NCBI GenBank assembly: GCA_012031265.1
Contig: JAAUTY010000015.1
Coordinates: 1-64,000, forward strand
DNA: 64,000 nt
Source: Spirulinaceae cyanobacterium SM2_1_0
GTDB taxonomy: Bacteria > Cyanobacteriota > Cyanobacteriia > Cyanobacteriales > Spirulinaceae
Reading direction: 5' to 3'
Both the position numbers and the translations under genes were made by a program. Positions 1-64,000 of this stretch are shown here, piece by piece (within the stretch, counting starts at the first letter, position 1; each line of letters begins with the position of its first letter). A model generated the notes under the pieces. The model did no database searches, was not told the origin of the DNA, and was given only the letters and a program-made list of their open reading frames with translations.

Positions 1-126
1 GGGTCTCACTTCCGTTTTTCCCACGCACCGCTTGGCTCTCTGACTGCTCTGTCTCTCGCACAGCCTTTTCGGCGACCTGAACACTTGTACGGTCTTTTCG
101 GCGATCCGGTTTTTTCAGCAAGCCCT

Positions 127-753
127 ATGTACGCTCTGATCTCACCCGACCAAATCGAACTCCCCCCCGGCGCGGTGGTGCGCTTGCCTGCGTCCTGGGC
201 TGACTATCAAACTCTGGCACAGCAGCGAGGCGATCGCGCCCTGCCCCGTCTCAAATATCGTCCCGGCGAATTGCTACTCATGTCCCCGCTCCCCAAGCAC
301 GGTCGCGATGCGAATACAGTCGCGGATGTCGTGAAAGTCTTGCTGGAACGGGGCGATCGCGACTACAGCGCCTTCACGCCGATCACCCTCGATTTGCCTG
401 AAATCAGCGGCATCGAACCCGACTACTGCTTCTACATCGAGAATTGGGCCGCCGTCGCCGGAAAAGACCGTCTCGACTGGCAACGCGACCCGCCGCCGGA
501 TTTGGTGATTGAAATCGATGTCACCAGCTACAGCGATCCCCGCGACTACCGGCCCTATCGCGTGCCCGAAATCTGGCTGCTGCGCCAGGATGACCTGCAA
601 ATTTACCAACTGGCGGGCGAGGATTACCGGCAGCAAACTCGCAGCCGCTACTTTCCTGAGCATGACTTGCCAACCTTAGTCTCAGGCTGCCTGGCGATCG
701 CCCGTCAGCAAAACAGCAGCGCCGCGATCCGGGACTTGCGCGATCGCCTCTAA
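127..753 (+). CDS. Uma2 family endonuclease-like protein (DUF820)
   Basis: About 208 aa. The Uma2/DUF820 family has a PD-(D/E)XK-like nuclease fold and is greatly expanded in cyanobacteria; its physiological role is mostly unknown. The typical layout is visible: an N-terminal segment with LPASWADYQ, a GELLLMSPLPKHG stretch, then PDLVIEIDVTSYSD followed by VPEIWLL. The Asp of PDL and the Glu of IEID are the likely metal-binding acids. I chose the ATG at 127 because family members usually begin just before LPxGxxVRLPASW; a TTG at 85 in the same frame would add 14 residues. The stop overlaps the convergent acetate kinase stop by 4 bases. No partner gene is evident, and Uma2 genes are usually solitary. 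Confidence 0.85.
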   Translation: MYALISPDQIELPPGAVVRLPASWADYQTLAQQRGDRALPRLKYRPGELLLMSPLPKHGRDANTVADVVKVLLERGDRDYSAFTPITLDLPEISGIEPDYCFYIENWAAVAGKDRLDWQRDPPPDLVIEIDVTSYSDPRDYRPYRVPEIWLLRQDDLQIYQLAGEDYRQQTRSRYFPEHDLPTLVSGCLAIARQQNSSAAIRDLRDRL

Positions 754-1961
754 GCCAACTCTGCTTGCCAGTAGCGATGACAGGCCTGGGCGATCGCCCA
801 GTCCTCGGCGGTGGCGATAACCAAAACCCGCACGGTTGAATCTGGGAGCGCAATATCGCGATCGCGCGGCCGATCCTGATTCGCCGCTGCATCCAGCCGC
901 AGTCCCAGAAATTCCAGCGCGCCACAGGCAGCGGCGCGCACGTCAGGAGAATTTTCGCCGATGCCGCCAGCGAACACCAGCGCCTCCAAACCGCCCAGCA
1001 CGCCGAGCATCGCCCCGATCTGCCGACGCAGCGAGTGAACGTACATGGCAAAGGCGAGCTGCGCCCGCTCATCCCCCTGTTCGCGACCGGCGAGCACGGC
1101 GCGGAGGTCACCGTCGCCGCCCGCGATGCCCTTGAGACCGGATTCTTTGTTGAGTAGGCGATCCACTTGGTCAGGCGTGAAGTCGTGCTGACGTTGCAGA
1201 TAGAGGGCGATCGCCGGGTCAATCGAACCGCTGCGACTGCCCATCATCAGCCCCTCCAGCGGCGTGAAGCCCATCGTCGTGTCGATGCTATGCCCTTCCT
1301 GAACAGCGGCGAGCGAACAGCCGTTGCCCAAATGACAGGTGATTAGGCGCAGCGAGTCGAGCGGTTTATCCAAAAGCTGCGCGGCTCGCTGGCTGCAATA
1401 CTCGTGGCTGATGCCGTGGAAGCCATAGCGCCGAATGCCCCGCTCGACCCATTCGTAGGGTAGGGGATAGGTGCGGGCGGCGGCAGGCATTTGTTGGTGA
1501 AAGGCGGTGTCGAAGACGGCGAGCTGGGGCACGTCGCCGAGGAGTTGCTCGATCGCTTCGATCCCGGCGAGGTTGACAGGATTGTGGGCGGGGGCGAGGG
1601 TGCAGAGGTCGCGGATCGTGGCTTTCACATCAGCGTCGATGCGAGTCGGCTGGCTGTAGTCCGCACCGCCGTGGACGACGCGGTGACCGACGATCGCGAT
1701 CTCTTGCCAATTTTCTAAGACGGCGGTGTTGCCCTCAGTGAGGGTGGCGATTAGGTGGGCGATCGCCCGGGGCCGCTCCGCCTCGGTCAGATGGCGCTCC
1801 TGCCGTGCCTGATTGGCTTTTGCCACGAGCTGACCGCCCCCGCTCCAGTCGATCGTGGCTTGCCACAGCGGTGTTGGCGGCGTTGGGGGCAAGGGGCCTG
1901 TCAACTCATACAAGTAGCTTTTGTGTGAACTCGAACCGGCATTCAGAACCAAGACTTTCAC
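750..1961 (-). CDS. ackA: acetate kinase
   Basis: About 403 aa, the normal length for AckA, which interconverts acetate + ATP and acetyl phosphate + ADP in the cytoplasm. The N-terminus KVLVLNAGSSSHK is the family signature. Also visible are GHRVVHGG, the catalytic-Asp region AVFDTAFHQQMP, the second signature RYGFHGISHEY, HLGNGCS, DTTMGFTPLEGLMMGSRSG and a C-terminal FAGGIGENS. The start is set at the GTG at 1961 because AGGAG lies 7 bases upstream and KVLVLNAG follows directly; an open frame extends 35 codons further but shows no homology. No pta is adjacent. In cyanobacteria AckA serves acetate production in dark fermentation or acetyl-phosphate balance. Confidence 0.96.
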   Translation of the reverse strand: MKVLVLNAGSSSHKSYLYELTGPLPPTPPTPLWQATIDWSGGGQLVAKANQARQERHLTEAERPRAIAHLIATLTEGNTAVLENWQEIAIVGHRVVHGGADYSQPTRIDADVKATIRDLCTLAPAHNPVNLAGIEAIEQLLGDVPQLAVFDTAFHQQMPAAARTYPLPYEWVERGIRRYGFHGISHEYCSQRAAQLLDKPLDSLRLITCHLGNGCSLAAVQEGHSIDTTMGFTPLEGLMMGSRSGSIDPAIALYLQRQHDFTPDQVDRLLNKESGLKGIAGGDGDLRAVLAGREQGDERAQLAFAMYVHSLRRQIGAMLGVLGGLEALVFAGGIGENSPDVRAAACGALEFLGLRLDAAANQDRPRDRDIALPDSTVRVLVIATAEDWAIAQACHRYWQAELA

Positions 1962-2103
1962 GATTGTCTCCTGCGGGCTGGCTGCGAATTGGACGGTTGT
2001 GGGTATGCTGTCAGAGATGGCCTCGTGCCATCGTTCAGGGTAGGGTGCAGAATCGCAGCGGGTCAATGTATGGAAACGGTTGTCCCGTGCCTGAAGTCAG
2101 TAG

Positions 2104-2213
2104 TGATACCCAGTCCGAATTTTTTGCCCCCAAAATGCAATACCCGGTAGGGAAGGGTTTCAAACCCTCCCGATGTTGCAGTTTTTGGGGTTCATGATCC
2201 GGATTGGGAATGA
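2104..2213. repeat. Palindromic dispersed repeat (family 2), copy 1
   Basis: A 110-bp near-palindrome between ackA and the DUF726-like gene. Its ends are imperfect inverted repeats (TGATACCCAGTCCGAAT on the left; the right end read in reverse is TCATTCCCAATCCGGAT), and it is centred on GGGTTTCAAACCC. The same layout, including CCCCAAAA near each end, recurs at 21107-21247 and in part at 55011-55078. It has no coding capacity, so it resembles a MITE or a hairpin-forming intergenic repeat. Confidence 0.7.
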
Positions 2214-2228
2214 GTCCTCACTGCTGTG

Positions 2229-2960
2229 ATGTGGCGATCGCGAATGTCAATCTCCGGTGCTATGGATCGACCCGAACTGCTCCTGATCGAACCGCCCCTG
2301 AGCGTCCCGGAAGCTCTCATCTTCATCGATAGCTCCCTCTCCTGCCAACTGCATTACCCGATTCATAGCTCAGCTTGGTGGTCGGTGCTGCGTCAGGTCG
2401 GCTGGCGTGGTTCCATCTACTACCTCGCCTGGGATCGCTCGCCCTACAGTCTGCTCGAGTACCTGGCGCAGATGGGTCCAGAGTCGATTGGCTACTGGCA
2501 GCGCTACAAGAGCCGTGCCAAGCGCGTGGGCAAGAGCCGCCTGCCGCTGCTGATTTCTGACTTACCGGAGCAAAAGTTTTCGCTATTCAGCCTCTCGCTG
2601 GGCGCGCGCGTCGCCTACTACACGATGCAGGATTGGTTGAAGACTTCGGCTTGTCTGAATAATGCTTTATTCCTCGCCGGAGCGGTGTTGCGTGGCAGCA
2701 GCAAGGACTGGGAGGGGGCGGCGCGATCGCTCCAAGGCCGCCTGATCAATGTCTACAACGTCGAAGACTGGGTGCTGAAACGATTTTGTCAGATGCTGGA
2801 CTGGGAGCGCAGCCCCTGCGGCATCAAACCGATCAAGCTCACCCATGACCACATCTACAATGTCAACGCTACACCATTGATGAAAACTGCAAAACACGAA
2901 CCGGCTTACTATCTGCCGGTATTGCAAACATTGGTTGAGCGTGAGATCTGGAAGTTGTAA
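2229..2960 (+). CDS. DUF726-like alpha/beta-hydrolase protein
   Basis: About 243 aa. The centre reads FSLSLGARVAYYTM, which fits a nucleophile elbow (S-L-G-A-R), followed by LFLAGAVLRGSSKDWEGAARSL, GRLINVYNVEDWVLK and a late KLTHDH that could supply the catalytic His. This order matches the DUF726/TMCO4 family of alpha/beta hydrolases, for which no substrate is established. The Gly that normally precedes the nucleophile is Ser here. The N-terminus is uncertain: in-frame ATGs occur at 2229, 2244 and 2262, none with a clear Shine-Dalgarno sequence, and homology seems to start around RPELLLIEPP. The gene is flanked by repeat copy 1 and an AT-rich cassette. Family membership is inferred from motifs only. 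Confidence 0.7.
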   Translation: MWRSRMSISGAMDRPELLLIEPPLSVPEALIFIDSSLSCQLHYPIHSSAWWSVLRQVGWRGSIYYLAWDRSPYSLLEYLAQMGPESIGYWQRYKSRAKRVGKSRLPLLISDLPEQKFSLFSLSLGARVAYYTMQDWLKTSACLNNALFLAGAVLRGSSKDWEGAARSLQGRLINVYNVEDWVLKRFCQMLDWERSPCGIKPIKLTHDHIYNVNATPLMKTAKHEPAYYLPVLQTLVEREIWKL

Positions 2961-2989
2961 CGGCGTGACTGAACTTTAAGCTGCCAACT

Positions 2990-3442
2990 TCAGCCACGCC
3001 ACTTCCTGCTCATAAAACAGACAACCTGACCGTATCGCTCTCCCGTCAGTGCGTTTAAGGATTCATGCAAGATATCTTGCAGATCACCGCACTTGCTTGT
3101 CCACATCCCATTCGCTTCCTGTCGAGCAGCATGAGAGATTTCACCATCCTGCTCGTAAAAAGCAATCTTCTCGTACCCCGGCTCTAGATTGCCATTGTCA
3201 CAAACTTCGTATCCAATTTTCTGAAAGCCACTGATGAAGGTGCTCAAAGATTCATCATCCGAGACCTCAGGCCAGTAGTAGGGCGGATCATTTTCCCAGG
3301 GCATCGGCCACCAAGGGCGCGAGTTATCTCCGGCTGCCCAGGCGATGCAATTGTATTCTGGTGTCTTCCGACTCTCGACACTATACTGATGATCTTTCAA
3401 ACCCGAAAACATCAGCTCGAGTTTAATATCAGTTCCAGCCAT
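2990..3442 (-). CDS. DUF7689-type protein, third gene of AT-rich cassette
   Basis: About 150 aa, starting at the ATG at 3442 (a TTG one codon earlier is also possible). Recognisable blocks are YNCIAWAAG, WWPMPW, YYWP, LSTFISGFQKIGYEVC, EPGYEKIAFYE, HAARQEANGMWTSKCG and GERYGQVVCFM. These are characteristic of the short DUF7689 proteins found sporadically in many bacteria; no biochemical function is known. The conserved Asn-Cys near the start and a His-Ala in the middle are reminiscent of a Cys/His hydrolase arrangement, but that is speculation. It is the last gene of a tight three-gene minus-strand set with only 5 bases after the preceding stop. Base composition is clearly more AT-rich than the surroundings, suggesting transfer. 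Confidence 0.8.
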   Translation of the reverse strand: MAGTDIKLELMFSGLKDHQYSVESRKTPEYNCIAWAAGDNSRPWWPMPWENDPPYYWPEVSDDESLSTFISGFQKIGYEVCDNGNLEPGYEKIAFYEQDGEISHAARQEANGMWTSKCGDLQDILHESLNALTGERYGQVVCFMSRKWRG

Positions 3443-3447
3443 CAATT

Positions 3448-4050
3448 CTAAACGACAAAACCTCTCAGCTTACCCCAATGCAACCAAGCATCAGCGGCTT
3501 CATTGAAAGAGCTACCAGGTTGAACTGGGTTCTCATCAATGATTGCGTTCAAGGCCGGAAACCAATGATCAGGGTGTTCCTTAAGCGAGTTCAGAATGAG
3601 TGGTACAGCACGCTCTCCCATCGCAATGATCTTGAGATAGCAAGGGTGAGCAATTTTCCTAGTAATCGATGAGTAAGCCTCAGTTTCGTCGCGCCACTGC
3701 TTGGATAATCGCTCGAACTTCAGCTTTGTCTCATCGCTAGCTTTAATATTTTCTGCTATTCCTCTCTTGAAGCTCTCAAACTGCTCTGAATGAACAACCA
3801 GAAAGCTGGGATCGGAGCCTCTGACTGAACTGCTTGTATGGGAGCCACCTAAAGTCACTCTAAAATTCTTGTCAAAAGTTTTACGCAACCCCAAAGCTCT
3901 AGACATAGCTTCCTGATAACTGGGATGAACGCTGAGAGACTCCTGCCACTCAAATCTTCTTCGATCAAAATCTCTGTAACTCACTACTTTATCTACAGAG
4001 CCTTGAGAAGTATTCGATCTATCGACCGGTGTAATGGGGATACTATTCAT
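3448..4050 (-). CDS. Conserved hypothetical protein, second gene of AT-rich cassette
   Basis: 200 aa, function unknown. The C-terminal third has a pattern I have seen in small proteins adjacent to DUF7689-type genes: HPCYLKIIAMGERAVPLILNSL, then HWFPALNAIIDENPVQPGSS, then AWLHWGKLRGF. It looks like a short helical-repeat (HEAT-like) unit. The N-terminal 100 residues are polar, low-complexity and Ser-rich, and I do not recognise them. The ATG at 4050 is preceded by AGGAAGAGG at good spacing, and the gene lies 14 bases after the upstream gene, so the three are probably co-transcribed. AT-rich relative to neighbours. Confidence 0.75.
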   Translation of the reverse strand: MNSIPITPVDRSNTSQGSVDKVVSYRDFDRRRFEWQESLSVHPSYQEAMSRALGLRKTFDKNFRVTLGGSHTSSSVRGSDPSFLVVHSEQFESFKRGIAENIKASDETKLKFERLSKQWRDETEAYSSITRKIAHPCYLKIIAMGERAVPLILNSLKEHPDHWFPALNAIIDENPVQPGSSFNEAADAWLHWGKLRGFVV

Positions 4051-4064
4051 CTCAAAACCTCTTC

Positions 4065-4748
4065 CTAGATAACGCAGGGAATCCCAGTTGAGCTCAGCGA
4101 GGCTCTAATAGAAATCTCTTTCTTTTGTGCCAACCTAATTTGCTCAGTTAGGTAATCTAGGTCATCCGAGTCAAGAGTGAAAAAGAATTCTTCATTTTCG
4201 TGCGTAAGAATCTTCATCTCGTGAATCAGGACAAAGGCTGCCACATCCAGGTTGCCCTGCTGAGCTTTATATACAGGACGAACATCAGTTGTTATCTCAA
4301 AACTCCTAAGCATCCGAGCATGATTGAATAAAGCAGCCTGAACGTCAAACGTGGTTTTAATCAGGCTTTGCGTCTCAAAGAAAAGCTTTACTCGCTCACC
4401 CAGAACATCCAGTTGCTTCTCCGATAAAGTCGCATCGGTAGAATCATCTAGAGGGATATTTGACTGTTTTACTGACTCTATCAAGCCAGAGGTTAGGCTT
4501 TCTACTGGCGCATTGTTCTCTTTAAAAATCCTGTAAATCGAAGCAAGAAAGCCCACAAGACTCTCCACTTCTTCAGCGCTTACATCCTCAATATTGTCTA
4601 GAATTTCCTCTATAACAGCAGCAAACTTGAGTTGTGGGTGTGCTTGGCTGCAAACTTCAAAAAATCTTTCCACAAACTCTTCTTCTGATAAGGCAAGCTT
4701 TCTGATGCCTTGATGAAAGTTTTGCGGTACAAGAGTACTGTCAGCCAT
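4065..4748 (-). CDS. Hypothetical helical protein, first gene of AT-rich cassette
   Basis: 227 aa, unrecognised family. The protein is acidic and predicted mostly helical, with no signal peptide or membrane segment. The C-terminal half has LRSFEITTDVRPVYK, AAFVLIHEMKILTHENEEFFFTLDSDDLDYLTEQIRLAQKK, a pattern resembling regulatory or scaffold proteins of unknown role. The start is the ATG at 4748, with no clear Shine-Dalgarno sequence. It heads the cassette at 2990-4748, and its promoter should lie in the AT-rich stretch 4749-5106. Nothing in the sequence assigns a function; toxin-antitoxin, defence or regulatory roles are possible but unsupported. Confidence 0.7.
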   Translation of the reverse strand: MADSTLVPQNFHQGIRKLALSEEEFVERFFEVCSQAHPQLKFAAVIEEILDNIEDVSAEEVESLVGFLASIYRIFKENNAPVESLTSGLIESVKQSNIPLDDSTDATLSEKQLDVLGERVKLFFETQSLIKTTFDVQAALFNHARMLRSFEITTDVRPVYKAQQGNLDVAAFVLIHEMKILTHENEEFFFTLDSDDLDYLTEQIRLAQKKEISIRASLSSTGIPCVI

Positions 4749-5106
4749 ACAGGTTTACATTATTGTTAAAGAGACAATCCAATTCATTCGGGGGCTTAAT
4801 GTTCATTGCCTCACTGTATCAGTAGTGTAACGTCTACATTCATTTAAACCTGAGGCTAAATATCAGTGGAGTACCATGAAATTACACTGCATATTGTGTA
4901 TTTGGTCATCTAGACTAACAAAACCTGCTAGATGTGGTATCGGTTCCAATCTGAAAATTCAACACGGATCCCCAGACAATCTCTGAAACGCCTATGATAA
5001 ATGAGGTTCAAGTCTTTCAGGTTCTGATCTTGGAACTGTACTGAATGCGGGATCCTGCATCTCCCTAATTAATTAACTTCCCGATCGCCCAGCCATCATC
5101 AGCAAC
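4749..5106. other. AT-rich intergenic region upstream of the accessory cassette
   Basis: About 358 bases without a convincing gene, distinctly AT-rich. It should contain the promoter for the minus-strand cassette and the end of the transcript from the acyl-CoA dehydrogenase-like gene. The part at 5041-5065 (GCGGGATCCTGCATC) is a short palindrome around a BamHI-like core. No known RNA or inverted terminal repeat was recognised. Confidence 0.4.
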
Positions 5107-6195
5107 TCAGCGCACCAAGCGCGCCAAGGTCGCTGCCATCACGGCCGTCGTCTGGCCGGAGACTGAGAAGACCACGACTTCCCGATAGATGCGCTGCGCG
5201 GCATTTTGACGCTGGTTGGCAGCACCGCGCGAGACGATGACAGCCGCATAGGTGCAACGCTGCGCGACATCCAACGACCAAGCCCGCAGGTGCAATTGTT
5301 CCTCGGCGGGCGTGGGCTGTGCTTTCGCGGCCAGGATCGCGGCTCGACAATTGCCTAGCTCGCGATCGAGGCTTGTCCAGCTTTCGGCAACAGCGGCATC
5401 AGCACCCGCCTGCGCGATGCCCTGCACGACATCTAAGCCGGCACGGGCACTACCCAGGATCAGTGGTGTCGGATTCAGGCTATTCTGCTGATCCCGGATC
5501 GCGAGCCAACCAGCTGGACGAATATCGACGACATTCTCGGCGGTGAGCAGCCAGTCGTGCAGCTCGGCGCTGACGGTGTTGGTCGCATCCATCGCCGCCA
5601 GTTGCATGGGTTGAGAAAAAGTCAGTCGCCCGCCCCAGCTTTGCGAGGTTTCACCAAAGGGCAACAGCGCCAAGAGAATTTGCCCATTGGGCAGCGTCGC
5701 TGCTGTGATCGCCCGCTGAAAGAGGCCGTAGCCCGATAGCCAAGGGACAGAACCCGACAACCGGTAATCACTCTCGTCGGGAACGGCCCGCAAGCTGGGG
5801 GGGCCTGCGCGTCGCAGGTGTGAGAAGCTGACCCCCGCCAGGATTTGTCCCTGGCTCAGGTAGGGCAAATATTTTTGCTTGAGAAACTCGCTGCTCCCGC
5901 GCGCAATCAAGGCGGCGGCTGTCTGGTGCTGCGTCTGGATAAAGGCGAGCGTGCCGCTGTAGCGGGCTAAGGCTTCTTGGTAGACAAAGTAGTCCAGATC
6001 ACTGATCTGGCTACCGCCCCAACGAAGCGGAATTTTGAGGCCGAGGAGCGATCGCCCCCCCAGAGCGCGCAGGGCAGCTCGCAGGGTTGTCGTCTTGGTC
6101 TCTAAATCGTTAGGGTCAGGAGCCTCGCTCTGCAAATAAGCTTGCAGTTCATCGCAGGCGTTTAGGAGCGAAGCACGAACATCAAGCTGATTCAA
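5107..6195 (-). CDS. Acyl-CoA dehydrogenase family protein
   Basis: 362 aa from a TTG start, close to the normal family length. The protein resembles the flavin-dependent acyl-CoA dehydrogenase/monooxygenase superfamily: an N-terminal helical domain with LLGLKIPLRWGG and YFVYQEALARYSGTLAF, the middle beta-domain with AGVSFSHLRRAGPP and LSGSVPWLSGYG, then a C-terminal helical bundle. The conserved catalytic Glu of true dehydrogenases is not obvious in the C-terminal part, so a monooxygenase-like or degenerate activity is possible. Substrate unknown. It is transcribed divergently from a LysR regulator 134 bases away, a classic regulator-target layout, so that regulator probably controls it. No acyl-CoA synthetase, thiolase or electron-transfer flavoprotein gene is nearby. 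Confidence 0.8.
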   Translation of the reverse strand: MNQLDVRASLLNACDELQAYLQSEAPDPNDLETKTTTLRAALRALGGRSLLGLKIPLRWGGSQISDLDYFVYQEALARYSGTLAFIQTQHQTAAALIARGSSEFLKQKYLPYLSQGQILAGVSFSHLRRAGPPSLRAVPDESDYRLSGSVPWLSGYGLFQRAITAATLPNGQILLALLPFGETSQSWGGRLTFSQPMQLAAMDATNTVSAELHDWLLTAENVVDIRPAGWLAIRDQQNSLNPTPLILGSARAGLDVVQGIAQAGADAAVAESWTSLDRELGNCRAAILAAKAQPTPAEEQLHLRAWSLDVAQRCTYAAVIVSRGAANQRQNAAQRIYREVVVFSVSGQTTAVMAATLARLVR

Positions 6196-6329
6196 GGGCT
6201 GAGTGCTCGGGTGCGGGGTGGTATTTTTCTAGTGTAGAGTGTCAGGCTGGGTGGTGTGGACAAGGTGTTCACCGGATTCTCCATCAGAGCGACTGCACTC
6301 TTACTGACTCTGATGACTGGTGACGGTTC

Positions 6330-7241
6330 ATGGCAGCGATCGCTCTCCAGCGTGTGAAACTTTCGCAGTTGCGAATTCTGGTTGCGGTTGCGGCGCAGCG
6401 CAATTTCAGTGCGGCGGCGTTGCAGCTCGAGATTTCACAATCGGCGGTCAGCCACGCGATCGCCCAGCTCGAGTCGGAACTGGGTATCAACCTGCTGACG
6501 CGCGGCCGCCAAGGGGCGGTGCTCACGCCCGTCGGTGAGCAAGTGCTCAGTCGTGCCCAGCAAATCTTGCAACTCCTCGATGAAATCGGCGAGGTCGCCA
6601 ATCGCGAGAAGGGTCTTCAGGGTGGGACGGTGCGCGTGGCTTCATTTCGGAGTGTCTCGACGCACTTGCTGCCGTTGGCGATCGCCGCCTTCCGCCAGGA
6701 TTATCCCAATGTCGAAGTGGCGATCGCCGAGCACGATAATTTCATGGGCATCGAGCAAGCCCTGCGGCGCGGCCACGCGGATCTTGGCTTCACCTACCTG
6801 CCGACCAGCCCTGAGTTTCTCGCTTGGGAGATCCTCCGCGATCAGTATGTCGCTCTGCTGCCTCCCGGCCCTGACCCGATCGCCAATCCAGTGAGCTGGG
6901 AGATTCTGGCGCAATATCCGTTGATCGTTTCGCGGCACGCCAACACCTGGTATCCCGGCATCGAGGAGTACATTCGCAATGCGCCTATGCGCCTGAAGAT
7001 TGGCTATGAAGTCAGTGCCGACTCCACGGTTGTCGGCATGGTCGGGCAGGGCTTGGGGGCGGCGATCATGCCCTGCTTGGCCATCGCCCCGCTCCCGACC
7101 GAGGTACGCGTCTGCCAATTGCCGATTCCCTTCGAGCGGGCGATCGGCGCGAGCGTACTCGCCGAGGGGCTGCAAGCGCCAGCGGTTTATGCCTTTTTGG
7201 AAACACTACAGCGGGTCGAGCGACCGACGATGCCCTTCTGA
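6330..7241 (+). CDS. LysR family transcriptional regulator
   Basis: 303 aa, typical LysR length. The N-terminal winged helix-turn-helix is clear: LSQLRILVAVAAQRNFSAAA, then ISQSAVSHAIAQLESELGINLLTRG. A linker helix and a periplasmic-binding-protein-like effector domain follow (GTVRVASFRSVSTHLLP, ADLGFTYLP, YVALLPPG, VGQGLGAAIMP). Start at the ATG at 6330; a GTG at 6354 is an alternative. It diverges from the acyl-CoA dehydrogenase-like gene, and LysR proteins usually bind between themselves and such a divergent target, so autoregulation is expected through a T-N11-A type site in 6196-6329. Effector unknown. Confidence 0.95.
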   Translation: MAAIALQRVKLSQLRILVAVAAQRNFSAAALQLEISQSAVSHAIAQLESELGINLLTRGRQGAVLTPVGEQVLSRAQQILQLLDEIGEVANREKGLQGGTVRVASFRSVSTHLLPLAIAAFRQDYPNVEVAIAEHDNFMGIEQALRRGHADLGFTYLPTSPEFLAWEILRDQYVALLPPGPDPIANPVSWEILAQYPLIVSRHANTWYPGIEEYIRNAPMRLKIGYEVSADSTVVGMVGQGLGAAIMPCLAIAPLPTEVRVCQLPIPFERAIGASVLAEGLQAPAVYAFLETLQRVERPTMPF

Positions 7242-7299
7242 AGGATCGCAAACTGCTAGGATCGAGGCAGAATTTTGGCAGCGTGGGTAGGGAAGGGTC

Positions 7300-7755
7300 A
7301 TGGCCCAGCGGCTCGGCGTCGGTTTGCTTGCATTCATACTCAGCGTCTTGCTGGTCGGCTGCGGGATGGCGCAACCGCCACGGGGTCTCGCGCCGGGGGG
7401 TGAAATCGTGCGGCGGGCGATCGCGCTGCAACTGGAACACAAGCAAACTCAACTCAGCAAACAATTAGCGGCGACTCACCCCAATCTAGACATCCGCCAC
7501 GTCAAGGTGGCCGGTTTTGAGCCGCTGTACCTCGGCCGCCTCGCCACCTACCATTTGCAGGGAACTTACGATCTCCATATCCAGTTGCCCGACCGTGAGA
7601 TCGATCAGAAAGCGAACGATTTCGACATCTATCTCCAGCGCCAGCGCGAAGGCAAGTCCTGGCGCTGGCTCAACCGCGAGGCAACTGCTGCCGCCGACGC
7701 ACCGCGCTGGAGCAGTTATCTAGTACGCGAGCTGAGTGCTGCCGGCAGCGAGTAA
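7300..7755 (+). CDS. Conserved cyanobacterial lipoprotein of unknown function
   Basis: 151 aa. The N-terminus has a lipoprotein signal: a basic start (MAQRL), a hydrophobic stretch, then the lipobox LVGC with Cys at about residue 22, predicting lipid anchoring after cleavage by signal peptidase II. The remainder is soluble with LYLGRLATYHLQGTYDLHIQLP and a C-terminal SWRWLNREA, which looks like a small alpha+beta domain. I do not recognise a named family. It lies 58 bases after the LysR gene and may be read from its own promoter. Confidence 0.75.
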   Translation: MAQRLGVGLLAFILSVLLVGCGMAQPPRGLAPGGEIVRRAIALQLEHKQTQLSKQLAATHPNLDIRHVKVAGFEPLYLGRLATYHLQGTYDLHIQLPDREIDQKANDFDIYLQRQREGKSWRWLNREATAAADAPRWSSYLVRELSAAGSE

Positions 7756-8034
7756 CAAGCCACGGCGATTCTGGATGGCTTTGCCCAAAAGTTGCTCTGA
7801 GCGGGCGATCGCCAGCCACTTGCTTCTCGATCACTCAACCTTTGGCGTGGTTTGTTCCCCGGTGCGAGTCCCGATTGTTTCTGACCGCAGATCGCTCCAC
7901 CACGCCGCTCGCAATCGTTTGACCCACTGATGCCAGGGTTGAGCTTGTCAAATTTTCGTAACAAATAACCCAACCCCAGAGCAAATTGTTACAATCAATA
8001 CAGAAGCAATGACTTTAGTATCGGAGGTAACTTT

Positions 8035-8214
8035 ATGCAACTCTCATTTCGTGGTGTTCGTTACGACGCTGAACCAACAACCTTCGATGTGATTGAAGGC
8101 GAAGTCGGTGGCACTTATCGCGGCAAGCCTTGGAAGATACATCACTACCGTCAGCAACTCCGCAGTACGCAGAGCCATGAACTCAAATATCGCGGTGTGC
8201 GCTACACGCACTAA
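8035..8214 (+). CDS. Small DUF4278 domain protein
   Basis: 59 aa, too short for most gene finders. It has a strong Shine-Dalgarno sequence (GGAGGT at 8022-8027), 7 bases before ATG. The sequence begins MQLSFRGVRYD and contains GGTYRGKPW followed by HELKYRGVRY at the end. The repeated [YF]RGxxY motif is the hallmark of DUF4278, a cyanobacterial family of small proteins with no known function. The next gene (8467-8877) is a longer member of the same family, so the two are a tandem pair. Confidence 0.85.
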   Translation: MQLSFRGVRYDAEPTTFDVIEGEVGGTYRGKPWKIHHYRQQLRSTQSHELKYRGVRYTH

Positions 8215-8466
8215 CGGCTCGCGCGATGTGCAAGGCTCAAGCTTACCGTGGCTTGAAACCTTGAGGCTGCAATCAGCTTGGGCCGACTTGAACAGCCATT
8301 TTCGCTAATGTTAGCGCGTCTTGCTGGGATTTGAAAGCCGTCTGCCAGCGGCTCTCATGAGAACCGGTCTGCCCCAGCCAACTTCAGGTAAGCGCTGTTT
8401 AGTAATCGCAACTTTTATAGCGAGCGGCTGACGATTCGCCGCCCAGCGTTTTGGAGGGTTGAAATC

Positions 8467-8877
8467 ATGAAGATGACCTATCGGGGGATTCAGTACGAGC
8501 GCGAGCCGTTTTCCCTAGAGGTGCAGGAGAGTGAGCTGGTAGGAACCTATCGGGGTTGCCGATACCACTACCGCTACCCACAGCACGTGCCACAATTGCG
8601 GCCGAAGCCGCCACTGCTCTATCGTGGCAACTCCTACCAAAGTTGCCCGCTGATTCAGACCGAGGTGGCACTGCGATCGCAACTCGTAGCGATCGCCCAA
8701 GCCTGTCAGACGACCGCAACTCATGAACCCGAGCTACAAATGGCGGCGGCCGTTCGCACCCACCGCGAGAATCTCCGCCAAAATCTCGCTCGTCGTCTCG
8801 CCGTGGCGCGATCGCAGGGCAATGCTGACCTCATCCAGGCCCTCGAACGCGAATCACAGCAGCTTGCCCATCACTAA
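8467..8877 (+). CDS. DUF4278 domain protein
   Basis: 136 aa. The N-terminal half is a DUF4278 domain: MTYRGIQYE, LVGTYRGCRYHYRYP and LLYRGNSYQ. The C-terminal half is helical and charged (AAAVRTHRENLRQNLARRLAVARSQGNADLI) and has no named family. The ATG at 8467 follows GGAGGGTTGAAATC, a good Shine-Dalgarno context. It lies 252 bases after the 59-aa paralogue and is followed by a strong intrinsic terminator at 8942. Function unknown. Confidence 0.85.
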   Translation: MKMTYRGIQYEREPFSLEVQESELVGTYRGCRYHYRYPQHVPQLRPKPPLLYRGNSYQSCPLIQTEVALRSQLVAIAQACQTTATHEPELQMAAAVRTHRENLRQNLARRLAVARSQGNADLIQALERESQQLAHH

Positions 8878-8941
8878 GCCAGCTCACCGAGCCTGCAACG
8901 TCAGCATTCGCTGACTTGACACAGACCGCAGATTCCACATC

Positions 8942-8971
8942 GCGCGCTTCTCAGCCCAGAAGCGCGCTTTT
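8942..8971 (+). terminator. Rho-independent terminator after DUF4278 gene
   Basis: A perfect 10-bp stem, GCGCGCTTCT at 8942-8951 and AGAAGCGCGC at 8958-8967, with the 6-base loop CAGCCC and a TTTT run directly after. It lies 65 bases past the DUF4278 stop, so it should end that transcript before acnB. Confidence 0.9.
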
Positions 8972-9101
8972 ATTGTTGCGAGTTTTAACTGTTCGTCCGA
9001 CACAAGCACTGCCAAATCGCCTAGGTTGTGATAATTAAGCAAAAAGCGAGCCACGCTCGCTCGCCCGTTCCGATGTTGTCGTTTCAGGAGGACAGAACTT
9101 C

Positions 9102-11707
9102 ATGCTTGATGTCTATCGCCAGCACGCGGCCGAACGCGCCGCCCTCGGCATTCCACCCCTGCCGCTAACGGCAGCGCAGACCTCGGAACTGTGCGAGCAG
9201 CTCAAAAATCCGCCGGACGCAGAGAAAGAAGAGCTATTGATGTTGCTGCGCGATCGCGTGCCGCCCGGTGTGGATGAAGCGGCCTACGTGAAAGCGGTTT
9301 TTTGACGGCGATCGCCAAAGACGAAATCCACTGCCCCCTCATTTCCCACCAGGGCGCGATCGACCTCCTCGGCACCATGGTCGGCGGCTACAACGTCCAA
9401 TCTCTAGTGGACTTGCTCAAGTCGCGGGATTCCAATCTCGCCGCTGAAGCCGCCAATGCCCTGAGCAAAACGCTGCTCGTCTTCGACGCCTTCAACGACG
9501 TGCTAGCCCTGTCGGAAGTCAATCCCTACGCCAAGCAAGTGATCGACGCCTGGGCAAACGCCGCCTGGTTCATCGCCAAGCCGAAGCTACCAGAGTCAAT
9601 CACGGTTACCGTCTTCAAAGTCCCCGGCGAAACCAATACTGACGACCTCTCACCCGCCCCCCACGCCACCACCCGCCCCGACATCCCGCTGCACGCCCTG
9701 GCCATGCTGGAGTCAAGGATGCCCCAAGGCTTAGAGACAATTGCCACCCTGAAACAGCAGGGTCACCCCGTCGCCTACGTCGGCGATGTCGTCGGCACCG
9801 GCTCCTCGCGCAAATCCGCGATCAATTCGCTGCTCTGGCACATCGGCAACGACATTCCCTTCATTCCCAACAAGCGCGCCGGGGGCTACATCCTCGGCGG
9901 CAAGATCGCGCCAATTTTCTTCAACACCGCCGAAGATTCCGGGGCGCTGCCCATTGAATGCGATGTTTCAGCCTTAAATACCGGCGACGTGATCACCATT
10001 CATCCCTACCGGGGCGAGATCACGAATGCAGCGAGTGCAGTGATCTCAACTTTTGAGCTAAAGCCGGAGACGATCCTGGATGAAGTGCGTGCAGGTGGAC
10101 GGATTCCGCTGCTCATCGGTCGGAGCCTGACGGACAAAACCCGCGAAGCCTTGGGGTTAGAAACCAGCACCCTCTTTGTGCGCCCGACGATCCCGGCGGC
10201 CAGCGACCAAGGCTTCACACTCGCTCAGAAAATGGTTGGTAAGGCTTGTGGGCTACCGGGCGTGCGGCCGGGCACTGCCTGCGAGCCACTGATGACGACG
10301 GTTGGCTCCCAGGACACGACCGGGCCGATGACCCGCGACGAGCTAAAAGAACTCGCCTGCCTGGGATTTAGTGCTGACCTGGTGATGCAGAGCTTCTGCC
10401 ACACCGCCGCCTACCCAAAGCCGGTGGATGTGACCACACACCAGCAGCTTCCCGACTTCTTCTCGACGCGGGGCGGTGTGGCCCTACGACCCGGCGATGG
10501 TATCATCCACTCCTGGCTCAACCGGATGCTGCTCCCCGATACCGTCGGCACCGGCGGCGACTCGCACACGCGCTTCCCGCTGGGGATCTCGTTCCCGGCT
10601 GGATCGGGCTTGGTCGCGTTTGCTGCCGCTCTAGGCGTGATGCCGCTGGATATGCCGGAATCGGTGTTGGTGAAATTCACAGGCGAGATTCAACCCGGCG
10701 TCACGCTGCGGGACATTGTGCACGCCATTCCCTACGTCGCGATCCAGGAGGGCAAACTGACGGTAGCGACCGAGGGCAAGAAAAATGTCTTCTCGGGCCG
10801 GATTATGGAAATGGAAGGGTTGCCGGATCTCAAGGTGGAGCAGGCATTTGAACTGACTGATGCGACGGCGGAGCGCTCCTGTGCGGGCTGCACCATCAAG
10901 CTGGGTGAGGAGACGATTGCGGAATACCTGCGCTCGAACATCGCCCTGCTCAAAAATATGGCGGCACGTGGCTACCAGGATGCGCGCACGATCCTGCGCC
11001 GGGTGGCGAAGATGGAGGAGTGGCTTGCGAATCCGGAGCTGATGGCGGCGGATGCTGATGCCGAATATGTCGATACGCTGACGGTGAATCTGAGCGAAAT
11101 CAAGGAGCCGGTTCTGTCAGCGCCCAATGACCCGGACAATATCAAGCTGCTCTCGGAGTGTGCAGGCGACCAGATCGATGAGGTCTTCATCGGTTCCTGT
11201 ATGACCAATATCGGTCACTACCGGGCGGCGGCGAAGGTGCTGGAAAATGCTGGGCCGGTGAAGGTGCGGCTCTGGATCTGCCCGCCGACGCGCATGGATG
11301 AGAAACAACTGCGCGAGGAGGGCATCTACGGCATCTATGCGGCGGCGGGGGCGCGGACGGAGATGCCGGGCTGCTCGCTCTGCATGGGCAATCAGGCGCG
11401 GGTGGAGGATGGCGCGACGGTGATGTCCACTTCGACGCGCAATTTCAACAACCGCATGGGCAAAGGCGCACGGGTCTACCTCGGCTCGGCGGAGCTATCG
11501 GCAGTCTGTGCGCTGCTGGGTCGCATCCCGACGCGGGAGGAGTACCTGGCGATCATGAAGGAGAAGGTCGATCCGTTTGCAGCCGATCTCTACCGCTACC
11601 TCAACTTCGACCAGATTGCCGGTTTTGAAGATGAGGGCCGGGTGATCCCGCTGGAGCAGATGCCCCGGATCGAGGACATCCTGGGGATGCCGGTCGGCGT
11701 GAAGTAA
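9102..11707 (+). CDS. acnB: Aconitate hydratase B, interrupted by a one-base frameshift
   Basis: AcnB interconverts citrate and isocitrate (and hydrates 2-methylisocitrate) using a [4Fe-4S] cluster. The frame from 9102 gives 67 aa ending AAYVKAVF then TGA (9303). The rest (9302-11707) continues in the -1 frame with LTAIAKDE, which matches the normal AcnB sequence exactly at the junction. Together they give about 868 aa, the full family length. The swivel domain ([29 protein letters not shown]), [17 protein letters not shown], and cluster cysteines in [13 protein letters not shown] and GCSLCMGNQ are all intact. The break is in a run of six T at 9298-9303; seven T would restore the frame. A strong AGGAGG precedes ATG 9102. 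A sequencing error is most likely; slippage at TTT-TGA is an alternative. Confidence 0.93.
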
Positions 11708-11714
11708 GTGCATA

Positions 11715-11800
11715 CAGGAAGACCCTCTCCCAAGCTGGGAGAGGGCTGCCGGCTCTCTGCTCCTGGCTTGGGAGCAGGGCGGGGGATGAGGGGGGCGAGG
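11715..11800. repeat. Intergenic repeat with strong hairpin, possible acnB terminator
   Basis: Directly after acnB. CCCTCTCCCA (11723-11732) pairs with TGGGAGAGGG (11736-11745) around a 3-base loop, followed by a second, weaker pair (CTGCTCCTGGC / CTTGGGAGCAGG). The CCCTCTCCCA...TGGGAGAGGG motif is a common dispersed cyanobacterial repeat, and a related piece occurs at 56770-56789. There is no T-run, so termination is only possible. Confidence 0.5.
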
Positions 11801-11947
11801 TTGGGGTTCCAAGCGCAGGATTGGGGAGCAATGACCGATTGAATCGCATCGCCATTGATGCCGTCCTCTACTAGGGCAAGGGTCTCGTTAGCGTTGCTGA
11901 TCACCCCCCTTATAATTGCAAGAGTGTTCCATCGCGATCGCCCCCTC

Positions 11948-13567
11948 ATGCCCATCGACCTAACTACCGAACTCGAAAATGCGGTCGAGAGCCGCCGCAA
12001 CTTTGCGATCATCTCGCACCCGGACGCCGGTAAAACGACGTTGACCGAAAAACTGCTGCTCTACGGTGGGGCAATCCACGAAGCGGGATCTGTGAAAGCG
12101 CGGCGAGCGCAGCGGCAAGCGACCTCGGACTGGATGGCGATGGAGCAGCAACGCGGCATCTCGATCACGTCAACGGTGCTGCAATTTGATTACGACAACT
12201 ATCAGATCAACTTGCTCGACACCCCCGGTCACCAAGACTTCAGCGAAGACACCTACCGCACGTTGGCCGCCGCTGACAATGCTGTGATGCTGATCGATGC
12301 GGCTAAGGGTCTGGAACCGCAGACCCGCAAGCTGTTCGAGGTCTGCAAAATGCGCGGCTTGCCGATTTTTACCTTTGTCAATAAGCTCGACCGTCCGGGT
12401 CGCGAGCCGCTGGAGCTATTGGATGAGATCGAGCAAGAACTGGGCTTGCAAACCTATGCGGTGAACTGGCCGATCGGCATGGGCGATCGCTTCCAGGGCG
12501 TCTTCGACCGCCGCTTGCAGCAGTTCCACCTCTTTGAGCGCCGTGCCCACGGCAGCCGCACGGCTGGCGAGACGGTGGTGAATCTGGGTGACCCTCGGAT
12601 TGAAGAGGTTTTGTCCCAAGACCTCTACTACCAGCTCAAAGAAGATTTGGAAATCCTGGAAGAAATCGCCGCCGATTTTGACCTAGCGAAGATTCATGCG
12701 GGCAAACTGACCCCGGTTTTCTTCGGTAGTGCGATGACCAACTTTGGCGTCCAGCTCTTTCTAGAAGCATTTCTGGAATACGCCCAGCCCCCGGAAACAC
12801 GCCTGTCTTCGCAAGGCGAGATGCCGCCGACTTATCCAGAATTCACCGGTTTTGTGTTCAAGCTGCAAGCAAATATGGATCCGAAACACCGCGATCGCGT
12901 CGCCTTCATCCGGGTCTGCACCGGCAAGTTTGAGCGCGACATGACCGTCAGCCACGCGCGCACCGGCAAAACCGTACGCCTGTCGCGGCCGCAGAAGCTG
13001 TTTGCCCAAGGCCGCGAATCGCTGGATGTCGCCTACCCCGGTGATGTGATCGGCCTCAATAATCCGGGCGTCTTTGCGATCGGCGACACGATTTATAACG
13101 GGCAAAAACTGGAATATGCGGGTATTCCCTGCTTTTCGCCGGAGCTATTTGCTTACCTAAAAAATCCCAACCCCTCGAAGTTTAAACAATTCCACAAAGG
13201 TGTCAGTGAATTGCGCGAGGAAGGGGCGGTGCAGATCATGTACTCGCCAGATGAGTTTAAGCGTGACCCGATTCTGGCAGCCGTCGGGCAACTGCAATTT
13301 GAAGTCGTACAGTTCCGGCTTCAGCAGGAATATAATGTCGAAACCCAACTCGAACCGCTCGGCTTTAGTCTGGCGCGCTGGGTTGCCGGCGGCTGGGAGG
13401 CGCTGGAAAAAGCGGGTCGCTTATTCAACACCATGATTGTAAAAGATAGCTGGGAGCGACCGGTTTTGCTGTTCAAAAATGAATGGAATCTTCAGCAAAT
13501 CGAAGCGGATCATCCGGAGCTGAAGCTTAACTCCACCGCCCCGGTGGGTTCGGGGCTGCAACCGTAA
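11948..13567 (+). CDS. prfC: Peptide chain release factor 3
   Basis: 539 aa. RF3 is a translational GTPase that recycles RF1 and RF2 from the ribosome. The G-domain motifs are present: [18 protein letters not shown] (Walker A), [11 protein letters not shown] (switch I), [16 protein letters not shown] (switch II), [19 protein letters not shown] (NKxD; the RF3-type spacing). The middle and C-terminal domains include [11 protein letters not shown] and [10 protein letters not shown]. The start is the ATG at 11948 ([10 protein letters not shown]), the usual RF3 N-terminus; the frame is open 31 codons further upstream with no homology. Its TAA overlaps the next gene's ATG (TAATG), implying translational coupling. 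Confidence 0.96.
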
Positions 13568-14271
13568 TGAAAACCATCGGCTTGCTGGGCGGCATGAGCT
13601 GGGAATCATCGTTGCTGTACTATCAGATCGTCAATCAGGCGACGCGCGATCGCCTCGGTGAGCTTCACTCAGCCCCCTGCATCTTGTACTCGGTCGATTT
13701 TGCGCCGATCGCCGCCTGGCAGCAGCAGGGTGACTGGGCTGCTGCCGCGCGTGTGCTCTGCGCCGCTGCCCAGACTCTAGAACGGGCGGGAGCTGACGTT
13801 GTGGTGCTCTGCACAAATACGATGCACAAGCTGGCGGCGGAAATCCAAGCGAGTATCGAGATCCCGCTGCTGCACATTGCCGATGCGATCGCCGCCCGTA
13901 TCCAAGCGGCTGGCTTGCAAACTGTCGCGCTGCTGGGGACACGCTTCACGATGGAGCAGGACTTCTACACCGGCCGTCTCGCCGATCGCCACAACATCAT
14001 CGCCGCTGTGCCAGAACCTGCCGCCCGCGAAACCGTGCATCGGATCATCTATGACGAGCTCTGTCAGGGGAAGATTCTTCCGGCCTCGCGATCGCAGTGC
14101 CGGGAGATTTTAATGAATCTTGTCGCTGCTGGGGCAGAGGGTCTCGTGCTCGCCTGTACCGAGCTGGAATTGCTGCTCACCGTCGAGGATGTGCCGATGC
14201 CGCTGTTTCCGACGGCACGGCTGCACGCGCTCGCCGCCGTGGATTGGGCGCTCAGGTCTGAGCGAGATTGA
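13567..14271 (+). CDS. Aspartate/glutamate racemase family protein
   Basis: 234 aa, matching cofactor-independent Asp/Glu racemases of the YgeA type. It starts [19 protein letters not shown], the classical amino-terminal signature. The two catalytic cysteines are visible in VLCTNTMHKL (about residue 82) and LACTELELLL (about residue 197). The enzyme interconverts L- and D-amino acids in the cytoplasm; which amino acid cannot be read from the sequence. It overlaps the prfC stop codon and is followed after 5 bases by a GNAT fragment. Confidence 0.93.
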   Translation: MKTIGLLGGMSWESSLLYYQIVNQATRDRLGELHSAPCILYSVDFAPIAAWQQQGDWAAAARVLCAAAQTLERAGADVVVLCTNTMHKLAAEIQASIEIPLLHIADAIAARIQAAGLQTVALLGTRFTMEQDFYTGRLADRHNIIAAVPEPAARETVHRIIYDELCQGKILPASRSQCREILMNLVAAGAEGLVLACTELELLLTVEDVPMPLFPTARLHALAAVDWALRSERD

Positions 14272-14276
14272 TCCGA

Positions 14277-14441
14277 ATGACGATCACGATCCGCACTGCG
14301 ACTCTGGCTGATGTGGCGGCGATCGCCGCCCTGCATAACCGCTGCGCCGATCGCAACCAGGCCACGAGTGAGCGCGGTTTTCTGGTCACATCGATCACCG
14401 TTGCGGAGATCGAGGAAGAGTTCGCTGAGAATTTAGAGTAG
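14277..14441 (+). pseudogene. N-terminal fragment of a GNAT acetyltransferase
   Basis: 54 codons starting at the ATG at 14277, just 5 bases after the racemase stop. The sequence ITIRTATLADVAAIAALHNRC followed by TSERGFLVTS is a standard N-terminus (beta-1, alpha-1) of a GNAT N-acetyltransferase. The acetyl-CoA-binding signature and everything after about residue 50 are missing, and the following 90 bases before the convergent homocitrate synthase gene cannot hold them. This is a truncated remnant, perhaps left by a deletion that joined the racemase operon to the next gene. Confidence 0.7.
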
Positions 14442-14530
14442 CTGCTCGCCATAAAGTGAGCGAGCTGGTACGACAGCACCAGACTCGCCGTCGCTTCACC
14501 GAACCCGTGCAGCCATTGCCCGTGACGCAA

Positions 14531-15667
14531 TTAGTGAACCGATTGCAGTAGCACGCGATCGACATCCTCCAGCGTGAGTTCTTGTGTGTCGGCGAGGGCT
14601 TTGATCGCCTGCGTGGAGGCGCGTAACTGGGCTTCGTCCAGGTTTAAGCCCAGTTCCTGAGCGCGATGGGCGATCGCGTGCCAACCAGTCAAGCGGTGAC
14701 CGATGGCGATCGAACGGCTACAGGCAAAATCCTGCGGATTAATTGCCTCGTAGGTGGCAGGGTTCTTTAGCACGGCTTTGGTATGGATCCCGGCTTTGTG
14801 GCGAAAGGCACTCTCACCAACGATGCAATGATCGAAGGGTACGGCAACACCGACTTTGCGCGAGACCAATTGGTGGAGATAGATGAGCTGATGCAAGCGA
14901 TACTTATCACGCAGGCCATCGGGATCGCTAGCGTAGAGGCGGGCAATCAGGCCCGCGAGCGAGGTGATGCCGTTGCGTTCCCCAATGCCCATGATGGTCG
15001 TGTCGATATGGGTAGCACCGGCTTCGAGGGCGACGTAGCTATTGGCGATCGCGCAACCCGTGTCATTGTGGCAGTGAAATTCGATGTCAGCCTGGGTCAC
15101 ACGGCGGAGATCGCGCACCATCTCCATGACTTGGAGCGGCGTACTGATGCCGACAGTATCAGCCATCCCAAAGCGCTGCACGATGCCGAGTTGCTCAACG
15201 GCACCGTACACCTTGAGCAACTCCTGGCGATCGCTGCGAAAGGAGTCTTCCGTCGAAAATCTTAGCTCTAGAGCGGGGGCTTGCTCACGGATGTAGCCCA
15301 GCACCGTCGCCGCCATGTCAATGATTTGGTCGATGCTCTTGCCGTGGCTGAACTGGCGCAACATCGCCGAGGTGCCGATGACGAGATTGATGCCATCGAC
15401 GCCGGTATCAAGCGCGACTTTGGCATCATCAAGATGACAGCGAATGTGCGTCAGTAACTTGGCCGACAGGTCGCGATTCGCCAGTGCTTGGCAATCTTGG
15501 CGTGACTGCGGTGAGGCACAGGGCGAAGTCACTTCAATGTACTCAACACCCAAGAAATCTAGGCTTTCAGCGATCTCAATCTTATCCGCCGTTGAAAAAT
15601 GAGCACTCGCAAACTGCTCGCCTTCGCGGAGCGTGCTGTCGATAATGGCAAATTGAGTCAGTGACAT
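14531..15667 (-). CDS. Homocitrate synthase, Lys20/NifV-like
   Basis: 378 aa. The protein resembles the yeast-type homocitrate synthases of the aminoadipate lysine pathway more than typical bacterial NifV or isopropylmalate synthase: IIDSTLREGEQFASAHF, VEYIEVTSPCASPQSR, LTHIRCHLDDAKVALDTGVDG, RQFSHGKS, FSTEDSFRSD, FHCHNDTGCAIANSY and GIGERNGITSLAGL. The TLREGEQ motif supplies the metal-binding Asp; HCHND carries the metal-binding His pair. Expected reaction: acetyl-CoA + 2-oxoglutarate to homocitrate. Cyanobacteria make lysine by the diaminopimelate route, and no nif genes are here, so its purpose is unclear. The length lacks the LeuA-type regulatory domain, as expected. Motif-based assignment; substrate not proven. 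Confidence 0.85.
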   Translation of the reverse strand: MSLTQFAIIDSTLREGEQFASAHFSTADKIEIAESLDFLGVEYIEVTSPCASPQSRQDCQALANRDLSAKLLTHIRCHLDDAKVALDTGVDGINLVIGTSAMLRQFSHGKSIDQIIDMAATVLGYIREQAPALELRFSTEDSFRSDRQELLKVYGAVEQLGIVQRFGMADTVGISTPLQVMEMVRDLRRVTQADIEFHCHNDTGCAIANSYVALEAGATHIDTTIMGIGERNGITSLAGLIARLYASDPDGLRDKYRLHQLIYLHQLVSRKVGVAVPFDHCIVGESAFRHKAGIHTKAVLKNPATYEAINPQDFACSRSIAIGHRLTGWHAIAHRAQELGLNLDEAQLRASTQAIKALADTQELTLEDVDRVLLQSVH

Positions 15668-15772
15668 GGGCGCATTTACCTCGAGAGACGTGAATGACGA
15701 GCGATGAGTTCAGGACGATCTGAGCAGTTCCAGAGCGGGTGCACCCCAACTTTGGCAAATTCATGACTCACT

Positions 15773-15875
15773 CTGCGAGCAGCTGCTGCGCGTCTACATC
15801 CCCCAGCTCCTTCTCCCAGAAAGTGGAGAAGGGGAGCCGGATTTAGGGTGAGGGCGACGCAACTGGGATACTCCC
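15773..15875. repeat. Dispersed repeat (family 3), copy 1
   Basis: Begins CTGCGAGCAGCTGCTGCGCG and continues with CTACATCCCCCAGC, CTTCTCCC, ATTTAGGGTG and CTGGGATACTCCC. The same ordered blocks occur at 56696-56854. Contains the internal pair CTTCTCC/GGAGAAG. Non-coding. Confidence 0.7.
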
Positions 15876-15979
15876 TTCCCGAGCCATGGGCCGGTGATTG
15901 ACAGCCGTGAGCCGCCTCATGACCGTGCTCAGCGCCGAACAAGAGGAAACCACCATGCTTGAGGGGATTAAGCCTCAGT

Positions 15980-16045
15980 ACTGGTGGCGAAGATCCAATG
16001 TTTGACTTCAGAACTGGTGGCGAAGATCCAATGTTTGACTTCAGA
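15980..16045. repeat. Perfect 33-bp tandem duplication
   Basis: Two adjacent identical 33-base units (15980-16012 and 16013-16045), each beginning ACTGGTGGCGAAGATCCAAT. This is a recent tandem duplication in the non-coding stretch between the homocitrate synthase and dioxygenase genes; no function seen. Confidence 0.85.
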
Positions 16046-16307
16046 AAATTCCCTGAATGATCAGCCTTAGACTAGCCTGCCAAATGCCAGATAAGCCATG
16101 GGACTAGTATTATTACTGATTCAAGGTTTCTACAATTGACGCTGGGCGAATTCCGGCAACTCTGAAATTAGCGCACACTACCAATTTGAGTCGCAAAATG
16201 TGCTCTAGACAACTAATAAAACGAAGCCGACAGACCCAATTCGCAAGCGGCGAACTGTTCTCCTAATCATAGCTTTTTCGCTGGAGGGTCGCACCCTCAC
16301 AAATAAC
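16046..16307. other. Non-coding stretch between homocitrate synthase and dioxygenase genes
   Basis: AT-richer than its surroundings. I see no gene, RNA or clear terminator. The whole gap 15668-16307 (640 bases) is unusually long for this dense region and also holds the family-3 repeat and the 33-bp duplication, so it looks like a decayed or rearranged locus. Confidence 0.4.
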
Positions 16308-17203
16308 CTAAGCCACAATATCTCCAAGGCGAACGTGGATGTCACGCTTGGCATCGGTATAGGCGTGGCGGCCATGCAGCCAGCGGGTGTTATCAATGAG
16401 TAATAAATCACCTGGCTGCCAAGCAATGGGGATGGTCAATTCTTCAGCGAGCGATCGCAATTCAGTCGCCACAGTCGTCGGAATCTCTGACCCGTCTGCC
16501 AAGCGAACATAGCTCGTGGTTTCGCCCACGATGCCGTCTAGCAGCGGCAGAATATTGTTAATAAAGACGGGGTTCTGGGTGTAGCGACTGGTAGAAATCG
16601 CCGAGCGGGTTGAGCGCGTCGTCAGCGATCGCGTCGCGGCCTCCAGTTCAAATTCGATCTCGTTCTCAGCACAAATGCGGGCAAGCTCATCGAGATCATC
16701 CGTCTGGTAAACCCGCTGCCAGACGCCATCCGGGTAAGTTCGCCAATAGACCAGATCCTGGCTCGCGAAGAGCGATCGCGTCTCCGGCTGCAAGCGCGCA
16801 TAAAACAGCTCGCCATCGGCCACCGTCGTCTCCCCCGCCTCAGCCGCCGGAACCGCGCAGTAGAACCAGATGACCGACGGCCGCTGCTTCATATAGTACA
16901 TTTCGCCATGTAGCGACACCGCATAGCGCAGATGGCTGCCCGTCACCGCCAGCACCGTGCTGTCGTTGCCGACCTGAGCGCGCGGGATCGCACCGCCGCG
17001 ATAGGGCATGAAGTTGGTGCTGAGTTGACCGCTGAGCTGCTTGAACTCGTCTGGACTCGCCCGGAAGTTTTGCAACAAAACCACTCCCGTCGTGCGCAGG
17101 CGGTCGAGGAGGGTGGTGGGGTCGAGCGCCAGCAGCGGGGTTTCGCGTCGCTCCGGATACAAGTGCCTAGATCGTCGTGCAGCGGGGTGATGGTGATACT
17201 CAT
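16308..17203 (-). CDS. TauD/TfdA-like Fe(II)/2-oxoglutarate dioxygenase, probable frameshift near the start
   Basis: About 298 aa when repaired. The main frame (16308-17162) shows LLDRLRTTGVVLLQNFR, the metal-binding LHGEMYY (H-x-E), and a C-terminal LIDNTRWLHGRHAY with the distal His and the Arg for 2-oxoglutarate. These are features of the TauD/SyrP-like dioxygenases that hydroxylate amino acids or small acids. In the main frame only a TTG at 17162 is available. In the neighbouring frame, directly upstream, the sequence MSITITPLHDDLG (ATG at 17203) is a typical TauD N-terminus. One added base in the AA at 17161-17162 joins the two. Substrate unknown; the homocitrate synthase and racemase nearby hint at an amino-acid-like substrate. 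Confidence 0.75.
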
Positions 17204-17348
17204 TCGCCGTTTGAGAGGGGTGCGATCGCCAACTGGATCATCAGGAACAGGAGCACCCAACCGCGCTGAGAATCGCGTGCTGGATGATGGCGACCTCTAG
17301 CTTAGACCATGGTTTCTAGCTCTGGCTCCCGCTCAAAGCCAACAAAAA

Positions 17349-17367
17349 GGACGACCCATCGTCGTCC
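17349..17367 (-). terminator. Rho-independent terminator downstream of the four-TM protein
   Basis: Read on the minus strand, GGACGAC and GTCGTCC pair across a 5-base loop (17349-17367) and are followed by TTTTT (complement of 17344-17348). It lies about 50 bases after the stop of the minus-strand phage-holin-family gene. Confidence 0.8.
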
Positions 17368-17415
17368 CCAGGCGTTTTTTCACCGGTTTCGATACCGATT
17401 GCCGATCGGAAAAAT

Positions 17416-17772
17416 TTAAATCTCTTCAACCGACCGACCGAAGACCAGCCGATCCAGCAAGCCAGACAGCAGCGACAGCACGATCGAGCCAAACAGCGCC
17501 GGGAAAAAGCCGCCGACTGTGAAGCCCGGGGTCAGGTAACCGACCAGCCCAAAGGCGATCGCATTGATCGCCAGCAAAAAGAGTCCCAAGGTCAAAATCG
17601 TCAGCGGCAGCGTAAACAGGATCAAAACCGGTTTGACAATCGCATTCACCAAACCAAACACCGCCGCGGCAATCAGCGCCGCCACTGGGCCCGTAATCGT
17701 CAGGCCGGGAACGAGCCAAGCGGTCAACAAAACCGCGCCCGCCGCCACCAGCCAAGTCAGAAAGAACTGCAT
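17416..17772 (-). CDS. Phage holin family IV-type membrane protein (PF04020)
   Basis: 118 aa with four predicted membrane helices: FFLTWLVAAGAVLLTAWLVPG, ALIAAAVFGLVNAIV, a stretch from ILFTLPLTI through GLFLLAINAIAFGLVG, and LFGSIVLSLLSGLL. The LVPG, VNAIVKPVLILFTLPLTILTLG and GF.V pattern is the widespread bacterial PF04020 family, named for phage holin similarity but chromosomally conserved and of unknown role. Start at the ATG at 17772 because GGAGGG lies 7 bases upstream; an ATG 10 codons earlier adds residues without homology. Confidence 0.9.
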   Translation of the reverse strand: MQFFLTWLVAAGAVLLTAWLVPGLTITGPVAALIAAAVFGLVNAIVKPVLILFTLPLTILTLGLFLLAINAIAFGLVGYLTPGFTVGGFFPALFGSIVLSLLSGLLDRLVFGRSVEEI

Positions 17773-17802
17773 AATTTGCCCTCCACATCGTCTCAACTTC
17801 AA

Positions 17803-18239
17803 TTTTAGGGGGTGTCATCAAAGTTCCGGAGCTTGCCAGGGTGCGTATTCTACGACCTCGGCTTTTTCCTAGGGCAGCAGGTCGCGAACCGCTATTCTCG
17901 CTATCACTCTTTAGGAAACCAGTGCCTTGAGCGCTTGGTGCCGGATTACTCCCTGTTGGCACCTTCAGGATGATTCTTATAAAACATTCACTTGTAAGCC
18001 CCGATGGTGGGGGGCAAAGGGGGGTCAGAGGATCACGCTCATTATGAAGCACTGAAGAATCGCCAAGCGGACTCTAGGCCGTCAGTCATCCCTGGGCTGG
18101 CAGTGGATGGTGGGGTGATCGCGACCCACCCGGTTCCTCCGCTCGGCAATCTAATGGCAGCTCATTTCGTTGGACTACTCGAAGGATTGCCAAAGTAGGA
18201 CTTACCCTTCTGCACTCGGCTGGTATGCCTGGTTCAAAG
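17803..18239. other. Intergenic region with no recognisable gene
   Basis: Between the four-TM protein and hypD. Small open frames here lack ribosome sites and homology. It contains a G-rich stretch (GGTGGGGGGCAAAGGGGGG near 18006) of no assigned role. The promoter for the four-TM gene should be at its left end. Confidence 0.35.
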
Positions 18240-19346
18240 TCAGACCGGAACAGCCGTGTGGCGGTAGCGGAAGTAAGCAGCGCAAGCACCCTCAGAAGAG
18301 ACCATTGGCGCGCCCAAGGGGTGCTCCGGTGTGCAGCGCGTCCCAAAAGCCGGACAGTCGTGGGGCTTCTGCTGACCACGCAAAATCGCGCCGCTGATGC
18401 ACTCGCTCGCCGCCGTCTGACGGGGCAATGTTGCCAAGACCGTTGCAAAGCGTGCTTGGGCATCAAAGGCGGTAAATTCGGGTTGTAACCCTAGACCGCT
18501 GGCGGGAATCTCGCCGATGCCGCGCCAGTTTCGTGATACGACGCGAAAAACTTGCTGGAGTAGTTGCTGAGCCGTCGGGTTGCCCGCGCGCTGGACGGAG
18601 CGGGCATATTGATTTTCGCAGGTGGCTTGACCTGCCTCTAGCTGCCGGATGCAGAGATAAATGCCCTGCAAGACATCGATCGGCTCGAAGCCGGTGACGA
18701 CGATTGGCACCTGGTAGTGGGCCGCGAGCGGTTCGTACTCGGTGTAGCCCATGACCGTGCAGACGTGACCGGCGGCAAGGAAGCCCTCAACACGGCAATC
18801 GGCTGCGCCCAGGATCGCGGCCATCGCGGGCGGCACCAGCACATGGGCGGCGAGTAGCGAGAAATTCTTTAGCCCTTGCTGCTGCGCCTGGTAGACCGCC
18901 ATCGCCGTGGCGGGAGCTGTGGTCTCGAAACCGACCGCGAAGAAGACGACTTGGCGGTCGGGGTTGGCACGAGCCAGTTGCAGGCTGTCTAGGGGTGAGT
19001 AGGCGATGCGGACATCCGCGCCCTGGGCTTTTGCCGCGAGTAGATCGAGGTCGCTGCCGGGGACGCGCAGCATATCGCCAAAGGAGCAGAGGATGACCTC
19101 GGGTTGACGGGCGATCGCGATCGCTTGGTCAATCAACTCCTCTCCCGTGACGCAGACCGGGCAGCCCGGCCCGTGAATCAGTTCGATCCCGTCAGGAAGC
19201 AGTGCATCCAAACCGTATTTCACAATCGCGTGGGTCTGCCCGCCGCAGATTTCCATGATCGTCCAGGGACGGGTGACCGTCTGGGCGATCGCTCGCGCAT
19301 AATCCTGTGCTAGCGCAGCATCCCGATACTCGCGGACAAACTTCAT
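18240..19346 (-). CDS. hypD: Hydrogenase maturation protein HypD
   Basis: 368 aa, the family's normal length. HypD, with HypC, is the scaffold on which the Fe(CN)2CO group of [NiFe]-hydrogenase is assembled. Visible motifs: [17 protein letters not shown] (catalytic CGGQTH), [11 protein letters not shown] (the essential GPGCPVC), [39 protein letters not shown], and the cysteines of the C-terminal [4Fe-4S] site in [41 protein letters not shown]. No other hyp or hox gene is in the window, consistent with the dispersed hyp genes of some cyanobacteria, and implies that a [NiFe]-hydrogenase is encoded elsewhere. Confidence 0.96.
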
Positions 19347-19446
19347 GGCAGTCGGACGGCAGAGGGCAAATTCACTTCCGATTGTGCGGGCGCGAAGACC
19401 TGACGGAGCTGAATGCCCCGGAAATGTTCAGATTTCTGCGGCCGGA

Positions 19447-20682
19447 TTATTCTTCTTCATCGGATTCATTGGACGAACTATCGCTGCTACCAGCCGCGCT
19501 CGCTGTGGCGGCTGACTTAGAGCGACGCGAGCCGCGACGACTGCTGCCCTTGGCAGAATTGGTTGTGCTCTTCGCGGTGCTGCCATTGCTATCAGTGCTG
19601 CCGTCAGCCACAGCCGCGCCGTTGCTCTCGGCTGACTTGGCGTCGGGGATGGGAGCCGCCGAAGTTTCCTGAACTGGCGTGCCGATTTGGAGTTTTTCGC
19701 GGACTTGCTGTTTGACTTGCTCGGCGATCGCCGGGTTGTCGTCCAGATAGCGCACGGCATTATCGCGACCCTGAGCAATGTTTTCGCCGTTGTAGCTGTA
19801 CCAAGCGCCCTTCCGCACCACGATGTCGGTTTGCTCAGCGAGGTCGAGGATGCAGCCCATTTGGGAGATACCTTCGCCAAAAATGATGTCAAACTCAGCA
19901 ATCCGGAAAGGCGGCGCGACTTTGTTTTTCGCGACTTTCACCTTGGCGCGGATGCCATATTCCGCTTCGCCCCCTTTTTTCAGCGTCTGGATGCGGCGGA
20001 TGTCGAGGCGCACCGAGGCGTAGAATTTCAGCGCCGTGCCACCGGTGGTGACTTCCGGGTTGCCGTAGGTGATGCCGATCTTTTGGCGGAGTTGGTTGAG
20101 GAAGATCACCGTCGAGCCAGACTTGCCGATATTCCCGGCGATTTTTCGCAGCGCCTTGCTCATCAGGCGGGCTTGCAGACCGACTTGGGTGTCGCCCATT
20201 TCGCCTTCGATCTCAGCGCGGGGGACGAGGGCGGCTACCGAATCGACGACGACAATATCGACGGCGGCGGAGCGAACGAGCTGGTCAACAATTTCCAGCG
20301 CCGACTCACCGGCATCGGGTTGGGCGACGAGCAGGTTGTTAATATCCACGCCGAGCGCGGAGGAGTAGGTCGGGTCGAGGGCGTGCTCGGCATCGACGAA
20401 AGCGGCGACACCGCCTTCTTTCTGGACTTCGGCGATCGCGTGCAGTGCCAGCGTCGTTTTGCCCGAACTCTCCGGCCCGTAGATCTCAATCACGCGACCT
20501 CGAGGTAGCCCGCCGCCGAGAGCTAGATCCAGGGTGAGCGCCCCGGTGGAAACCGTCTCGACGCGCATCCGGGTCGCATCCCCGAGACGCATGATCGCCC
20601 CCTTACCAAAGTTGCGCTCGATCTGACCGAGCACCATCTCGAGGGCTTTTTCTTTTTCGGGGTTGCCGGAATTCGTCGCCAT
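19447..20682 (-). CDS. recA: Recombinase RecA with a long Ser-rich C-terminal tail
   Basis: 411 aa. RecA forms filaments on single-stranded DNA and drives homologous recombination and LexA self-cleavage. The core (residues about 1-335) is canonical: [17 protein letters not shown] (Walker A), [27 protein letters not shown] (Walker B and neighbouring loop), [14 protein letters not shown] (loop 2), [19 protein letters not shown]. Most bacterial RecA proteins are about 350 aa; this one has some 70 extra residues rich in Ser, Ala, Asn and Thr, with a basic patch ([11 protein letters not shown]) and an acidic end (NESDEEE). ATG at 20682. A LexA-like sequence lies upstream at 20759. Confidence 0.97.
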
Positions 20683-20758
20683 AGCTTTCGGGTCTCACTG
20701 CGAATTGCGGTTGGTTGGCGGCAGAGACGGTCGCCCAATCACCGCTGCGATCAAATGT

Positions 20759-20772
20759 AGTACAAAATTACT
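20759..20772. promoter_or_regulatory. Possible LexA box upstream of recA
   Basis: On the minus strand the 14 bases read AGTAATTTTGTACT, 77 bases before the recA start codon. The published cyanobacterial (Anabaena) LexA consensus is RGTACNNNDGTWCB; this matches at all positions except one (GTAA instead of GTAC). Could be chance; SOS control of recA varies among cyanobacteria. Confidence 0.35.
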
Positions 20773-20863
20773 TTCTAGTCTAACGTACTGGCGCTGACTG
20801 TGACCGGGGAACCGGTTTGCTAGTCAGTGTATAGCGGAATCGGTGGCATTGACAGGGCTGGCT

Positions 20864-21046
20864 CTAATCCGGGTCGGTCGATTCAAGCTCTGGGTCGGCG
20901 ATCGCCTCATCTTCCGAGTCCACGTCGGTCATCGCCTGCCGCTTCTGCCAGTTGGTGTAGGCGATGATCCCCAAAGCCGCTGTGAGAAAGAGTGCGGAAT
21001 AAATCCAGTCGTGCCAAAAACTAGCGGTCGGGTCGTCAAAATTCAT
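20864..21046 (-). CDS. Small single-pass membrane protein
   Basis: 60 aa. One predicted membrane helix at about residues 14-32 (WIYSALFLTAALGIIAYTNW), then a short basic segment (QKRQ) and an acidic tail. A good Shine-Dalgarno sequence (GGGAGG) lies 8 bases before ATG 21046, supporting a real gene. I do not recognise a named family. Read upstream of recA on the same strand, 181 bases away. Confidence 0.65.
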   Translation of the reverse strand: MNFDDPTASFWHDWIYSALFLTAALGIIAYTNWQKRQAMTDVDSEDEAIADPELESTDPD

Positions 21047-21106
21047 ATGCTTAACCTCCCAGGCTGACTGGCGATCCGCTTCGCCCGCTGCATCCCCTCG
21101 CGCCCC

Positions 21107-21247
21107 ATACTAAATCCATATCGTGAACCCCAAAAACGGCAACATTGGGAAGGTTTGAAACCCTCCCCTACCATGACATTGGGAAGGTTTGAAACCCTCC
21201 CCTACCATGTATTTCATTTTGGGGCAAAAAATTCGGATTGGGTATCA
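21107..21247. repeat. Palindromic dispersed repeat (family 2), copy 2, with internal 34-bp tandem duplication
   Basis: Same architecture as 2104-2213 in the opposite orientation: GTGAACCCCAAAAAC, GGTTTGAAACCCTCCC, CATTTTGGGGCAAAAAATTC, GGATTGGGTATCA. A 34-base central unit starting ACATTGGGAAGGTTTGAAAC occurs twice in perfect tandem (21142-21175 and 21176-21209). Confidence 0.75.
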
Positions 21248-21362
21248 TTCGCGAAAGCACTACGATCGAGAGGGACGCTGCTTTCCTAGGCATTGCTGCC
21301 ACGGCGAGGCTCTCGCACTCGTGGCGTCCCGGTTGGATTCACCTTGCTCCCCATTGTGGCCC

Positions 21363-22801
21363 ATGCCCCTCGACTGGAATTCTGAAGACCTCGACGACGC
21401 CATTCTCAGCTTCGAGGCGATTCAAGCGGAGATTAATTACCAGCAAGCCCAAGACTCACTGCGGCATTTGGTGACCAATCTCAAGCTTTCGGCGCGCGAG
21501 CGGGCGGGTCTGGAACAGGAAATCGCTCGCTTGAGCGACACGATCGAAAAGCTGGATCAAGGCGTGGTGCAGATCGCGGCCTTTGGTATGGTCGGACGCG
21601 GTAAATCTTCGGTGCTCAATGCCTTGTTGGGGCAGGAAATGTTCGTGACTGGGCCGCTGCATGGGGTGACCCAGGCGATCGCCGCCGCCGATTGGCAAGC
21701 CGAAGCCGAGTCGCTGCCAGTGGGCAATGACACCATCCAGCGCGTTTCGCTGACCAGTCCAGGTAAGACCCAGATTCAACTTGTGGATACGCCGGGAATC
21801 GATGAAGTCGATGGGGCGACCCGCGAGCGATCGCCAAGCAAGTGGCGCGCCAAGCCGATTTGCTGCTGTTCGTCATCGCCGGGGACATCACGCAGGTGGA
21901 ATACACGGCCCTCTCGCAACTGCGAGAGGCTGGCAAACCAATGTTGTTGGTGTTCAACAAGATCGACCAATACCCGGAAGCGGATCGCCAAGCGATCTAC
22001 ACCAAAATTCGCGATGAACGGGTGAAACAGTTACTCTCTCCAGATGAGATCGTCATGGTTGCCGCTGCGCCGCTCGTGGCAGTGCAGGCGGCGCAAGTCG
22101 ATGGCTCCACGCGCCTGGAGCGGCGACGGGGCGAGCCACAGATCCAAGACTTGAAGCTGAAAATTCTGGACATCTTGCACCGGGAGGGCAAGTCGCTCCT
22201 GGCGCTCAACACCATGCTCTACGCCGACGAGGTGAATGAGCAGATCGTCGCTCGTAAGTTGGCGATTCGGGAGGCGGCGGCGAATCAAATTATTCTACGC
22301 GGCACGCTGACCAAGGCCGTGGCGATCGCTCTCAACCCCGTCACCGTACTCGACCTCTTCAGTGGTGCGGTGGTTGATGTCGCGATGATCCTGACGCTCT
22401 CACGCCTCTACGACCTACCGATGACCCAGGCCGGGGCGCTCAGCTTGTTGCAAAAGATCGCCCTGAGCATGGGCGGCCTGAGTGCGAGCGAATTTCTCGC
22501 CAATCTCGGCTTGAGTGGACTGAAGGGGCTACTGGGATTGTCAGCGCCAGCCACGGCGGGGGCGAGTCTGGCTCCCTACCTCTCGGTCGCGCTCACGCAG
22601 GCGGGGGTCGGCGGCGTCTCCACCTATGCGATCGGGCAAGTGACGAAGACCTACCTCGCCAAGGGCGCGAGCTGGGGGCCGGAGGGGCCGAAGGCCGTCG
22701 TAGCCCGGATTTTGGCAACACTGGACGAAGAATCGATCTTGAACCGCATCAAGGCGGAGCTGAATGCCAAGCTGGCCGGAGCTGGGCGTTTACTGGATTG
22801 A
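21363..22801 (+). CDS. GTPase with DUF697 domain, interrupted by a one-base frameshift
   Basis: About 479 aa when repaired. The N-terminal part has a helical segment, then the P-loop FGMVGRGKSSVLNALLG (about residue 76), the G2/G3 region ending VDTPGIDEVDGATRE. The frame is lost at about 21827, where GAGCGATCGCC should be GAGGCGATCGCC. The downstream frame resumes with QVARQADLLLFVIAGD, then the G4 motif VFNKIDQYPE, and a C-terminal DUF697 hydrophobic domain (AIALNPVTVLDLFSGAVVDVAMI, MGGLSASEFLANLGL). Such GTPases are membrane-associated and conserved in cyanobacteria; role unknown. Start at the ATG at 21363 (MPLDWNSEDLDD). Either a real lesion or a sequencing error in a GG pair. Confidence 0.85.
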
Positions 22802-23140
22802 GTGGCTGATTCGGGTGATGCTGGATCGCTCCAGTTTGCCGGATTTGCTCGCGATCGCTGGAATTCTGTCATAACGATCGCTCAGTCTGGCAATTGGTCA
22901 ATCACTCGTTGCCAAGCTCGTCAAATTGCCGTATAACTTGATTTGAAAATGGCAGCTCTGGCGGTCTAGCTCATGCTGCTGTTGGGTTTTCAGGCGATCG
23001 CTCCCTGTCGCTCTCAGGCTGGTGCCCGGAGCGCGATCATCGGCCAAGTACGCATCGACCCATTCACCCGCCACGCCGTACTCAGCCCGCCCAGCCTGTG
23101 GTGCTTGCCGGTTAAGCCATTCGCACTGAGTGCGATCGCG
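22802..23140. other. Intergenic region upstream of the TolC-like gene
   Basis: 339 bases. The TolC-like frame is open back to 22973, but the stretch 22973-23140 has no homology or clear ribosome site, so I treat it as leader. No RNA or repeat recognised. Confidence 0.3.
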
Positions 23141-24709
23141 ATGAACAAGAAAAAGCCGCTCGCTATTCCCCCTCGTCCCCCTCGCGCGTCCACCCCGACT
23201 ACGGAAGCCGCTCCGTCAGCCACGGCTCAACGCCAGCGACCGCAATCGCTAACCCCCCCCGACCCTCGCCAACCCCTTGTCGCCCTCAGCCTATTGGCAG
23301 TCCTGGGTACTGTGTTCATCATCGGGCTGACGCCACAATCCAAGAGTCGCTCAGCACTTCTATTGCCGACGGCGCGCCCCACTGCTGCGCGGCGACTCAA
23401 TGGGTTCTCCCCCGCCTGGCAACCGCTGACCCTGCCTCGCCCGCATCTGTCTCCCCAGTTGCTCGCCGTCCCATCACCGCCAGCCCAGTACTCGCCGCCA
23501 GCGATTCCGCCTGAGCAATCCCAAGTCCTCTACCGCCTGGCTCAGTTGCAGGCTCAGTCCTTCATCGCATCACCGGCAATGACCACGGTTGCTACTGCTG
23601 CCATCCCCCTCGCCTTGCGGGATGCGCTGGCGCTGGCGCTGGCTGACAGCCCGACGGCGCAGGCGACTGATCTCAATTACCTTTTGCAGCGGGCTGCGTC
23701 CCCGCCCACCCGCGCTCTCAATATTGAGAGCGCATCATTGGCCGCCGCGCTCGCTGACTGGCAGGCAGCCCAAAAACTGCCGCCACACGAGCGGGAACCG
23801 GCGATCGCCCGCCTCCAGCCGCCGCCAAAAGTCTGGCAGCAAATGCTCGCCCGGCGTGCCCGCGCGAGTGAGCGCGCCGATAGGGCGATCGCTGCTTACC
23901 ACCGTCTCTTGCTCGCGCAAGCGGGACTCCAGGCCAGTCAGCGATCGCTAGCCGATGCCGAACGTCTGCTCGCCCGCCAACAGAGCCTCGTCGCGGCGGG
24001 TCGTCAGACACGCGCGACCCTGCAACTCCACCAGCAGAACGTCGCCAATGCGGAGCGGCGGTTGCTGGCGACGCAGAGCCTGCTTGAGGGCGAACAGTTG
24101 CAATTGCTCGCCGACCTGGACATTGATGCCCGGATCAATATTCGCTTTATTGCCAGTGAGAATCTGGTGCAGGCGATCGCCACAGCAGCAGCGACCCAAC
24201 TCGACCCGGCTGCACTCTGGCAGTTGGCGCAACAGCAGCACCCTGACTACTTAGCTGCTCAGTTGACCGGAGCGGTCGCCAGTTTGAAACCACTCGAGCC
24301 GGTGGTTGTGCCCACGACCGTCGCGATGGACGATGTGTCCGGTGACTTACCGCGCGATCGCCCAGAACTGGTCATCCCAACCCTGTCCCAGCAACAACTT
24401 CAGCAGACACACCAAGAACTGTACCGGGCGATTCATGATGCCCTCCTGACAGTACGCCGACAAGCGGCACAACTTGAACAGTTTCAACAAGCGCTGCAAA
24501 CAGCCGCAACCGAACTGGCCGCTCAGGAAACGGCGCAGGCGGCGGGCAACAGTCGGGGTGACGAGATCCAAGCTCAACGGCAGCTTGCATTGCAGCGGCA
24601 GGCGGTTGTCCAGGCTCAGATCGCCTATTTGGATGCGATCGCCGCCCTCGATCGCGCCGCTGGTCTGACGCTTTACCGCTGGGAGCAGTTGGGTGATCGC
24701 CCAAGATGA
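23141..24709 (+). CDS. TolC-like coiled-coil outer membrane efflux protein
   Basis: About 522 aa from ATG 23141. The N-terminus is basic and Pro/Thr-rich (KKKPLAIPPRPPRAS), then has one hydrophobic helix (PLVALSLLAVLGTVFIIGL) and a long Pro-rich linker. The rest alternates Ala/Gln-rich helices such as RRLLATQSLLEGEQLQLLADLD and RQAAQLEQFQQALQTAATELAAQE, ending ALQRQAVVQAQIAYLDAIAALDRAAGLTLYRWEQLG. That last block is typical of the second helical hairpin of TolC/OEP proteins. Odd features: the membrane helix is about 65 residues in rather than at a cleavable signal, and the beta-barrel strands are hard to see. It could be a periplasmic TolC-like adaptor. No inner-membrane pump is adjacent. Confidence 0.65.
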   Translation: MNKKKPLAIPPRPPRASTPTTEAAPSATAQRQRPQSLTPPDPRQPLVALSLLAVLGTVFIIGLTPQSKSRSALLLPTARPTAARRLNGFSPAWQPLTLPRPHLSPQLLAVPSPPAQYSPPAIPPEQSQVLYRLAQLQAQSFIASPAMTTVATAAIPLALRDALALALADSPTAQATDLNYLLQRAASPPTRALNIESASLAAALADWQAAQKLPPHEREPAIARLQPPPKVWQQMLARRARASERADRAIAAYHRLLLAQAGLQASQRSLADAERLLARQQSLVAAGRQTRATLQLHQQNVANAERRLLATQSLLEGEQLQLLADLDIDARINIRFIASENLVQAIATAAATQLDPAALWQLAQQQHPDYLAAQLTGAVASLKPLEPVVVPTTVAMDDVSGDLPRDRPELVIPTLSQQQLQQTHQELYRAIHDALLTVRRQAAQLEQFQQALQTAATELAAQETAQAAGNSRGDEIQAQRQLALQRQAVVQAQIAYLDAIAALDRAAGLTLYRWEQLGDRPR

Positions 24710-24786
24710 GCTTGAAATTGAAGAATGCTTTACCTTCTAGACGGTAGGTTGTGCAGCGGCACCTGGATTGATGACATCCTCGACAA

Positions 24787-24897
24787 CTAGTACAGGACGG
24801 CGGCAATGAGATGCCCATTCAAAATCTCCAGGATTCCAGTATTGTAGGCACTCAGAACTCAAAATTTAGAACTCAAAACTCCGCGTAGCGATACTAG
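24787..24897 (-). mobile_element. CTAG-ended MITE (family 1), copy A
   Basis: 111 bp. Left end CTAGTACAGGACGGCGGCAA, right end CGCGTAGCGATACTAG. It is the reverse complement of the copy at 31242-31352. Inserted directly upstream of the coding remnant of a PEP-CTERM protein (24898 onward). Confidence 0.85.
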
Positions 24898-25041
24898 TGG
24901 CTGACGCAAGCGCCGGAGCCGGGTGAGCCGTCAGAACCGGGCGCTCCCAACGAACCCAGCCCAGAACCGGTTCCGGAGCCGGGGGTGGGTTTGGGTCTAC
25001 TGGCTTTGAGTGGCTGGCTGATCTGGCAGCGGCGTCGCTAG
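24898..25041 (+). pseudogene. C-terminal remnant of a PEP-CTERM protein
   Basis: The frame running from the MITE edge to TAG at 25039-25041 encodes 47 residues: a Pro/Glu-rich linker, then VPEPGVGLGLLALSGWL and a final WQRRR. A P-E-P motif followed by a hydrophobic helix and an Arg cluster at the very end is the PEP-CTERM sorting signal, recognised by exosortase. There is no start codon or upstream domain; the MITE copy A (24787-24897) lies directly before it. The body of the protein has therefore been lost, probably through insertion and deletion. It implies that an exosortase system exists or existed in this lineage. Confidence 0.7.
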
Positions 25042-25158
25042 CCTGACTGGGTTGGGGCGGCGGCAATGTCAACGATCGGTTAACCGAGGCTGTAAGCATG
25101 GCGCAGACTGGTTAAACTGAGAGCTAATCTTTTGTTGACCGGCCCTGCCCTCTGCCTT

Positions 25159-26322
25159 ATGACCGATCGTTCTACTGCCACTCTGACCCCTGCTGCCTCC
25201 TTGCGATCGCTAGCGGTGGCACCGCGCCAAGTGCTGTGCGGTCATCAAGCCATACGACAGGCGGGCGAGGCGATCGCCCGTCTCGGTCAGCGGCCGCTGC
25301 TAGTCGGTGGCGATCACTCGCTGCCCCTCGTGCAACCCGAACTTGAGGTCGCCCTGGCAAGCCTTAGCCAGCGCTTCACAGTCGCCAACTACCGCCCCGA
25401 CTGCTCCGAAAATACGCTCGCGGCACTCCACGACGCGGCTCGCGCCAGTCAGGCAGACTGCATCATTGGCACGGGCGGCGGCAAGTCGCTGGATGCCGCG
25501 AAGTTGCTGGCGCACCAGTTGCAGCGACCGGTAGTGACGCTCCCGACCTCGGCGGCGACCTGTGCGGGTTGGACAGCGTTGTCAAATATTTATTCCGATG
25601 CGGGCGCTTTTCAGTACGATGTCGCCCTCGCGGGTTGTCCCGATCTGCTGGTGCTGGACTACGACCTGATCGCGACGGCACCGCGCCGCACCTTGGTTGC
25701 GGGGATTGGCGACGCGATCGCCAAGTGGTACGAAGCCTCGGTCAGCAGCGGCAACGCGACCGCAACGCTGATTATCTCAGCAGTGCAGCAGGCGCGCGTC
25801 CTCCGCGACCTCCTGTTCCAAAAATCGGCGGCCGCGCTGGACAATCCTGGCGGCGATGATTGGCGAGAAGTGGTCGATGCTTGCGCCCTGCTGGCAGGGG
25901 CGATCGGGGGGCTGGGTGGTGCACAATGTCGTACTGTTGCCGCCCACGCCGTTCACAACGGGCTGACCCATCTGCCTGCCGCTCATGGCATCCTCCACGG
26001 CGAAAAAGTCGCCTACGGGATCTTGGTGCAACTGCGACTGGAGGAGATCGTCCAAGGCAACCAACTGGCGATCGCCGCCCGCGAACAGCTACTAAAGTTC
26101 TACGCCGAAATTGGCTTGCCGCAAACCTTGGCGGACTTGGGCTTGGCGACAGTAGCGATCGCCGACCTCCAGCACGCAGCAGCGATCGCCTGCCAGCCGG
26201 AGTCCGACATTCACCATCTGCCCTTTGCCGTGACCCCCGAACTACTCCTAGCGGCGATGGTCTCAACAACAGCATTTCACCCCCTGCCCGCCGCCGCGCA
26301 TCGGGCGATGCTCGAAGCCTAA
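25159..26322 (+). CDS. Iron-containing alcohol dehydrogenase family protein (glycerol dehydrogenase-like)
   Basis: About 387 aa from ATG 25159 (a TTG at 25132 is an alternative). The NAD-binding region contains DCIIGTGGGKSLDAAKLLAHQ, the classic GGGxxxDxAK motif. Then VVTLPTSAATCAGWTALSNIYSD resembles the glycerol-dehydrogenase branch. Metal ligands are expected in AGIGDAIAKWYE (Asp) and two His residues in AAHAVHNGLTHLPAAHGILHGEKVAYG. The family reduces or oxidises small alcohols and aldehydes in the cytoplasm; the substrate here is unknown. It sits 197 bases before class I aldolase. A glycerol-1-phosphate dehydrogenase-like or sugar-alcohol role is also possible. Confidence 0.88.
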   Translation: MTDRSTATLTPAASLRSLAVAPRQVLCGHQAIRQAGEAIARLGQRPLLVGGDHSLPLVQPELEVALASLSQRFTVANYRPDCSENTLAALHDAARASQADCIIGTGGGKSLDAAKLLAHQLQRPVVTLPTSAATCAGWTALSNIYSDAGAFQYDVALAGCPDLLVLDYDLIATAPRRTLVAGIGDAIAKWYEASVSSGNATATLIISAVQQARVLRDLLFQKSAAALDNPGGDDWREVVDACALLAGAIGGLGGAQCRTVAAHAVHNGLTHLPAAHGILHGEKVAYGILVQLRLEEIVQGNQLAIAAREQLLKFYAEIGLPQTLADLGLATVAIADLQHAAAIACQPESDIHHLPFAVTPELLLAAMVSTTAFHPLPAAAHRAMLEA

Positions 26323-26519
26323 TCGTCCCTAGACTTGGCAATTTCCAAGTCGGACACTTTTTGCGCGTGATCGCGCCCAGAAACGCCGATATATCCTTGG
26401 TATCGGCTCAATTCCTGATGCCAGCCGCCATTGCTCCAGGCGATCATGACCTGTGGACGGCCCGATGCCAAAATTCTCGCCAAGATAGAACCAGTGACGA
26501 ATTCTGCATGTGAACTCGT

Positions 26520-27602
26520 ATGATTGCAACAACATCTGCACCCCGCTCCTTCGCTGACTGGCTGGGCACAGAGGCAGAGGAGCTATTGAGTTACCAGGCT
26601 AAAGTGCCTCGATCGCGCTTGCACTTGCCCAGTGCGGATAGCGTCGCGCGGATCTTTGGCCAGAGCGATCGGTCGCCCCAAGTGTTACGGAGCTTGCAGC
26701 AGCTTTATGGGCATGGTCGGCTCGCGAATACTGGCTACCTCTCCATCCTGCCCGTGGATCAAGGCATTGAGCACTCGGCTGCCGCTTCATTTGCACCGAA
26801 CCCGGACTATTTTGACCCAGAAAATATTATGCGGTTGGCGCTTGAAGGAGGCTGTAATGCGGTCGCGACAACCTTTGGAGTGCTCGGCCTGATGTCACGC
26901 CGCTATGCTCATCGTCTGCCATTCATCGTCAAGCTCAATCACAAGGAAACCCTGACCTACCCTAGCCAAGCTGACCAAACGCTGTTTGCTCAAGCCGAAC
27001 AGGCCTGGAACCTGGGTGCTGTCGCGGTGGGAGCCACCATTTACTTTGGTTCAGCCGCGAGTCGGCGGCAGATTCAGGAAATCAGCCAAGCATTTGCCCG
27101 TGCCCATGAGTTGGGGATGGCGACTGTGCTCTGGTGCTATTTGCGTAATTCTGTTTTTAAGCAAGCGCAAGATTATCACTTGGCCGCAGACCTGACGGGT
27201 CAGGCCAACCATATTGGCGTCACGCTGGGTGCAGATATCATTAAACAGAAGTTGCCCGAGTGCGATCGCGGCTTTAGCGCTGTTCGCGAGGCAACGGGCG
27301 AAGCCTACAGCCGTACTGACGAGCAAGCCTATCGGGACTTGAGTGGTGAGCATCCGATCGACCGGACACGCTATCAGGTTCTCAATTGCTACGCCGGTCG
27401 CATTGGTCTGATCAATTCGGGTGGATCTTCAGGCGAAAATGACTTTCAGCAAGCAATCCGCACCGCTGTGATCAACAAACGCGCCGGAGGCTGTGGTTTG
27501 ATTTCGGGGCGCAAGACATTTCAACGCCCCTTCGCGGAGGGAGTCGATCTGTTCCATCTGATTCAAGATGTCTACCTCACACCGGAAGTCACGGTGGCCT
27601 AG
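26520..27602 (+). CDS. Class I fructose-bisphosphate aldolase (DhnA/FbaB type)
   Basis: 360 aa, close to the E. coli FbaB length. Motifs: [66 protein letters not shown], and a late [14 protein letters not shown]. The Lys-containing KLNHKE strand and the barrel glycines fit a Schiff-base aldolase. It cleaves fructose-1,6-bisphosphate (and, in cyanobacteria, probably sedoheptulose-1,7-bisphosphate) in glycolysis and the Calvin cycle. The stop codon TAG (27600-27602) is part of the CTAG end of MITE copy B, which starts at 27599. Confidence 0.93.
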
Positions 27603-27709
27603 TACCGCTACGCGGAATTTTGAGTTCTGAGTTTTGAGTGATGAGTGCAGACAATACGGGCATCCTACGGATCTTGAATGGGCATCTCATTTCCGCCGCC
27701 TTGTACTAG
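27599..27709 (+). mobile_element. CTAG-ended MITE (family 1), copy B
   Basis: 111 bp from CTAGTACCGCTACGCGGAAT to CCGCCTTGTACTAG. Its terminal CTAG contributes the TAG stop codon of the aldolase gene, so the insertion target was the stop itself. Confidence 0.9.
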
Positions 27710-27845
27710 TCTCTACCCCGCCAAAGGGATATATGGCTGCCACCGCAGAATCTTAAAAAATAGTGCCTGCTCGACGCACCCAAGAATTCTAGCTTCCAAA
27801 ATGGGAATTGGCATTCTGCACTCCAGCCTGCAAAAGTTGAACGTC

Positions 27846-28475
27846 ATGGCACCACTGACTCCCCAAGCAGCCGCCGCACTAGCCGCGATCCCGCCGGGTC
27901 ACCTCAATCTCATGGGTTACGTCAGCGAGTCCGAGGTTAATGGGCCGGGTTGCCGTGCCGTCGTGTGGGTGCAGGGCTGCCCGCGCGCCTGCGCCGGCTG
28001 CTTCAATCCCGAATCTTGGCCGTTCGCCGAAAACCTGACCGTGAGTATCGAGGCGATCGCCACTCGCATCCTCGACAATCCCCGTCATGAAGGCGTCACC
28101 TTCTCCGGCGGCGAACCCTTCTGGCAAGCGCCCGCCCTCGCTGAACTAGCCCGCCAAGTCAAGGCAGCGGGTCTGAATGTGATGTCCTTCACCGGCTTCA
28201 CCCTCGGCGAACTGCAAGCTGCCGACGCCCCGCCCGGAGCGAGTGACTTGCTGGCGCAGTTGGATATTCTCGTGGATGGCCCTTTTCTCGAATCGCAAGC
28301 CATCCACGCCCCCGATTCGCTAGTGTCTTCTCGCAATCAGCGCGTGCGGGTCTTCAATCCGGAACTGCGCGATCGCCTCACTTGGGCAAGCGATCGCCTC
28401 GAAGTCCATATCCTCAAAGACGGCACGCGCATCTTCACCGGCTTCTACGGCCAGCTCAGCAACAGCCCGCACTAA
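27846..28475 (+). CDS. 4Fe-4S single-cluster protein, NrdG-like radical SAM activase
   Basis: 209 aa from ATG 27846. After LMGYVSESEVNGPGCRAVVWVQGCPRACAGCFN, the radical-SAM cysteine motif is CPRACAGC (C-x3-C-x2-C), followed by HEGVTFSGGEPFWQAP (the GGE motif that binds the S-adenosylmethionine amino group), LNVMSFTGFTLGEL, and ILVDGPFLESQ. This is the pattern of anaerobic ribonucleotide reductase activating proteins and related activases. No nrdD or other glycyl-radical enzyme is near, so its partner is unknown. An earlier open frame (27678) runs through the MITE edge and is not used. Confidence 0.82.
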   Translation: MAPLTPQAAAALAAIPPGHLNLMGYVSESEVNGPGCRAVVWVQGCPRACAGCFNPESWPFAENLTVSIEAIATRILDNPRHEGVTFSGGEPFWQAPALAELARQVKAAGLNVMSFTGFTLGELQAADAPPGASDLLAQLDILVDGPFLESQAIHAPDSLVSSRNQRVRVFNPELRDRLTWASDRLEVHILKDGTRIFTGFYGQLSNSPH

Positions 28476-28512
28476 AGCCTCAATAGCACCACTGCTGGGC
28501 AAGCACTGCCAA

Positions 28513-29586
28513 TCAGTGACGCAACAATTCGGGAACTGCTTGGGCGTCAAGCCGGGTTACCTGGGTCGGGTAAGCAAACTCAATGCCCTGAGCCGCAAAG
28601 GCGCGGAAGATTTCCAAATAAATGCGCTGTTGAACATCCATGTACAGCGTATAGTCGCTGCCTTCGACGTAGTAAACCACCTCGTAGTTAAGACTAAAAT
28701 CGCCATAGGACGCGAAGTGAGCACGATCAAACGTCACATTTTCAACGCTACGGACAATTCGCTCGATGATCCCCGGAATGGCTTGCAGCTTTTCCTCAGC
28801 CGTTTCGTAAATCACGCCCAACTGGAAGCTGATCCGACGGCGGCGCATCTGCTTGTAATTTCGCAAGCGCGAGTCGGTTAAATCAGTGTTGGCAATTACC
28901 AATTCTTCGCCATTCAGGCTGGTCAAGCGTGTAGTTTTGAGCCCGATGCGCTCCACCGTACCGATGAAGTCATCGACGATGATAAAATCACCTAACTCAA
29001 ACGGGCGATCAAGGAGGATGGAGAAGTAGCTAAACAGATCGGTCAGCACCCCTTTCGCCGCCAACGCAAATGCTAGGCCGCCAACCCCTAAGCTGGCGAT
29101 GACCGCCGAAACATCGAAGCCAAGATTATCCAATAAAAAGATCGCCCCAATCGCCCAAATTACAATCCGGACTGCGGGCAGCAAGGCATTGAGACTCTGC
29201 TCAAGATTGGGATTGTCATGGCGCATCAGATAGACGCGGAGAGTGTACTCGATGATGCTATTGATAAGGCGAATGCCAACAATCGTTGCCATCGATATGA
29301 CAACGGCGTCAATCGTGTGATCAAGGATGGGATGTAAGTTGAGATTATCAATCGCGAGATAAAACGAACCGAGATAAATGAGGGGTACCAGTGCCTTGCT
29401 GAAGAGGCGAATCAAGGCATTATCTAAATCGGTACTGGTCTGCTTTGCCCAGCGCTTGAGATTGCTGACCAAGATGGCACGAACAATGTAGGCGACGAGG
29501 ATGCCTAGAATCAGGATGGCAACCGCTAGCAGATAAGCAGAAACTTGATTGTCGAGGAAAGTCGTGTCAAGAAATTCGAGATTCAT
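28513..29586 (-). CDS. Mechanosensitive ion channel, MscS family
   Basis: 357 aa from the ATG at 29586 (a GTG 21 codons upstream is an alternative; no Shine-Dalgarno at either). Predicted membrane helices: AYLLAVAILILGILVAYIV near the start, two more around ALVPLIYLGSFYLAI and VISMATIVGIRLI, then AVIASLGVGGLAFALAAKGVLTDLFSYFSIL, the pore-lining helix typical of MscS with its Gly/Ala pattern. The cytoplasmic beta-domain follows (ELGDFIIVDDFIGTVERIGLKTTRLTSLNGEELVIAN). These channels release solutes upon osmotic downshock. Divergent from cobA. Confidence 0.92.
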   Translation of the reverse strand: MNLEFLDTTFLDNQVSAYLLAVAILILGILVAYIVRAILVSNLKRWAKQTSTDLDNALIRLFSKALVPLIYLGSFYLAIDNLNLHPILDHTIDAVVISMATIVGIRLINSIIEYTLRVYLMRHDNPNLEQSLNALLPAVRIVIWAIGAIFLLDNLGFDVSAVIASLGVGGLAFALAAKGVLTDLFSYFSILLDRPFELGDFIIVDDFIGTVERIGLKTTRLTSLNGEELVIANTDLTDSRLRNYKQMRRRRISFQLGVIYETAEEKLQAIPGIIERIVRSVENVTFDRAHFASYGDFSLNYEVVYYVEGSDYTLYMDVQQRIYLEIFRAFAAQGIEFAYPTQVTRLDAQAVPELLRH

Positions 29587-29922
29587 AAAGGAGCGTGTGA
29601 TTGAAACGTGGGGGCGGTGTTGTCGGCCGGTCGGGAGGATCGACAGCACCGGTTATGTCTGAACCGCTGTTATGCTAAAGAATTACGCCCACGCTAACCT
29701 CTACCGTTTGTCGGTCAAGCGAGCGGCTTGCCATCTCTCGCAGGAGGTAGTTGGCAAGTGATGGGCAGGGTGTGGCGGGGTGGGCGGCGATCGCCCTGTT
29801 AACCAACCCAACACATGAGCCTGATGCAATTTACTGATGAGAGACTTTGTTTTGTAGCTTGAACGACCAAAACTTTCGGATCGTTGGCCTAACGTTAAGA
29901 ACGATTTGCGGCGGAATCGGCT
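29587..29922. promoter_or_regulatory. Divergent intergenic region between the MscS channel and cobA
   Basis: 336 bases that must carry both promoters. An inverted repeat CTTGCCA (29727-29733) and TGGCAAG (29752-29758), separated by 18 bases, could be an operator or a hairpin. I looked for an NtcA site (GTA-N8-TAC), because the downstream cobA-narM pair belongs to nitrogen assimilation, and found none that fits well. Confidence 0.3.
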
Positions 29923-30723
29923 ATGACTTCTGACCCTCAACCTGACTTCAGGCCACAGTCTCGTTGCCTCGGCAAGGTGTACCTCGTGGGTGCTGGTCCC
30001 GGCGATCCTGGCCTGCTCACCCTCAAGGGCAAAACCCTGCTCGAAAACGCTGACGTGGTCTTCTATGACGCGCTAGTGAGTCCGGCGATTCTCGCTGGCA
30101 TTAATCCCCAGGCACGGGTGGTCAATGCCGGTAAGCGCAGCGGTCGCCACTCCCTGCTCCAGGTGGAAACGACACAACTGTTGATTGCGGCGGCTCAGGA
30201 CGCGGCGATCGTCGTGCGCCTCAAGGGCGGCGATCCCTTTGTCTTTGGGCGCGGCGGCGAAGAAATGGCGGCGCTAGTGCAGGCCGGTGTGCCCGTGGAA
30301 GTCGTGCCGGGGGTGACGGCGGGGATTGCCGTGCCCGCTTATGCCGGCATTCCGCTGACCCATCGTGACTATAGCTCCTCAGTCGCGTTTGTCACCGGGC
30401 ATGAGGCGGTGGACAAGTATCGGCCGGAGGTGAATTGGCAGGCGCTGGCGCAAGGAGCCGAGACCCTCGTCATCTATATGGGCGTCCGCAATCTGCCGCA
30501 CATTATCTGCGAGCTGCTGGCGGCGGGTCGCGCGCCGAGCACGCCGATCGCCCTGATCCGTTGGGGGACATGGCCGGATCAGGAAACGCTCTTCAGCACT
30601 TTAGAAGCGGTTGTTGACCAGATGACGGCAAGCGGCTTTGAGGCACCGGCGATCGCTGTCATTGGTCGCGTTGTCGATCTCGCGCAGCTCTTGCCGTCTC
30701 TGACTGGGATCGCTCCTCAGTAA
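29923..30723 (+). CDS. cobA: Uroporphyrinogen-III C-methyltransferase
   Basis: 266 aa, the size of the monofunctional SUMT. It methylates uroporphyrinogen III at C2 and C7 using S-adenosylmethionine, giving precorrin-2 for siroheme and cobalamin. Motifs: [18 protein letters not shown] at the start of the domain, [51 protein letters not shown], and VIYMGVRNL. Five bases later begins narM, so the pair should be one transcript. Siroheme is the cofactor of nitrite reductase, and NarM is needed for nitrate reductase, so the gene pair serves nitrate assimilation. Confidence 0.95.
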
Positions 30724-30728
30724 TTAAT

Positions 30729-31193
30729 ATGACTGTCACCTTTCACTTTGAAGCGGATTTTGCCAACTCCCTACGCTGCATCCCGATGCAGGTGCGCTTC
30801 AAGCTCGACCAGTGCGGCGTCAAGCTCAAGTTGCTGCATTGGCGACGGTTCAGCGCCAGCGAACGCCAGCAACTGCTGAGCCAACCCTGTGAGTCGCCAG
30901 CGGAATGCACGGCTTACCAACAATATTTGCAAGCCTTGGTCGTGCAATACATGGGGGAACCGGCGGCGGAGTTGGCGATCGCCCCCTCACCCCCTTGGCT
31001 GGAAATCGACACCATTCCCGCCAGCGTCCAAGCTAAAGCTGAGGCCGTGGGCGTCGAATTATCACTCGCCCAATGGGTCGCTTTGGCACCGATTCAGCGG
31101 TTTGCGCTGCTCAAACTCAGCCGCCCCAGCCACGAAAACCACAACTTTTTGCCCGCCCTACAAGAATTTCAGCTCGTTCCGGGCGATCGCTGA
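30729..31193 (+). CDS. narM: Nitrate-reductase-associated protein NarM
   Basis: 154 aa. The start TFHFEADFANSLRCIPMQVRFKLDQCGVKLKLLHW matches the cyanobacterial nitrate-reductase-associated family (PF09655), followed by FSASERQQLL and PCESPAECTAYQQYLQALVVQ. NarM has been shown in Synechococcus elongatus to be needed for active nitrate reductase, probably in cofactor assembly or maturation; the exact step is not known. It follows cobA by 5 bases, forming a two-gene unit. narB and the nrt transport genes are not in the window. Confidence 0.88.
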   Translation: MTVTFHFEADFANSLRCIPMQVRFKLDQCGVKLKLLHWRRFSASERQQLLSQPCESPAECTAYQQYLQALVVQYMGEPAAELAIAPSPPWLEIDTIPASVQAKAEAVGVELSLAQWVALAPIQRFALLKLSRPSHENHNFLPALQEFQLVPGDR

Positions 31194-31241
31194 GCGCGCA
31201 GGACATCCGTTCGGCGGCCTCGATACTATGGAGGGGTGATG

Positions 31242-31352
31242 CTAGTACCGCTACGCGGAGTTGTGGGTTCTGAGTTTTGAGTGATGAGTTCCTGCAATAC
31301 GGGGATCCTGGGGATTGTGAATGGGTCTGTAATTGCCGCCGTCTTGTACTAG
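31242..31352 (+). mobile_element. CTAG-ended MITE (family 1), copy C
   Basis: 111 bp, CTAGTACCGCTACGCGGAGT to GCCGTCTTGTACTAG, between narM and the TPR membrane protein. Not touching a gene end. It serves as reference sequence for the family. Confidence 0.9.
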
Positions 31353-31397
31353 CCGCCGATCACCACCGTCGTCACGCGCGATCGCGCCCTGAGAACC

Positions 31398-32759
31398 ATG
31401 TCCGAGCGCCCCGATGAGACGATTGAACGCTATCTCAGCCGCTTGTTTGCGGCGCGCGACCAACAGCCGCAGCCGCTGAGTGAGGCGGATCTGGCGGCGA
31501 TCGCCCGTGACTTGGGTTTAACCGAGACTGACCTCGCCACGGCGCAACGGGTGGCCCGCGACCACCGCACCCGCGCCCAAGGCTATCTCCAGCATCGGCG
31601 CTGGGACGATGCGCTGGCGGAATTGGAGCCAGCCGCCGCCCTGCAACCCTTCGAGACCGAGACTATTTACCTGCAAGCCAAGGCCCACGCGGGACGCTGG
31701 CGAGCGCACCGTCAGGCGGTGGATCGCGATCGCGCCCGTGCCCTCGCCAAGCATTGTCTGGCGCAACAACCCGACTATGCGGCGGCCTTTCAGCTCCTCA
31801 ATGACCTGGATCAGCTGCCCGTGGGTCGCCTAGCGCGAGCACCGCGCGGGGCGTTGGTTGCGGGAGCGATTTGTGTTGGGGTCGGGGTGCCACTGACGGC
31901 GGCGATCGCCAGTCTGCTGCTTTGGCAGCGGGGAGTCCCGACGCCTGTGCCCGCCCCTGTGAGTGTGCCGCCCGCGACTGAGCCGGGGATTCCTGACGAT
32001 GCGGCTGCGTCCGAGCCGGAACCAGAGACGGAGCGCGACCCAGACGCGGCTGAGGAGGGTGAATTCACGATCCCGGTCGAATTCGTCCCACCGGAGGATT
32101 TGCCCGAACTGGAACTAGACGTTGCGCTGTCCCGCTTACGGAACCTGAACAGCTCTTCGTTCTACAAGCTGCAAGCGCGCCTGCACAATGCCAGCGATTC
32201 GGAGCTGCAACGCTTGTCGGTGCAGGTGGAGTTATTCGCTGCGGATGGTCGCCGTCTGGATAGCAACTCCCGCCACCTGCTTATGCAATCGGATAGTGAG
32301 CTGCGGCCGGGCGATCGCCAGGCTTTCGGTTGGACACAAGCCGGTGAGCCAGAGCTGCATCGCGTCCGCATCGTCGCGCAAGCCGCCGAGGCCCTCCCCG
32401 CTGCCGATGACTACGCACCGAGCCAGCCGGTGTCAATCAATTGGCAAATCGAACCGCCGTCCGAGCTGCAACTGGCGGTGCGTGAGCGGCAGGTGCGCCG
32501 TCCTGAATACGGTGACTCTCTGCACCACATCGCCGAGTTTGAACTGACCAACACAGGCGGCGCGGCTTTTAAGCTACTGCGTGTGCAGATCGAATATTTC
32601 GACGCTACGGGTCGGCTGCTGGCGAGTCGCGCACCTTTCGTCGTCTCGAGTAGCAAGCCGCCCTTGCTCCCCGACGAGACGCGCCTGCTGAAAACGACGC
32701 AGACGCAGTTGCCACTGGATTTTGACCGTTATGAATTGACGGTGGTTGATTGGGAATAG
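31398..32759 (+). CDS. Conserved membrane protein with N-terminal TPR-like repeats and two FxLYD-like domains
   Basis: 453 aa, unnamed. The N-terminus (about 60-130) resembles tetratricopeptide repeats (GYLQHRRWDDALAELEPAAALQPFETETIYLQAKAH). One membrane helix follows (ALVAGAICVGVGVPLTAAIASLLLW, about 155-178). A Pro/Glu-rich linker leads to two similar beta-sandwich domains: SSFYKLQARLHNASDSELQRLSVQVELF and IAEFELTNTGGAAFKLLRVQIEYFDATGRLLA. The layout implies cytoplasmic TPR and exported beta domains for protein binding. I know of no experimental role. Start ATG 31398. Confidence 0.72.
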   Translation: MSERPDETIERYLSRLFAARDQQPQPLSEADLAAIARDLGLTETDLATAQRVARDHRTRAQGYLQHRRWDDALAELEPAAALQPFETETIYLQAKAHAGRWRAHRQAVDRDRARALAKHCLAQQPDYAAAFQLLNDLDQLPVGRLARAPRGALVAGAICVGVGVPLTAAIASLLLWQRGVPTPVPAPVSVPPATEPGIPDDAAASEPEPETERDPDAAEEGEFTIPVEFVPPEDLPELELDVALSRLRNLNSSSFYKLQARLHNASDSELQRLSVQVELFAADGRRLDSNSRHLLMQSDSELRPGDRQAFGWTQAGEPELHRVRIVAQAAEALPAADDYAPSQPVSINWQIEPPSELQLAVRERQVRRPEYGDSLHHIAEFELTNTGGAAFKLLRVQIEYFDATGRLLASRAPFVVSSSKPPLLPDETRLLKTTQTQLPLDFDRYELTVVDWE

Positions 32760-32814
32760 TGGGAGTGCGTTTGACGCTGACTGACCGGCGCTACCATTAA
32801 GAGCACATCCCGCC

Positions 32815-33063
32815 GTGCGTGCCATATCTGCTATCAACATCGACGATCGCCTTTATCAAAAAGCCGCAACCCTCGCTCAACAATTGCATATTGAGCCTGA
32901 AGCGCTCGTCACCATTGCCCTCCAAGACTACATCCGCAGCCACAGCAAAGCCTTGCTCTGCCAAAGCCTGGACTCCGCCTATGCTGGCGGATTGGACGAG
33001 AGCGAGCAACTGATGCTTGAAGCCATGCGACACCACCAGCGGCAGCTTTGGAGCGACGCATGA
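32815..33063 (+). CDS. Orphan antitoxin-like DNA-binding protein
   Basis: 82 aa from a GTG. INIDDRLYQKAATLAQQLHIEPEALVTIALQDYIRSH is a ribbon-helix-helix antitoxin pattern like those paired with MazF/PemK-type toxins, and the tail LDSAYAGGLDESEQLMLEAMRHHQRQLW is the toxin-wrapping arm. In complete systems a toxin gene follows with an ATGA overlap. Here the ATGA overlap exists (33060) but opens only a three-residue frame, and an XisI-like gene follows. It therefore looks like an antitoxin whose toxin has been lost. Confidence 0.75.
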   Translation: MRAISAINIDDRLYQKAATLAQQLHIEPEALVTIALQDYIRSHSKALLCQSLDSAYAGGLDESEQLMLEAMRHHQRQLWSDA

Positions 33064-33084
33064 CCAACTGAGGGAGATCGAACA

Positions 33085-33420
33085 ATGGATCGACTAGACC
33101 AGCAGCGCGAAGCCATCCACAGTGTCCTGCAAGCCCACCTACAGATTGCAGAACGGAATCGCGATCGCACCCCGATCGAGACCTTCGCCCTCACCAATGC
33201 TGCGACTGACGACTACTTCCTGCTCGCCACCGATTACAAAGCGGGTCAGCGGGTCTACGGCGTCCTCGTCCACCTTCGCCTCCACGACGGCAAAATCGTC
33301 GTTGAGCAAAACAACGTCGAGGACTTTATCGAAGACTTGATCGATCTCGGTGTCCCCGAAGATGAACTGGTTACTGGTAGCGAACCGGGCGATCGCGCGC
33401 CGAGACAGATTTCTGTTTAA
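33085..33420 (+). CDS. XisI-like protein
   Basis: 111 aa. XisI (fdxN-element excision-controlling factor) proteins are short and contain a shared core: YFLLATDYKAGQRVYGVLVHLRLHDGKIVVEQNNVEDFIEDLIDLGVPEDELVTG here. XisI normally sits directly after xisH, which is absent. In most cyanobacteria XisH/XisI pairs are unrelated to heterocysts and XisH is nuclease-like. The ATG at 33085 follows a GAGGGAGATCG sequence, a fair Shine-Dalgarno. It lies 22 bases after the orphan antitoxin gene. Confidence 0.8.
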   Translation: MDRLDQQREAIHSVLQAHLQIAERNRDRTPIETFALTNAATDDYFLLATDYKAGQRVYGVLVHLRLHDGKIVVEQNNVEDFIEDLIDLGVPEDELVTGSEPGDRAPRQISV

Positions 33421-33429
33421 CTGGATTTC

Positions 33430-34671
33430 ATGCCCTCTTTCAAAGCCTGGCGCGCGCAGTTCAACCTACCGCTGAAGTTCTGGCTGGTGGCGGCGATCGC
33501 CTTCATCAACTCGGTCAGCTTCACGATCATCATTCCGACGCTCTACCCCTACGCCAAACAGTTTGGCCTGAGCGATTTTCATGCCAGTTTATTGATCACC
33601 AGCTACGCGATCTCGCAGTTTATCGCCACGCCGATTTTGGGGCGGCTCTCCGATTTTCTCGGTCGCAAGCCGCTGCTGGTGGTCAGTTTGTTTGGAACCG
33701 TCATCGCGAATCTGCTCGCCAGCGTCGCCCCGGTCGCCGCGCTGCTATTTCTGGCGCGCATCCTCGATGGTCTGACCGGCGGCAATATGTCGATTGCCCG
33801 TGCGGTGATCAGCGATTCGACCCGTCCGGAGCAGCGTGCCCATGCCTTTGGTCTCTTCGATGCGGCGTTTCGGCTCGGGTTTGTGACTGGGCCGGCGATC
33901 GCCTACTTTGCCCAGCAGCTCCCCCCCTTGCCCGGAGTCTCGTCACTGGGGATGAGCTTTCTAGCCGGGGCGGCGATCGCTCTGGTCGCCACGCTGTTGA
34001 GCGCCATCTGGCTGCCGGAAACCTTGGCGGAGCGCGAGCCGCTGCGCCTGAGCTGGCAGATGTTTGGCTTCGGTCGGTTGGTGCGATCGCTAGGTCGTCC
34101 CCGGCTGGGTCGCATTTACTTGATGACCTTTCTGAGCGGCTTCACGTTTACGATTTTCACGTTTGCCTTCCAGCCATTTTTTCTGAATGTGCTCAATCAG
34201 GAGGCACCGATGGTAGCGGCGGTTTTCGTCATCGTTGGTGTGGCGGGGGTGCTGACGCAGTTGCTGGCGGTGGGGCCGCTGACCAAGCGGTTCAACTTGG
34301 TGGATATTCTGGCCGTGGCGATCGCCCTGCGGGCGCTGATCTTTTTCTGCATTCCGCTCTTCCCCTTTCTTTGGGCCTTCCTGCTCGGCTCGATTTTGCT
34401 AGGCATCGCCAACACCTTCCCGCTGCCGCTGCTCAATGCCTTGCTGTCAGTCAATAGCGGCGAACGCGAGCAGGGTGAGGTGTTGGGGATCAATGCCTCT
34501 TACCTCAGCATTTCCAACGCCTTGGGGCCGGCGATCGCCGGTCTGCTGGTCAGCCTCAGCTACAGCACCCCTTTTTGGGTCACCAGTGTCCTGACGCTTT
34601 TGACGGCCGGTTTTGCGCTCCGACTCAAGTCCAGCTTGGCTGACCCAGAGCCGACGTCAGTCAGAGAGTAG
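33430..34671 (+). CDS. Major facilitator superfamily transporter
   Basis: 413 aa with about 12 hydrophobic helices. The MFS signature between helices 2 and 3 is clear: LGRLSDFLGRKPLLVVSLFG, and helix 4 has RILDGLTGGNMSIARAVISD. This resembles the tetracycline/multidrug efflux (DHA) group. Substrate cannot be read from sequence. The ATG at 33430 lies 9 bases after the XisI-like stop. It is the last gene before the baseplate cluster and is probably not part of it. Confidence 0.9.
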   Translation: MPSFKAWRAQFNLPLKFWLVAAIAFINSVSFTIIIPTLYPYAKQFGLSDFHASLLITSYAISQFIATPILGRLSDFLGRKPLLVVSLFGTVIANLLASVAPVAALLFLARILDGLTGGNMSIARAVISDSTRPEQRAHAFGLFDAAFRLGFVTGPAIAYFAQQLPPLPGVSSLGMSFLAGAAIALVATLLSAIWLPETLAEREPLRLSWQMFGFGRLVRSLGRPRLGRIYLMTFLSGFTFTIFTFAFQPFFLNVLNQEAPMVAAVFVIVGVAGVLTQLLAVGPLTKRFNLVDILAVAIALRALIFFCIPLFPFLWAFLLGSILLGIANTFPLPLLNALLSVNSGEREQGEVLGINASYLSISNALGPAIAGLLVSLSYSTPFWVTSVLTLLTAGFALRLKSSLADPEPTSVRE

Positions 34672-34809
34672 CGGGTGAATCGCGGCCGCGGCGAGTCGCG
34701 GGCGGGGGTGCGGGCCTGACCAGAGGGCGATCGCGAACTCGACTTTTGTCGAATAGGCGCTGAGGCGAAGCGCAACCTATATTAGGCGCACCCTGGCTTG
34801 TACTTCATC

Positions 34810-35232
34810 ATGCCGCGACTGCCTCACTCAACCTCCAATCAACCCCACCTCGGCTGTGGCGTGAGCTTCCCGCTGCAAATCGATGCGCGCGGCAACTTAC
34901 AGTTCAGTGCGGGTGAGCAGAGCGTGCGGGAATCGATCGGTCTGATCCTGGGTACGCAACTGGGTGAGCGCGTCTACCGGGCTAACTTTGGCTGCCGCCT
35001 TGCTGACCTGGCGTTCGCGCCCTTGAATACGCAGACCCTGCTGACCATGCGCCTGCACGTCGAGGAAGCCCTGATCGCCTGGGAACCGCGCATCTTGCTC
35101 GACGCCGTGCGAACGGAGCCAGACCCGGTGCGGGGTCGCGTCAATATCCTCATCAACTACCGCCTGCGTGAAAATTACGCAGCAGGGAGCTTGGTGTACC
35201 CCTTCTATCTCCAGGCTGACGGCGATCGCTAG
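34810..35232 (+). CDS. gp25-like baseplate protein of a contractile injection system
   Basis: 140 aa from ATG 34810 (a TTG at 34798 would add four residues). The core is GPW/gp25 (T4 gp25, Afp9/Cis9): LQFSAGEQSVRESIGLILGTQLGERVYRANFGCRLADLAF and TMRLHVEEALIAWEPRILLDAVRTEP. The residues EPRI are the conserved gp25 baseplate-wedge motif. gp25 initiates sheath assembly at the baseplate. It is the first of three baseplate genes here. Gp25 of phages and secretion systems are all about this size, so it is complete. Confidence 0.88.
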   Translation: MPRLPHSTSNQPHLGCGVSFPLQIDARGNLQFSAGEQSVRESIGLILGTQLGERVYRANFGCRLADLAFAPLNTQTLLTMRLHVEEALIAWEPRILLDAVRTEPDPVRGRVNILINYRLRENYAAGSLVYPFYLQADGDR

Positions 35233-35345
35233 CACCCAAAGCGAAAGAGAACGTAAAGGCTGCTACATCCACGCGGTTTGCGAGTTAGGAAGGAAAGGCG
35301 TGCAGTCCGCTGCCGCCAGCTAGCCGCTTATTTCCTGGCTGATCT

Positions 35346-37550
35346 ATGGACTTAGATTTTCTGCCGAACCTGCCCAAGTCTGACCTCGACGATCGGCGCT
35401 TTGAGGATTTAGTCGAGGAATGCTTACTGCGGATTCCGCGCTACTGTCCGGAGTGGACGAATTATAATCCCAGCGATCCTGGCATCACGCTGATCGAGCT
35501 ATTTGCTTGGCTGACCGATCAGATGATGCAGCGCTTCAACCAAGTGCCGCGCCGTCACTACGTCGCCTTCTTGGAATTGCTGGGCGTGCGGCTACAACCG
35601 CCGAGTCCGGCGCAGACCGATTTAACCTTTTACCTCGCGGGTGAGCTGCCGCAACGCTACACGATCCCGGCCGGGGTTGAGGTGGCGACCGAACGGACGA
35701 GCACCGAGGCGGCGATTGTGTTCAGCACCGATCGGCCGCTGGTGATCGATAAACCGCGCCTGTGCTACTTCCTCACCGCCAACCAGACCGAAGCGACGCC
35801 GCAGATTCTGCGCGATGCCTTTGCCAACCTCTGGAACGAGCAAACGAATGGCGCTTGGTCGGGTCCAGAACTCCCCATCTTCAACGACCAACCGCAGCCG
35901 GGGAACTGCTTTTACCTCGTCTTTGGGGAAGCTGAGCTGATCGAAGGTAATGTCATTGCGCTGACCGTGCGCGGGCAAGCGGCGACGCCCACCGGGATTG
36001 ATCCGAATAATCCGCCCCGGCGCTGGGAAGCCTGGGACGGCGCTTTTTGGCAGCCGGTGTTGCTGGAAAATGCCGACGACGCCACCCAGGGGTTTAGCTT
36101 CAACGAGATCGCTCGCCAAGGCGGCAACCCGTTGCAGGGTGCCGATATTCTCCTGCACCTGCCCCAGAGCTTTCCGGTGACCCAGTTTGGCACCTATCGC
36201 GGCCGCTGGTTGCGCTGCGCCTATACGATGCCGCGCCTGACCCAATCGAGCTACAACGCCGCACCGCGCATCGTTGGTCTGTCGGTACAGGCGACGGGTG
36301 GCACGGTGAATGCCAGTCAGGGTCGCCGGGTTGAGCGCGAGTCGCTGGGCGCGAGCAATGGCAAGCCGGGCCAGACCTGCCAACTGCGGGAGCAGCCGAT
36401 CTTGCCGCGCCAAGAGGATGAGTATTTGGTTGTTGTGCCGCCGGGGGGCTTGCCGCAGCGCTGGCTGGAGGTGAGTGATTTTGCCGACTCCGGCCCCGAA
36501 GACTTGCACTACACGCTGGATTCGGTGAGTGGCACGATTCAGTTTGGGCCGCTGATTCGCGAGCCGAGTCAGTTGCGGTTAGCGACGTATGCGCGATCGC
36601 GCCAGCAGCGAGACCTCAGCCGCAATGGCACGGCCCTAACGGAGGCTGCGGCCACAGGCTCTGAACGCATCAACCACCTCGAACACCAGTACGGAGCGAT
36701 CCCGCCCCGTGGCTCCCGTCTGATCTTCGCGGCCTACCGTACCGGCGGCGGTCAGCGCGGCAATGTCCAGCGCCATACTCTGCGGGTGGTCAAGGCGGCG
36801 GTTCCCTATGTCACGGGGGTCACCAATCACGGTCCGGCGCGTAATGGTTCCGATGCTGAAACCCTGGAGCAGGCGGCGCTGCGAGTACCACAGTTGCTCC
36901 GTAGCCGCGATCGCGCGATCACGCCGGAAGATTTTGAGATTTTGACCCTCCAAGCGGGTCGCGGCGCGGTTGCCCGTGCCCGTTGTCTGCCCGCCGATCT
37001 CGAACATCCCGGCACGACCACCCTACTGGTAGTGCCTCAGGCGAGCGAGGCTCTACTTGACCAGGGACAGGGGTTGATGCCGGATCTCTTCGCCCTGACG
37101 CCGGAGCTGGAACAGCAAGTGTTGAGCTATCTCAATGATCGCAAGCTGCTGGGAACACAGATCCGCTGCCGTCCGCCTGATTATGTAGGCGTCGCGGTGC
37201 AGACGGAGGTGGCGCTGGAGCCGGCCTACAACAATCCCGATGCCCGCCGCGAAATCCTCACCCAGCTTCGGACGGCTCTGTACCGGTTTCTCAACCCGAT
37301 TTCGGGCGGCAATGACGGCCGGGGTTGGCCCTTTGGTCGCCCTGTTTACCCGTCTGACATCGTGGCAATCTTTCAGCGCGTCGCTGGCATTCGCTACCTG
37401 GGCGCGGTACAACTGTTTGCGCTCCGACGAACTAATGGCGGTTGGACACGCTTACCGCCGGCGCCGGTCGTGGATCCCGGCCCCCATGGGTTGATTGCCT
37501 CCTGGGCTGACCCGCACCTGCGTTCGGCCCATATCGTCAACGTCGCCTAA
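35346..37550 (+). CDS. Baseplate J-like assembly protein of a contractile injection system
   Basis: 734 aa. The N-terminus LDDRRFEDLVEECLLRIPRYCPEWTNYNPSDPGITLIELFAWLTDQMMQRFNQVP is the standard signature of putative baseplate assembly proteins of phage-like injection systems (Afp11/Cis11, T4 gp6 class). Further features: a beta-rich middle, GTIQFG, GGGQRGNVQRHTL, then SRDRAITPEDFEILTLQA and PSDIVAIFQRVAGIRYLG near the end. The protein forms the baseplate wedge with gp25 and tail protein I. The gap of 113 bases before ATG 35346 has no clear Shine-Dalgarno. Full length and intact. Confidence 0.9.
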   Translation: MDLDFLPNLPKSDLDDRRFEDLVEECLLRIPRYCPEWTNYNPSDPGITLIELFAWLTDQMMQRFNQVPRRHYVAFLELLGVRLQPPSPAQTDLTFYLAGELPQRYTIPAGVEVATERTSTEAAIVFSTDRPLVIDKPRLCYFLTANQTEATPQILRDAFANLWNEQTNGAWSGPELPIFNDQPQPGNCFYLVFGEAELIEGNVIALTVRGQAATPTGIDPNNPPRRWEAWDGAFWQPVLLENADDATQGFSFNEIARQGGNPLQGADILLHLPQSFPVTQFGTYRGRWLRCAYTMPRLTQSSYNAAPRIVGLSVQATGGTVNASQGRRVERESLGASNGKPGQTCQLREQPILPRQEDEYLVVVPPGGLPQRWLEVSDFADSGPEDLHYTLDSVSGTIQFGPLIREPSQLRLATYARSRQQRDLSRNGTALTEAAATGSERINHLEHQYGAIPPRGSRLIFAAYRTGGGQRGNVQRHTLRVVKAAVPYVTGVTNHGPARNGSDAETLEQAALRVPQLLRSRDRAITPEDFEILTLQAGRGAVARARCLPADLEHPGTTTLLVVPQASEALLDQGQGLMPDLFALTPELEQQVLSYLNDRKLLGTQIRCRPPDYVGVAVQTEVALEPAYNNPDARREILTQLRTALYRFLNPISGGNDGRGWPFGRPVYPSDIVAIFQRVAGIRYLGAVQLFALRRTNGGWTRLPPAPVVDPGPHGLIASWADPHLRSAHIVNVA

Positions 37551-37598
37551 TCGCTGCCGCCCTGGCGACGCCCACTTTATCCCTCTCTGGAACTGCAT

Positions 37599-38648
37599 AT
37601 GTCCGCAACGCTCGACCTGCAACTTGTTCCGCTCCGCCTGACCGAGGCGGCACCGGTTCCGACCGGCACGGGGTCTGAGCTGGCGATCGCGGGGAGCCAA
37701 AATCAGGACATCGTGCTGCGTCCGGCCGAACCGCACGAGGTCTCGATTCGACTGGAAAACCGCAGTGCCCGCCCGCTCAACTTTGAGTTGCGCGCGGTTG
37801 GGAATTTCCCCAGTGAATGGTGCGAAATCCTGACACCGACGACAAGCCTACAACCCCACCAGCAACAGGAAGCGGTGCTGCTCTTTCGCGTTCCCCCCGA
37901 CTACTTCGAGCAGACGGGAGCGTTGGCCGCGGGCGATCACCACACCCTGGACTACAGCGGCAACCTCGAAGTCTATGCGGCTCACGATGATGCGCCTCGG
38001 CAACTGGTCGAGACGGCGGTTTTCAATGTGTTCGTCCGGCCGACCAGCCTCTACAGTGACTTCGTGCCCAGCATCTATCGCCAGAGCGACTTTCTCAATC
38101 GCTTTCTGGCGCTGTTTGAGCAGGCCTTTGAGCCGGATGTGGAGATTCTCGATAACTTCTGGGCCTATCTCGATCCGCTGTTGGCCCCGGAATCGTTGCT
38201 TCCCTTTCTCGCTCATTGGGTGGGCTGGCCTCTGCAACCGCAACTGAACCTCAATGAGCAACGCCAACTGATCCGCCACGCGATGACCATCTACCGCTGG
38301 CGCGGGACACGGCGAGGTCTGCGCTTTGCCCTGCATCTGGTCACGGGCTTGCCGCTGGATGTGCAGGCCGCCAGCGAAAATGAACGCCACATTGGCATCT
38401 ACGAGTCCTTTAGTCGGGGCTTTGTGCTTGGCGAGACTCAGATCGGTCAGGATGCTACGCTCGGCGGCGGTCAACCCTACCATTTCAGCGTGCGCTTGCG
38501 GCTGTTGCCGGGGATGGAGCTGGAGCGTGCCGCCATTGAGACGACGATCGAGCGCGAGAAACCCGCGTTTTGCACCTACGACTTGATGCTTGAACCCGCA
38601 GGCAGCGGCCCTGACGCGAATGGTCAGCAGTCCGCGCTGAATACTTGA
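37599..38648 (+). CDS. Tail protein I-like baseplate protein with an N-terminal Ig-like domain
   Basis: 349 aa. The C-terminal 220 residues are a phage tail protein I domain (Afp12/Cis12; TIGR02242 type): SDFVPSIYRQSDFLNRFLALFEQAFEPDVEILDNFWAYLDPLLAPESLLPFLAHWVGWPL, RHAMTIYRWRGTRRGLRFAL and GLPLDV, ending with a beta-strand block. The N-terminal 150 residues form a beta-sandwich (VSIRLENRSARPLNFELRAVG, NLEVYA) that is not part of standard tail-I proteins and resembles the Ig-like domains of the protein at 45503-47713. This suggests the two proteins share a binding mode or come from one family of domains. Confidence 0.87.
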   Translation: MSATLDLQLVPLRLTEAAPVPTGTGSELAIAGSQNQDIVLRPAEPHEVSIRLENRSARPLNFELRAVGNFPSEWCEILTPTTSLQPHQQQEAVLLFRVPPDYFEQTGALAAGDHHTLDYSGNLEVYAAHDDAPRQLVETAVFNVFVRPTSLYSDFVPSIYRQSDFLNRFLALFEQAFEPDVEILDNFWAYLDPLLAPESLLPFLAHWVGWPLQPQLNLNEQRQLIRHAMTIYRWRGTRRGLRFALHLVTGLPLDVQAASENERHIGIYESFSRGFVLGETQIGQDATLGGGQPYHFSVRLRLLPGMELERAAIETTIEREKPAFCTYDLMLEPAGSGPDANGQQSALNT

Positions 38649-38754
38649 ACTTGGCATTGAGCCGTTCTGACCAGCGACCCCCTGCCTACACTATTACCCA
38701 ACCGGCTATCGTCCGCCTTCCGTCTGCCACTCCCTGAATAACTGGTTACTGACC

Positions 38755-40092
38755 ATGGCTTCGCGATTTTCGTCCCTCCCTCTGCAACCACTTGAGCGCC
38801 TGTACACCAGTGACGGTCTGTTGTTGAGTGCCGATCTCTGGCAACGTGCCCATGCCTACCATCGTCAGCGCCAGAATGTTCACTACCAGGCGTTGAACCA
38901 GGCGGGCATTGTCGCGGGATTGGGCGTCAGCGTCACGGCGGCTCCGGCTGAGGTTGCGTCTCAGTATCGCGATCGCCGCTGGTTGCGAGTTCAACCCGGC
39001 CTCGCCATCGACAGCCACGGGAATCCGATCGTCATCGATCGTCCCATCGATTTCCGCATCGCCTCAGTGGCGGAAACGCAACCGGTCGTGGTTTATCTCG
39101 TCGCCAGTCATGTTGACCCCGACCGACTCCAACGCCGCAATGGCACGATTTTGGTGCAGGAGCGCTTTCGGATCGACGAAAAAATCAGTCCGCCCCTCGC
39201 TGGTGAGATCGAGATTTGCCGTCTGCAGCTTTTGCCCGGAACGCCCACCCTGGCGAACCCGCGTGATGTGCTCAATCCCGGCCCCCAAGAACTTGATCTG
39301 CGCTACCGCCCCGCTGCCCAGTCGCGCGCGCGCGGTAGCATTCGCCTCGCCACGCTCCCGGCAGTCACCGACTATGCGGCTCGGGGAGCTAGCAATTGCG
39401 CGGATCTGCTCGCCGCCTTGCCAGCACTCTACCCGGGGCTGAGCGCGGCGGGACCGCCGGTGACTTTGCAGTTGCCGGGCGATCGCGCGACACTGTTTGA
39501 CTGTGACCTTGTTTACCTGACCCGGCAGCAGTACTGTGACGGCGAGCTTGCGGTGCGACGGAGTTTGCAGGACTATGTTCGAGCCGGTGGCAATCTCTTG
39601 ATCGAGATGCCCGATGCCACGACAAAGATTAATGATCTCAAGGGGGCGATCGCCGAGATCCAGGAGGCGATCGCCGACATCAGCACCAGCGCCGACCTCG
39701 CGGACATTCGCACCGAACTGAACAACGAACTCGCCGCCTGCCAGGATAAGCTCCAAGGCTGGATGGCTGCCCTGCGCCAGTCTTTTGCGGAGCTACTCGC
39801 CGCTGCTGGGACTTCACCCGCCGAATCGGGCCGCATCGGCCGCCAGCATCCGCTGCGTCGTCAACCCTTTCTCTTTGCCCAATGGCCGCTCATTTACCAT
39901 AAACCGGTTGAATTTCTCACCTGGGGCGGCATCATCCTCGCCATCGGCGATCTCTCCCTGGCTTGGGGCATCGATGACGACCTGCTACTGTCGCGCGAGA
40001 CCATCCGTACTGCCCACGAAGTCGGCATCAATCTCCTCCATTTTGCTTGGCAGCGCCGCGAACTGGCTCAACTCCTCCAACCTGATAGTTGA
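38755..40092 (+). CDS. Baseplate-associated protein with a DUF4159-like C-terminus
   Basis: 445 aa, no clear orthologue known to me. The N-terminus RLYTSDGLLLSADLWQRAHAYHRQRQNVHYQALNQAGIVAGLGVSV then RVQPGLAIDSHGNPIVI is the entry domain common to proteins encoded inside phage-tail-like and contractile-injection clusters. The middle has a coiled-coil stretch (INDLKGAIAEIQEAIADIST). The C-terminal half has CDLVYLTRQQYCDGELAVRRSLQDYVRAGGNLLIEMPD and a later HPLRRQPFLFAQWP, resembling the glutamine-amidotransferase-like DUF4159 fold. I see no catalytic triad. Role inferred: tail-fibre-like or sheath/baseplate accessory. Low certainty on the DUF4159 assignment. Confidence 0.68.
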   Translation: MASRFSSLPLQPLERLYTSDGLLLSADLWQRAHAYHRQRQNVHYQALNQAGIVAGLGVSVTAAPAEVASQYRDRRWLRVQPGLAIDSHGNPIVIDRPIDFRIASVAETQPVVVYLVASHVDPDRLQRRNGTILVQERFRIDEKISPPLAGEIEICRLQLLPGTPTLANPRDVLNPGPQELDLRYRPAAQSRARGSIRLATLPAVTDYAARGASNCADLLAALPALYPGLSAAGPPVTLQLPGDRATLFDCDLVYLTRQQYCDGELAVRRSLQDYVRAGGNLLIEMPDATTKINDLKGAIAEIQEAIADISTSADLADIRTELNNELAACQDKLQGWMAALRQSFAELLAAAGTSPAESGRIGRQHPLRRQPFLFAQWPLIYHKPVEFLTWGGIILAIGDLSLAWGIDDDLLLSRETIRTAHEVGINLLHFAWQRRELAQLLQPDS

Positions 40093-40157
40093 CCATTACC
40101 GACCATTGGCAAATCCCCGGGTGCCAAATGCTGAACCTGCTCCCCCCGAACTGAATC

Positions 40158-41624
40158 ATGACTGCCCCTCCCGCTCCCCGTCGCTCATTGTCCTCGATTC
40201 GCTACACCCTGCCATTTCTACTGGTAGCGCCGATCATCATGACCGTGGTGCTGAGTGTCGCCTTCGCCATCTACAACGGCCGCCGGGCGGTGCGCGATTT
40301 TGGCACCACCGTATCGATCAAAACACTCGGCTCGATTGAGCAACACGTCGAAGCCTATCTGGACAAGCCGAGTCTGCTGAATCGCGCCCACGCCGCCACC
40401 GCCAACTCAGTGCTCCTCAATCTTGAGGATACTGAGTCCCTGGTCAGCTACTTCTGGCAGCAGTCAAAACTGTCTGAGGATGCTGACCTCGACTCGCTTT
40501 CGTTTGGTAGCACGACGGGCGAGTTCGTCCTTGTGCAGCAGTTTCCCGATGACACGGGCGAGCTGCGCATCCGCACGACTGAGACGGCTCCGAATCGCGA
40601 GTTCTACCGCCTTAATAGCGTCGGGCTGCGGACGGGTCGCACTCGCGTCCAGGAATATGATCCCCGCACACGCCCTTGGTATCAAGCGGGTGTCGAGGCG
40701 GGCCGACCGGTGTGGAGTTCGATTTTCCAGGCCGCCGATGCCTCGACCCTCAACATTTCTTCGATCGTGCCCATCTACAACGATGGCAGGGTCTTGCAGG
40801 GTGTCCTGGCGGCGACGATTCGACTGGAGGCGCTGAATGACTTTCTCACGGGTCTCGATATTTCACCCAACGGTGAAGCATTCATCGTAGAAACCTCGGG
40901 GGAGCTGGTCGCTAGCTCCACTCGCGAACCGGTGGTGGTCGAGCAGGAAAATGGCGATCGCCAACGTCTGTTGGCGGTTGAGAGCAGCGATCCGCTCCTC
41001 GCTAGAACGGCGCAAGAACTGCTCACCCGCTTTGAACGTCTGGATGCGCTCGAAGAGTTTGAAAGCTTTAGCTTCCGACTGGATGGCGGCCGTCAAGTCG
41101 TCAGCATCGTGCCACTCAACCCCGATCTCGGCCTCGATTGGTTGGTGGTAGCGATTGTGCCTGACCAGGACTTTAGCAAGATCATTAACGATACAATGCA
41201 GGCCACGCTGACGATCGGCAGCGTGCTCGCTTTCCTGGCGGTTGTGCTCGGCTTCTATGCCGCGCGCTGGTTGGTGCGCCCGATCGAACACTTGGGGCGT
41301 GCTGCCCGCGATATTAAGAGTGATCGCTTCCAGCCCTACACCCTACAAGAGGTCGTGGCCCGCCGTGACGAATTGGGCGATCTGGGCCGCGCCTTCCAGG
41401 ACATGGGGATTGTGATCAGTGATCGCCAACAAAGTTTCACAGCGCAAGTTCAGGAACTGCGTCAGCAGACCACTGCAGCGGATTCGGCCTCGATGCGCGG
41501 CATCGAGATCGCCTACTACCGCGCCTTGCAGGACAAGGCGAAATGGCTCCGTAGTCAACAGGCGATGGACACCGCACCGCTCGCCAACCCAGACTCACAG
41601 ACCAACGACAACCGTGCAAAATGA
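40158..41624 (+). CDS. dCache-HAMP membrane receptor without output domain (receptor 1)
   Basis: 488 aa. One membrane helix near the start (LPFLLVAPIIMTVVLSVAFAIY), then an exported dCache_1 sensor domain with the hallmark DPRTRPWYQAGVEAGRPVWSSIF and a second cache lobe (LDISPNGEAFIVETSGELVASS), ending GLDWLVVAIVPDQDF. A second helix (about 351-372) leads into a HAMP domain (WLVRPIEHLGRAARDIKSD, RDELGDLGRAFQDMG). After HAMP only a short coiled-coil and about 60 unstructured residues remain: no kinase, cyclase or GGDEF. It is the first of three paralogues. Start ATG 40158, 65 bases after the DUF4159-like gene. Confidence 0.88.
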   Translation: MTAPPAPRRSLSSIRYTLPFLLVAPIIMTVVLSVAFAIYNGRRAVRDFGTTVSIKTLGSIEQHVEAYLDKPSLLNRAHAATANSVLLNLEDTESLVSYFWQQSKLSEDADLDSLSFGSTTGEFVLVQQFPDDTGELRIRTTETAPNREFYRLNSVGLRTGRTRVQEYDPRTRPWYQAGVEAGRPVWSSIFQAADASTLNISSIVPIYNDGRVLQGVLAATIRLEALNDFLTGLDISPNGEAFIVETSGELVASSTREPVVVEQENGDRQRLLAVESSDPLLARTAQELLTRFERLDALEEFESFSFRLDGGRQVVSIVPLNPDLGLDWLVVAIVPDQDFSKIINDTMQATLTIGSVLAFLAVVLGFYAARWLVRPIEHLGRAARDIKSDRFQPYTLQEVVARRDELGDLGRAFQDMGIVISDRQQSFTAQVQELRQQTTAADSASMRGIEIAYYRALQDKAKWLRSQQAMDTAPLANPDSQTNDNRAK

Positions 41625-41673
41625 AGGTTCTTTGTCCAGATCATGCGATCGCGCCGCTCGGCGCGCTGAGAAG

Positions 41674-43059
41674 ATGGTCAAGCTCGCGCTCTCTCTCAAA
41701 CGGACGATTCCCCTGCTCGTTGTCGTGCCGCTCCTAGCCGCGACTAGCCTGACCGGTTGGCTCGCTTTACGCAGCGGTCGCAAAACCGTGGATGTGCTCT
41801 CGGAAGAGTTGACCGCCAAGGTGGCGGCTCACGTCGCCGATAATTTGGCGACCTACGTCCGTCGCCCCCATCAGATCAATCAGCTTAATGCCGAAGCGAT
41901 CCGCCTGGGTCAGCTCAATCCCAGTCGTCTCGATCAACTCGAAACGCACTTCTGGCAACAGATTCAATACTTTCCCAGTACCCAGTATCTCTACTTCGGA
42001 GCGGCAGATGGTTCCTTTCGCGGAGCCGAGCGGCTTGGGGCCAACCAACTGGCGTTGAATGTTGTGGATCGCAGCCAGCCCGAACAACTCGTGCGTTATC
42101 TCGCTAGTAGTAATGGTGGGCGGACGAGTATCCTGGATGAACAGTCGGGCTACGAGCCGCGTCAGCGTCCCTGGTATCGAGCAGCGATACAATCCGATAC
42201 TCCCACCTGGAGCGAAATCTATCCCGATTTCAACTCACAGCGCTTGGGCATCACAGCTGTCCAGGCGATCCACTCAACCGACGGCCGCCTGCTGGGAGTG
42301 TTGGGAGTTGATTTATTTTTCGAGGGCCTGGAGGGATTCCTCGGCAATCTTCAGGTCGGCCGCAGTGGTCAGGCCTATATTATCGAGCGCGATGGTTTGC
42401 TCATCGCCAGCTCTAACCAGGGTATGACGACAGACAGTGAAGGCGAAGCCCGTCTTTCGATTGCTGACAGCCCCGACCTTTTGGCTAAGGCGACTGCTGA
42501 GGCACTGATTGCTGCCTCGGGCGACTTGAGCTTGATCGGCGACAATCGCCAGGTTACCTTTCGGGCGCTCGGTCAACGCCAATTTTTGCGTGTGCGTCCC
42601 TTCACGGATGCCTACGGCCTCGATTGGCTGATTTTGATCGTCGTGCCGGAGCAAGATTTTGGCGCTGGGTTGCGAACCCAAGTGATTTGGACAGCGATTC
42701 TGGGTGGTTTAACGTTAGGCATTGCCAGTGCCATCGGCATTGCCATCAGTCGCTGGCTCGTGCGCCCGATTGCTCGGTTCAATCAGGCGGCGAGCGAGAT
42801 TGAGGCGCAAGCGTTTGACCCCGAAAGTCTCGATGACATAGCGGCACGTGATGATGAGGTGGGTGAGTTTGCCCGGGTCTTTCGGGAGATGGGTCTCGCT
42901 ATCGATGATCGCCAAGCGATGCTGGATATGCAAATCCGTGATCTCAGCGACCAGGAGAGTAGTGCAGAGACCAAGCACGAAGCTGTTCGTCAACAACTGT
43001 TGCGTTTGCGCGATCGCGCTCGTGACCTGCAAGCCACGCTCAAGACCGATGGGTTTTGA
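41674..43059 (+). CDS. dCache-HAMP membrane receptor without output domain (receptor 2)
   Basis: 461 aa from the ATG at 41674. The frame continues upstream inside the first receptor gene, but family alignment starts MVKLALSLKRTIPLLVVVPLL. Same layout as receptor 1: a helix, a dCache_1 domain with YEPRQRPWYRAAIQSDTPTWSEIYPD and LGNLQVGRSGQAYIIERDGLLIASS, GLDWLILIVVPEQDF, helix 2, HAMP (WLVRPIARFNQAASEIEAQA, RDDEVGEFARVFREMG), then a coiled coil that ends the protein. No output domain. The three receptors share clear paralogy, especially the HAMP block and DPRxRPWY motif. Confidence 0.87.
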   Translation: MVKLALSLKRTIPLLVVVPLLAATSLTGWLALRSGRKTVDVLSEELTAKVAAHVADNLATYVRRPHQINQLNAEAIRLGQLNPSRLDQLETHFWQQIQYFPSTQYLYFGAADGSFRGAERLGANQLALNVVDRSQPEQLVRYLASSNGGRTSILDEQSGYEPRQRPWYRAAIQSDTPTWSEIYPDFNSQRLGITAVQAIHSTDGRLLGVLGVDLFFEGLEGFLGNLQVGRSGQAYIIERDGLLIASSNQGMTTDSEGEARLSIADSPDLLAKATAEALIAASGDLSLIGDNRQVTFRALGQRQFLRVRPFTDAYGLDWLILIVVPEQDFGAGLRTQVIWTAILGGLTLGIASAIGIAISRWLVRPIARFNQAASEIEAQAFDPESLDDIAARDDEVGEFARVFREMGLAIDDRQAMLDMQIRDLSDQESSAETKHEAVRQQLLRLRDRARDLQATLKTDGF

Positions 43060-43286
43060 GCGGCGTGGGATGGGGTGTTTGACCGCGTTCAATGTTTTGA
43101 TAATGTCAAAAAAACGGGTGAGGAGCCATCCAGGCATGAGCAGTGGCACCTTGATGCCAGCCCTGAGTTTTTTCGAGGGTCGCAGCACGGGGTAGCGCCC
43201 CGTCACCCGCCCAGGGCGATCGCGTCACGCCTGAAAGATGAAACCGCCAAAATCCGATCGACGACCAGTTGTGTGCCATACCGCTT

Positions 43287-45164
43287 ATGTCTATGCTCTC
43301 GCTCAAACGAACCGTGCCGCTCCTGATTGTGATGCCCCTGCTTTTAGCCGTTGGCATGACCGGTCTCCTCGCCTTTTTCAACGGCCGCCGCACCGTCAAT
43401 AATCTCACCGCCACCCTGACGCACAAAGTCGCGCTCCACGTCCAGGACAACCTCCAGGCATCGCTAGAAGAGGCGCGGATGGTCAATCGCATCAATGCTG
43501 ACGCCCTGCCCCGCGACTCGTTCGCGATCGAGACCAGCACTGACCTTGAGAAGCAAATCTGGTCGCAGATTGAGGCATTTCCAACGCTGGCATCGATTTA
43601 TGTGGGCAACGCTCAGAGTGAGCTAGTGTCGGCAACGCGCAGCCAATCCGGGGAAATCGCCACCATCGGCATCGCCGGTCCCATCACCGACAACCAGTTC
43701 CAAACCTTCACGACAGATGCCCAGGGTGATCGCCAAGAATTGGTCTCAGCAACGCCCGACTATGACCCGCGCCAGCGGCCCTGGTATCAGGATGCGATCG
43801 CTGCTGGTAGCCCGGTTTGGGGGTCGATTTATGTCTGGTTAGCTCCCTATCCCAATCTCGCCCTGCCCGCCGTACAGCCCGCCACCTCAGAGTTACTGGC
43901 GGTCGTCGGAGCAGACATTTCTCTGCTCGCGGTTGGGGACTTTCTCAGCAGTTTGCAGGTCGGCCGGTCTGGTCAGGTATTCATTATCGAGCGCGACGGC
44001 CTGCTGATCGCCACCTCAACCACCGAAACACCTTACAGCGGTCAGTTTGAGCGGATTGATGCCAGCGAGAGTAGCAACCCCCTCACCCGGGCGACTGCCC
44101 GCGCCGTGTTGAGGGAATATGGCAATTTTGCCGCGGTGGAACAGGAGGAACGCTTCAACTTTCGCCATCGCCTCCGTAACCACGTGGTGCAGGTCTACCC
44201 ATTTCGGGATGGACGCGGCCTCGATTGGCTGATTGTGGTCGCGATTCCGCAGTCTGATTTTACGGGAACCGTGAATATGCAAGCGCGGACGACGCTCCTC
44301 CTGGGGGCGATCGCGGTCGGGATCGCCACGGCACTCGGCTTACTCGCCGCCCGCCGGACGCTACAACCGCTGGTGCGCCTGAACACAGCGGCGGTCGCCC
44401 TCAAAGCCCAGCAATTCGAGCCGCAAGCGATCGCCGATTTGACCGAACGCCAGGATGAGGTCGGCGAATTTGCGCGGGTCTTTCAGGCGATGGCGGCGAC
44501 GATCGGCCGGCGCACCCAGAGTCTGGACGAACAGTTGCGGGCTTTGAACTTAGAAGTGAGTCGTGCTCAGTGGCGTGATCGCAATGCGGAACTGATCCGG
44601 CTCAAACCCCACCAGAAACAGATTGCAACGATTCGGCAGATCAATCGTCTCCAGATCGACCTGAAAACCCTGCTAGAGCGCAGCGTTTTCTTCTGTAACT
44701 TTACGCCACGCGAAATGGCGCGCCTGATTGCCAAAGGCTACCAGCGCAACTATTCCCCTGATGATGTTATTTGCCGCGAGGATGAGCCGGGCGATGAATT
44801 TTACATCATCTTGACTGGCCGTGTGGAAATTTTGGTTGAAAAATTGGGCAAGCATCTTAATACTTTCGATGCTGGTGCGGCCTTTGGTGAGCTGTCGTTG
44901 CTACTCGGCATTCCTCGCACGGCGACCGCGATCGCCCGCAACTACACGACACTCTTCATCCTGGCTCGCAACGATCTCAGCGAGATTTTGCAGCAACATC
45001 CACAACTGCGCGATCGTCTCGCCCAACAACTTTACATTCACCAAGCCGAACTCGAAGAACGCCGCGAAATCCTGAATCGTTATAATCTCCTGGACGAGGA
45101 TTTTCAACATCGGCTGCTATTTTGGATTCAGCGCCGTTTAGAAACCTTGTTTGGCGGCACCTGA
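43287..45164 (+). CDS. dCache-HAMP receptor with C-terminal cyclic-nucleotide-binding domain (receptor 3)
   Basis: About 625 aa from ATG 43287 (a TTG at 43269 is in frame). N-terminal half as in receptors 1 and 2: LKRTVPLLIVMPLLL helix, dCache_1 with YDPRQRPWYQDAIAAGSPVWGSIY and LSSLQVGRSGQVFIIERDGLLIATS, GLDWLIVVAIPQSDF, helix 2, HAMP. It adds a helical linker and a cyclic-nucleotide-binding domain at about 480-590: LIAKGYQRNYSPDDVICREDEPGDEFYIILTGRVEIL, with the phosphate-binding cassette FGELSLLLGIPRTATAIA. So a cNMP (cAMP or cGMP) may gate or recruit this receptor. No catalytic domain. Confidence 0.9.
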   Translation: MSMLSLKRTVPLLIVMPLLLAVGMTGLLAFFNGRRTVNNLTATLTHKVALHVQDNLQASLEEARMVNRINADALPRDSFAIETSTDLEKQIWSQIEAFPTLASIYVGNAQSELVSATRSQSGEIATIGIAGPITDNQFQTFTTDAQGDRQELVSATPDYDPRQRPWYQDAIAAGSPVWGSIYVWLAPYPNLALPAVQPATSELLAVVGADISLLAVGDFLSSLQVGRSGQVFIIERDGLLIATSTTETPYSGQFERIDASESSNPLTRATARAVLREYGNFAAVEQEERFNFRHRLRNHVVQVYPFRDGRGLDWLIVVAIPQSDFTGTVNMQARTTLLLGAIAVGIATALGLLAARRTLQPLVRLNTAAVALKAQQFEPQAIADLTERQDEVGEFARVFQAMAATIGRRTQSLDEQLRALNLEVSRAQWRDRNAELIRLKPHQKQIATIRQINRLQIDLKTLLERSVFFCNFTPREMARLIAKGYQRNYSPDDVICREDEPGDEFYIILTGRVEILVEKLGKHLNTFDAGAAFGELSLLLGIPRTATAIARNYTTLFILARNDLSEILQQHPQLRDRLAQQLYIHQAELEERREILNRYNLLDEDFQHRLLFWIQRRLETLFGGT

Positions 45165-45502
45165 ATCTGCCCTGAGAGTCATGACGGCAACTTTTCCTGG
45201 TATGATTTCGACGGATTCTTAAGGCTCTGAAATTTCATCGATTTTTAGGCAAAAAATCAAACTCGGCTGCTCAAGTCTGAAGATTACGGCCAAGGAAATT
45301 TTGGATTTTAAACCTTCAATTTGTAATTAGGGATTCTAGCTTGGCGACGCCAGACCCTGTTGAATGGAGCGTTGCTAACCAAGAATTTATACCAGCCAGA
45401 TTTCGCCCTAGCTGCATCAACCGCAAAATTCCGGCTGCTCTCCAGAGCTTGCTCATGTCGTCAGGCAGTCACACTCCAAGCCCTGAACTTTGAACTTCAA
45501 TC
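45165..45502. other. AT-richer intergenic region before the WD40 membrane protein
   Basis: 338 bases. AT-rich compared with the neighbouring genes; probably carries a promoter for 45503-47713, suggesting that the last gene of the cluster can be expressed on its own. No RNA, repeat or convincing small gene. Confidence 0.35.
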
Positions 45503-47713
45503 ATGAATCTCCAAACCAGTCTCATCGGCGTCCAAATTAATCGCAGAGAGCTACGCTTGCAACCCGAGCAGGAACGCGCCGAGTTTGCCGTTCAGGTCAC
45601 GAACTACAGCGATCGCTTCGCCAGCTTTCAGCTCGAAATTTTGGCGGCTGGCGTGAATGGTAACGGCTCCCAGCGCTGGTACAAAGTCGCGCCGGACGTT
45701 GCCAGCATGAAGCCCCCTGGCGACACGACCGAGTTTCAGGTGGCTATTCTCCAGCCGCCTGTCCCCGGTTTTGCGGGACTGATCAATCTGACGGTGCGCG
45801 TATTCTCGGTGGAGCTGGGGGTCGAGGAACGGCAAGTCTTGCGTCTGACGGTTGAACCGGGGTCAGGAGCAATCGTTGTCACGGTCGAGTTGCCCGAGCC
45901 GGCGCTGCAAGCTAAGCCGGAAGAATCCTTTGAGATCCCGGTACGTCTCCACAACCCCAGCAAGCGCGTCCTCACTGTTCAGCTTGTGCTGCTGAATTTG
46001 CCGGTTGACTGGTTGCTCGAACCCGAACCGCGCTCCTTACAACTCCTAGCGCACCAGTGGATTGAGACCAGCATTAGCGGTCGCTTGCCCAAAGCACGCT
46101 ACGCGATTGGGCGTGACTATACTTTCACGGTGCAAGTCACGCTGACAGGCGGCGTGCCGACGCAGGCGACTGGCACGCTGACCGTGTTGCCGACGGGACA
46201 ACTGACCTTCAGCATCGAGCCGCTCGAGCAGCGTCTGCCGCAACGGCGGCCTTGGCTGCTGCACCGTCGCCCAGAGTCCGCAACATACACCCTGACGCTG
46301 GACAATGCCAGCAACTTGCCGCAGCAGATTCGTCCAGTGGTGCGCGCGCCAGAGTCCACGCCGATCGAATTCAGTTTTTCACCGGCAACGGTGGATTTGA
46401 CCCCTGAATTGGACGCAAATCTCGACTTGGTGGCGACTCCGCGCCGACGCTGGTTTGGTTTCGGTCGTCGCTTCGACTTCGAGATCGAGGTCACCCAATC
46501 GGATCCTCGCTTGCCGATTGAGCCAGCGATCGCCGAGTTGCTCACGGCCAAACGGCTCGAAGCCTTCTCCCGAACAGATCCCAGTCTGCCTGTCAAGCCG
46601 ACCGCAATTCCTCTGACCCTGCGCCTGCTGCCGGTTGTCCCCCGCTGGCTTCAGGGCGCGGCCGCTATCCTGTTGTTCGCTTTGCTGTGGGGGGCTTGGG
46701 GTCTGCGAGTCATCCTGAGCCAGCACGCCGGGCCGGTGAATGTAGTGCAGTTGAGCGGTCTGGGCGATCGCGTTGCTAGCGGCTCCAACGACCAAACCGC
46801 CCGCGACTGGCGGCGACGCGGCGGTGGTTTGAATCCTAGCGGCCCCTTTGCCCGCGTCGAGAAGGCGATCCGCACCCTGCGCTACAGCCCTGTGGAAAAT
46901 AATCACGTTGCGGTGGGGTTAGAAAATGGCGAAATTCAAATCTGGGATCTGCTGGCGCATAACGCCCGCCAACCCCTTGCCAGCTTCTCATTTCAGCGCG
47001 AGGATCGCGTCCTCGGACTCGCCTACAGCCGCGACGCGCGTACCCTATTCAGCGGTCACGGCAGCGGACTGGTTCTGCGGTGGCAGTTGCCCGCTGAGGC
47101 CGGTACGGATGAAGTGACCCTGGCTCAGGAGCAGGAGTTTGATTTCGCGGTCTCCGATGTCGCTCTCGTCGGCCCCGATGAAGCGGTGCTGGCAGTCGCC
47201 GGTCGCTTCAACCAACTCGTCATTTGGGATTGGCGCGAGGAGCAGCGGCGGCTGATTCCCTACGATCTCGGTGGTCAGGACGACTATTTCACTAGCCTCG
47301 CCACGGCAGCAGAGCAGCCCTATTTGCTCGCAGCCGCTGATAATCAAGGCAATATCTCGATCTGGAATCTTCGCCCCTGTCTCACTGCCGATGATGAGTG
47401 CGAGCTGGTTGATCGCTGGGAAAATGAAGCGCAACAGCCTGTCCGCTCCCTGGCATTGACGAATGATGGCTGTCATCTCAGCAGTGTCGGCGATGACGGC
47501 CGTTCGATGCTCTGGCCGCTGGCTGGCCCCGGTCGGCGAGCCGGGAAGTTTATCAACGGTCAGCAGATAGTGCAGTTGCGAACCGAGCTAAATGGTACGG
47601 ATATCCGGTTGGTGGGCGATCACCTCTACATCGCGACTGGCGGCAACGACCGCAAAGTCCGTCTCTACCGCAAACCGCAAACCAGTCCGGGTTGCCAACT
47701 GCAACTGCCGTAG
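45503..47713 (+). CDS. Membrane protein with N-terminal Ig-like domains and C-terminal WD40-like propeller
   Basis: 736 aa. Residues 1-375 hold three repeated beta-sandwich domains that begin with AEFAVQVTNYSDRFASFQLEI, SFEIPVRLHNPSKRVLTVQLVLL and TYTLTLDNASNLPQQIRPVV. A membrane helix follows (LQGAAAILLFALLWGAWGLRVIL, about 384-406), then a WD40-type beta-propeller (VAVGLENGEIQIWDLL, DNQGNISIWNLRPC, SSVGDDGRSMLWPL). It lies in the same orientation after the three receptors. Because the N-terminal domains resemble that fused to the tail-I protein, it may be the membrane anchor for the baseplate. This is inference. No signal peptide is visible. Confidence 0.8.
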   Translation: MNLQTSLIGVQINRRELRLQPEQERAEFAVQVTNYSDRFASFQLEILAAGVNGNGSQRWYKVAPDVASMKPPGDTTEFQVAILQPPVPGFAGLINLTVRVFSVELGVEERQVLRLTVEPGSGAIVVTVELPEPALQAKPEESFEIPVRLHNPSKRVLTVQLVLLNLPVDWLLEPEPRSLQLLAHQWIETSISGRLPKARYAIGRDYTFTVQVTLTGGVPTQATGTLTVLPTGQLTFSIEPLEQRLPQRRPWLLHRRPESATYTLTLDNASNLPQQIRPVVRAPESTPIEFSFSPATVDLTPELDANLDLVATPRRRWFGFGRRFDFEIEVTQSDPRLPIEPAIAELLTAKRLEAFSRTDPSLPVKPTAIPLTLRLLPVVPRWLQGAAAILLFALLWGAWGLRVILSQHAGPVNVVQLSGLGDRVASGSNDQTARDWRRRGGGLNPSGPFARVEKAIRTLRYSPVENNHVAVGLENGEIQIWDLLAHNARQPLASFSFQREDRVLGLAYSRDARTLFSGHGSGLVLRWQLPAEAGTDEVTLAQEQEFDFAVSDVALVGPDEAVLAVAGRFNQLVIWDWREEQRRLIPYDLGGQDDYFTSLATAAEQPYLLAAADNQGNISIWNLRPCLTADDECELVDRWENEAQQPVRSLALTNDGCHLSSVGDDGRSMLWPLAGPGRRAGKFINGQQIVQLRTELNGTDIRLVGDHLYIATGGNDRKVRLYRKPQTSPGCQLQLP

Positions 47714-47813
47714 GGGCGGCTGCCTGATTCAGATTCACGCCCCGGGTGAATGATCGCGCTGACACTGACCCCTTTTGTAAACAGAGCCTGCTAAAGCGAG
47801 GCATGAAGTCATC

Positions 47814-47844
47814 GCCCAGAGCAATCCATCGGGACACTCTGGGC
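47814..47844. terminator. Hairpin between convergent WD40 and peroxidase genes
   Basis: GCCCAGAG (47814-47821) and CTCTGGGC (47837-47844), 8-bp stem with a 15-base loop. It lies between the convergent genes and could act in both directions, but has no U-run. Confidence 0.3.
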
Positions 47845-47875
47845 TTGACCAGGGCTAATCACCGCCAGGGCGGAC

Positions 47876-48334
47876 TTAGGCCAGCGCCTTCTCAATCGTG
47901 GCTTTCAATTTCGGATCATCGGGCGGAGTCTGCGGCTCGAAGCGCTCAACCACCTCACCGTCGCGGCCGACCACAAACTTGCCGAAGTTCCAGGCAATAT
48001 CCTCGCCATTACCAACCAAGAATTGGTACAACGGGCTGCGATTGGGGCCGTTCACATCTTGCTTCTCGAGCAGCGTGAATTCGACATCGTACTTGGACTG
48101 GGCGAAATCCTTGATCTCATCGGGTGTGCCCGGCTCTTGGCTACCGAACTGGTTGCAGGGGACACCGACGACGACCAAATCATCGAACTGCTTGTCTAGC
48201 TCTACTAGACCGCTGTACTGAGGCGTCAGACCGCACTGGCTCGCCACATTTACAAATAAGACAACTTTATTAGCCAGCGTGCCCGGGTCGAGCGGCGCGC
48301 CATCGAGGGTGGTGAGGCTTGCAGGTAAAGGCAT
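47876..48334 (-). CDS. Glutathione peroxidase family protein
   Basis: 152 aa from the ATG at 48334; earlier in-frame starts add residues without homology. Catalytic tetrad blocks visible: VLFVNVASQCGLTPQYSGL (peroxidatic Cys in place of selenocysteine), VVGVPCNQFGSQEPG (Gln), and IAWNFGKFVV (Trp and Asn). Non-selenium GPx proteins of cyanobacteria are small, monomeric and often use thioredoxin or NADPH rather than glutathione. It reduces hydroperoxides, including lipid hydroperoxides, in the cytoplasm or at membranes. Followed on the same strand, upstream, by an FAD oxidoreductase 90 bases away. Confidence 0.92.
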   Translation of the reverse strand: MPLPASLTTLDGAPLDPGTLANKVVLFVNVASQCGLTPQYSGLVELDKQFDDLVVVGVPCNQFGSQEPGTPDEIKDFAQSKYDVEFTLLEKQDVNGPNRSPLYQFLVGNGEDIAWNFGKFVVGRDGEVVERFEPQTPPDDPKLKATIEKALA

Positions 48335-48423
48335 AGTGAATAGAAGCGTTGACAACGCCTCCATTATTAAGCATTGTTGCGGCGATCCCACAGGTAAATT
48401 GGGTGGGGATGCTGTGATCCCCA

Positions 48424-49584
48424 TCAAACTGATGGTGGGATGGCAACCTGCGCCATCACCGCATCTTCAACGCCTGCGGCCTGAGTCGCCCAGTGCCGTG
48501 CCAACGGGGCTGTACAAGTGAGCGAGTTGGGGAAACCCGCGAATAGATGCGCGCCGTGCAGGCCCGGAATCGCGCCGATCGCGGGCGTGGTCATTGCTGT
48601 GAATGCGACGAGACAGCGTTGCCAGCGGCCCGGGACGCCCCGCAAGGCGGGCAGCAAGTCCTCTACCGCTGCTCGTAGGTGTGCCTCGCTGGCAGCAGGC
48701 TCCACTTTGGCATCGGGATCTGTCAAGGCACGACTGATTTGACCGATGTAGAGACTGCGATCGCCAAACTGAATCGCGCCCGGATCGAGAATCGCGGCTG
48801 CCAATTCCTGACCGGGATGATCCCAAGCATCGTCCTGCTGCGCTGCCTGGCGCTCGAGGTCAAAACGCTGGAGCTGGGCTGGCATGATCAACGCCCGCAA
48901 TCTCCAGTCCACTGGCGGGATTTGCACGATCTCCGCGTGGGTGAAGTAGAGCGGCAACCGCACTCCCGCCGCGTGCAGCAACGCCCGGCTAAAACCGCCT
49001 GCACAGATGGCAACATTCGCGGCGCGATATTGCTGCTGGGCGGTATGGACACCCACGAGGCGATCGCCCTGCCGCGACAAGGCCAGCACGGGTTCCCAAA
49101 CTAATTGACCCCCCAAACGCTGATAGGCGGCGAGATAGGCCGCTGCCGTTTTCTGAGTGTGAATGTGAGCGTGGGGCAGGTGCAATGCACCAGACAGGGC
49201 GGCGGGATTGAGCTGTGGTTCGCGCTCACAGGCTTGGGCACGGCTGAGGAGCGTGGGGGCGATCGCCAACTGGTCATAATCGACCGCCACTTGGACGGGA
49301 TCAGCCGTTGGCGTTACGGTCAGCAACAAATCCAGTTCCCGAAATTCAATATCGGCGTCTAATTCATCGCCCAACTGGCGATAAATGGCAATCCCTTCCT
49401 GACAAAGCTGGCGTGTCAGCGGTGAAGTCCCTGACCAGTAGGCTAGACCCCCATAGCTGTAGCGTGTAGCTGAGGAGGCATTTGGCGCGCGGTCAAGCAG
49501 TTGTACCCGCAGCCCCTGCCGCACGAGTTCGTAGGCTAGGGCGGCACCAGCGATGCCGCCACCGACAATGAGCCAGTCGTACAT
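48424..49584 (-). CDS. FAD-dependent oxidoreductase (DAO family)
   Basis: 386 aa from ATG 49584. The dinucleotide-binding start YDWLIVGGGIAGAALAYELVRQGLRVQLLDR is clear, then SYGGLAYWSG (loop near the flavin), and at the C-terminus TPAIGAIPGLHGAHLFAGF, the second FAD contact typical of D-amino-acid oxidase/glycine oxidase-like proteins. The substrate is unknown: sarcosine, glycine and D-amino acids are possible. An earlier ATG (49599) adds five residues. The ISL3-like MITE sits 61 bases upstream of the start codon and may interfere with or supply its promoter. Confidence 0.85.
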   Translation of the reverse strand: MYDWLIVGGGIAGAALAYELVRQGLRVQLLDRAPNASSATRYSYGGLAYWSGTSPLTRQLCQEGIAIYRQLGDELDADIEFRELDLLLTVTPTADPVQVAVDYDQLAIAPTLLSRAQACEREPQLNPAALSGALHLPHAHIHTQKTAAAYLAAYQRLGGQLVWEPVLALSRQGDRLVGVHTAQQQYRAANVAICAGGFSRALLHAAGVRLPLYFTHAEIVQIPPVDWRLRALIMPAQLQRFDLERQAAQQDDAWDHPGQELAAAILDPGAIQFGDRSLYIGQISRALTDPDAKVEPAASEAHLRAAVEDLLPALRGVPGRWQRCLVAFTAMTTPAIGAIPGLHGAHLFAGFPNSLTCTAPLARHWATQAAGVEDAVMAQVAIPPSV

Positions 49585-49637
49585 AGTTTCAGAATTCAAG
49601 ATTCAGAATTCAAGACCAACAACCCAGCGATCACTTT

Positions 49638-49786
49638 GTTATTATGGCTCTCCTGGGTTTAGGGTGGGATAAGTATATTGATGATACCAAAACTTGTGAG
49701 CTGAATTCCCGAAACCCTTGTCTGGCAGTGATTTCAGCACTGGAAACTTGTGCTTATCACCGCAGATCCAGGAGAGCCGTTATTAT
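49638..49786. mobile_element. ISL3-like MITE with 8-bp target-site duplication
   Basis: A 133-bp element at 49646-49778 with terminal inverted repeats: GGCTCTCCTGGGTTTAGGG on the left, and GGCTCTCCTGGATCTGCGG read inward from the right, agreeing at about 24 of 28 positions with a 2-base gap. It is flanked by a perfect 8-bp direct repeat GTTATTAT at 49638-49645 and 49779-49786. GGCTCT ends with 8-bp AT-rich target duplication are the features of the ISL3 family. No transposase fits inside, so it is a non-autonomous derivative. Confidence 0.85.
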
Positions 49787-49945
49787 CGGCTACCGCGAGT
49801 TTATTCAATCAGCCTAGTTCGTTGCCATGAATTGGGCATCGAAGGTTTAGAATGTGCCAGGACTAATCAGTAAGCCCGCCGTCGCCCGCTAGACTGAGAA
49901 ATGCGTTGCCACCCCTTGCCAGCTACCATTCCCCCTGTCACCGGC

Positions 49946-51603
49946 ATGACTGATCCGCTCCTCATGGTTACTGATTTACGCGTTGCCTATGGGTCTGACC
50001 CAACAAGTGCTTGGGCAGTTGATGGTGTCTCCTTCACCCTCGCGGCGGGTGAACGACTCGGCTTAGTCGGTGAATCGGGTTGCGGCAAATCAACGCTGGG
50101 CCGTGCCGCCATGCGTCTGTTGTCTGAACGTGCCCAAGTTGCCGGTGAGGTTCGCTTCGCGGGTCGCGATGTTTTTTCGCTATCGCCCTCAGACTTGCGA
50201 CAATTTCGGGGGGAAGCGATCGCCCTCGTCTTCCAAGATCCAATGACGCGGCTCGATCCGCTGATGACCATCGGTGATCACTGTCTAGAAACGCTCCGTG
50301 CTCACCAGCCCACCTTGAGCCGTGCTCAGGCTAAGGCAAAAGCGCTTGCCATCCTGGCGGCAGTCAGGATTCCGGCTGAACGCTGGTCACAGTATCCCCA
50401 CGAATTTAGCGGCGGGATGCGTCAGCGCGTCGCGATCGCCCTCGCCTTGCTCCTAGAACCGAAGTTAATCGTCGCCGATGAGCCAACCACCAGCCTCGAT
50501 GTCACGGTGGCGGCCGAAATTTTGCAAATGTTGACCGAGCTTTGCCGCGATCGCCATCTGGCTCTGCTCCTCATCTCCCATGATCTCGCTTTGGTCGGTG
50601 AATACTGCGATCGCGTCGCGGTGATGTATCAGGGACAGATTGTCGAAATCGGGGGGGCGCAACAACTGCTCTCGCAGCCCCAGCACGCCTACACGCGATC
50701 GCTGCTAGCGTCAGCACTACACATTCACAACACGGATGCTGGTGGTAAGCCCAGAGTTGCGGCCTCTGACCTGGAGAGCAACGCCCCAACACCCTTGCTG
50801 CGACTCGACAATCTCCAACAACACTACAGCATAGAAAAGAATCTGTTGACCCAACTGGTGCGCCGTCAAGCTGGAACCCCGCTTAAAGCAGTCGATGGCG
50901 TCAGCTTTACCCTCTACTCTGGTGAGATTTTTGGTCTCGTCGGTGAATCCGGTTGTGGCAAATCCACCCTGTCGCGAGCCATCTTGCAATTGGTCAAGCC
51001 TACCGCTGGCTCGGTTGAATTTGAGGGTTGCGACCTGACGCAGCTTGCCCCCTCAGCGCTCCGCCAAAAACGCCGCCAGTTGCAAATGATTTTCAAGATC
51101 CCCTCGCTTGCCTCAATCCGCTCATGACGGTTGGCGACAGCATTGCCGATCCCCTCTTCATTCACGGTCTGGCAACATCGGCTGATGCGAGGCAACAAGT
51201 CGAGCGTATGTTGGCGCGGGTTGGCTTGACCCCAGTTGCCGATTATTACCAGCGCTTTCCGCGTGAGCTGTCCGGCGGTCAACAGCAACGAGTGGCGATC
51301 GCCCGTGCTCTGATCCTGCAACCGAAGTTGCTGATTTGCGACGAGCCGGTGAGTATGCTAGATGCCAGCGTACAGTCCCAAGTTCTGGAACTGATGCGAT
51401 CGCTCAAGGACGAATTTCAGCTCACCTATCTGTTCATCACTCACGATCTCTGGGTGGCTCGCTTTTTGTGCGATCGCATCGCAGTGATGCAGGCGGGCAA
51501 GATTGTCGAGCTGGGAGCAACCGAGGACATTTTTCAGCGACCCCAGCATCCCTACACGCAGACGCTGCTTGCTGCCGCACCGCTGTTGGCATCCTTGACC
51601 TAA
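49946..51603 (+). CDS. Dipeptide/oligopeptide ABC transporter ATPase, fused DppD-DppF type, with a one-base frameshift
   Basis: About 552 aa when repaired; two complete ABC ATPases in one chain. First: Walker A GESGCGKSTLG, EFSGGMRQRVAIALAL signature, LIVADEPTTSLDV Walker B. Second: KAVDGVSFTLYSGEIFGLVGESGCGKSTL, RELSGGQQQRVAIARAL, LICDEPVSMLDASVQ. The frame breaks at about 51094, in MIFK; the normal reading QMIFQDPLACLNPLMTVGDSI continues in the next frame when one C is added. The 49946-51127 and 51028-51603 frames are therefore one gene. Start ATG 49946 (MTDPLLMVTDLRVAYG). No permease or binding-protein gene is adjacent. Confidence 0.9.
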
Positions 51604-51712
51604 GAGTGCTCCAGGCCGTCAATGATTCCGCAGTCTGAAAAAGCGGGCAGCGGCGGGGGCAGCTCGCGATTGGCAGAGTTTGCAAGGGATACGCGTCGGC
51701 AACGAGTGTTGC

Positions 51713-52351
51713 TCAAACCGGACTGACGCGGGCGCGATGCAGCAGGCGATCGCCGTGACGATAGCCGACATAGCGGATGCGAACCGGCGTGCCCGCGTCA
51801 GCGTGACCCTGCATTAGTTCGTGAACTTGGGGATCGTAAGCCGTTTCCGCGCCGACGGTGCCGATCGGTTCAAGCTGCCAAGCGGCGAGCAGTTGCTCGA
51901 TCGGTTTCACCAGCGGCAGCAGGTTCTTGGCGGGCACTTGGGGATTGTTAGCAACAGCGGCGACAGCGGTGGGCCATTGCAGCAGAAAGGTTTCTAGAAT
52001 GCCCAGGCTCTCCCGCTGAAATCCTGCTTGCAGGCTGGCGGCCTGCGTCGCCAGTTGCTGTTGCAAGTGCTGATACTCCTGTTGCCAATTGACTTCAACA
52101 GAGGCCGGGGGGGCGAGCATAGCGGAGCTGTCCGCGCCAAACGTTGCCAACAACTGCGGCAAGGACACCCGCAAAGCTTGGGCCAGTTTCAGCAAGACCG
52201 CAGCCCGCAGGTGACCAGCGCGGCCACGGCGGAGTTGCCGCACCGGCCAGGTGGAGACGCTCGCACGCTGCTGCAAGGCGGCGAAGCTATCGAGGTCAGC
52301 CGCCTGCATCAGCGCGCGTAACTGTGGTGTACAGTCGCGATCGCCGCTCAC
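51713..52351 (-). CDS. GrpE-like protein with N-terminal helix-turn-helix
   Basis: 212 aa. The N-terminal 65 residues look like an XRE-type helix-turn-helix (SFAALQQRASVSTWPVRQLRRGRAGHLRAAVLLKLAQAL). The C-terminal half matches the GrpE-like core: GFQRESLGILETFLLQWPTAV, LLPLVKPIEQLLAAWQLEPIG, YDPQVHELM and a final VRIRYVGYRHGDRLLHRARVSPV. GrpE is the nucleotide-exchange factor of DnaK. In cyanobacteria this fusion is a second GrpE-like family beside standard grpE, and its role is unproven. The GTG start at 52351 overlaps the TAG stop of the aminotransferase upstream gene by one base, so the two are translationally coupled. Confidence 0.78.
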   Translation of the reverse strand: MSGDRDCTPQLRALMQAADLDSFAALQQRASVSTWPVRQLRRGRAGHLRAAVLLKLAQALRVSLPQLLATFGADSSAMLAPPASVEVNWQQEYQHLQQQLATQAASLQAGFQRESLGILETFLLQWPTAVAAVANNPQVPAKNLLPLVKPIEQLLAAWQLEPIGTVGAETAYDPQVHELMQGHADAGTPVRIRYVGYRHGDRLLHRARVSPV

Positions 52352-53502
52352 TACCCTTCGGCAATCGTGCGACTCGCCGCCGCCACACCCGCGCCCGCCG
52401 TGACGGCGCTGCCGAGCTTTTGTAGGGTCGCCTCAAGGGCGGCAATGATCGTCAGAAGGTCGCGATCGCTCACGAAGCCCAGATGACCGATACGGAAAAT
52501 CTTGCCCTTGAGGTGTTCTTGCCCGCCCGCCAGCGCGATGTCGAATTCTTTGTTCATCATCTTGCGGATTTGCTCGGCTTCGATGTTGCTGGGGATCACC
52601 GCCGTGACCGCTGTGCTGGCAGCATCGTCAGGGGCAAAGGCGGGGAGATCCAGCGCCTTGATCGCGGCGCGGCAGGCGCGGGTCAAACGACTGTGACGAG
52701 CGAGGATGGCGTCTAACCCCTCGGCACGCATCATCCGCAGCGCCTCGCCGAGAGCGAACATCAGATTGACCGGCGGCGTGAACGGGGAGGTATGCTTGGC
52801 GATCGCCTTGCGATACAGACCGAGATCGAAGTAGAAGCGCGGCAGTTTAGCACTTTCGTAGGCCTGCCAGGCCCTGGGGCCGACAGCCACGAAGCCGAGA
52901 CCGGGCGGGATCATGTAGCCCTTTTGCGAACCAGAGGCGACCACATCCAGTCCCCAGTCATCGATTGGCAGCTCGATCGCCCCCAAGCTGGTGACCGCAT
53001 CGACGATGATCAGCGCCTCGCCGTGGGCTTTGACCGCTTGGTTGATGGCGGCGAGGGGATTGAGGACACCGGTTGAGGTCTCCGAGTGGGTGACGATGAC
53101 AGCTTTGATGCGCTTATCTTGGTCGGCCTCCAGCTTGGTGGCAAACTCGGCGGCATCCAGGGGCTTGCCCCACTCGGCGGTGATGCGCTCAACTTGCAGA
53201 CCGAAGGCTTCGGGAATCAGCGCCCAGCGCTCGCCAAATTTGCCATTGCAGCCTACGAGGACGCGATCGCCCGGACTGAGAAAGTTGATGATCCCGGCTT
53301 CCATCGCGCCAGTGCCGCTGGCGGTGAGGATTTGCACATCATGCTGCGTCTGGTGCAGCCATTTCAGGTTTTCGGAAATCTCCGCTTGTAGCTCACTATA
53401 GGCTGGGCTACGGTGGCCGATCGGGTGCGCCGCCATCGCTTGCAGGACGCGCGCCGGAACGGGGGTCGGGCCGGGGATGGCCAACATTTGCTTGTTGTCC
53501 AT
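52351..53502 (-). CDS. Alanine-glyoxylate aminotransferase family protein (class V)
   Basis: 383 aa from ATG 53502 (MDNKQMLAIPGPTPVPARVLQAM). Typical motifs: HPIGHRSPAYSEL, LTASGTGAMEAGIINFLSPGDRVLVG, VTHSETSTGVLNPL, IVDAVTSLGAIELPIDDWGLDVVASGSQKGYMIPPGLGFV with the pyridoxal phosphate Lys in SQKGY. It transfers an amino group to glyoxylate (or from serine), probably in photorespiratory glycine formation. Older annotations call this protein the 42-kDa subunit of soluble hydrogenase, which is a misnomer. Translationally coupled to the HTH-GrpE gene. Confidence 0.94.
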   Translation of the reverse strand: MDNKQMLAIPGPTPVPARVLQAMAAHPIGHRSPAYSELQAEISENLKWLHQTQHDVQILTASGTGAMEAGIINFLSPGDRVLVGCNGKFGERWALIPEAFGLQVERITAEWGKPLDAAEFATKLEADQDKRIKAVIVTHSETSTGVLNPLAAINQAVKAHGEALIIVDAVTSLGAIELPIDDWGLDVVASGSQKGYMIPPGLGFVAVGPRAWQAYESAKLPRFYFDLGLYRKAIAKHTSPFTPPVNLMFALGEALRMMRAEGLDAILARHSRLTRACRAAIKALDLPAFAPDDAASTAVTAVIPSNIEAEQIRKMMNKEFDIALAGGQEHLKGKIFRIGHLGFVSDRDLLTIIAALEATLQKLGSAVTAGAGVAAASRTIAEG

Positions 53503-53668
53503 AGTACTTAAGGGGTTCAGAGTTCGAGATTCAGCGTGGGCTATTGGCGGCAAGCTTAGCACCGAATCTCCCAACTGGGGAGTGGGCATTCACCATGACA
53601 GCCCCACACAGGACAAGCCAGGGACTGAGAACTGGCGAGACGCGCAGGCCGAGGGCGATCGCCGCCAG

Positions 53669-53947
53669 CTAGTTCATTTTGTGCGGGGTAGCCGCAAGAT
53701 CGCTGAGGGGGGTCGGCTCGAAATTGAGACTGTGGAGCGACCAACGATATTCATAGGGCAGGTTGCCCTGCTCGCAGATCGTTTCGAGCTGGCGCTGTTG
53801 AGCGAGAGCTTTTCGCAGGGTGACAATCATTTGTTGCACCTGATCGCGCAACAGGGGGTTGCGTTCGGCCGCAGCCAGGGTCTGACGTTCGAGCAGTTGG
53901 AGAAGTAGCTCGTAGTGGATATGAGAAGGGAGAGGAATGCGCTCCAT
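53669..53947 (-). CDS. DUF5340 protein
   Basis: 92 aa. Starts MERIPLPSHIHYELLLQLLERQTLAA and continues RNPLLRDQVQQMIVTLRKALAQQRQLE, ending with an LPYEYRWSLH segment. This is the cyanobacterium-specific DUF5340 family of short helical proteins; function unknown. It lies between the aminotransferase and trpC on the same strand, with gaps of 166 and 58 bases. Present in most cyanobacteria, so probably housekeeping. Confidence 0.85.
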   Translation of the reverse strand: MERIPLPSHIHYELLLQLLERQTLAAAERNPLLRDQVQQMIVTLRKALAQQRQLETICEQGNLPYEYRWSLHSLNFEPTPLSDLAATPHKMN

Positions 53948-54005
53948 GCCGGCCGACCTTCAGGTAATAAAAACCAATCTAACAGTCTTGCTGTTTAAAT
54001 TCTAG

Positions 54006-54893
54006 TTAAGACGCCGCGAACAGCGTCGCGATCGCCACTCCGGGATCCGCTTGCTTGAGCAACGACTCGCCGACGAGCACCGCCGCCGCCCCCGCCGACT
54101 GTACAAACTGGACATCGGCAGCGGTGTGCAAACCGGACTCGCTGACCACGAGCAGATCGCGATCGCCCCAGAGCGACGGCTTCAGCGCCAGTAAATCGCG
54201 GGTCGTGTTGAGATCGACCGAGAAATCCTCGAGATTACGGTTATTAATCCCGATTAAGCGGAGATCCGGCAACGCTAGAACGCGCTCCAGCTCCGCGCGA
54301 TTGTGAACTTCCACCAGCGGCGTCATGCCCAAGCTGCGGATGATCTTGCTGAAGTATTGCAAGTCCTGATCGCTGAGAATGGCGGCGATAAGCAGAATCG
54401 CATCGGCACCGTGGCTGCGGGCTTGGTAAATCTGATAGGGATAAATGATAAATTCTTTACACAGCAGGGGCAGAGTCACTGCCTGCCGGACGGCTGCCAG
54501 ATTCGCAAAGCTGCCCTGAAAAAATTCCGTATCGGTGAGTACGGAGATGCAGGCGGCACCGGCCGCTTGGTAGGTCTGGGCGATCGCCACGGGGTCAAAG
54601 TCGGCACGAATCACGCCTTTGCTGGGAGAAGCCTTCTTGACCTCGGCGATCAGCGCCGGTTGGCGCGAGCTGGCTCGGAGGGCAGCGCAGAAATCGCGGG
54701 CGGGCGGGGCGCTCTGCACCCGTTTGCGTAATTCCAGCAAGGAGACTTGCTCCCGCGCTTTCGCGACCTCTAGCTCCTTGTGCCAGACGATTTGCTCGAG
54801 AATGTGGCGTGGCTCGGCATCGGGCACGGGCACCTGATAGCGCAGGTACTCGATGGCAACCGGCGGGTTGGGGTGGCGGCGGCGGATTTGCAT
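54006..54893 (-). CDS. trpC: Indole-3-glycerol phosphate synthase
   Basis: 295 aa from ATG 54893; the open frame extends 47 codons further into the MITE with no homology. It closes the indole ring in tryptophan synthesis (CdRP to indole-3-glycerol phosphate). Barrel motifs: [49 protein letters not shown] (catalytic Lys in EVKKASPS), [50 protein letters not shown] and [11 protein letters not shown]. Stand-alone trpC is the usual cyanobacterial arrangement. MITE copy D lies 42 bases upstream. Confidence 0.95.
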
Positions 54894-54934
54894 GATTCGA
54901 TCAAGAGAACAGGGAATGTGTAGCCGGACAAAAG

Positions 54935-55204
54935 CTAGTACAAGATGGCGGAGATGAGATGCCGATTCAAAATCCACAGGCCGCCCGGATTGCAGGCACT
55001 CAGCGAGGGTTTCAAACCCTCCCCTACCGCACATTTTATGACTGGGGCGAAAAAATCCGCACTAAGGATCAAAACTCGTAACTCAAACCCCAAACCTAAA
55101 ACCTCAAACCCAAAAACTCAAACCTCAAACCCAAAAACTCAAACCCAAAAACTCAAACCTAAAAACTCAAACCTAAAAACTCAAACCTCCACGTAGCGGA
55201 CTAG
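54935..55204 (-). mobile_element. CTAG-ended MITE (family 1), copy D, with nested repeat and tandem expansion
   Basis: 270 bp instead of 111. Left end CTAGTACAAGATGGCGGAGA, right end CCACGTAGCGGACTAG. Inside, it carries a partial family-2 repeat (55011-55078, AGGGTTTCAAACCCTCCCC) and a run of tandem ~15-base units of the type AAAAACTCAAACCTA (55078-55189). The terminal CTAG provides the TAG stop of lpdA, read on the minus strand. Confidence 0.8.
55011..55078. repeat. Partial family-2 palindromic repeat nested in MITE copy D
   Basis: AGGGTTTCAAACCCTCCCCTACC followed by CATTTTATGACTGGGGCGAAAAAATCC, matching the right half of the repeats at 2104 and 21107. Only about half of the element is present. 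Confidence 0.6.
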
Positions 55205-56624
55205 CCGACTTTAGCCCGTTTGTAGGTTTCGTCGATCACTTCCGAGAGTGTCGGGTGAGTATGGACTTGGAAGGCGAGGTCGCGGATGTCGCGACGTTGG
55301 GCGATCGCATTCGCCACCTCTTGGATCAGGTCAGCCGCGTGCAGGCCCATGACGTGCATTCCCAGCAGTTCGCCGGTATCGGGGCGGTAGACGGCTTTGG
55401 CGATGCCCTCGGTATCGCCCTCCGCCAGGGCTTTGGAGTTGGCTTTGAAGTAGCTCTTCGCCGTCGCGACCGGGAAGCCCGCTTGCTCGCCCAGTTCGCG
55501 GGCGGCGGGTTCTGTCAGCCCCACGTAGCTGATTTCCGGGTGCGTGAAGGCAGCGGCGGGAATGCTGCGATAGTCGATGGTTTTCGGGCGATCGCAAATA
55601 TTTTCCACGGCAATGACACCCTGAGCCGAGGCCACATGCGCCAGCATCATCTTGCCAGTGGCGTCGCCGATTGCCCAGAGGTTCGGCACGGGTTCGCCAT
55701 CGAGCAGCACCGCCATCTGATCATTGACCTCAATGAAGCCGCGTCGGTTGGTCTGGACGCCAACTTTCTCCAAGCCTAGATCCTGGGTCGCTGGGATGCG
55801 GCCGGTGGCGACGAGGCAGGCATCGACTTCCAGGGTGTCGATGGTTTCTTTCGTCTTCGCGTCGGCCAATTCGACCACGACCGGCGAACCCGGCGTCACT
55901 TTTTTCGCCAGCACGCCACTGTGGGTTTCAATGTCGCGCGAGTCAAGCAGCACGCGCTTGGCGAGTTGGCGATTTCGGGGTCGAAGCCGGGCATCAAGGT
56001 GTCGAGGGCTTCGATCATCGTGATCTCGCAGCCCAGAGCCGCGTAGATGTCGGAAAATTCAAGACCGATGTAGCCGCTGCCGATGATCGCCACCCAGTCG
56101 GGCAAAAATTCGAGTTTGATGGCGTCGTCGCTGGTGAAAACGGTTTTGCCGTCGATTTCAATCCCCGGCGGTACAAAGGGCACCGAGCCAGTGGAGAGCA
56201 TGACATCACGGGCAGTGAGGATTTGTTCGCCCGCCTCGGTTTGGATACTGACTTTTTGGGGGCCGGCGAGGCGGCCCCAGCCGCGAATGGTATCGACTTT
56301 GAGGCGCTTGAGGCTGTTGGTGAGGTCGCCGCGAATTTTGTTAACGAGGTTGAGGGCGTGGTCGGCGATCGCCTGACGGTCAAAACCGACACTGCCAACT
56401 TGGATGCCCAGCGCTGCTAAGTGTTGCGCTTGGCGCAGCTCACGTACCCGCCCAGAGGCTGCCAAAAGTGCTTTTGACGGAATGCAGCCGCGATTGACAC
56501 AGGTTCCCCCCATGTCGGCGGCTTCGACAATGGCGGTTTTCAAGCCGCACTCAACCGCATGAAGGGCGGCACCGTGACCGCCAACGCCCGCACCAATAAT
56601 GACTAAGTCGTAGTCGAAACTCAT
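55201..56624 (-). CDS. lpdA: Dihydrolipoamide dehydrogenase, interrupted by a one-base frameshift
   Basis: About 474 aa when repaired; the E3 component of pyruvate dehydrogenase. First frame (56624 to about 55966): [39 protein letters not shown] with the redox-active Cys pair, [37 protein letters not shown]. The frame is lost in GCCAACTCGCC, which should read GCCAAACTCGCC (missing one A, at about 55966). The other frame continues with [70 protein letters not shown] and the C-terminal HTHPTLSEV His-Glu pair. Stop TAG is supplied by MITE copy D. Confidence 0.92.
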
Positions 56625-56695
56625 AATCTGCCTCGATAGCCGCGATCGCCTCTGGATAAGGAGAGCATCCCACTTTGGCGTTGTTTTTGCCCACC

Positions 56696-56854
56696 CTGCG
56701 AGCAGCCGCTGCGCGTCTACATCCCCCAGCCCCTTCTCCCCAGCTAGGGCGAAGGATTGTCTAGAAGTCCCCCTCCCAGCTTGGGAGAGGAATTTAGGGT
56801 GTTGGCGGAGCCTGTTCCGTAGAAACGTAGGGCAGCCAATCTGGGATGCTCCCT
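56696..56854. repeat. Dispersed repeat (family 3), copy 2
   Basis: Begins CTGCGAGCAGCCGCTGCGCG, then CTACATCCCCCAGC, CTTCTCCC, CCCTCCCAGCTTGGGAGAGG, ATTTAGGGTG and CTGGGATGCTCCC. Same order of blocks as 15773-15875 but with a 56-bp longer middle, containing a second hairpin. Non-coding. Confidence 0.65.
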
Positions 56855-57013
56855 GGATAGGCTGATAAAGTCAAGCCAGCAACAGCAACGCTAACCAACA
56901 GTCTCCCATTATCGCAAGCTTCGGGGCCGAATGTCGTGGATTTCACGGGAATGGCACGGCTCTGCGGTGGACTACACTAGCATTAGCAAGTGTGCTGGGG
57001 AGGGCAAGCGCTT

Positions 57014-57223
57014 GTGAATGACAATCAACATCGCCGCTCAGCGGAGCAAGCGTTTGAAGAAGCACTGGCGAAATTGGAGGCGCTGCCAGCCCTGGAAGCA
57101 ACAGAGGCAGAGGCAGAGTCAGTAGAACTGCCTGCTCATGATCTCGAAGAGGTCTGGGAGGAGGCAGGCGCTGACTTAGAAGCTTTTTTTAACCAGCAGC
57201 AAACGGACGCAGATGCCGATTAG
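57014..57223 (+). CDS. Small acidic conserved protein
   Basis: 69 aa from a GTG at 57014, preceded by GGGGAGGG. Strongly acidic and helical: RRSAEQAFEEALAKLEALPAL then HDLEEVWEEAGADLEAFFNQQQ. I believe this family occurs in other cyanobacteria, but it has no name I can give. Transcribed convergently with aroF, with a perfect hairpin between. A TTG/GTG start further upstream (56990) is possible. Confidence 0.6.
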   Translation: MNDNQHRRSAEQAFEEALAKLEALPALEATEAEAESVELPAHDLEEVWEEAGADLEAFFNQQQTDADAD

Positions 57224-57269
57224 CCACCACTACATCTGAACGACGCCTGGATCGCCCAAACTGAACCAC

Positions 57270-57300
57270 AGGTGGCGGCGCGAGTATCGAGCCGCCACCT
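57270..57300. terminator. Bidirectional hairpin between convergent genes
   Basis: Perfect 10-bp inverted repeat: AGGTGGCGGC (57270-57279) and GCCGCCACCT (57291-57300), 11-base loop. It sits between the small acidic gene and aroF, which converge, so it can act on both transcripts. There is no U-run on either side. Confidence 0.5.
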
Positions 57301-57304
57301 GAAG

Positions 57305-58363
57305 TCAAGCCAAAGCGAGTGCCGGTTGCGGCCAACGACCGATCGCCTTGCCAATGGTCGCCAGCTCGCCGACCAAGCGTTCAAATCGCTCCGGCGTCAG
57401 CGATTGGGGGCCGTCGGAGAGCGCCTTCGGCGGATTGGGGTGGACTTCGATCATCAGACCGTCAGTGCCCGCCGCCAGTGCCGCCATTGCCATTGCGGGG
57501 ACGTACTCCCACCAGCCAGTGCCGTGGCTAGGATCGATGACGATCGGCAGGTGCGTGAGCGATCGCAAAATCGGGATCACGGACAGATCCAGCGTGTTGC
57601 GCGCATACTTGCTATCGAAGGTGCGAATACCGCGCTCGCAGAGCACCACATTCGGGTTGCCCGCCGCGAGCACATATTCGGCCGCCATCAACCACTCGTC
57701 GATCGTCGCCGACATCCCGCGCTTGAGCAGTACCGGTTTAGATTGGGCACCGACTTTCTTCAGCAGCGCAAAGTTGTGCATATTGCGCGCGCCGACTTGC
57801 AACACATCCGCGACTTCCGCCACTTTCTCGACATCGGCGGTGTCCATCACTTCGGTAATGATGCCCAAGCCGCTCGCCTCACGAGCCGCCGCCAACAGTC
57901 CCAGGGCGCTCTCGCCGTGTCCCTGGAACGAGTAGGGGGAAGTCCGGGGTTTGTAAGCACCGCCGCGCAGGAACTTCGCCCCCGCTGCTTTGACGCGCTG
58001 AGCGGTTTCGACGATCATCACTTCGTTTTCCACCGAGCAGGGGCCGGCGATGATCGCGACCGGCTGATGTTCCCCAAAGCCGACCTTACCAGCGGGGGTC
58101 TCGATCCAGACTTCGCTCGGCTCACCGTGGCGATATTCGCGGCTGGCACGCTTGTACGGGCGCTCGACCCGCAGGACTTGCTCAATCCAGGGACTGATTT
58201 CCTGGAGTTGCAGCGGATCGAGGGTCGCGGTGTCGCCGACCAGACCGATGACGACCTTATGCTTGCCGACAATTTTCTCCGGCGATAGGCCCCACTGCGA
58301 AAATTCGTCGCTGACGCGCGCAATTTCGTCTTCGGGCGCGCCGACTTTCATCACCACGATCAT
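57305..58363 (-). CDS. aroF: 3-deoxy-7-phosphoheptulonate synthase (DAHP synthase, AroF type)
   Basis: 352 aa. First step of aromatic amino-acid synthesis: phosphoenolpyruvate + erythrose-4-phosphate to DAHP. The N-terminal 80 residues form a small ACT-like extension ([21 protein letters not shown]). Barrel motifs: [93 protein letters not shown] and [10 protein letters not shown]. This is the type I-beta family found in most cyanobacteria, with the metal site from Cys, His, Glu and Asp residues in these motifs. Confidence 0.96.
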
Positions 58364-58531
58364 CGTAATTTACCTTGTTGTAATGATTGATTTGAATGCG
58401 TTGCCAACCGGGTAGGCACAGTCTGCTGCGCCCAACCCACATGGTAGCGGTCTTGCGGAGTCCGGCACAGGGTTACCGTCAGCCCAGTCACATATCGCAA
58501 TACTGAGCGGCCGAGGAGTAGGGATGGCGTA

Positions 58532-59017
58532 TTAATCTTCTTTAGTTTGGGCCGACCGCTTTGCTTGCCGTGCCTCGCGCCAAGCGCCGGTCAAGCGGCC
58601 GAAATTGAGACGAAATTCTTGCCAGCCCAGCCAGCCACCGGGGCGCGTTTCGTCCCAAGAGGCGGAGACTAACCCATAGCTGAGACCGACAACGGCTAAG
58701 CCAAAGAAGCCAAGGCTGGTGAGCTGGGCCGCAGCGGGGGGAAGCTCGAACCAGTCGTGCTGAACAATCCAGTAGAAGGCAAAGAGGCTGCCGATCGCCA
58801 ACACAGAAGGCGTGCCACAAAAAACCGCCATGCGCCGGATCATGCGCTGGCTGACCGCATCGGGGATCGCGGACAGACTCGCCGCCTCCTTGGCACTGAC
58901 CGGACGGTCTGGAGGCTGGCTAGCAGTCGGTGCGGGCGTCGATTCGGCTTGAGTCTTCGCGGTCGGCTTCTTGCGTTTACGACGCGGTTCAAAGGGCAGC
59001 GAATCGCGGTCAGACAT
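58532..59017 (-). CDS. PAM68 family photosystem II assembly protein
   Basis: 161 aa. The N-terminal third is basic and disordered (RRKRKKPTAK), followed by IPDAVSQRMIRRMAVFCGTPSVLAIGSLFAFYWIV and LGFFGLAVVGLSYGLVSASWDE, two membrane helices, and a conserved WLGWQEFRLNFGRLTGAWREAR. This is the PAM68 (DUF3464) signature; in plants and cyanobacteria PAM68 acts early in photosystem II assembly at the thylakoid. It ends the rpsO-pam68 pair: PAM68 lies 14 bases after the rpsO stop, the usual cyanobacterial arrangement. Confidence 0.92.
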   Translation of the reverse strand: MSDRDSLPFEPRRKRKKPTAKTQAESTPAPTASQPPDRPVSAKEAASLSAIPDAVSQRMIRRMAVFCGTPSVLAIGSLFAFYWIVQHDWFELPPAAAQLTSLGFFGLAVVGLSYGLVSASWDETRPGGWLGWQEFRLNFGRLTGAWREARQAKRSAQTKED

Positions 59018-59031
59018 GACAATGGTTGGGG

Positions 59032-59301
59032 TTAACGGCGGATGCCCAAACGCGCGATCAGCGCTTGGTAGTGTTCGACATCATGCGTCTGAATATACTT
59101 GAGCAGACGGCGGCGGCGGCCGATCAGCTTCAGCAGGCCGCGCTGCGAGTCGTAGTCTTTCTTGTTTTTCTTCAGGTGCTGGGTGAGCTGGCGAATGCGA
59201 TCGCTCAGCATCGCCACTTGCACATCGGCGGAACCCGTGTCGGTTTCGTGGACTTGGTATTCCGAGATCAGTTCTTGCTTACGTTCTTGGGTCAGACTCA
59301 T
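59032..59301 (-). CDS. rpsO: 30S ribosomal protein S15
   Basis: 89 aa, complete. [71 protein letters not shown] is the standard S15 sequence, binding 16S rRNA and S6/S18 in the small-subunit platform. ATG at 59301. Followed by the PAM68 gene, probably one transcript. Confidence 0.98.
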
Positions 59302-59381
59302 GGGGACTTAGCGGTGGGGCAAAAGACGACGGCAATTATAAAAAATTCAGCGATCTCCAAGTGTAGCACCGACCCGCGAGC

Positions 59382-59492
59382 CTGGTAGCGCTGCGCGGAG
59401 TTTTGAGGGATGAGTTTTGAGTTGCGAGTGCCTGCCATACGGAAATCCCGTGGGTTTTCAATCGGCAGATCATTGCCGCTGTCTTGTATTAG
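59382..59492 (+). mobile_element. CTAG-type MITE (family 1), copy E
   Basis: 111 bp with diverged ends CTGGTAGCGCTGCGCGGAG and CTGTCTTGTATTAG. The bases 59489-59491 (TTA on the plus strand) are the TAA stop of panB. It is the most diverged copy and so perhaps the oldest. Confidence 0.8.
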
Positions 59493-60271
59493 CCAGATGG
59501 GGGAAAGGTGCGATCGCGCACATCAGCGATAAACTGCTGCGCCGCTTGTTCAATGCTACCGCGCAAATCGGTATAGACCCTGGCAAAAGGTGGCGGCTTG
59601 TCCGCCAGACCGAGAATATCGGCGGTGACCAGCACCTGCCCATCACAGTGCGGCCCCGCGCCGATGCCGATGGTGGGAATGGGGAGTTTGGCGGTAATCG
59701 TCGCCGCCAGTGTTGCCGGAATGTGCTCCAGCACGATGCTAAAAGCACCCGCGTCGGCGATCGCGATCGCCTCCGCTAAAATTCGCGCCGCCGCCATATC
59801 GTCGCGCCCCTGCTGTCGGTAACCGAGTTGATGCACAGACTGCGGCGTCAAGCCAACATGGCCCATGACTGGGATGCCAATCGCCACGAGCTTGGCAATG
59901 GTTTCCAGAATAGCTGGACTGCCGCCTTCCAGCTTCACCGCTTGCGCCCCGGCTTCCTTCAGGGCACGACCGGCCGATTGGATGGCTTGGGCGGGACTCT
60001 CCTGATAGCTGAGAAAGGGCAGGTCGCAGACTACCAACGCCTGCCTCACTCCGCGCGCGACCGCCGCCGTGTGATGGAGCATGGCTTCGAGGCTGACCGG
60101 CAGGGTAGTGGCATAGCCAAGCGCGACCATCGCCAGCGAGTCGCCGACCAAGATCACATCCGTGCCCGCCGCATCGAGCAGGCGGGCGATCGCATAGTCC
60201 CAAGCCGTCAAGACCGCAATCGGGCGGCCGACTTGTTTCCAATCCCGGAGTTTTTGGCTAGTAACGGGCAT
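59489..60271 (-). CDS. panB: 3-methyl-2-oxobutanoate hydroxymethyltransferase
   Basis: 260 aa. First committed step of pantothenate synthesis: adds a hydroxymethyl group from methylenetetrahydrofolate to alpha-ketoisovalerate. Motifs: [95 protein letters not shown] and [20 protein letters not shown] at 60271. The stop codon TAA lies in the end of MITE copy E, so the last residues (PPSG) may have been altered by the insertion. Confidence 0.95.
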
Positions 60272-60307
60272 GAAAAAGGGGGGGTGGGGCGTTCAGGGTA
60301 TGCAATC

Positions 60308-61387
60308 CTAAAAATTGGGCGGTGCATCGCGAATAAACGCCAGGTGCGGACGGACGATGCCGCTGGTTTGACTGACCCAGGCGAGACCTTCGCTGGTGCC
60401 AACCCAAACTTTGTTGCCCGTGTCCGGTGAAATCGAGAGCACCCGGCTGGAGGGCAGACCGGGAATCTGACCGATAATCGCACCGCTGTCGGGTTGCACA
60501 TTGTAGAGACCGTCCTCGGTGCCCACCCAGACGCGCCCATTGTCGGCAAACCGAATCGCCGTGACGCTCTTACCGCGAAAGGTGGTGACGGAGCGGATGA
60601 TGCGGCGGCGAACGGGATCCACCACCAGCAAGCCGGTCGGCGTGCCCGCCCAGATCGTGCCGTCTGGCCCCGTTGCCAGAGCTTGGATCAGGCCACCTGG
60701 CGGGGCGCTGATGCGGCCGATGATGAAGGCATTAGCCGTATTGATCCGCACCAAGCCTTGCAGCGTACCGACCCAGAGTTGACCTTCATCATCGATGGTC
60801 AGGGCGTTGGCACTGATCCCCGGTAGATTTTTCAGGGTCGTCATCAGCAAGCCGCGATCAGGGCTGATCATCGCCAGCCCCTGGTCGGTGCCGACCCAGA
60901 GGAAACCGCGCTGATCGATGAGCAGCGCCAGCACGCGGTTGGAGGGGAGGGCGAAATTGCGAGCCGTGATTTGATTGCTGCGGGGATCGACACGCACCAG
61001 ACCCTGATAAGTCCCGACCCAGATGCGGCCGACGCGATCCTGAGCCAGCGCGCCGATGGTGTAGCTGGGCAAGCCGATACGGGCGCGGATATTGCCGGTA
61101 TTGGGATCAATGCGGGCGAGGCCGAGCCAAGAGCCAACCCAGAGATCGCCGGTAAAATCTTCCTGTAGGGCGGCAACCCGAAAATCGCGCGCTGGCTGAT
61201 TCGCGGGCGGCGCGAGCCGTGCATCCTCGGGCGGTGGGCCGGGGGGGACATCGTTGGGGAAGGTCGGCGCGGGTGCTTCCGGCGGCGGCAGCCACTGGGC
61301 GCGCGCTAGCGGCACGGCAAGGCTGCCGAGACTGGCGATCGCCAACAACGCACTGATCAAACTGGTTGCGACTGTCCCTCTGCCCAT
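60308..61387 (-). CDS. Exported beta-propeller protein (regulator-propeller type)
   Basis: 359 aa from the ATG at 61387. A cleavable-looking signal peptide is visible: MGRGTVATSLISALLAIASL ending at ARA-Q. After a Pro-rich linker come about seven repeats of the type VGSWLGLARIDPNTG, WVGTYQGLVRVDPRSN, WVGTDQGLAMISPDRG, WVGTLQGLVRINTA, WAGTPTGLLVVDPVRR, WVGTEDGLYNVQPDSG and WVGTSEGLAWVSQTSG, typical of the two-component-regulator propeller (ligand-binding sensor domain). Here it stands alone and is predicted periplasmic. Ligand unknown. It follows the exoribonuclease gene by 65 bases on the same strand. Confidence 0.85.
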   Translation of the reverse strand: MGRGTVATSLISALLAIASLGSLAVPLARAQWLPPPEAPAPTFPNDVPPGPPPEDARLAPPANQPARDFRVAALQEDFTGDLWVGSWLGLARIDPNTGNIRARIGLPSYTIGALAQDRVGRIWVGTYQGLVRVDPRSNQITARNFALPSNRVLALLIDQRGFLWVGTDQGLAMISPDRGLLMTTLKNLPGISANALTIDDEGQLWVGTLQGLVRINTANAFIIGRISAPPGGLIQALATGPDGTIWAGTPTGLLVVDPVRRRIIRSVTTFRGKSVTAIRFADNGRVWVGTEDGLYNVQPDSGAIIGQIPGLPSSRVLSISPDTGNKVWVGTSEGLAWVSQTSGIVRPHLAFIRDAPPNF

Positions 61388-61452
61388 ACTCCTCGGCGCA
61401 CTCCGGCATTGCTGGAGCAATCTTAGCGAAAAAGTTGTGCCGACGGCGGCAC

Positions 61453-63471
61453 TCAATTGGCGATCACCTCGACGGTGGGCGGCGGCGAGGCCAGCACTTC
61501 CCGAAAGCGGATGATATCTTGGCGGGGATCGGCACTACTGACTTGTAGGTCGAGACGATCGCCCAAACTCACGGCACGGTTAAAGCGATGCGGCAGTTCC
61601 AAGCCGAGATCTTCCAGCAGCACCAACGCCAGCCCATCATCCGGTCGCAGCCAACGCAGGACGACCGCTTGCCAGGTGCGATCGCGGTGACGGCTCAAAT
61701 ACTCCAGCCCCCAATAGCGGTTGGTCTGGCGCTCCACCAGGGTCGCCTCATAGGCGGAGGTCGAGACGCTGTAGATGATTTCCTGAAGCTGCTCAGCAGC
61801 AAAAGGCAGTTCATCACCGCGCAGATGCGCCTTGAGCTGGAAATGTGCTAAGAGGTCGGTATAGCGGCGAATCGGCGAGGTGACTTGGGTATAAAGCTCC
61901 AAACCGAGACCCGCATGACGGGCCGGCACAGTTCCCATCTCGCTGCGGGGCATACAGCGGCGCAGGGCGCAGAAACGAACGGGGCCAGCAGGCAGTACCA
62001 GCAATTCCTCTTCGGGCGGCAGCTCGGGCTGCGGTTGACCCCGGAAGGGCAACGGCAAGCCATGATCACGCGCAAAACGTCCCGCCACCTCTCCGGTCAG
62101 GATCATCATTTCAGCGACCAGCCGCCGCGCCTGGGAATCGTCCAGCAGTTCAATCGCGATTTCGTCATCCTTGACCTTGATCGACGCCTCAGGCATCCGA
62201 ATGTCGATCGAGCCTTGACTGTCGCGCCAAGCCCGGCGTTGGGTCGCCGCCGCCGCTAGGGTCGCCAACTCTGGCTCCGCCAACACGCCCAGCTCCAGCA
62301 TCTCATCGACATCGTCGTAGGTCAGCCGATAAGTTGGCTTAATCCGCGCGGCGTGGATGCTGTACTCCGCCGGTGCGCCATCAGCGTCCAAGCTGACGCT
62401 AAAACTGAGGGCAGGACAGACTTGCCCTTGCACCAAGCTCATCGGCCCCGCCGCGAGGTCGCGCGGAAACATGGAAATGGTTCCCGTCGGTAAATAAAGG
62501 CTGGTGCTGCGTCGGCGGGCTTCGAGATCCAGTTCATCGCCGACGGCGATCAGTCGCGTCGGATCAGCGATGTGAATCCACAGCCGCGTCCGGCCGTCGT
62601 CCAAGTACTCAACGCTGAGGCCGTCATCGATTTCCTCAGTGCTCTCGTCGTCAATGGTATAAACTTTCAACGCCGTGAGATCGAGTCGATCCGGATCCGG
62701 ATCTGGGGGAGGCGCGGTCAGGTATTGATGAGCCAAATCGATTACCTTCTGCGGATAAGACGAGGGATAGGCACTGCGGCGCAGGAAAAGGTTTTCGTGC
62801 GGCGACCAGCAACCCAGCGCCACGAGCAGGGCAAAGGCAGCGTCAGGAGTCTGCGGACGGTCGAGGCTGGCTAAAAATTCCTGCGCATGGCGGTGAGTTC
62901 GCTCGGGGTCGAGCACCAGCTTCTCCAGATCTTCAAACCGCAGGCGGTCACTCTCCTCCCAAGCCACAGACTCACCGGCTAGCGCTACCTGCAAACGTGT
63001 CATAAAGGCTTCGCGATCGCGCTGCTTCTGGGTTTCCACCTCAAGCTGATGCCTGATTTCAGAAACCTGGGCGGCTGGGCGCGGCTCATAGCCATCTGCC
63101 TTGCGCTTAAAATAAATTCTATCCTCAGTCAGCAAAAGATGCGCCGCATAGCACATCGGCGGCTGTTGCTCGGAAAATAGTAACTGCGCCAGCTCCGGCG
63201 GCGTCACACTCGCGGCGTCCTCGACCAGTAGCTCCCAGGCGACCTCGAGGCTGTCAGGATCAAGATAATGCTCAACCTGTTCGCGAAATCCGGCAATATC
63301 TTTCGGTGTATAGTCGCCAGGAACAGTGTATTCGACGCGCTGCGGTCGCAGGGTGTGCGACTGCCCCCGCTCATCGACGACCCACCAATTCTTCTTCCCT
63401 TCAGGACGATCGGCTACTGCCAGCCGCCGCTCACCCTGCACTCGAAACTCGACTAGCGTTCCCTTCTCCAC
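61453..63471 (-). CDS. RNase II/RNase R family exoribonuclease
   Basis: 672 aa from a GTG at 63471. The RNB catalytic domain is clear: VYTIDDESTEEIDDGLSVEYLDDGRTRLWIHIADPTRLI with the active-site Asp cluster, LPTGTISMFPRDL, ALSFSV, LVAEMMILTGEVAGRFARDHGLPLPFRGQPQPELP, and TSPIRRYTDLLAHFQLKAHLRG. The N-terminus is short, and the S1-type C-terminal domain is only partly evident, so cyanobacterial RNase II/R is the best label. It degrades RNA 3' to 5'. The neighbouring rpsR gene (upstream on this strand) is its usual cyanobacterial partner. MITE copy F sits in the gap between them. Confidence 0.93.
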   Translation of the reverse strand: MEKGTLVEFRVQGERRLAVADRPEGKKNWWVVDERGQSHTLRPQRVEYTVPGDYTPKDIAGFREQVEHYLDPDSLEVAWELLVEDAASVTPPELAQLLFSEQQPPMCYAAHLLLTEDRIYFKRKADGYEPRPAAQVSEIRHQLEVETQKQRDREAFMTRLQVALAGESVAWEESDRLRFEDLEKLVLDPERTHRHAQEFLASLDRPQTPDAAFALLVALGCWSPHENLFLRRSAYPSSYPQKVIDLAHQYLTAPPPDPDPDRLDLTALKVYTIDDESTEEIDDGLSVEYLDDGRTRLWIHIADPTRLIAVGDELDLEARRRSTSLYLPTGTISMFPRDLAAGPMSLVQGQVCPALSFSVSLDADGAPAEYSIHAARIKPTYRLTYDDVDEMLELGVLAEPELATLAAAATQRRAWRDSQGSIDIRMPEASIKVKDDEIAIELLDDSQARRLVAEMMILTGEVAGRFARDHGLPLPFRGQPQPELPPEEELLVLPAGPVRFCALRRCMPRSEMGTVPARHAGLGLELYTQVTSPIRRYTDLLAHFQLKAHLRGDELPFAAEQLQEIIYSVSTSAYEATLVERQTNRYWGLEYLSRHRDRTWQAVVLRWLRPDDGLALVLLEDLGLELPHRFNRAVSLGDRLDLQVSSADPRQDIIRFREVLASPPPTVEVIAN

Positions 63472-63599
63472 TGAATCCGCGCTACTCCAGTCACATCGCC
63501 AACTAGTCTAGCTTAATCCCCTCGGTCAAACCCCAGAAGCCCCGGTCGCCATTCTGGGCGGTCAGTGAGGCAGCAGCAAAATAGCCAGCAAGCAGGTTA

Positions 63600-63703
63600 C
63601 TAGTACCGCTACGCGGAATTTTGAGTTCTGGGTTTTGAGTGCCTGCAATACGGGAAGCCTGGGGATTTTGAATAGGCATCTCATTTCCGCCCTCTTGTAC
63701 TAG
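63600..63703 (+). mobile_element. CTAG-ended MITE (family 1), copy F
   Basis: 104 bp, CTAGTACCGCTACGCGGAAT to GCCCTCTTGTACTAG, lacking about 7 bases of the middle. It is in the gap between rpsR and the exoribonuclease gene, not at a stop codon. Confidence 0.88.
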
Positions 63704-63738
63704 GCAGATCTTACCGTTGTCGATCCGGTTATTGGGTG

Positions 63739-63954
63739 CTAGCCTTCTGCATTGATATAAGGCAGCAGCGCCATGTAGCGAGCGCGCTTGATTGCCGTCG
63801 TCAGGGCGCGTTGCTGCTGAGCAGTCAGGTTGGTGATCCGGCGAGGCAGGATTTTGCCGCGCTCCGTGATGAACTTCCGCAGCGTTTCCAAATCTTTGTA
63901 GTCGATCGGTTCGCCGGGTTTGATTGGGGAGAGGCGTTTGCGATAGTAAGCCAT
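63739..63954 (-). CDS. rpsR: 30S ribosomal protein S18
   Basis: 71 aa, complete. [67 protein letters not shown] is the canonical bacterial/plastid S18. ATG at 63954. In cyanobacteria rpmG (L33) normally precedes rpsR on the same strand and would begin beyond the window end. The exoribonuclease follows it downstream, separated by MITE copy F. Confidence 0.98.
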
Positions 63955-64000
63955 GATTCTGAGATAAAGATTTTGAGAAAACTAAACAGTGACAGAAATT

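What the first reader, a model, noticed from the sequence alone, without database searches (positions are those of the whole stretch)
34810..47713. Contractile-injection baseplate genes co-located with a trio of cache receptors and a membrane propeller
A 12.9-kb plus-strand block links three recognisable baseplate proteins (gp25, J-like, tail-I-like), a DUF4159-like accessory protein with a tail-cluster N-terminus, three dCache-HAMP receptors and a membrane protein with Ig-like and WD40 domains. Thylakoid-anchored contractile injection systems are known in cyanobacteria, but coupling to outputless chemosensory-type receptors in the same locus is not something I know of. The hypothesis is a membrane-anchored injection apparatus whose firing or anchoring is gated by small-molecule or cyclic-nucleotide signals. 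Sheath, tube, spike and AAA ATPase genes are not in the window and must exist elsewhere for this to be a working system.
Basis: partly seen in the sequence, partly recalled or inferred. Interest (0 to 1): 0.85.

Follow-up and report, generated by a model that had tools for sequence, protein, structure and literature searches.

The report
Receptor-linked cyanobacterial injection-machine locus
In this cyanobacterium the baseplate genes of a phage-tail-like injection machine sit beside three membrane receptors that lack the usual output enzymes, and the same arrangement recurs in distant cyanobacteria, which suggests that some of these machines may be controlled by a signal sensed outside the cytoplasm.

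Summary
Window 34798-47713 encodes gp25, a TIGR02243 baseplate-J protein, a Tail_P2_I protein, a Cis13-like protein (C13), three dCache-HAMP receptors (the third with a cyclic-nucleotide domain) and a bitopic Ig/WD40 protein (IgWD). Sheath, tubes and AAA ATPase lie on contig C75, hub and VgrG spike on C147. The adjacency recurs: of 38 related loci with C13 and IgWD, 24 have 1-3 membrane sensors in that slot. None of 32 sensors scanned has an enzymatic or MCP output. One branch separates the CIS sensors from 33 other dCache receptors of four genomes. Best explanation: an intracellular CIS whose docking or firing is gated by dedicated receptors through protein contact, perhaps through a C13 helical insert found in all 31 sensor loci examined. 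Gating is inferred. Sensors are an accessory: only 6 of 22 evenly sampled IgWD genomes have one beside IgWD.

The parts
34798..35232 (+). gp25-like baseplate protein (ATG at 34810)
   Evidence: PF04965 E 1.4e-21
35346..37550 (+). Baseplate J-like protein, TIGR02243 (Cis11 type)
   Evidence: TIGR02243 E 1.7e-192; Streptomyces CIS 9gtp E 2.1e-109
37599..38648 (+). Tail_P2_I / TIGR02242 protein (Cis12 type)
   Evidence: TIGR02242 E 1.7e-34; 9gtp chain E, E 1.1e-07
38755..40092 (+). C13: Cis13-like N-terminus plus weak DUF4159-like domain; AlphaFold2 mean pLDDT 88.6
   Evidence: CIS13_fam E 5.6e-10, below cut-off; DUF4159 E 3.3e-05, below cut-off; model
39607..39819 (+). Helical insert of C13 (residues 285-355), present in all sensor loci examined
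40158..41624 (+). Receptor dC1: TM-dCache-TM-HAMP-short tail, no output domain
41674..43059 (+). Receptor dC2: TM-dCache-TM-HAMP-short tail, no output domain
   Evidence: start from sequence
43269..45164 (+). Receptor dC3: TM-dCache-TM-HAMP-cNMP domain
44745..44999 (+). Cyclic nucleotide-binding domain of dC3
   Evidence: PF00027 E 4.8e-20, residues 493-577; motif at residue 540
45503..47713 (+). IgWD: N-terminal Ig-like beta domains, one TM helix, C-terminal WD40 propeller
46643..46720 (+). Predicted transmembrane helix of IgWD (residues 381-406)

Best explanation
This is the baseplate and membrane-interface locus of an intracellular contractile injection system of the Streptomyces (cytoplasmic) lineage. 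Shown: a nearly complete but dispersed machine; a recurring gene order gp25-J-I-C13-[sensors]-IgWD; receptors without output domains; an IgWD that occurs only in genomes with J in the sample searched, often next to a second Ig-rich protein with one membrane segment (IgTM). Inferred: IgWD/IgTM form a docking site in a membrane for the baseplate. The dCache domains bind small molecules outside the cytoplasm, HAMP passes the change inside, and in dC3 a cyclic nucleotide adds a second, internal input. Having no kinase, cyclase or MCP output, the receptors act by direct contact, most likely on C13 (helical insert) or on the Ig part of IgWD, and thereby license docking or sheath contraction. By analogy with Streptomyces the consequence may be regulated cell death.
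For: Machine parts found in the same genome. Lineage. 24 of 38 loci with C13 and IgWD have 1-3 sensors in between. In a sample of 386 genomes IgWD occurs in 22 and J in 27, and all 22 IgWD genomes have J. Where IgWD is far from J, IgTM is next to it or one gene away in 9 of 11 loci. 0 of 32 sensors has a catalytic or MCP domain at E <= 0.001; 31 have HAMP. The three shortest of 46 over-cut-off dCache frames in four other genomes are CIS-slot sensors. One branch, SH-aLRT 99, splits 32 CIS dCache sensors from 33 other receptors of four genomes. The input domain is exchanged in the same slot (Tll0287 instead of dCache) while the HAMP-cNMP part is kept. The C13 insert is in 29 of 29 de-duplicated sensor loci, and none of 29 insert-less loci has a sensor. 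Sensor-neighbour gaps have median 54 bases over 64 pairs, repeated genomes included.
Against: No interaction, expression or localisation data. 16 of 22 IgWD genomes in the even sample have no sensor beside IgWD, so such machines do without them. 9 de-duplicated loci have the C13 insert but no adjacent sensor; in four such genomes no dCache frame under 595 aa was found. On the tree the insert changes only twice, so its link with sensors is not an independent statistical result. In the own genome short dCache frames also occur outside the CIS (440, 388, 264, 307, 255 aa); four look like broken genes, the 307-aa one is followed by an overlapping frame and may be a natural split pair. Promoter- and terminator-like sites do not exceed shuffles, so they say nothing for a single transcript. 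No sequence similarity between the C59 PBP-type protein and a Streptomyces protein at the CisA position. IgWD topology rests on hydropathy (29 of 31 homologues pass), a weak charge bias (N side more positive in 21 of these 29 by my count) and a model with pTM 0.55.
Confidence: 0.52

Rival explanations
1. The receptors control expression or assembly of the CIS, or another pathway, through separate partner proteins (kinases, cyclases or phosphatases encoded elsewhere); the CIS itself is not gated by contact.
For: dC3 and its kin carry a cyclic-nucleotide domain (16 of 32 sensors); a Ser/Thr kinase gene lies beside IgWD in L149 and, by its sequence start, in L151; PBP-type membrane genes with a kinase-like part go with tube genes.
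Against: No other gene recurs in the slot; the receptors lack the domains through which such partners usually read them; the position is between C13 and IgWD, two genes tied to the CIS.
Confidence: 0.25
2. The receptors are passive neighbours, or help only to build the membrane platform, with no signalling role.
For: They are missing in many loci (14 of 38; 16 of 22 genomes).
Against: Separate descent from other dCache receptors, dC2 and dC3 paired with Spirulina subsalsa genes of the same order at 41 and 43% identity, swap of the input domain in the same slot, conserved cNMP motif.
Confidence: 0.12
3. It is a thylakoid-anchored CIS of the Anabaena type with extra receptors.
For: It is a cyanobacterium with a Cis13-like gene and membrane proteins.
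Against: J and sheath are much closer to the Streptomyces CIS. The Anabaena anchor is a TM domain of Cis13 and an extension of Cis12 (PMC8894136, passages); here the most hydrophobic stretch of C13 scores 1.51 and is modelled with strands, though 12 of 36 homologues pass 1.6.
Confidence: 0.08

Closest known systems
Cytoplasmic CIS of Streptomyces coelicolor with membrane protein CisA (PMC12237407)
   Same: Same lineage by J and sheath sequence; gp25-J-tail gene order; in a Streptomyces plasmid with a related cluster a zinc-ribbon gene comes directly after the tail gene.
   Different: No CisA homologue was identified, though only one indirect comparison was made; instead C13, dCache/HAMP receptors and IgWD follow, and the genes lie on several contigs of a draft genome.
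Thylakoid-anchored CIS of Anabaena PCC 7120 (PMC8894136)
   Same: Cyanobacterial CIS tied to an internal membrane; a Cis13 gene.
   Different: Different lineage by J and sheath; anchored through Cis12/Cis13 extensions; the words cache and WD40 occur 0 times in the paper's main text.
dCache-HAMP chemoreceptors and sensor kinases
   Same: Same extracytoplasmic sensor domain and HAMP.
   Different: No MCP, kinase, GGDEF or other output domain in any of 32.

Membership tests
Streptomyces-type cytoplasmic CIS | J (Cis11) and sheath closest to the Streptomyces CIS among solved structures | tested here: met
   J: 9gtp E 2.1e-109; sheath: 8bky/9gtp E 9.5e-113
Streptomyces-type cytoplasmic CIS | Sheath, tube, hub, spike, gp25, J, tail-I and AAA ATPase in the genome | tested here: met
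   the spike tip is uncertain: the one PAAR match, on C75, has an in-frame TAG and lies apart
Streptomyces-type cytoplasmic CIS | Bitopic CisA homologue | tested here: inconclusive
   C59 PBP-type protein shows no BLAST similarity to the zinc-ribbon protein at the CisA position of one Streptomyces plasmid, taken as CisA by position only; S. coelicolor CisA itself was not searched
Streptomyces-type cytoplasmic CIS | Free particles in the cytoplasm | not testable with these tools
   needs cryo-tomography
Thylakoid CIS (tCIS) | Baseplate J protein like that of the Anabaena tCIS | tested here: not met
   7b5h not among J matches at E <= 1e-3
Thylakoid CIS (tCIS) | Transmembrane domain in Cis13 | tested here: inconclusive
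   best 19-residue hydropathy 1.51 in the window protein, modelled with strands; 12 of 36 homologues pass 1.6
MCP chemoreceptor | MCP signalling domain | tested here: not met
   0 of 32
dCache-HAMP receptor | Two TM helices around a dCache domain, then HAMP | tested here: met
   HAMP of dC2 and dC3 significant but just under the curated cut-off

The most novel reading that the evidence does not exclude
A ligand-gated contractile injection system: output-less dCache/Tll0287-HAMP receptors, some with a cyclic-nucleotide switch, contact the Cis13-like baseplate protein or the IgWD dock and so license firing of an intracellular, self-directed CIS in response to extracytoplasmic metabolites. The receptors form their own family whose only effector is the machine.
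Probability: 0.38. Interest if true: 0.9.

Novelty: new variant of a known kind. Interest (0 to 1): 0.72.

Why it matters
[quoted passage not shown] Here a set of cyanobacterial CIS loci carries receptors in a fixed place between two CIS-linked genes. That gives concrete candidates for the signal input, a candidate membrane dock (IgWD/IgTM) and a candidate contact point (C13 insert), in free-living cyanobacteria.

Tried and rejected
Thylakoid-type assignment: rejected on J and sheath similarity. Chance adjacency: rejected on the recurrence of the slot. Truncation artefact of the receptors: the own genome has dCache genes that look broken elsewhere (L104, L106, L112, L123), but dC1 to dC3 are packed with 49 and 209 bases between them and the sensors of relatives have similar lengths. 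CisA homology of the C59 protein: none by BLAST. Fold of C13: no PDB match at E <= 1e-3. IgWD fold search: the 50 matches listed are WD40 propellers of other proteins or large assemblies holding them. Link of the C13 insert with sensors: strong in raw counts (29 of 29 against 9 of 38, Fisher p 2.5e-11), but the insert changes only twice on the tree and the independent-pairs test has no power, so I do not count it as proof. Sensors elsewhere in insert-bearing genomes without adjacent sensors: no dCache frame under 595 aa in G060, G087, G127, G215; Tll0287 sensors were not looked for. Promoter/terminator scan: nothing above shuffles. Likeness of the Ig parts of the tail-I protein and IgWD: begun, not done (one search failed). 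Paper searches: CIS with 'cache domain' 0 papers; with WD40 and cyanobacteria 1, on sponge microbiomes; with 'HAMP domain' 1, on Geobacter; a mixed query, 15 of 44 listed, none of these holding 'contractile injection'; CisA, 4 papers (listing only); eCIS with signal transduction 1, on Xenorhabdus. The library holds open-licence papers only.

Dropped rows: one search leaves out L018 (no J frame labelled; classes it as IgWD without sensor). The tree keeps 65 rows: three Tll0287 sensors and all receptors scoring under 100 bits or under 300 residues against a profile of the window and L083 receptors are out, which removed 10 of 25 own and 9 of 27 other background frames, all of G091 among them. 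One search removed near-copies at 95% identity (82 loci, the window among them, to 67).
Full report
Observation. Eight plus-strand genes fill 34798-47713. Profile searches confirm gp25, a TIGR02243 baseplate-J protein, a TIGR02242/Tail_P2_I protein, a Cis13-like protein with a weak DUF4159 signal (here C13), three dCache-HAMP receptors, the third with a cyclic-nucleotide domain, and a WD40 protein with one central membrane segment (here IgWD). AlphaFold2 gives IgWD mean pLDDT 88.8 and pTM 0.55: beta domains to about residue 375, a helix 381-406 and a propeller. That the N-terminal beta domains are Ig-like is my reading; Pfam matched none over its cut-off.

Is there a machine? Yes. The genome (5.03 Mb, 149 contigs, 99.98% complete) has a sheath, three tube-type proteins, a Pvc16-type protein and a 721-aa AAA ATPase together on C75, a hub-type protein (CIS_tube E 2.8e-18) and a VgrG-type spike (Phage_base_V E 1.7e-25) on C147, and another tube protein beside a protein with a PBP-like domain on the short contig C59. 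In Pseudanabaena ABRG5-3 relatives of the two C59 proteins (39 and 47% identity) stand in one row with a large protein, VgrG, PAAR, gp25, J, I, C13, a cache protein and IgWD. In the own genome the one PAAR match lies apart on C75 with an in-frame TAG, so the tip protein is uncertain.

Which lineage? Among solved structures J hits the Streptomyces coelicolor CIS (9gtp, deposited with PMC12237407) at E 2.1e-109 and 7aeb at 2.5e-09 (the Algoriphagus CIS, recalled); the Anabaena thylakoid CIS does not appear at E <= 1e-3. The sheath ranks 8bky/9gtp at 9.5e-113 and 7b5h, an Anabaena All3325 protein, at 2.4e-54. The machine therefore belongs with the cytoplasmic CIS, not with the thylakoid CIS.

Is the adjacency conserved? 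A scan with five cyanobacterial J proteins gave 80 named loci, the best of 413 relatives and so biased towards the query; four plasmid loci were added. Of these 84, one had no J frame labelled (L018), 18 end within 4 kb downstream of J without IgWD in view, 27 have at least 6 kb and no IgWD, and 38 have C13 and IgWD downstream of J. In 24 of the 38, one to three membrane sensors lie between C13 and IgWD (22 listed, plus L038 and L082, whose sensor frames overlap neighbours); in 14 there is none, one of these (L088) having a dCache gene two genes beyond IgWD. In the 27 loci without IgWD no sensor was seen by BLAST in the 6 kb after J. Spirulina subsalsa L083 has three receptors in the same order before IgWD. 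In a sample of 386 genomes drawn evenly from the phylum IgWD is found in 22 and J in 27, and all 22 have J (the search scored at most two candidates a genome in the rows shown; hypergeometric 2e-31, not corrected for kinship). In 6 of the 22 a sensor lies beside IgWD (the window genome, G116, G241, G193, G255, G091); in 16 not. A second Ig-rich protein with a membrane segment (IgTM) follows IgWD in 23 of the 38 loci; where IgWD is far from J it is adjacent in 7 of 11 loci and one gene away in 2. The window genome has an IgTM homologue on C28.

What are the receptors? Thirty-two sensors were scanned: the window's three and 29 from relatives, one of them (L088) not in the slot. 31 have HAMP, 29 dCache, 3 Tll0287 and 16 a cNMP domain; the whole tally holds eight families at E <= 0.001 and no kinase, cyclase, phosphodiesterase, phosphatase or MCP domain. 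L137 carries a Tll0287 and a dCache sensor side by side. In Kovacikia the dCache is replaced by Tll0287 while the HAMP-cNMP part aligns with dC3 over 346 columns at 32%. A motif GE-(F/L)(S/A)LL(L/I)G-x-(P/S)RTA is kept in 15 sensors; that its E and R contact the nucleotide in CRP-like domains is recalled, not tested. A motif RPWY is present in all three window receptors; I equate it with the W and Y of known dCache_1 pockets (PMC11245519, passages), which is inference. Of 46 over-cut-off dCache frames in four other genomes the five CIS-slot ones are 467, 474, 505, 636 and 670 aa, the other 41 are 657-1943 aa. The own genome is less clean: besides the window's three, five dCache frames are 255-440 aa; four look broken and one may be half of a split pair. 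In a tree of 32 CIS dCache sensors with 33 other receptors from four genomes, one branch (SH-aLRT 99) separates the two sets; an earlier tree with 15 own-genome receptors gave 100/100. The root is not known, so the CIS set need not be one clade. dC2 and dC3 pair with their Spirulina subsalsa counterparts at 41 and 43% identity; dC1 is unplaced.

How may it work? The receptors stand between a baseplate-type protein and a CIS-linked membrane protein and have no output of their own, so protein contact is the simplest output. C13 has a helical insert of about 50 residues (window residues 285-355; helices 291-309 and 313-343 in the model). It is present in 31 of 31 sensor loci, 10 of 23 loci with IgWD alone and 0 of 28 with neither; after removal of near-copies in 29 of 29 sensor loci and 9 of 38 others. 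The insert changes only twice on the C13 tree, so kinship could explain this; I treat it as a lead. Loci without dCache sensors sometimes have a Ser/Thr kinase beside IgWD (L149 scanned, E 1.5e-46; L151 by sequence start). The CIS of S. coelicolor needs the bitopic CisA for contraction and acts in regulated cell death under stress or an unknown signal (PMC12237407: abstract, one section and passages). I propose that IgWD/IgTM play the docking role here and that the receptors feed in the signal. Shown: parts, order, separate descent, absence of output. Inferred: docking, direction of signalling, ligands, cell death.

Organism.

Novelty. No paper found joins CIS with cache domains or HAMP receptors or describes a WD40 protein of cyanobacterial CIS; subscription papers are not held. 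The machine is a known kind; the receptor-equipped membrane interface is a new variant.

Noticed in passing
L149:4048-6015, L151:9258-11192: A Ser/Thr protein kinase gene lies directly beside IgWD in loci without dCache sensors, with Pvc16 and AAA ATPase genes close by (L149 scanned; L151 by sequence start).
   Followed up: partly
L009:4465-6825 (own contig C59); L011:3783-5939; L012:492-2903: Proteins with a PBP-like C-terminal domain and, in L011 and L012, a kinase-like part below Pfam's cut-off precede the CIS tube gene; the layout recalls CisA but no sequence similarity was found.
   Followed up: partly
L015:20333-22183 and six similar proteins: A TPR protein (L015 scanned, with a weak CHAT match at the end of the locus) follows IgTM, or IgWD in L060; a protease-like cell-death link is possible.
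   Followed up: no
L104, L106, L112, L123 (own genome): Several dCache receptor genes of the own genome look broken by frameshifts or stops, real or assembly errors.
   Followed up: no
L060:16228-21136: Planktothrix paucivesiculata has two IgWD-like genes in tandem behind one dCache receptor.
   Followed up: no
window 33085-33420: A XisI homologue lies upstream of the MFS gene; a XisH partner was not looked for.
   Followed up: no
window 45503-47713: The four cysteines of IgWD, all in the propeller, are invariant in 31 of 31 homologues, which would fit disulphides and an extracytoplasmic propeller.
   Followed up: partly
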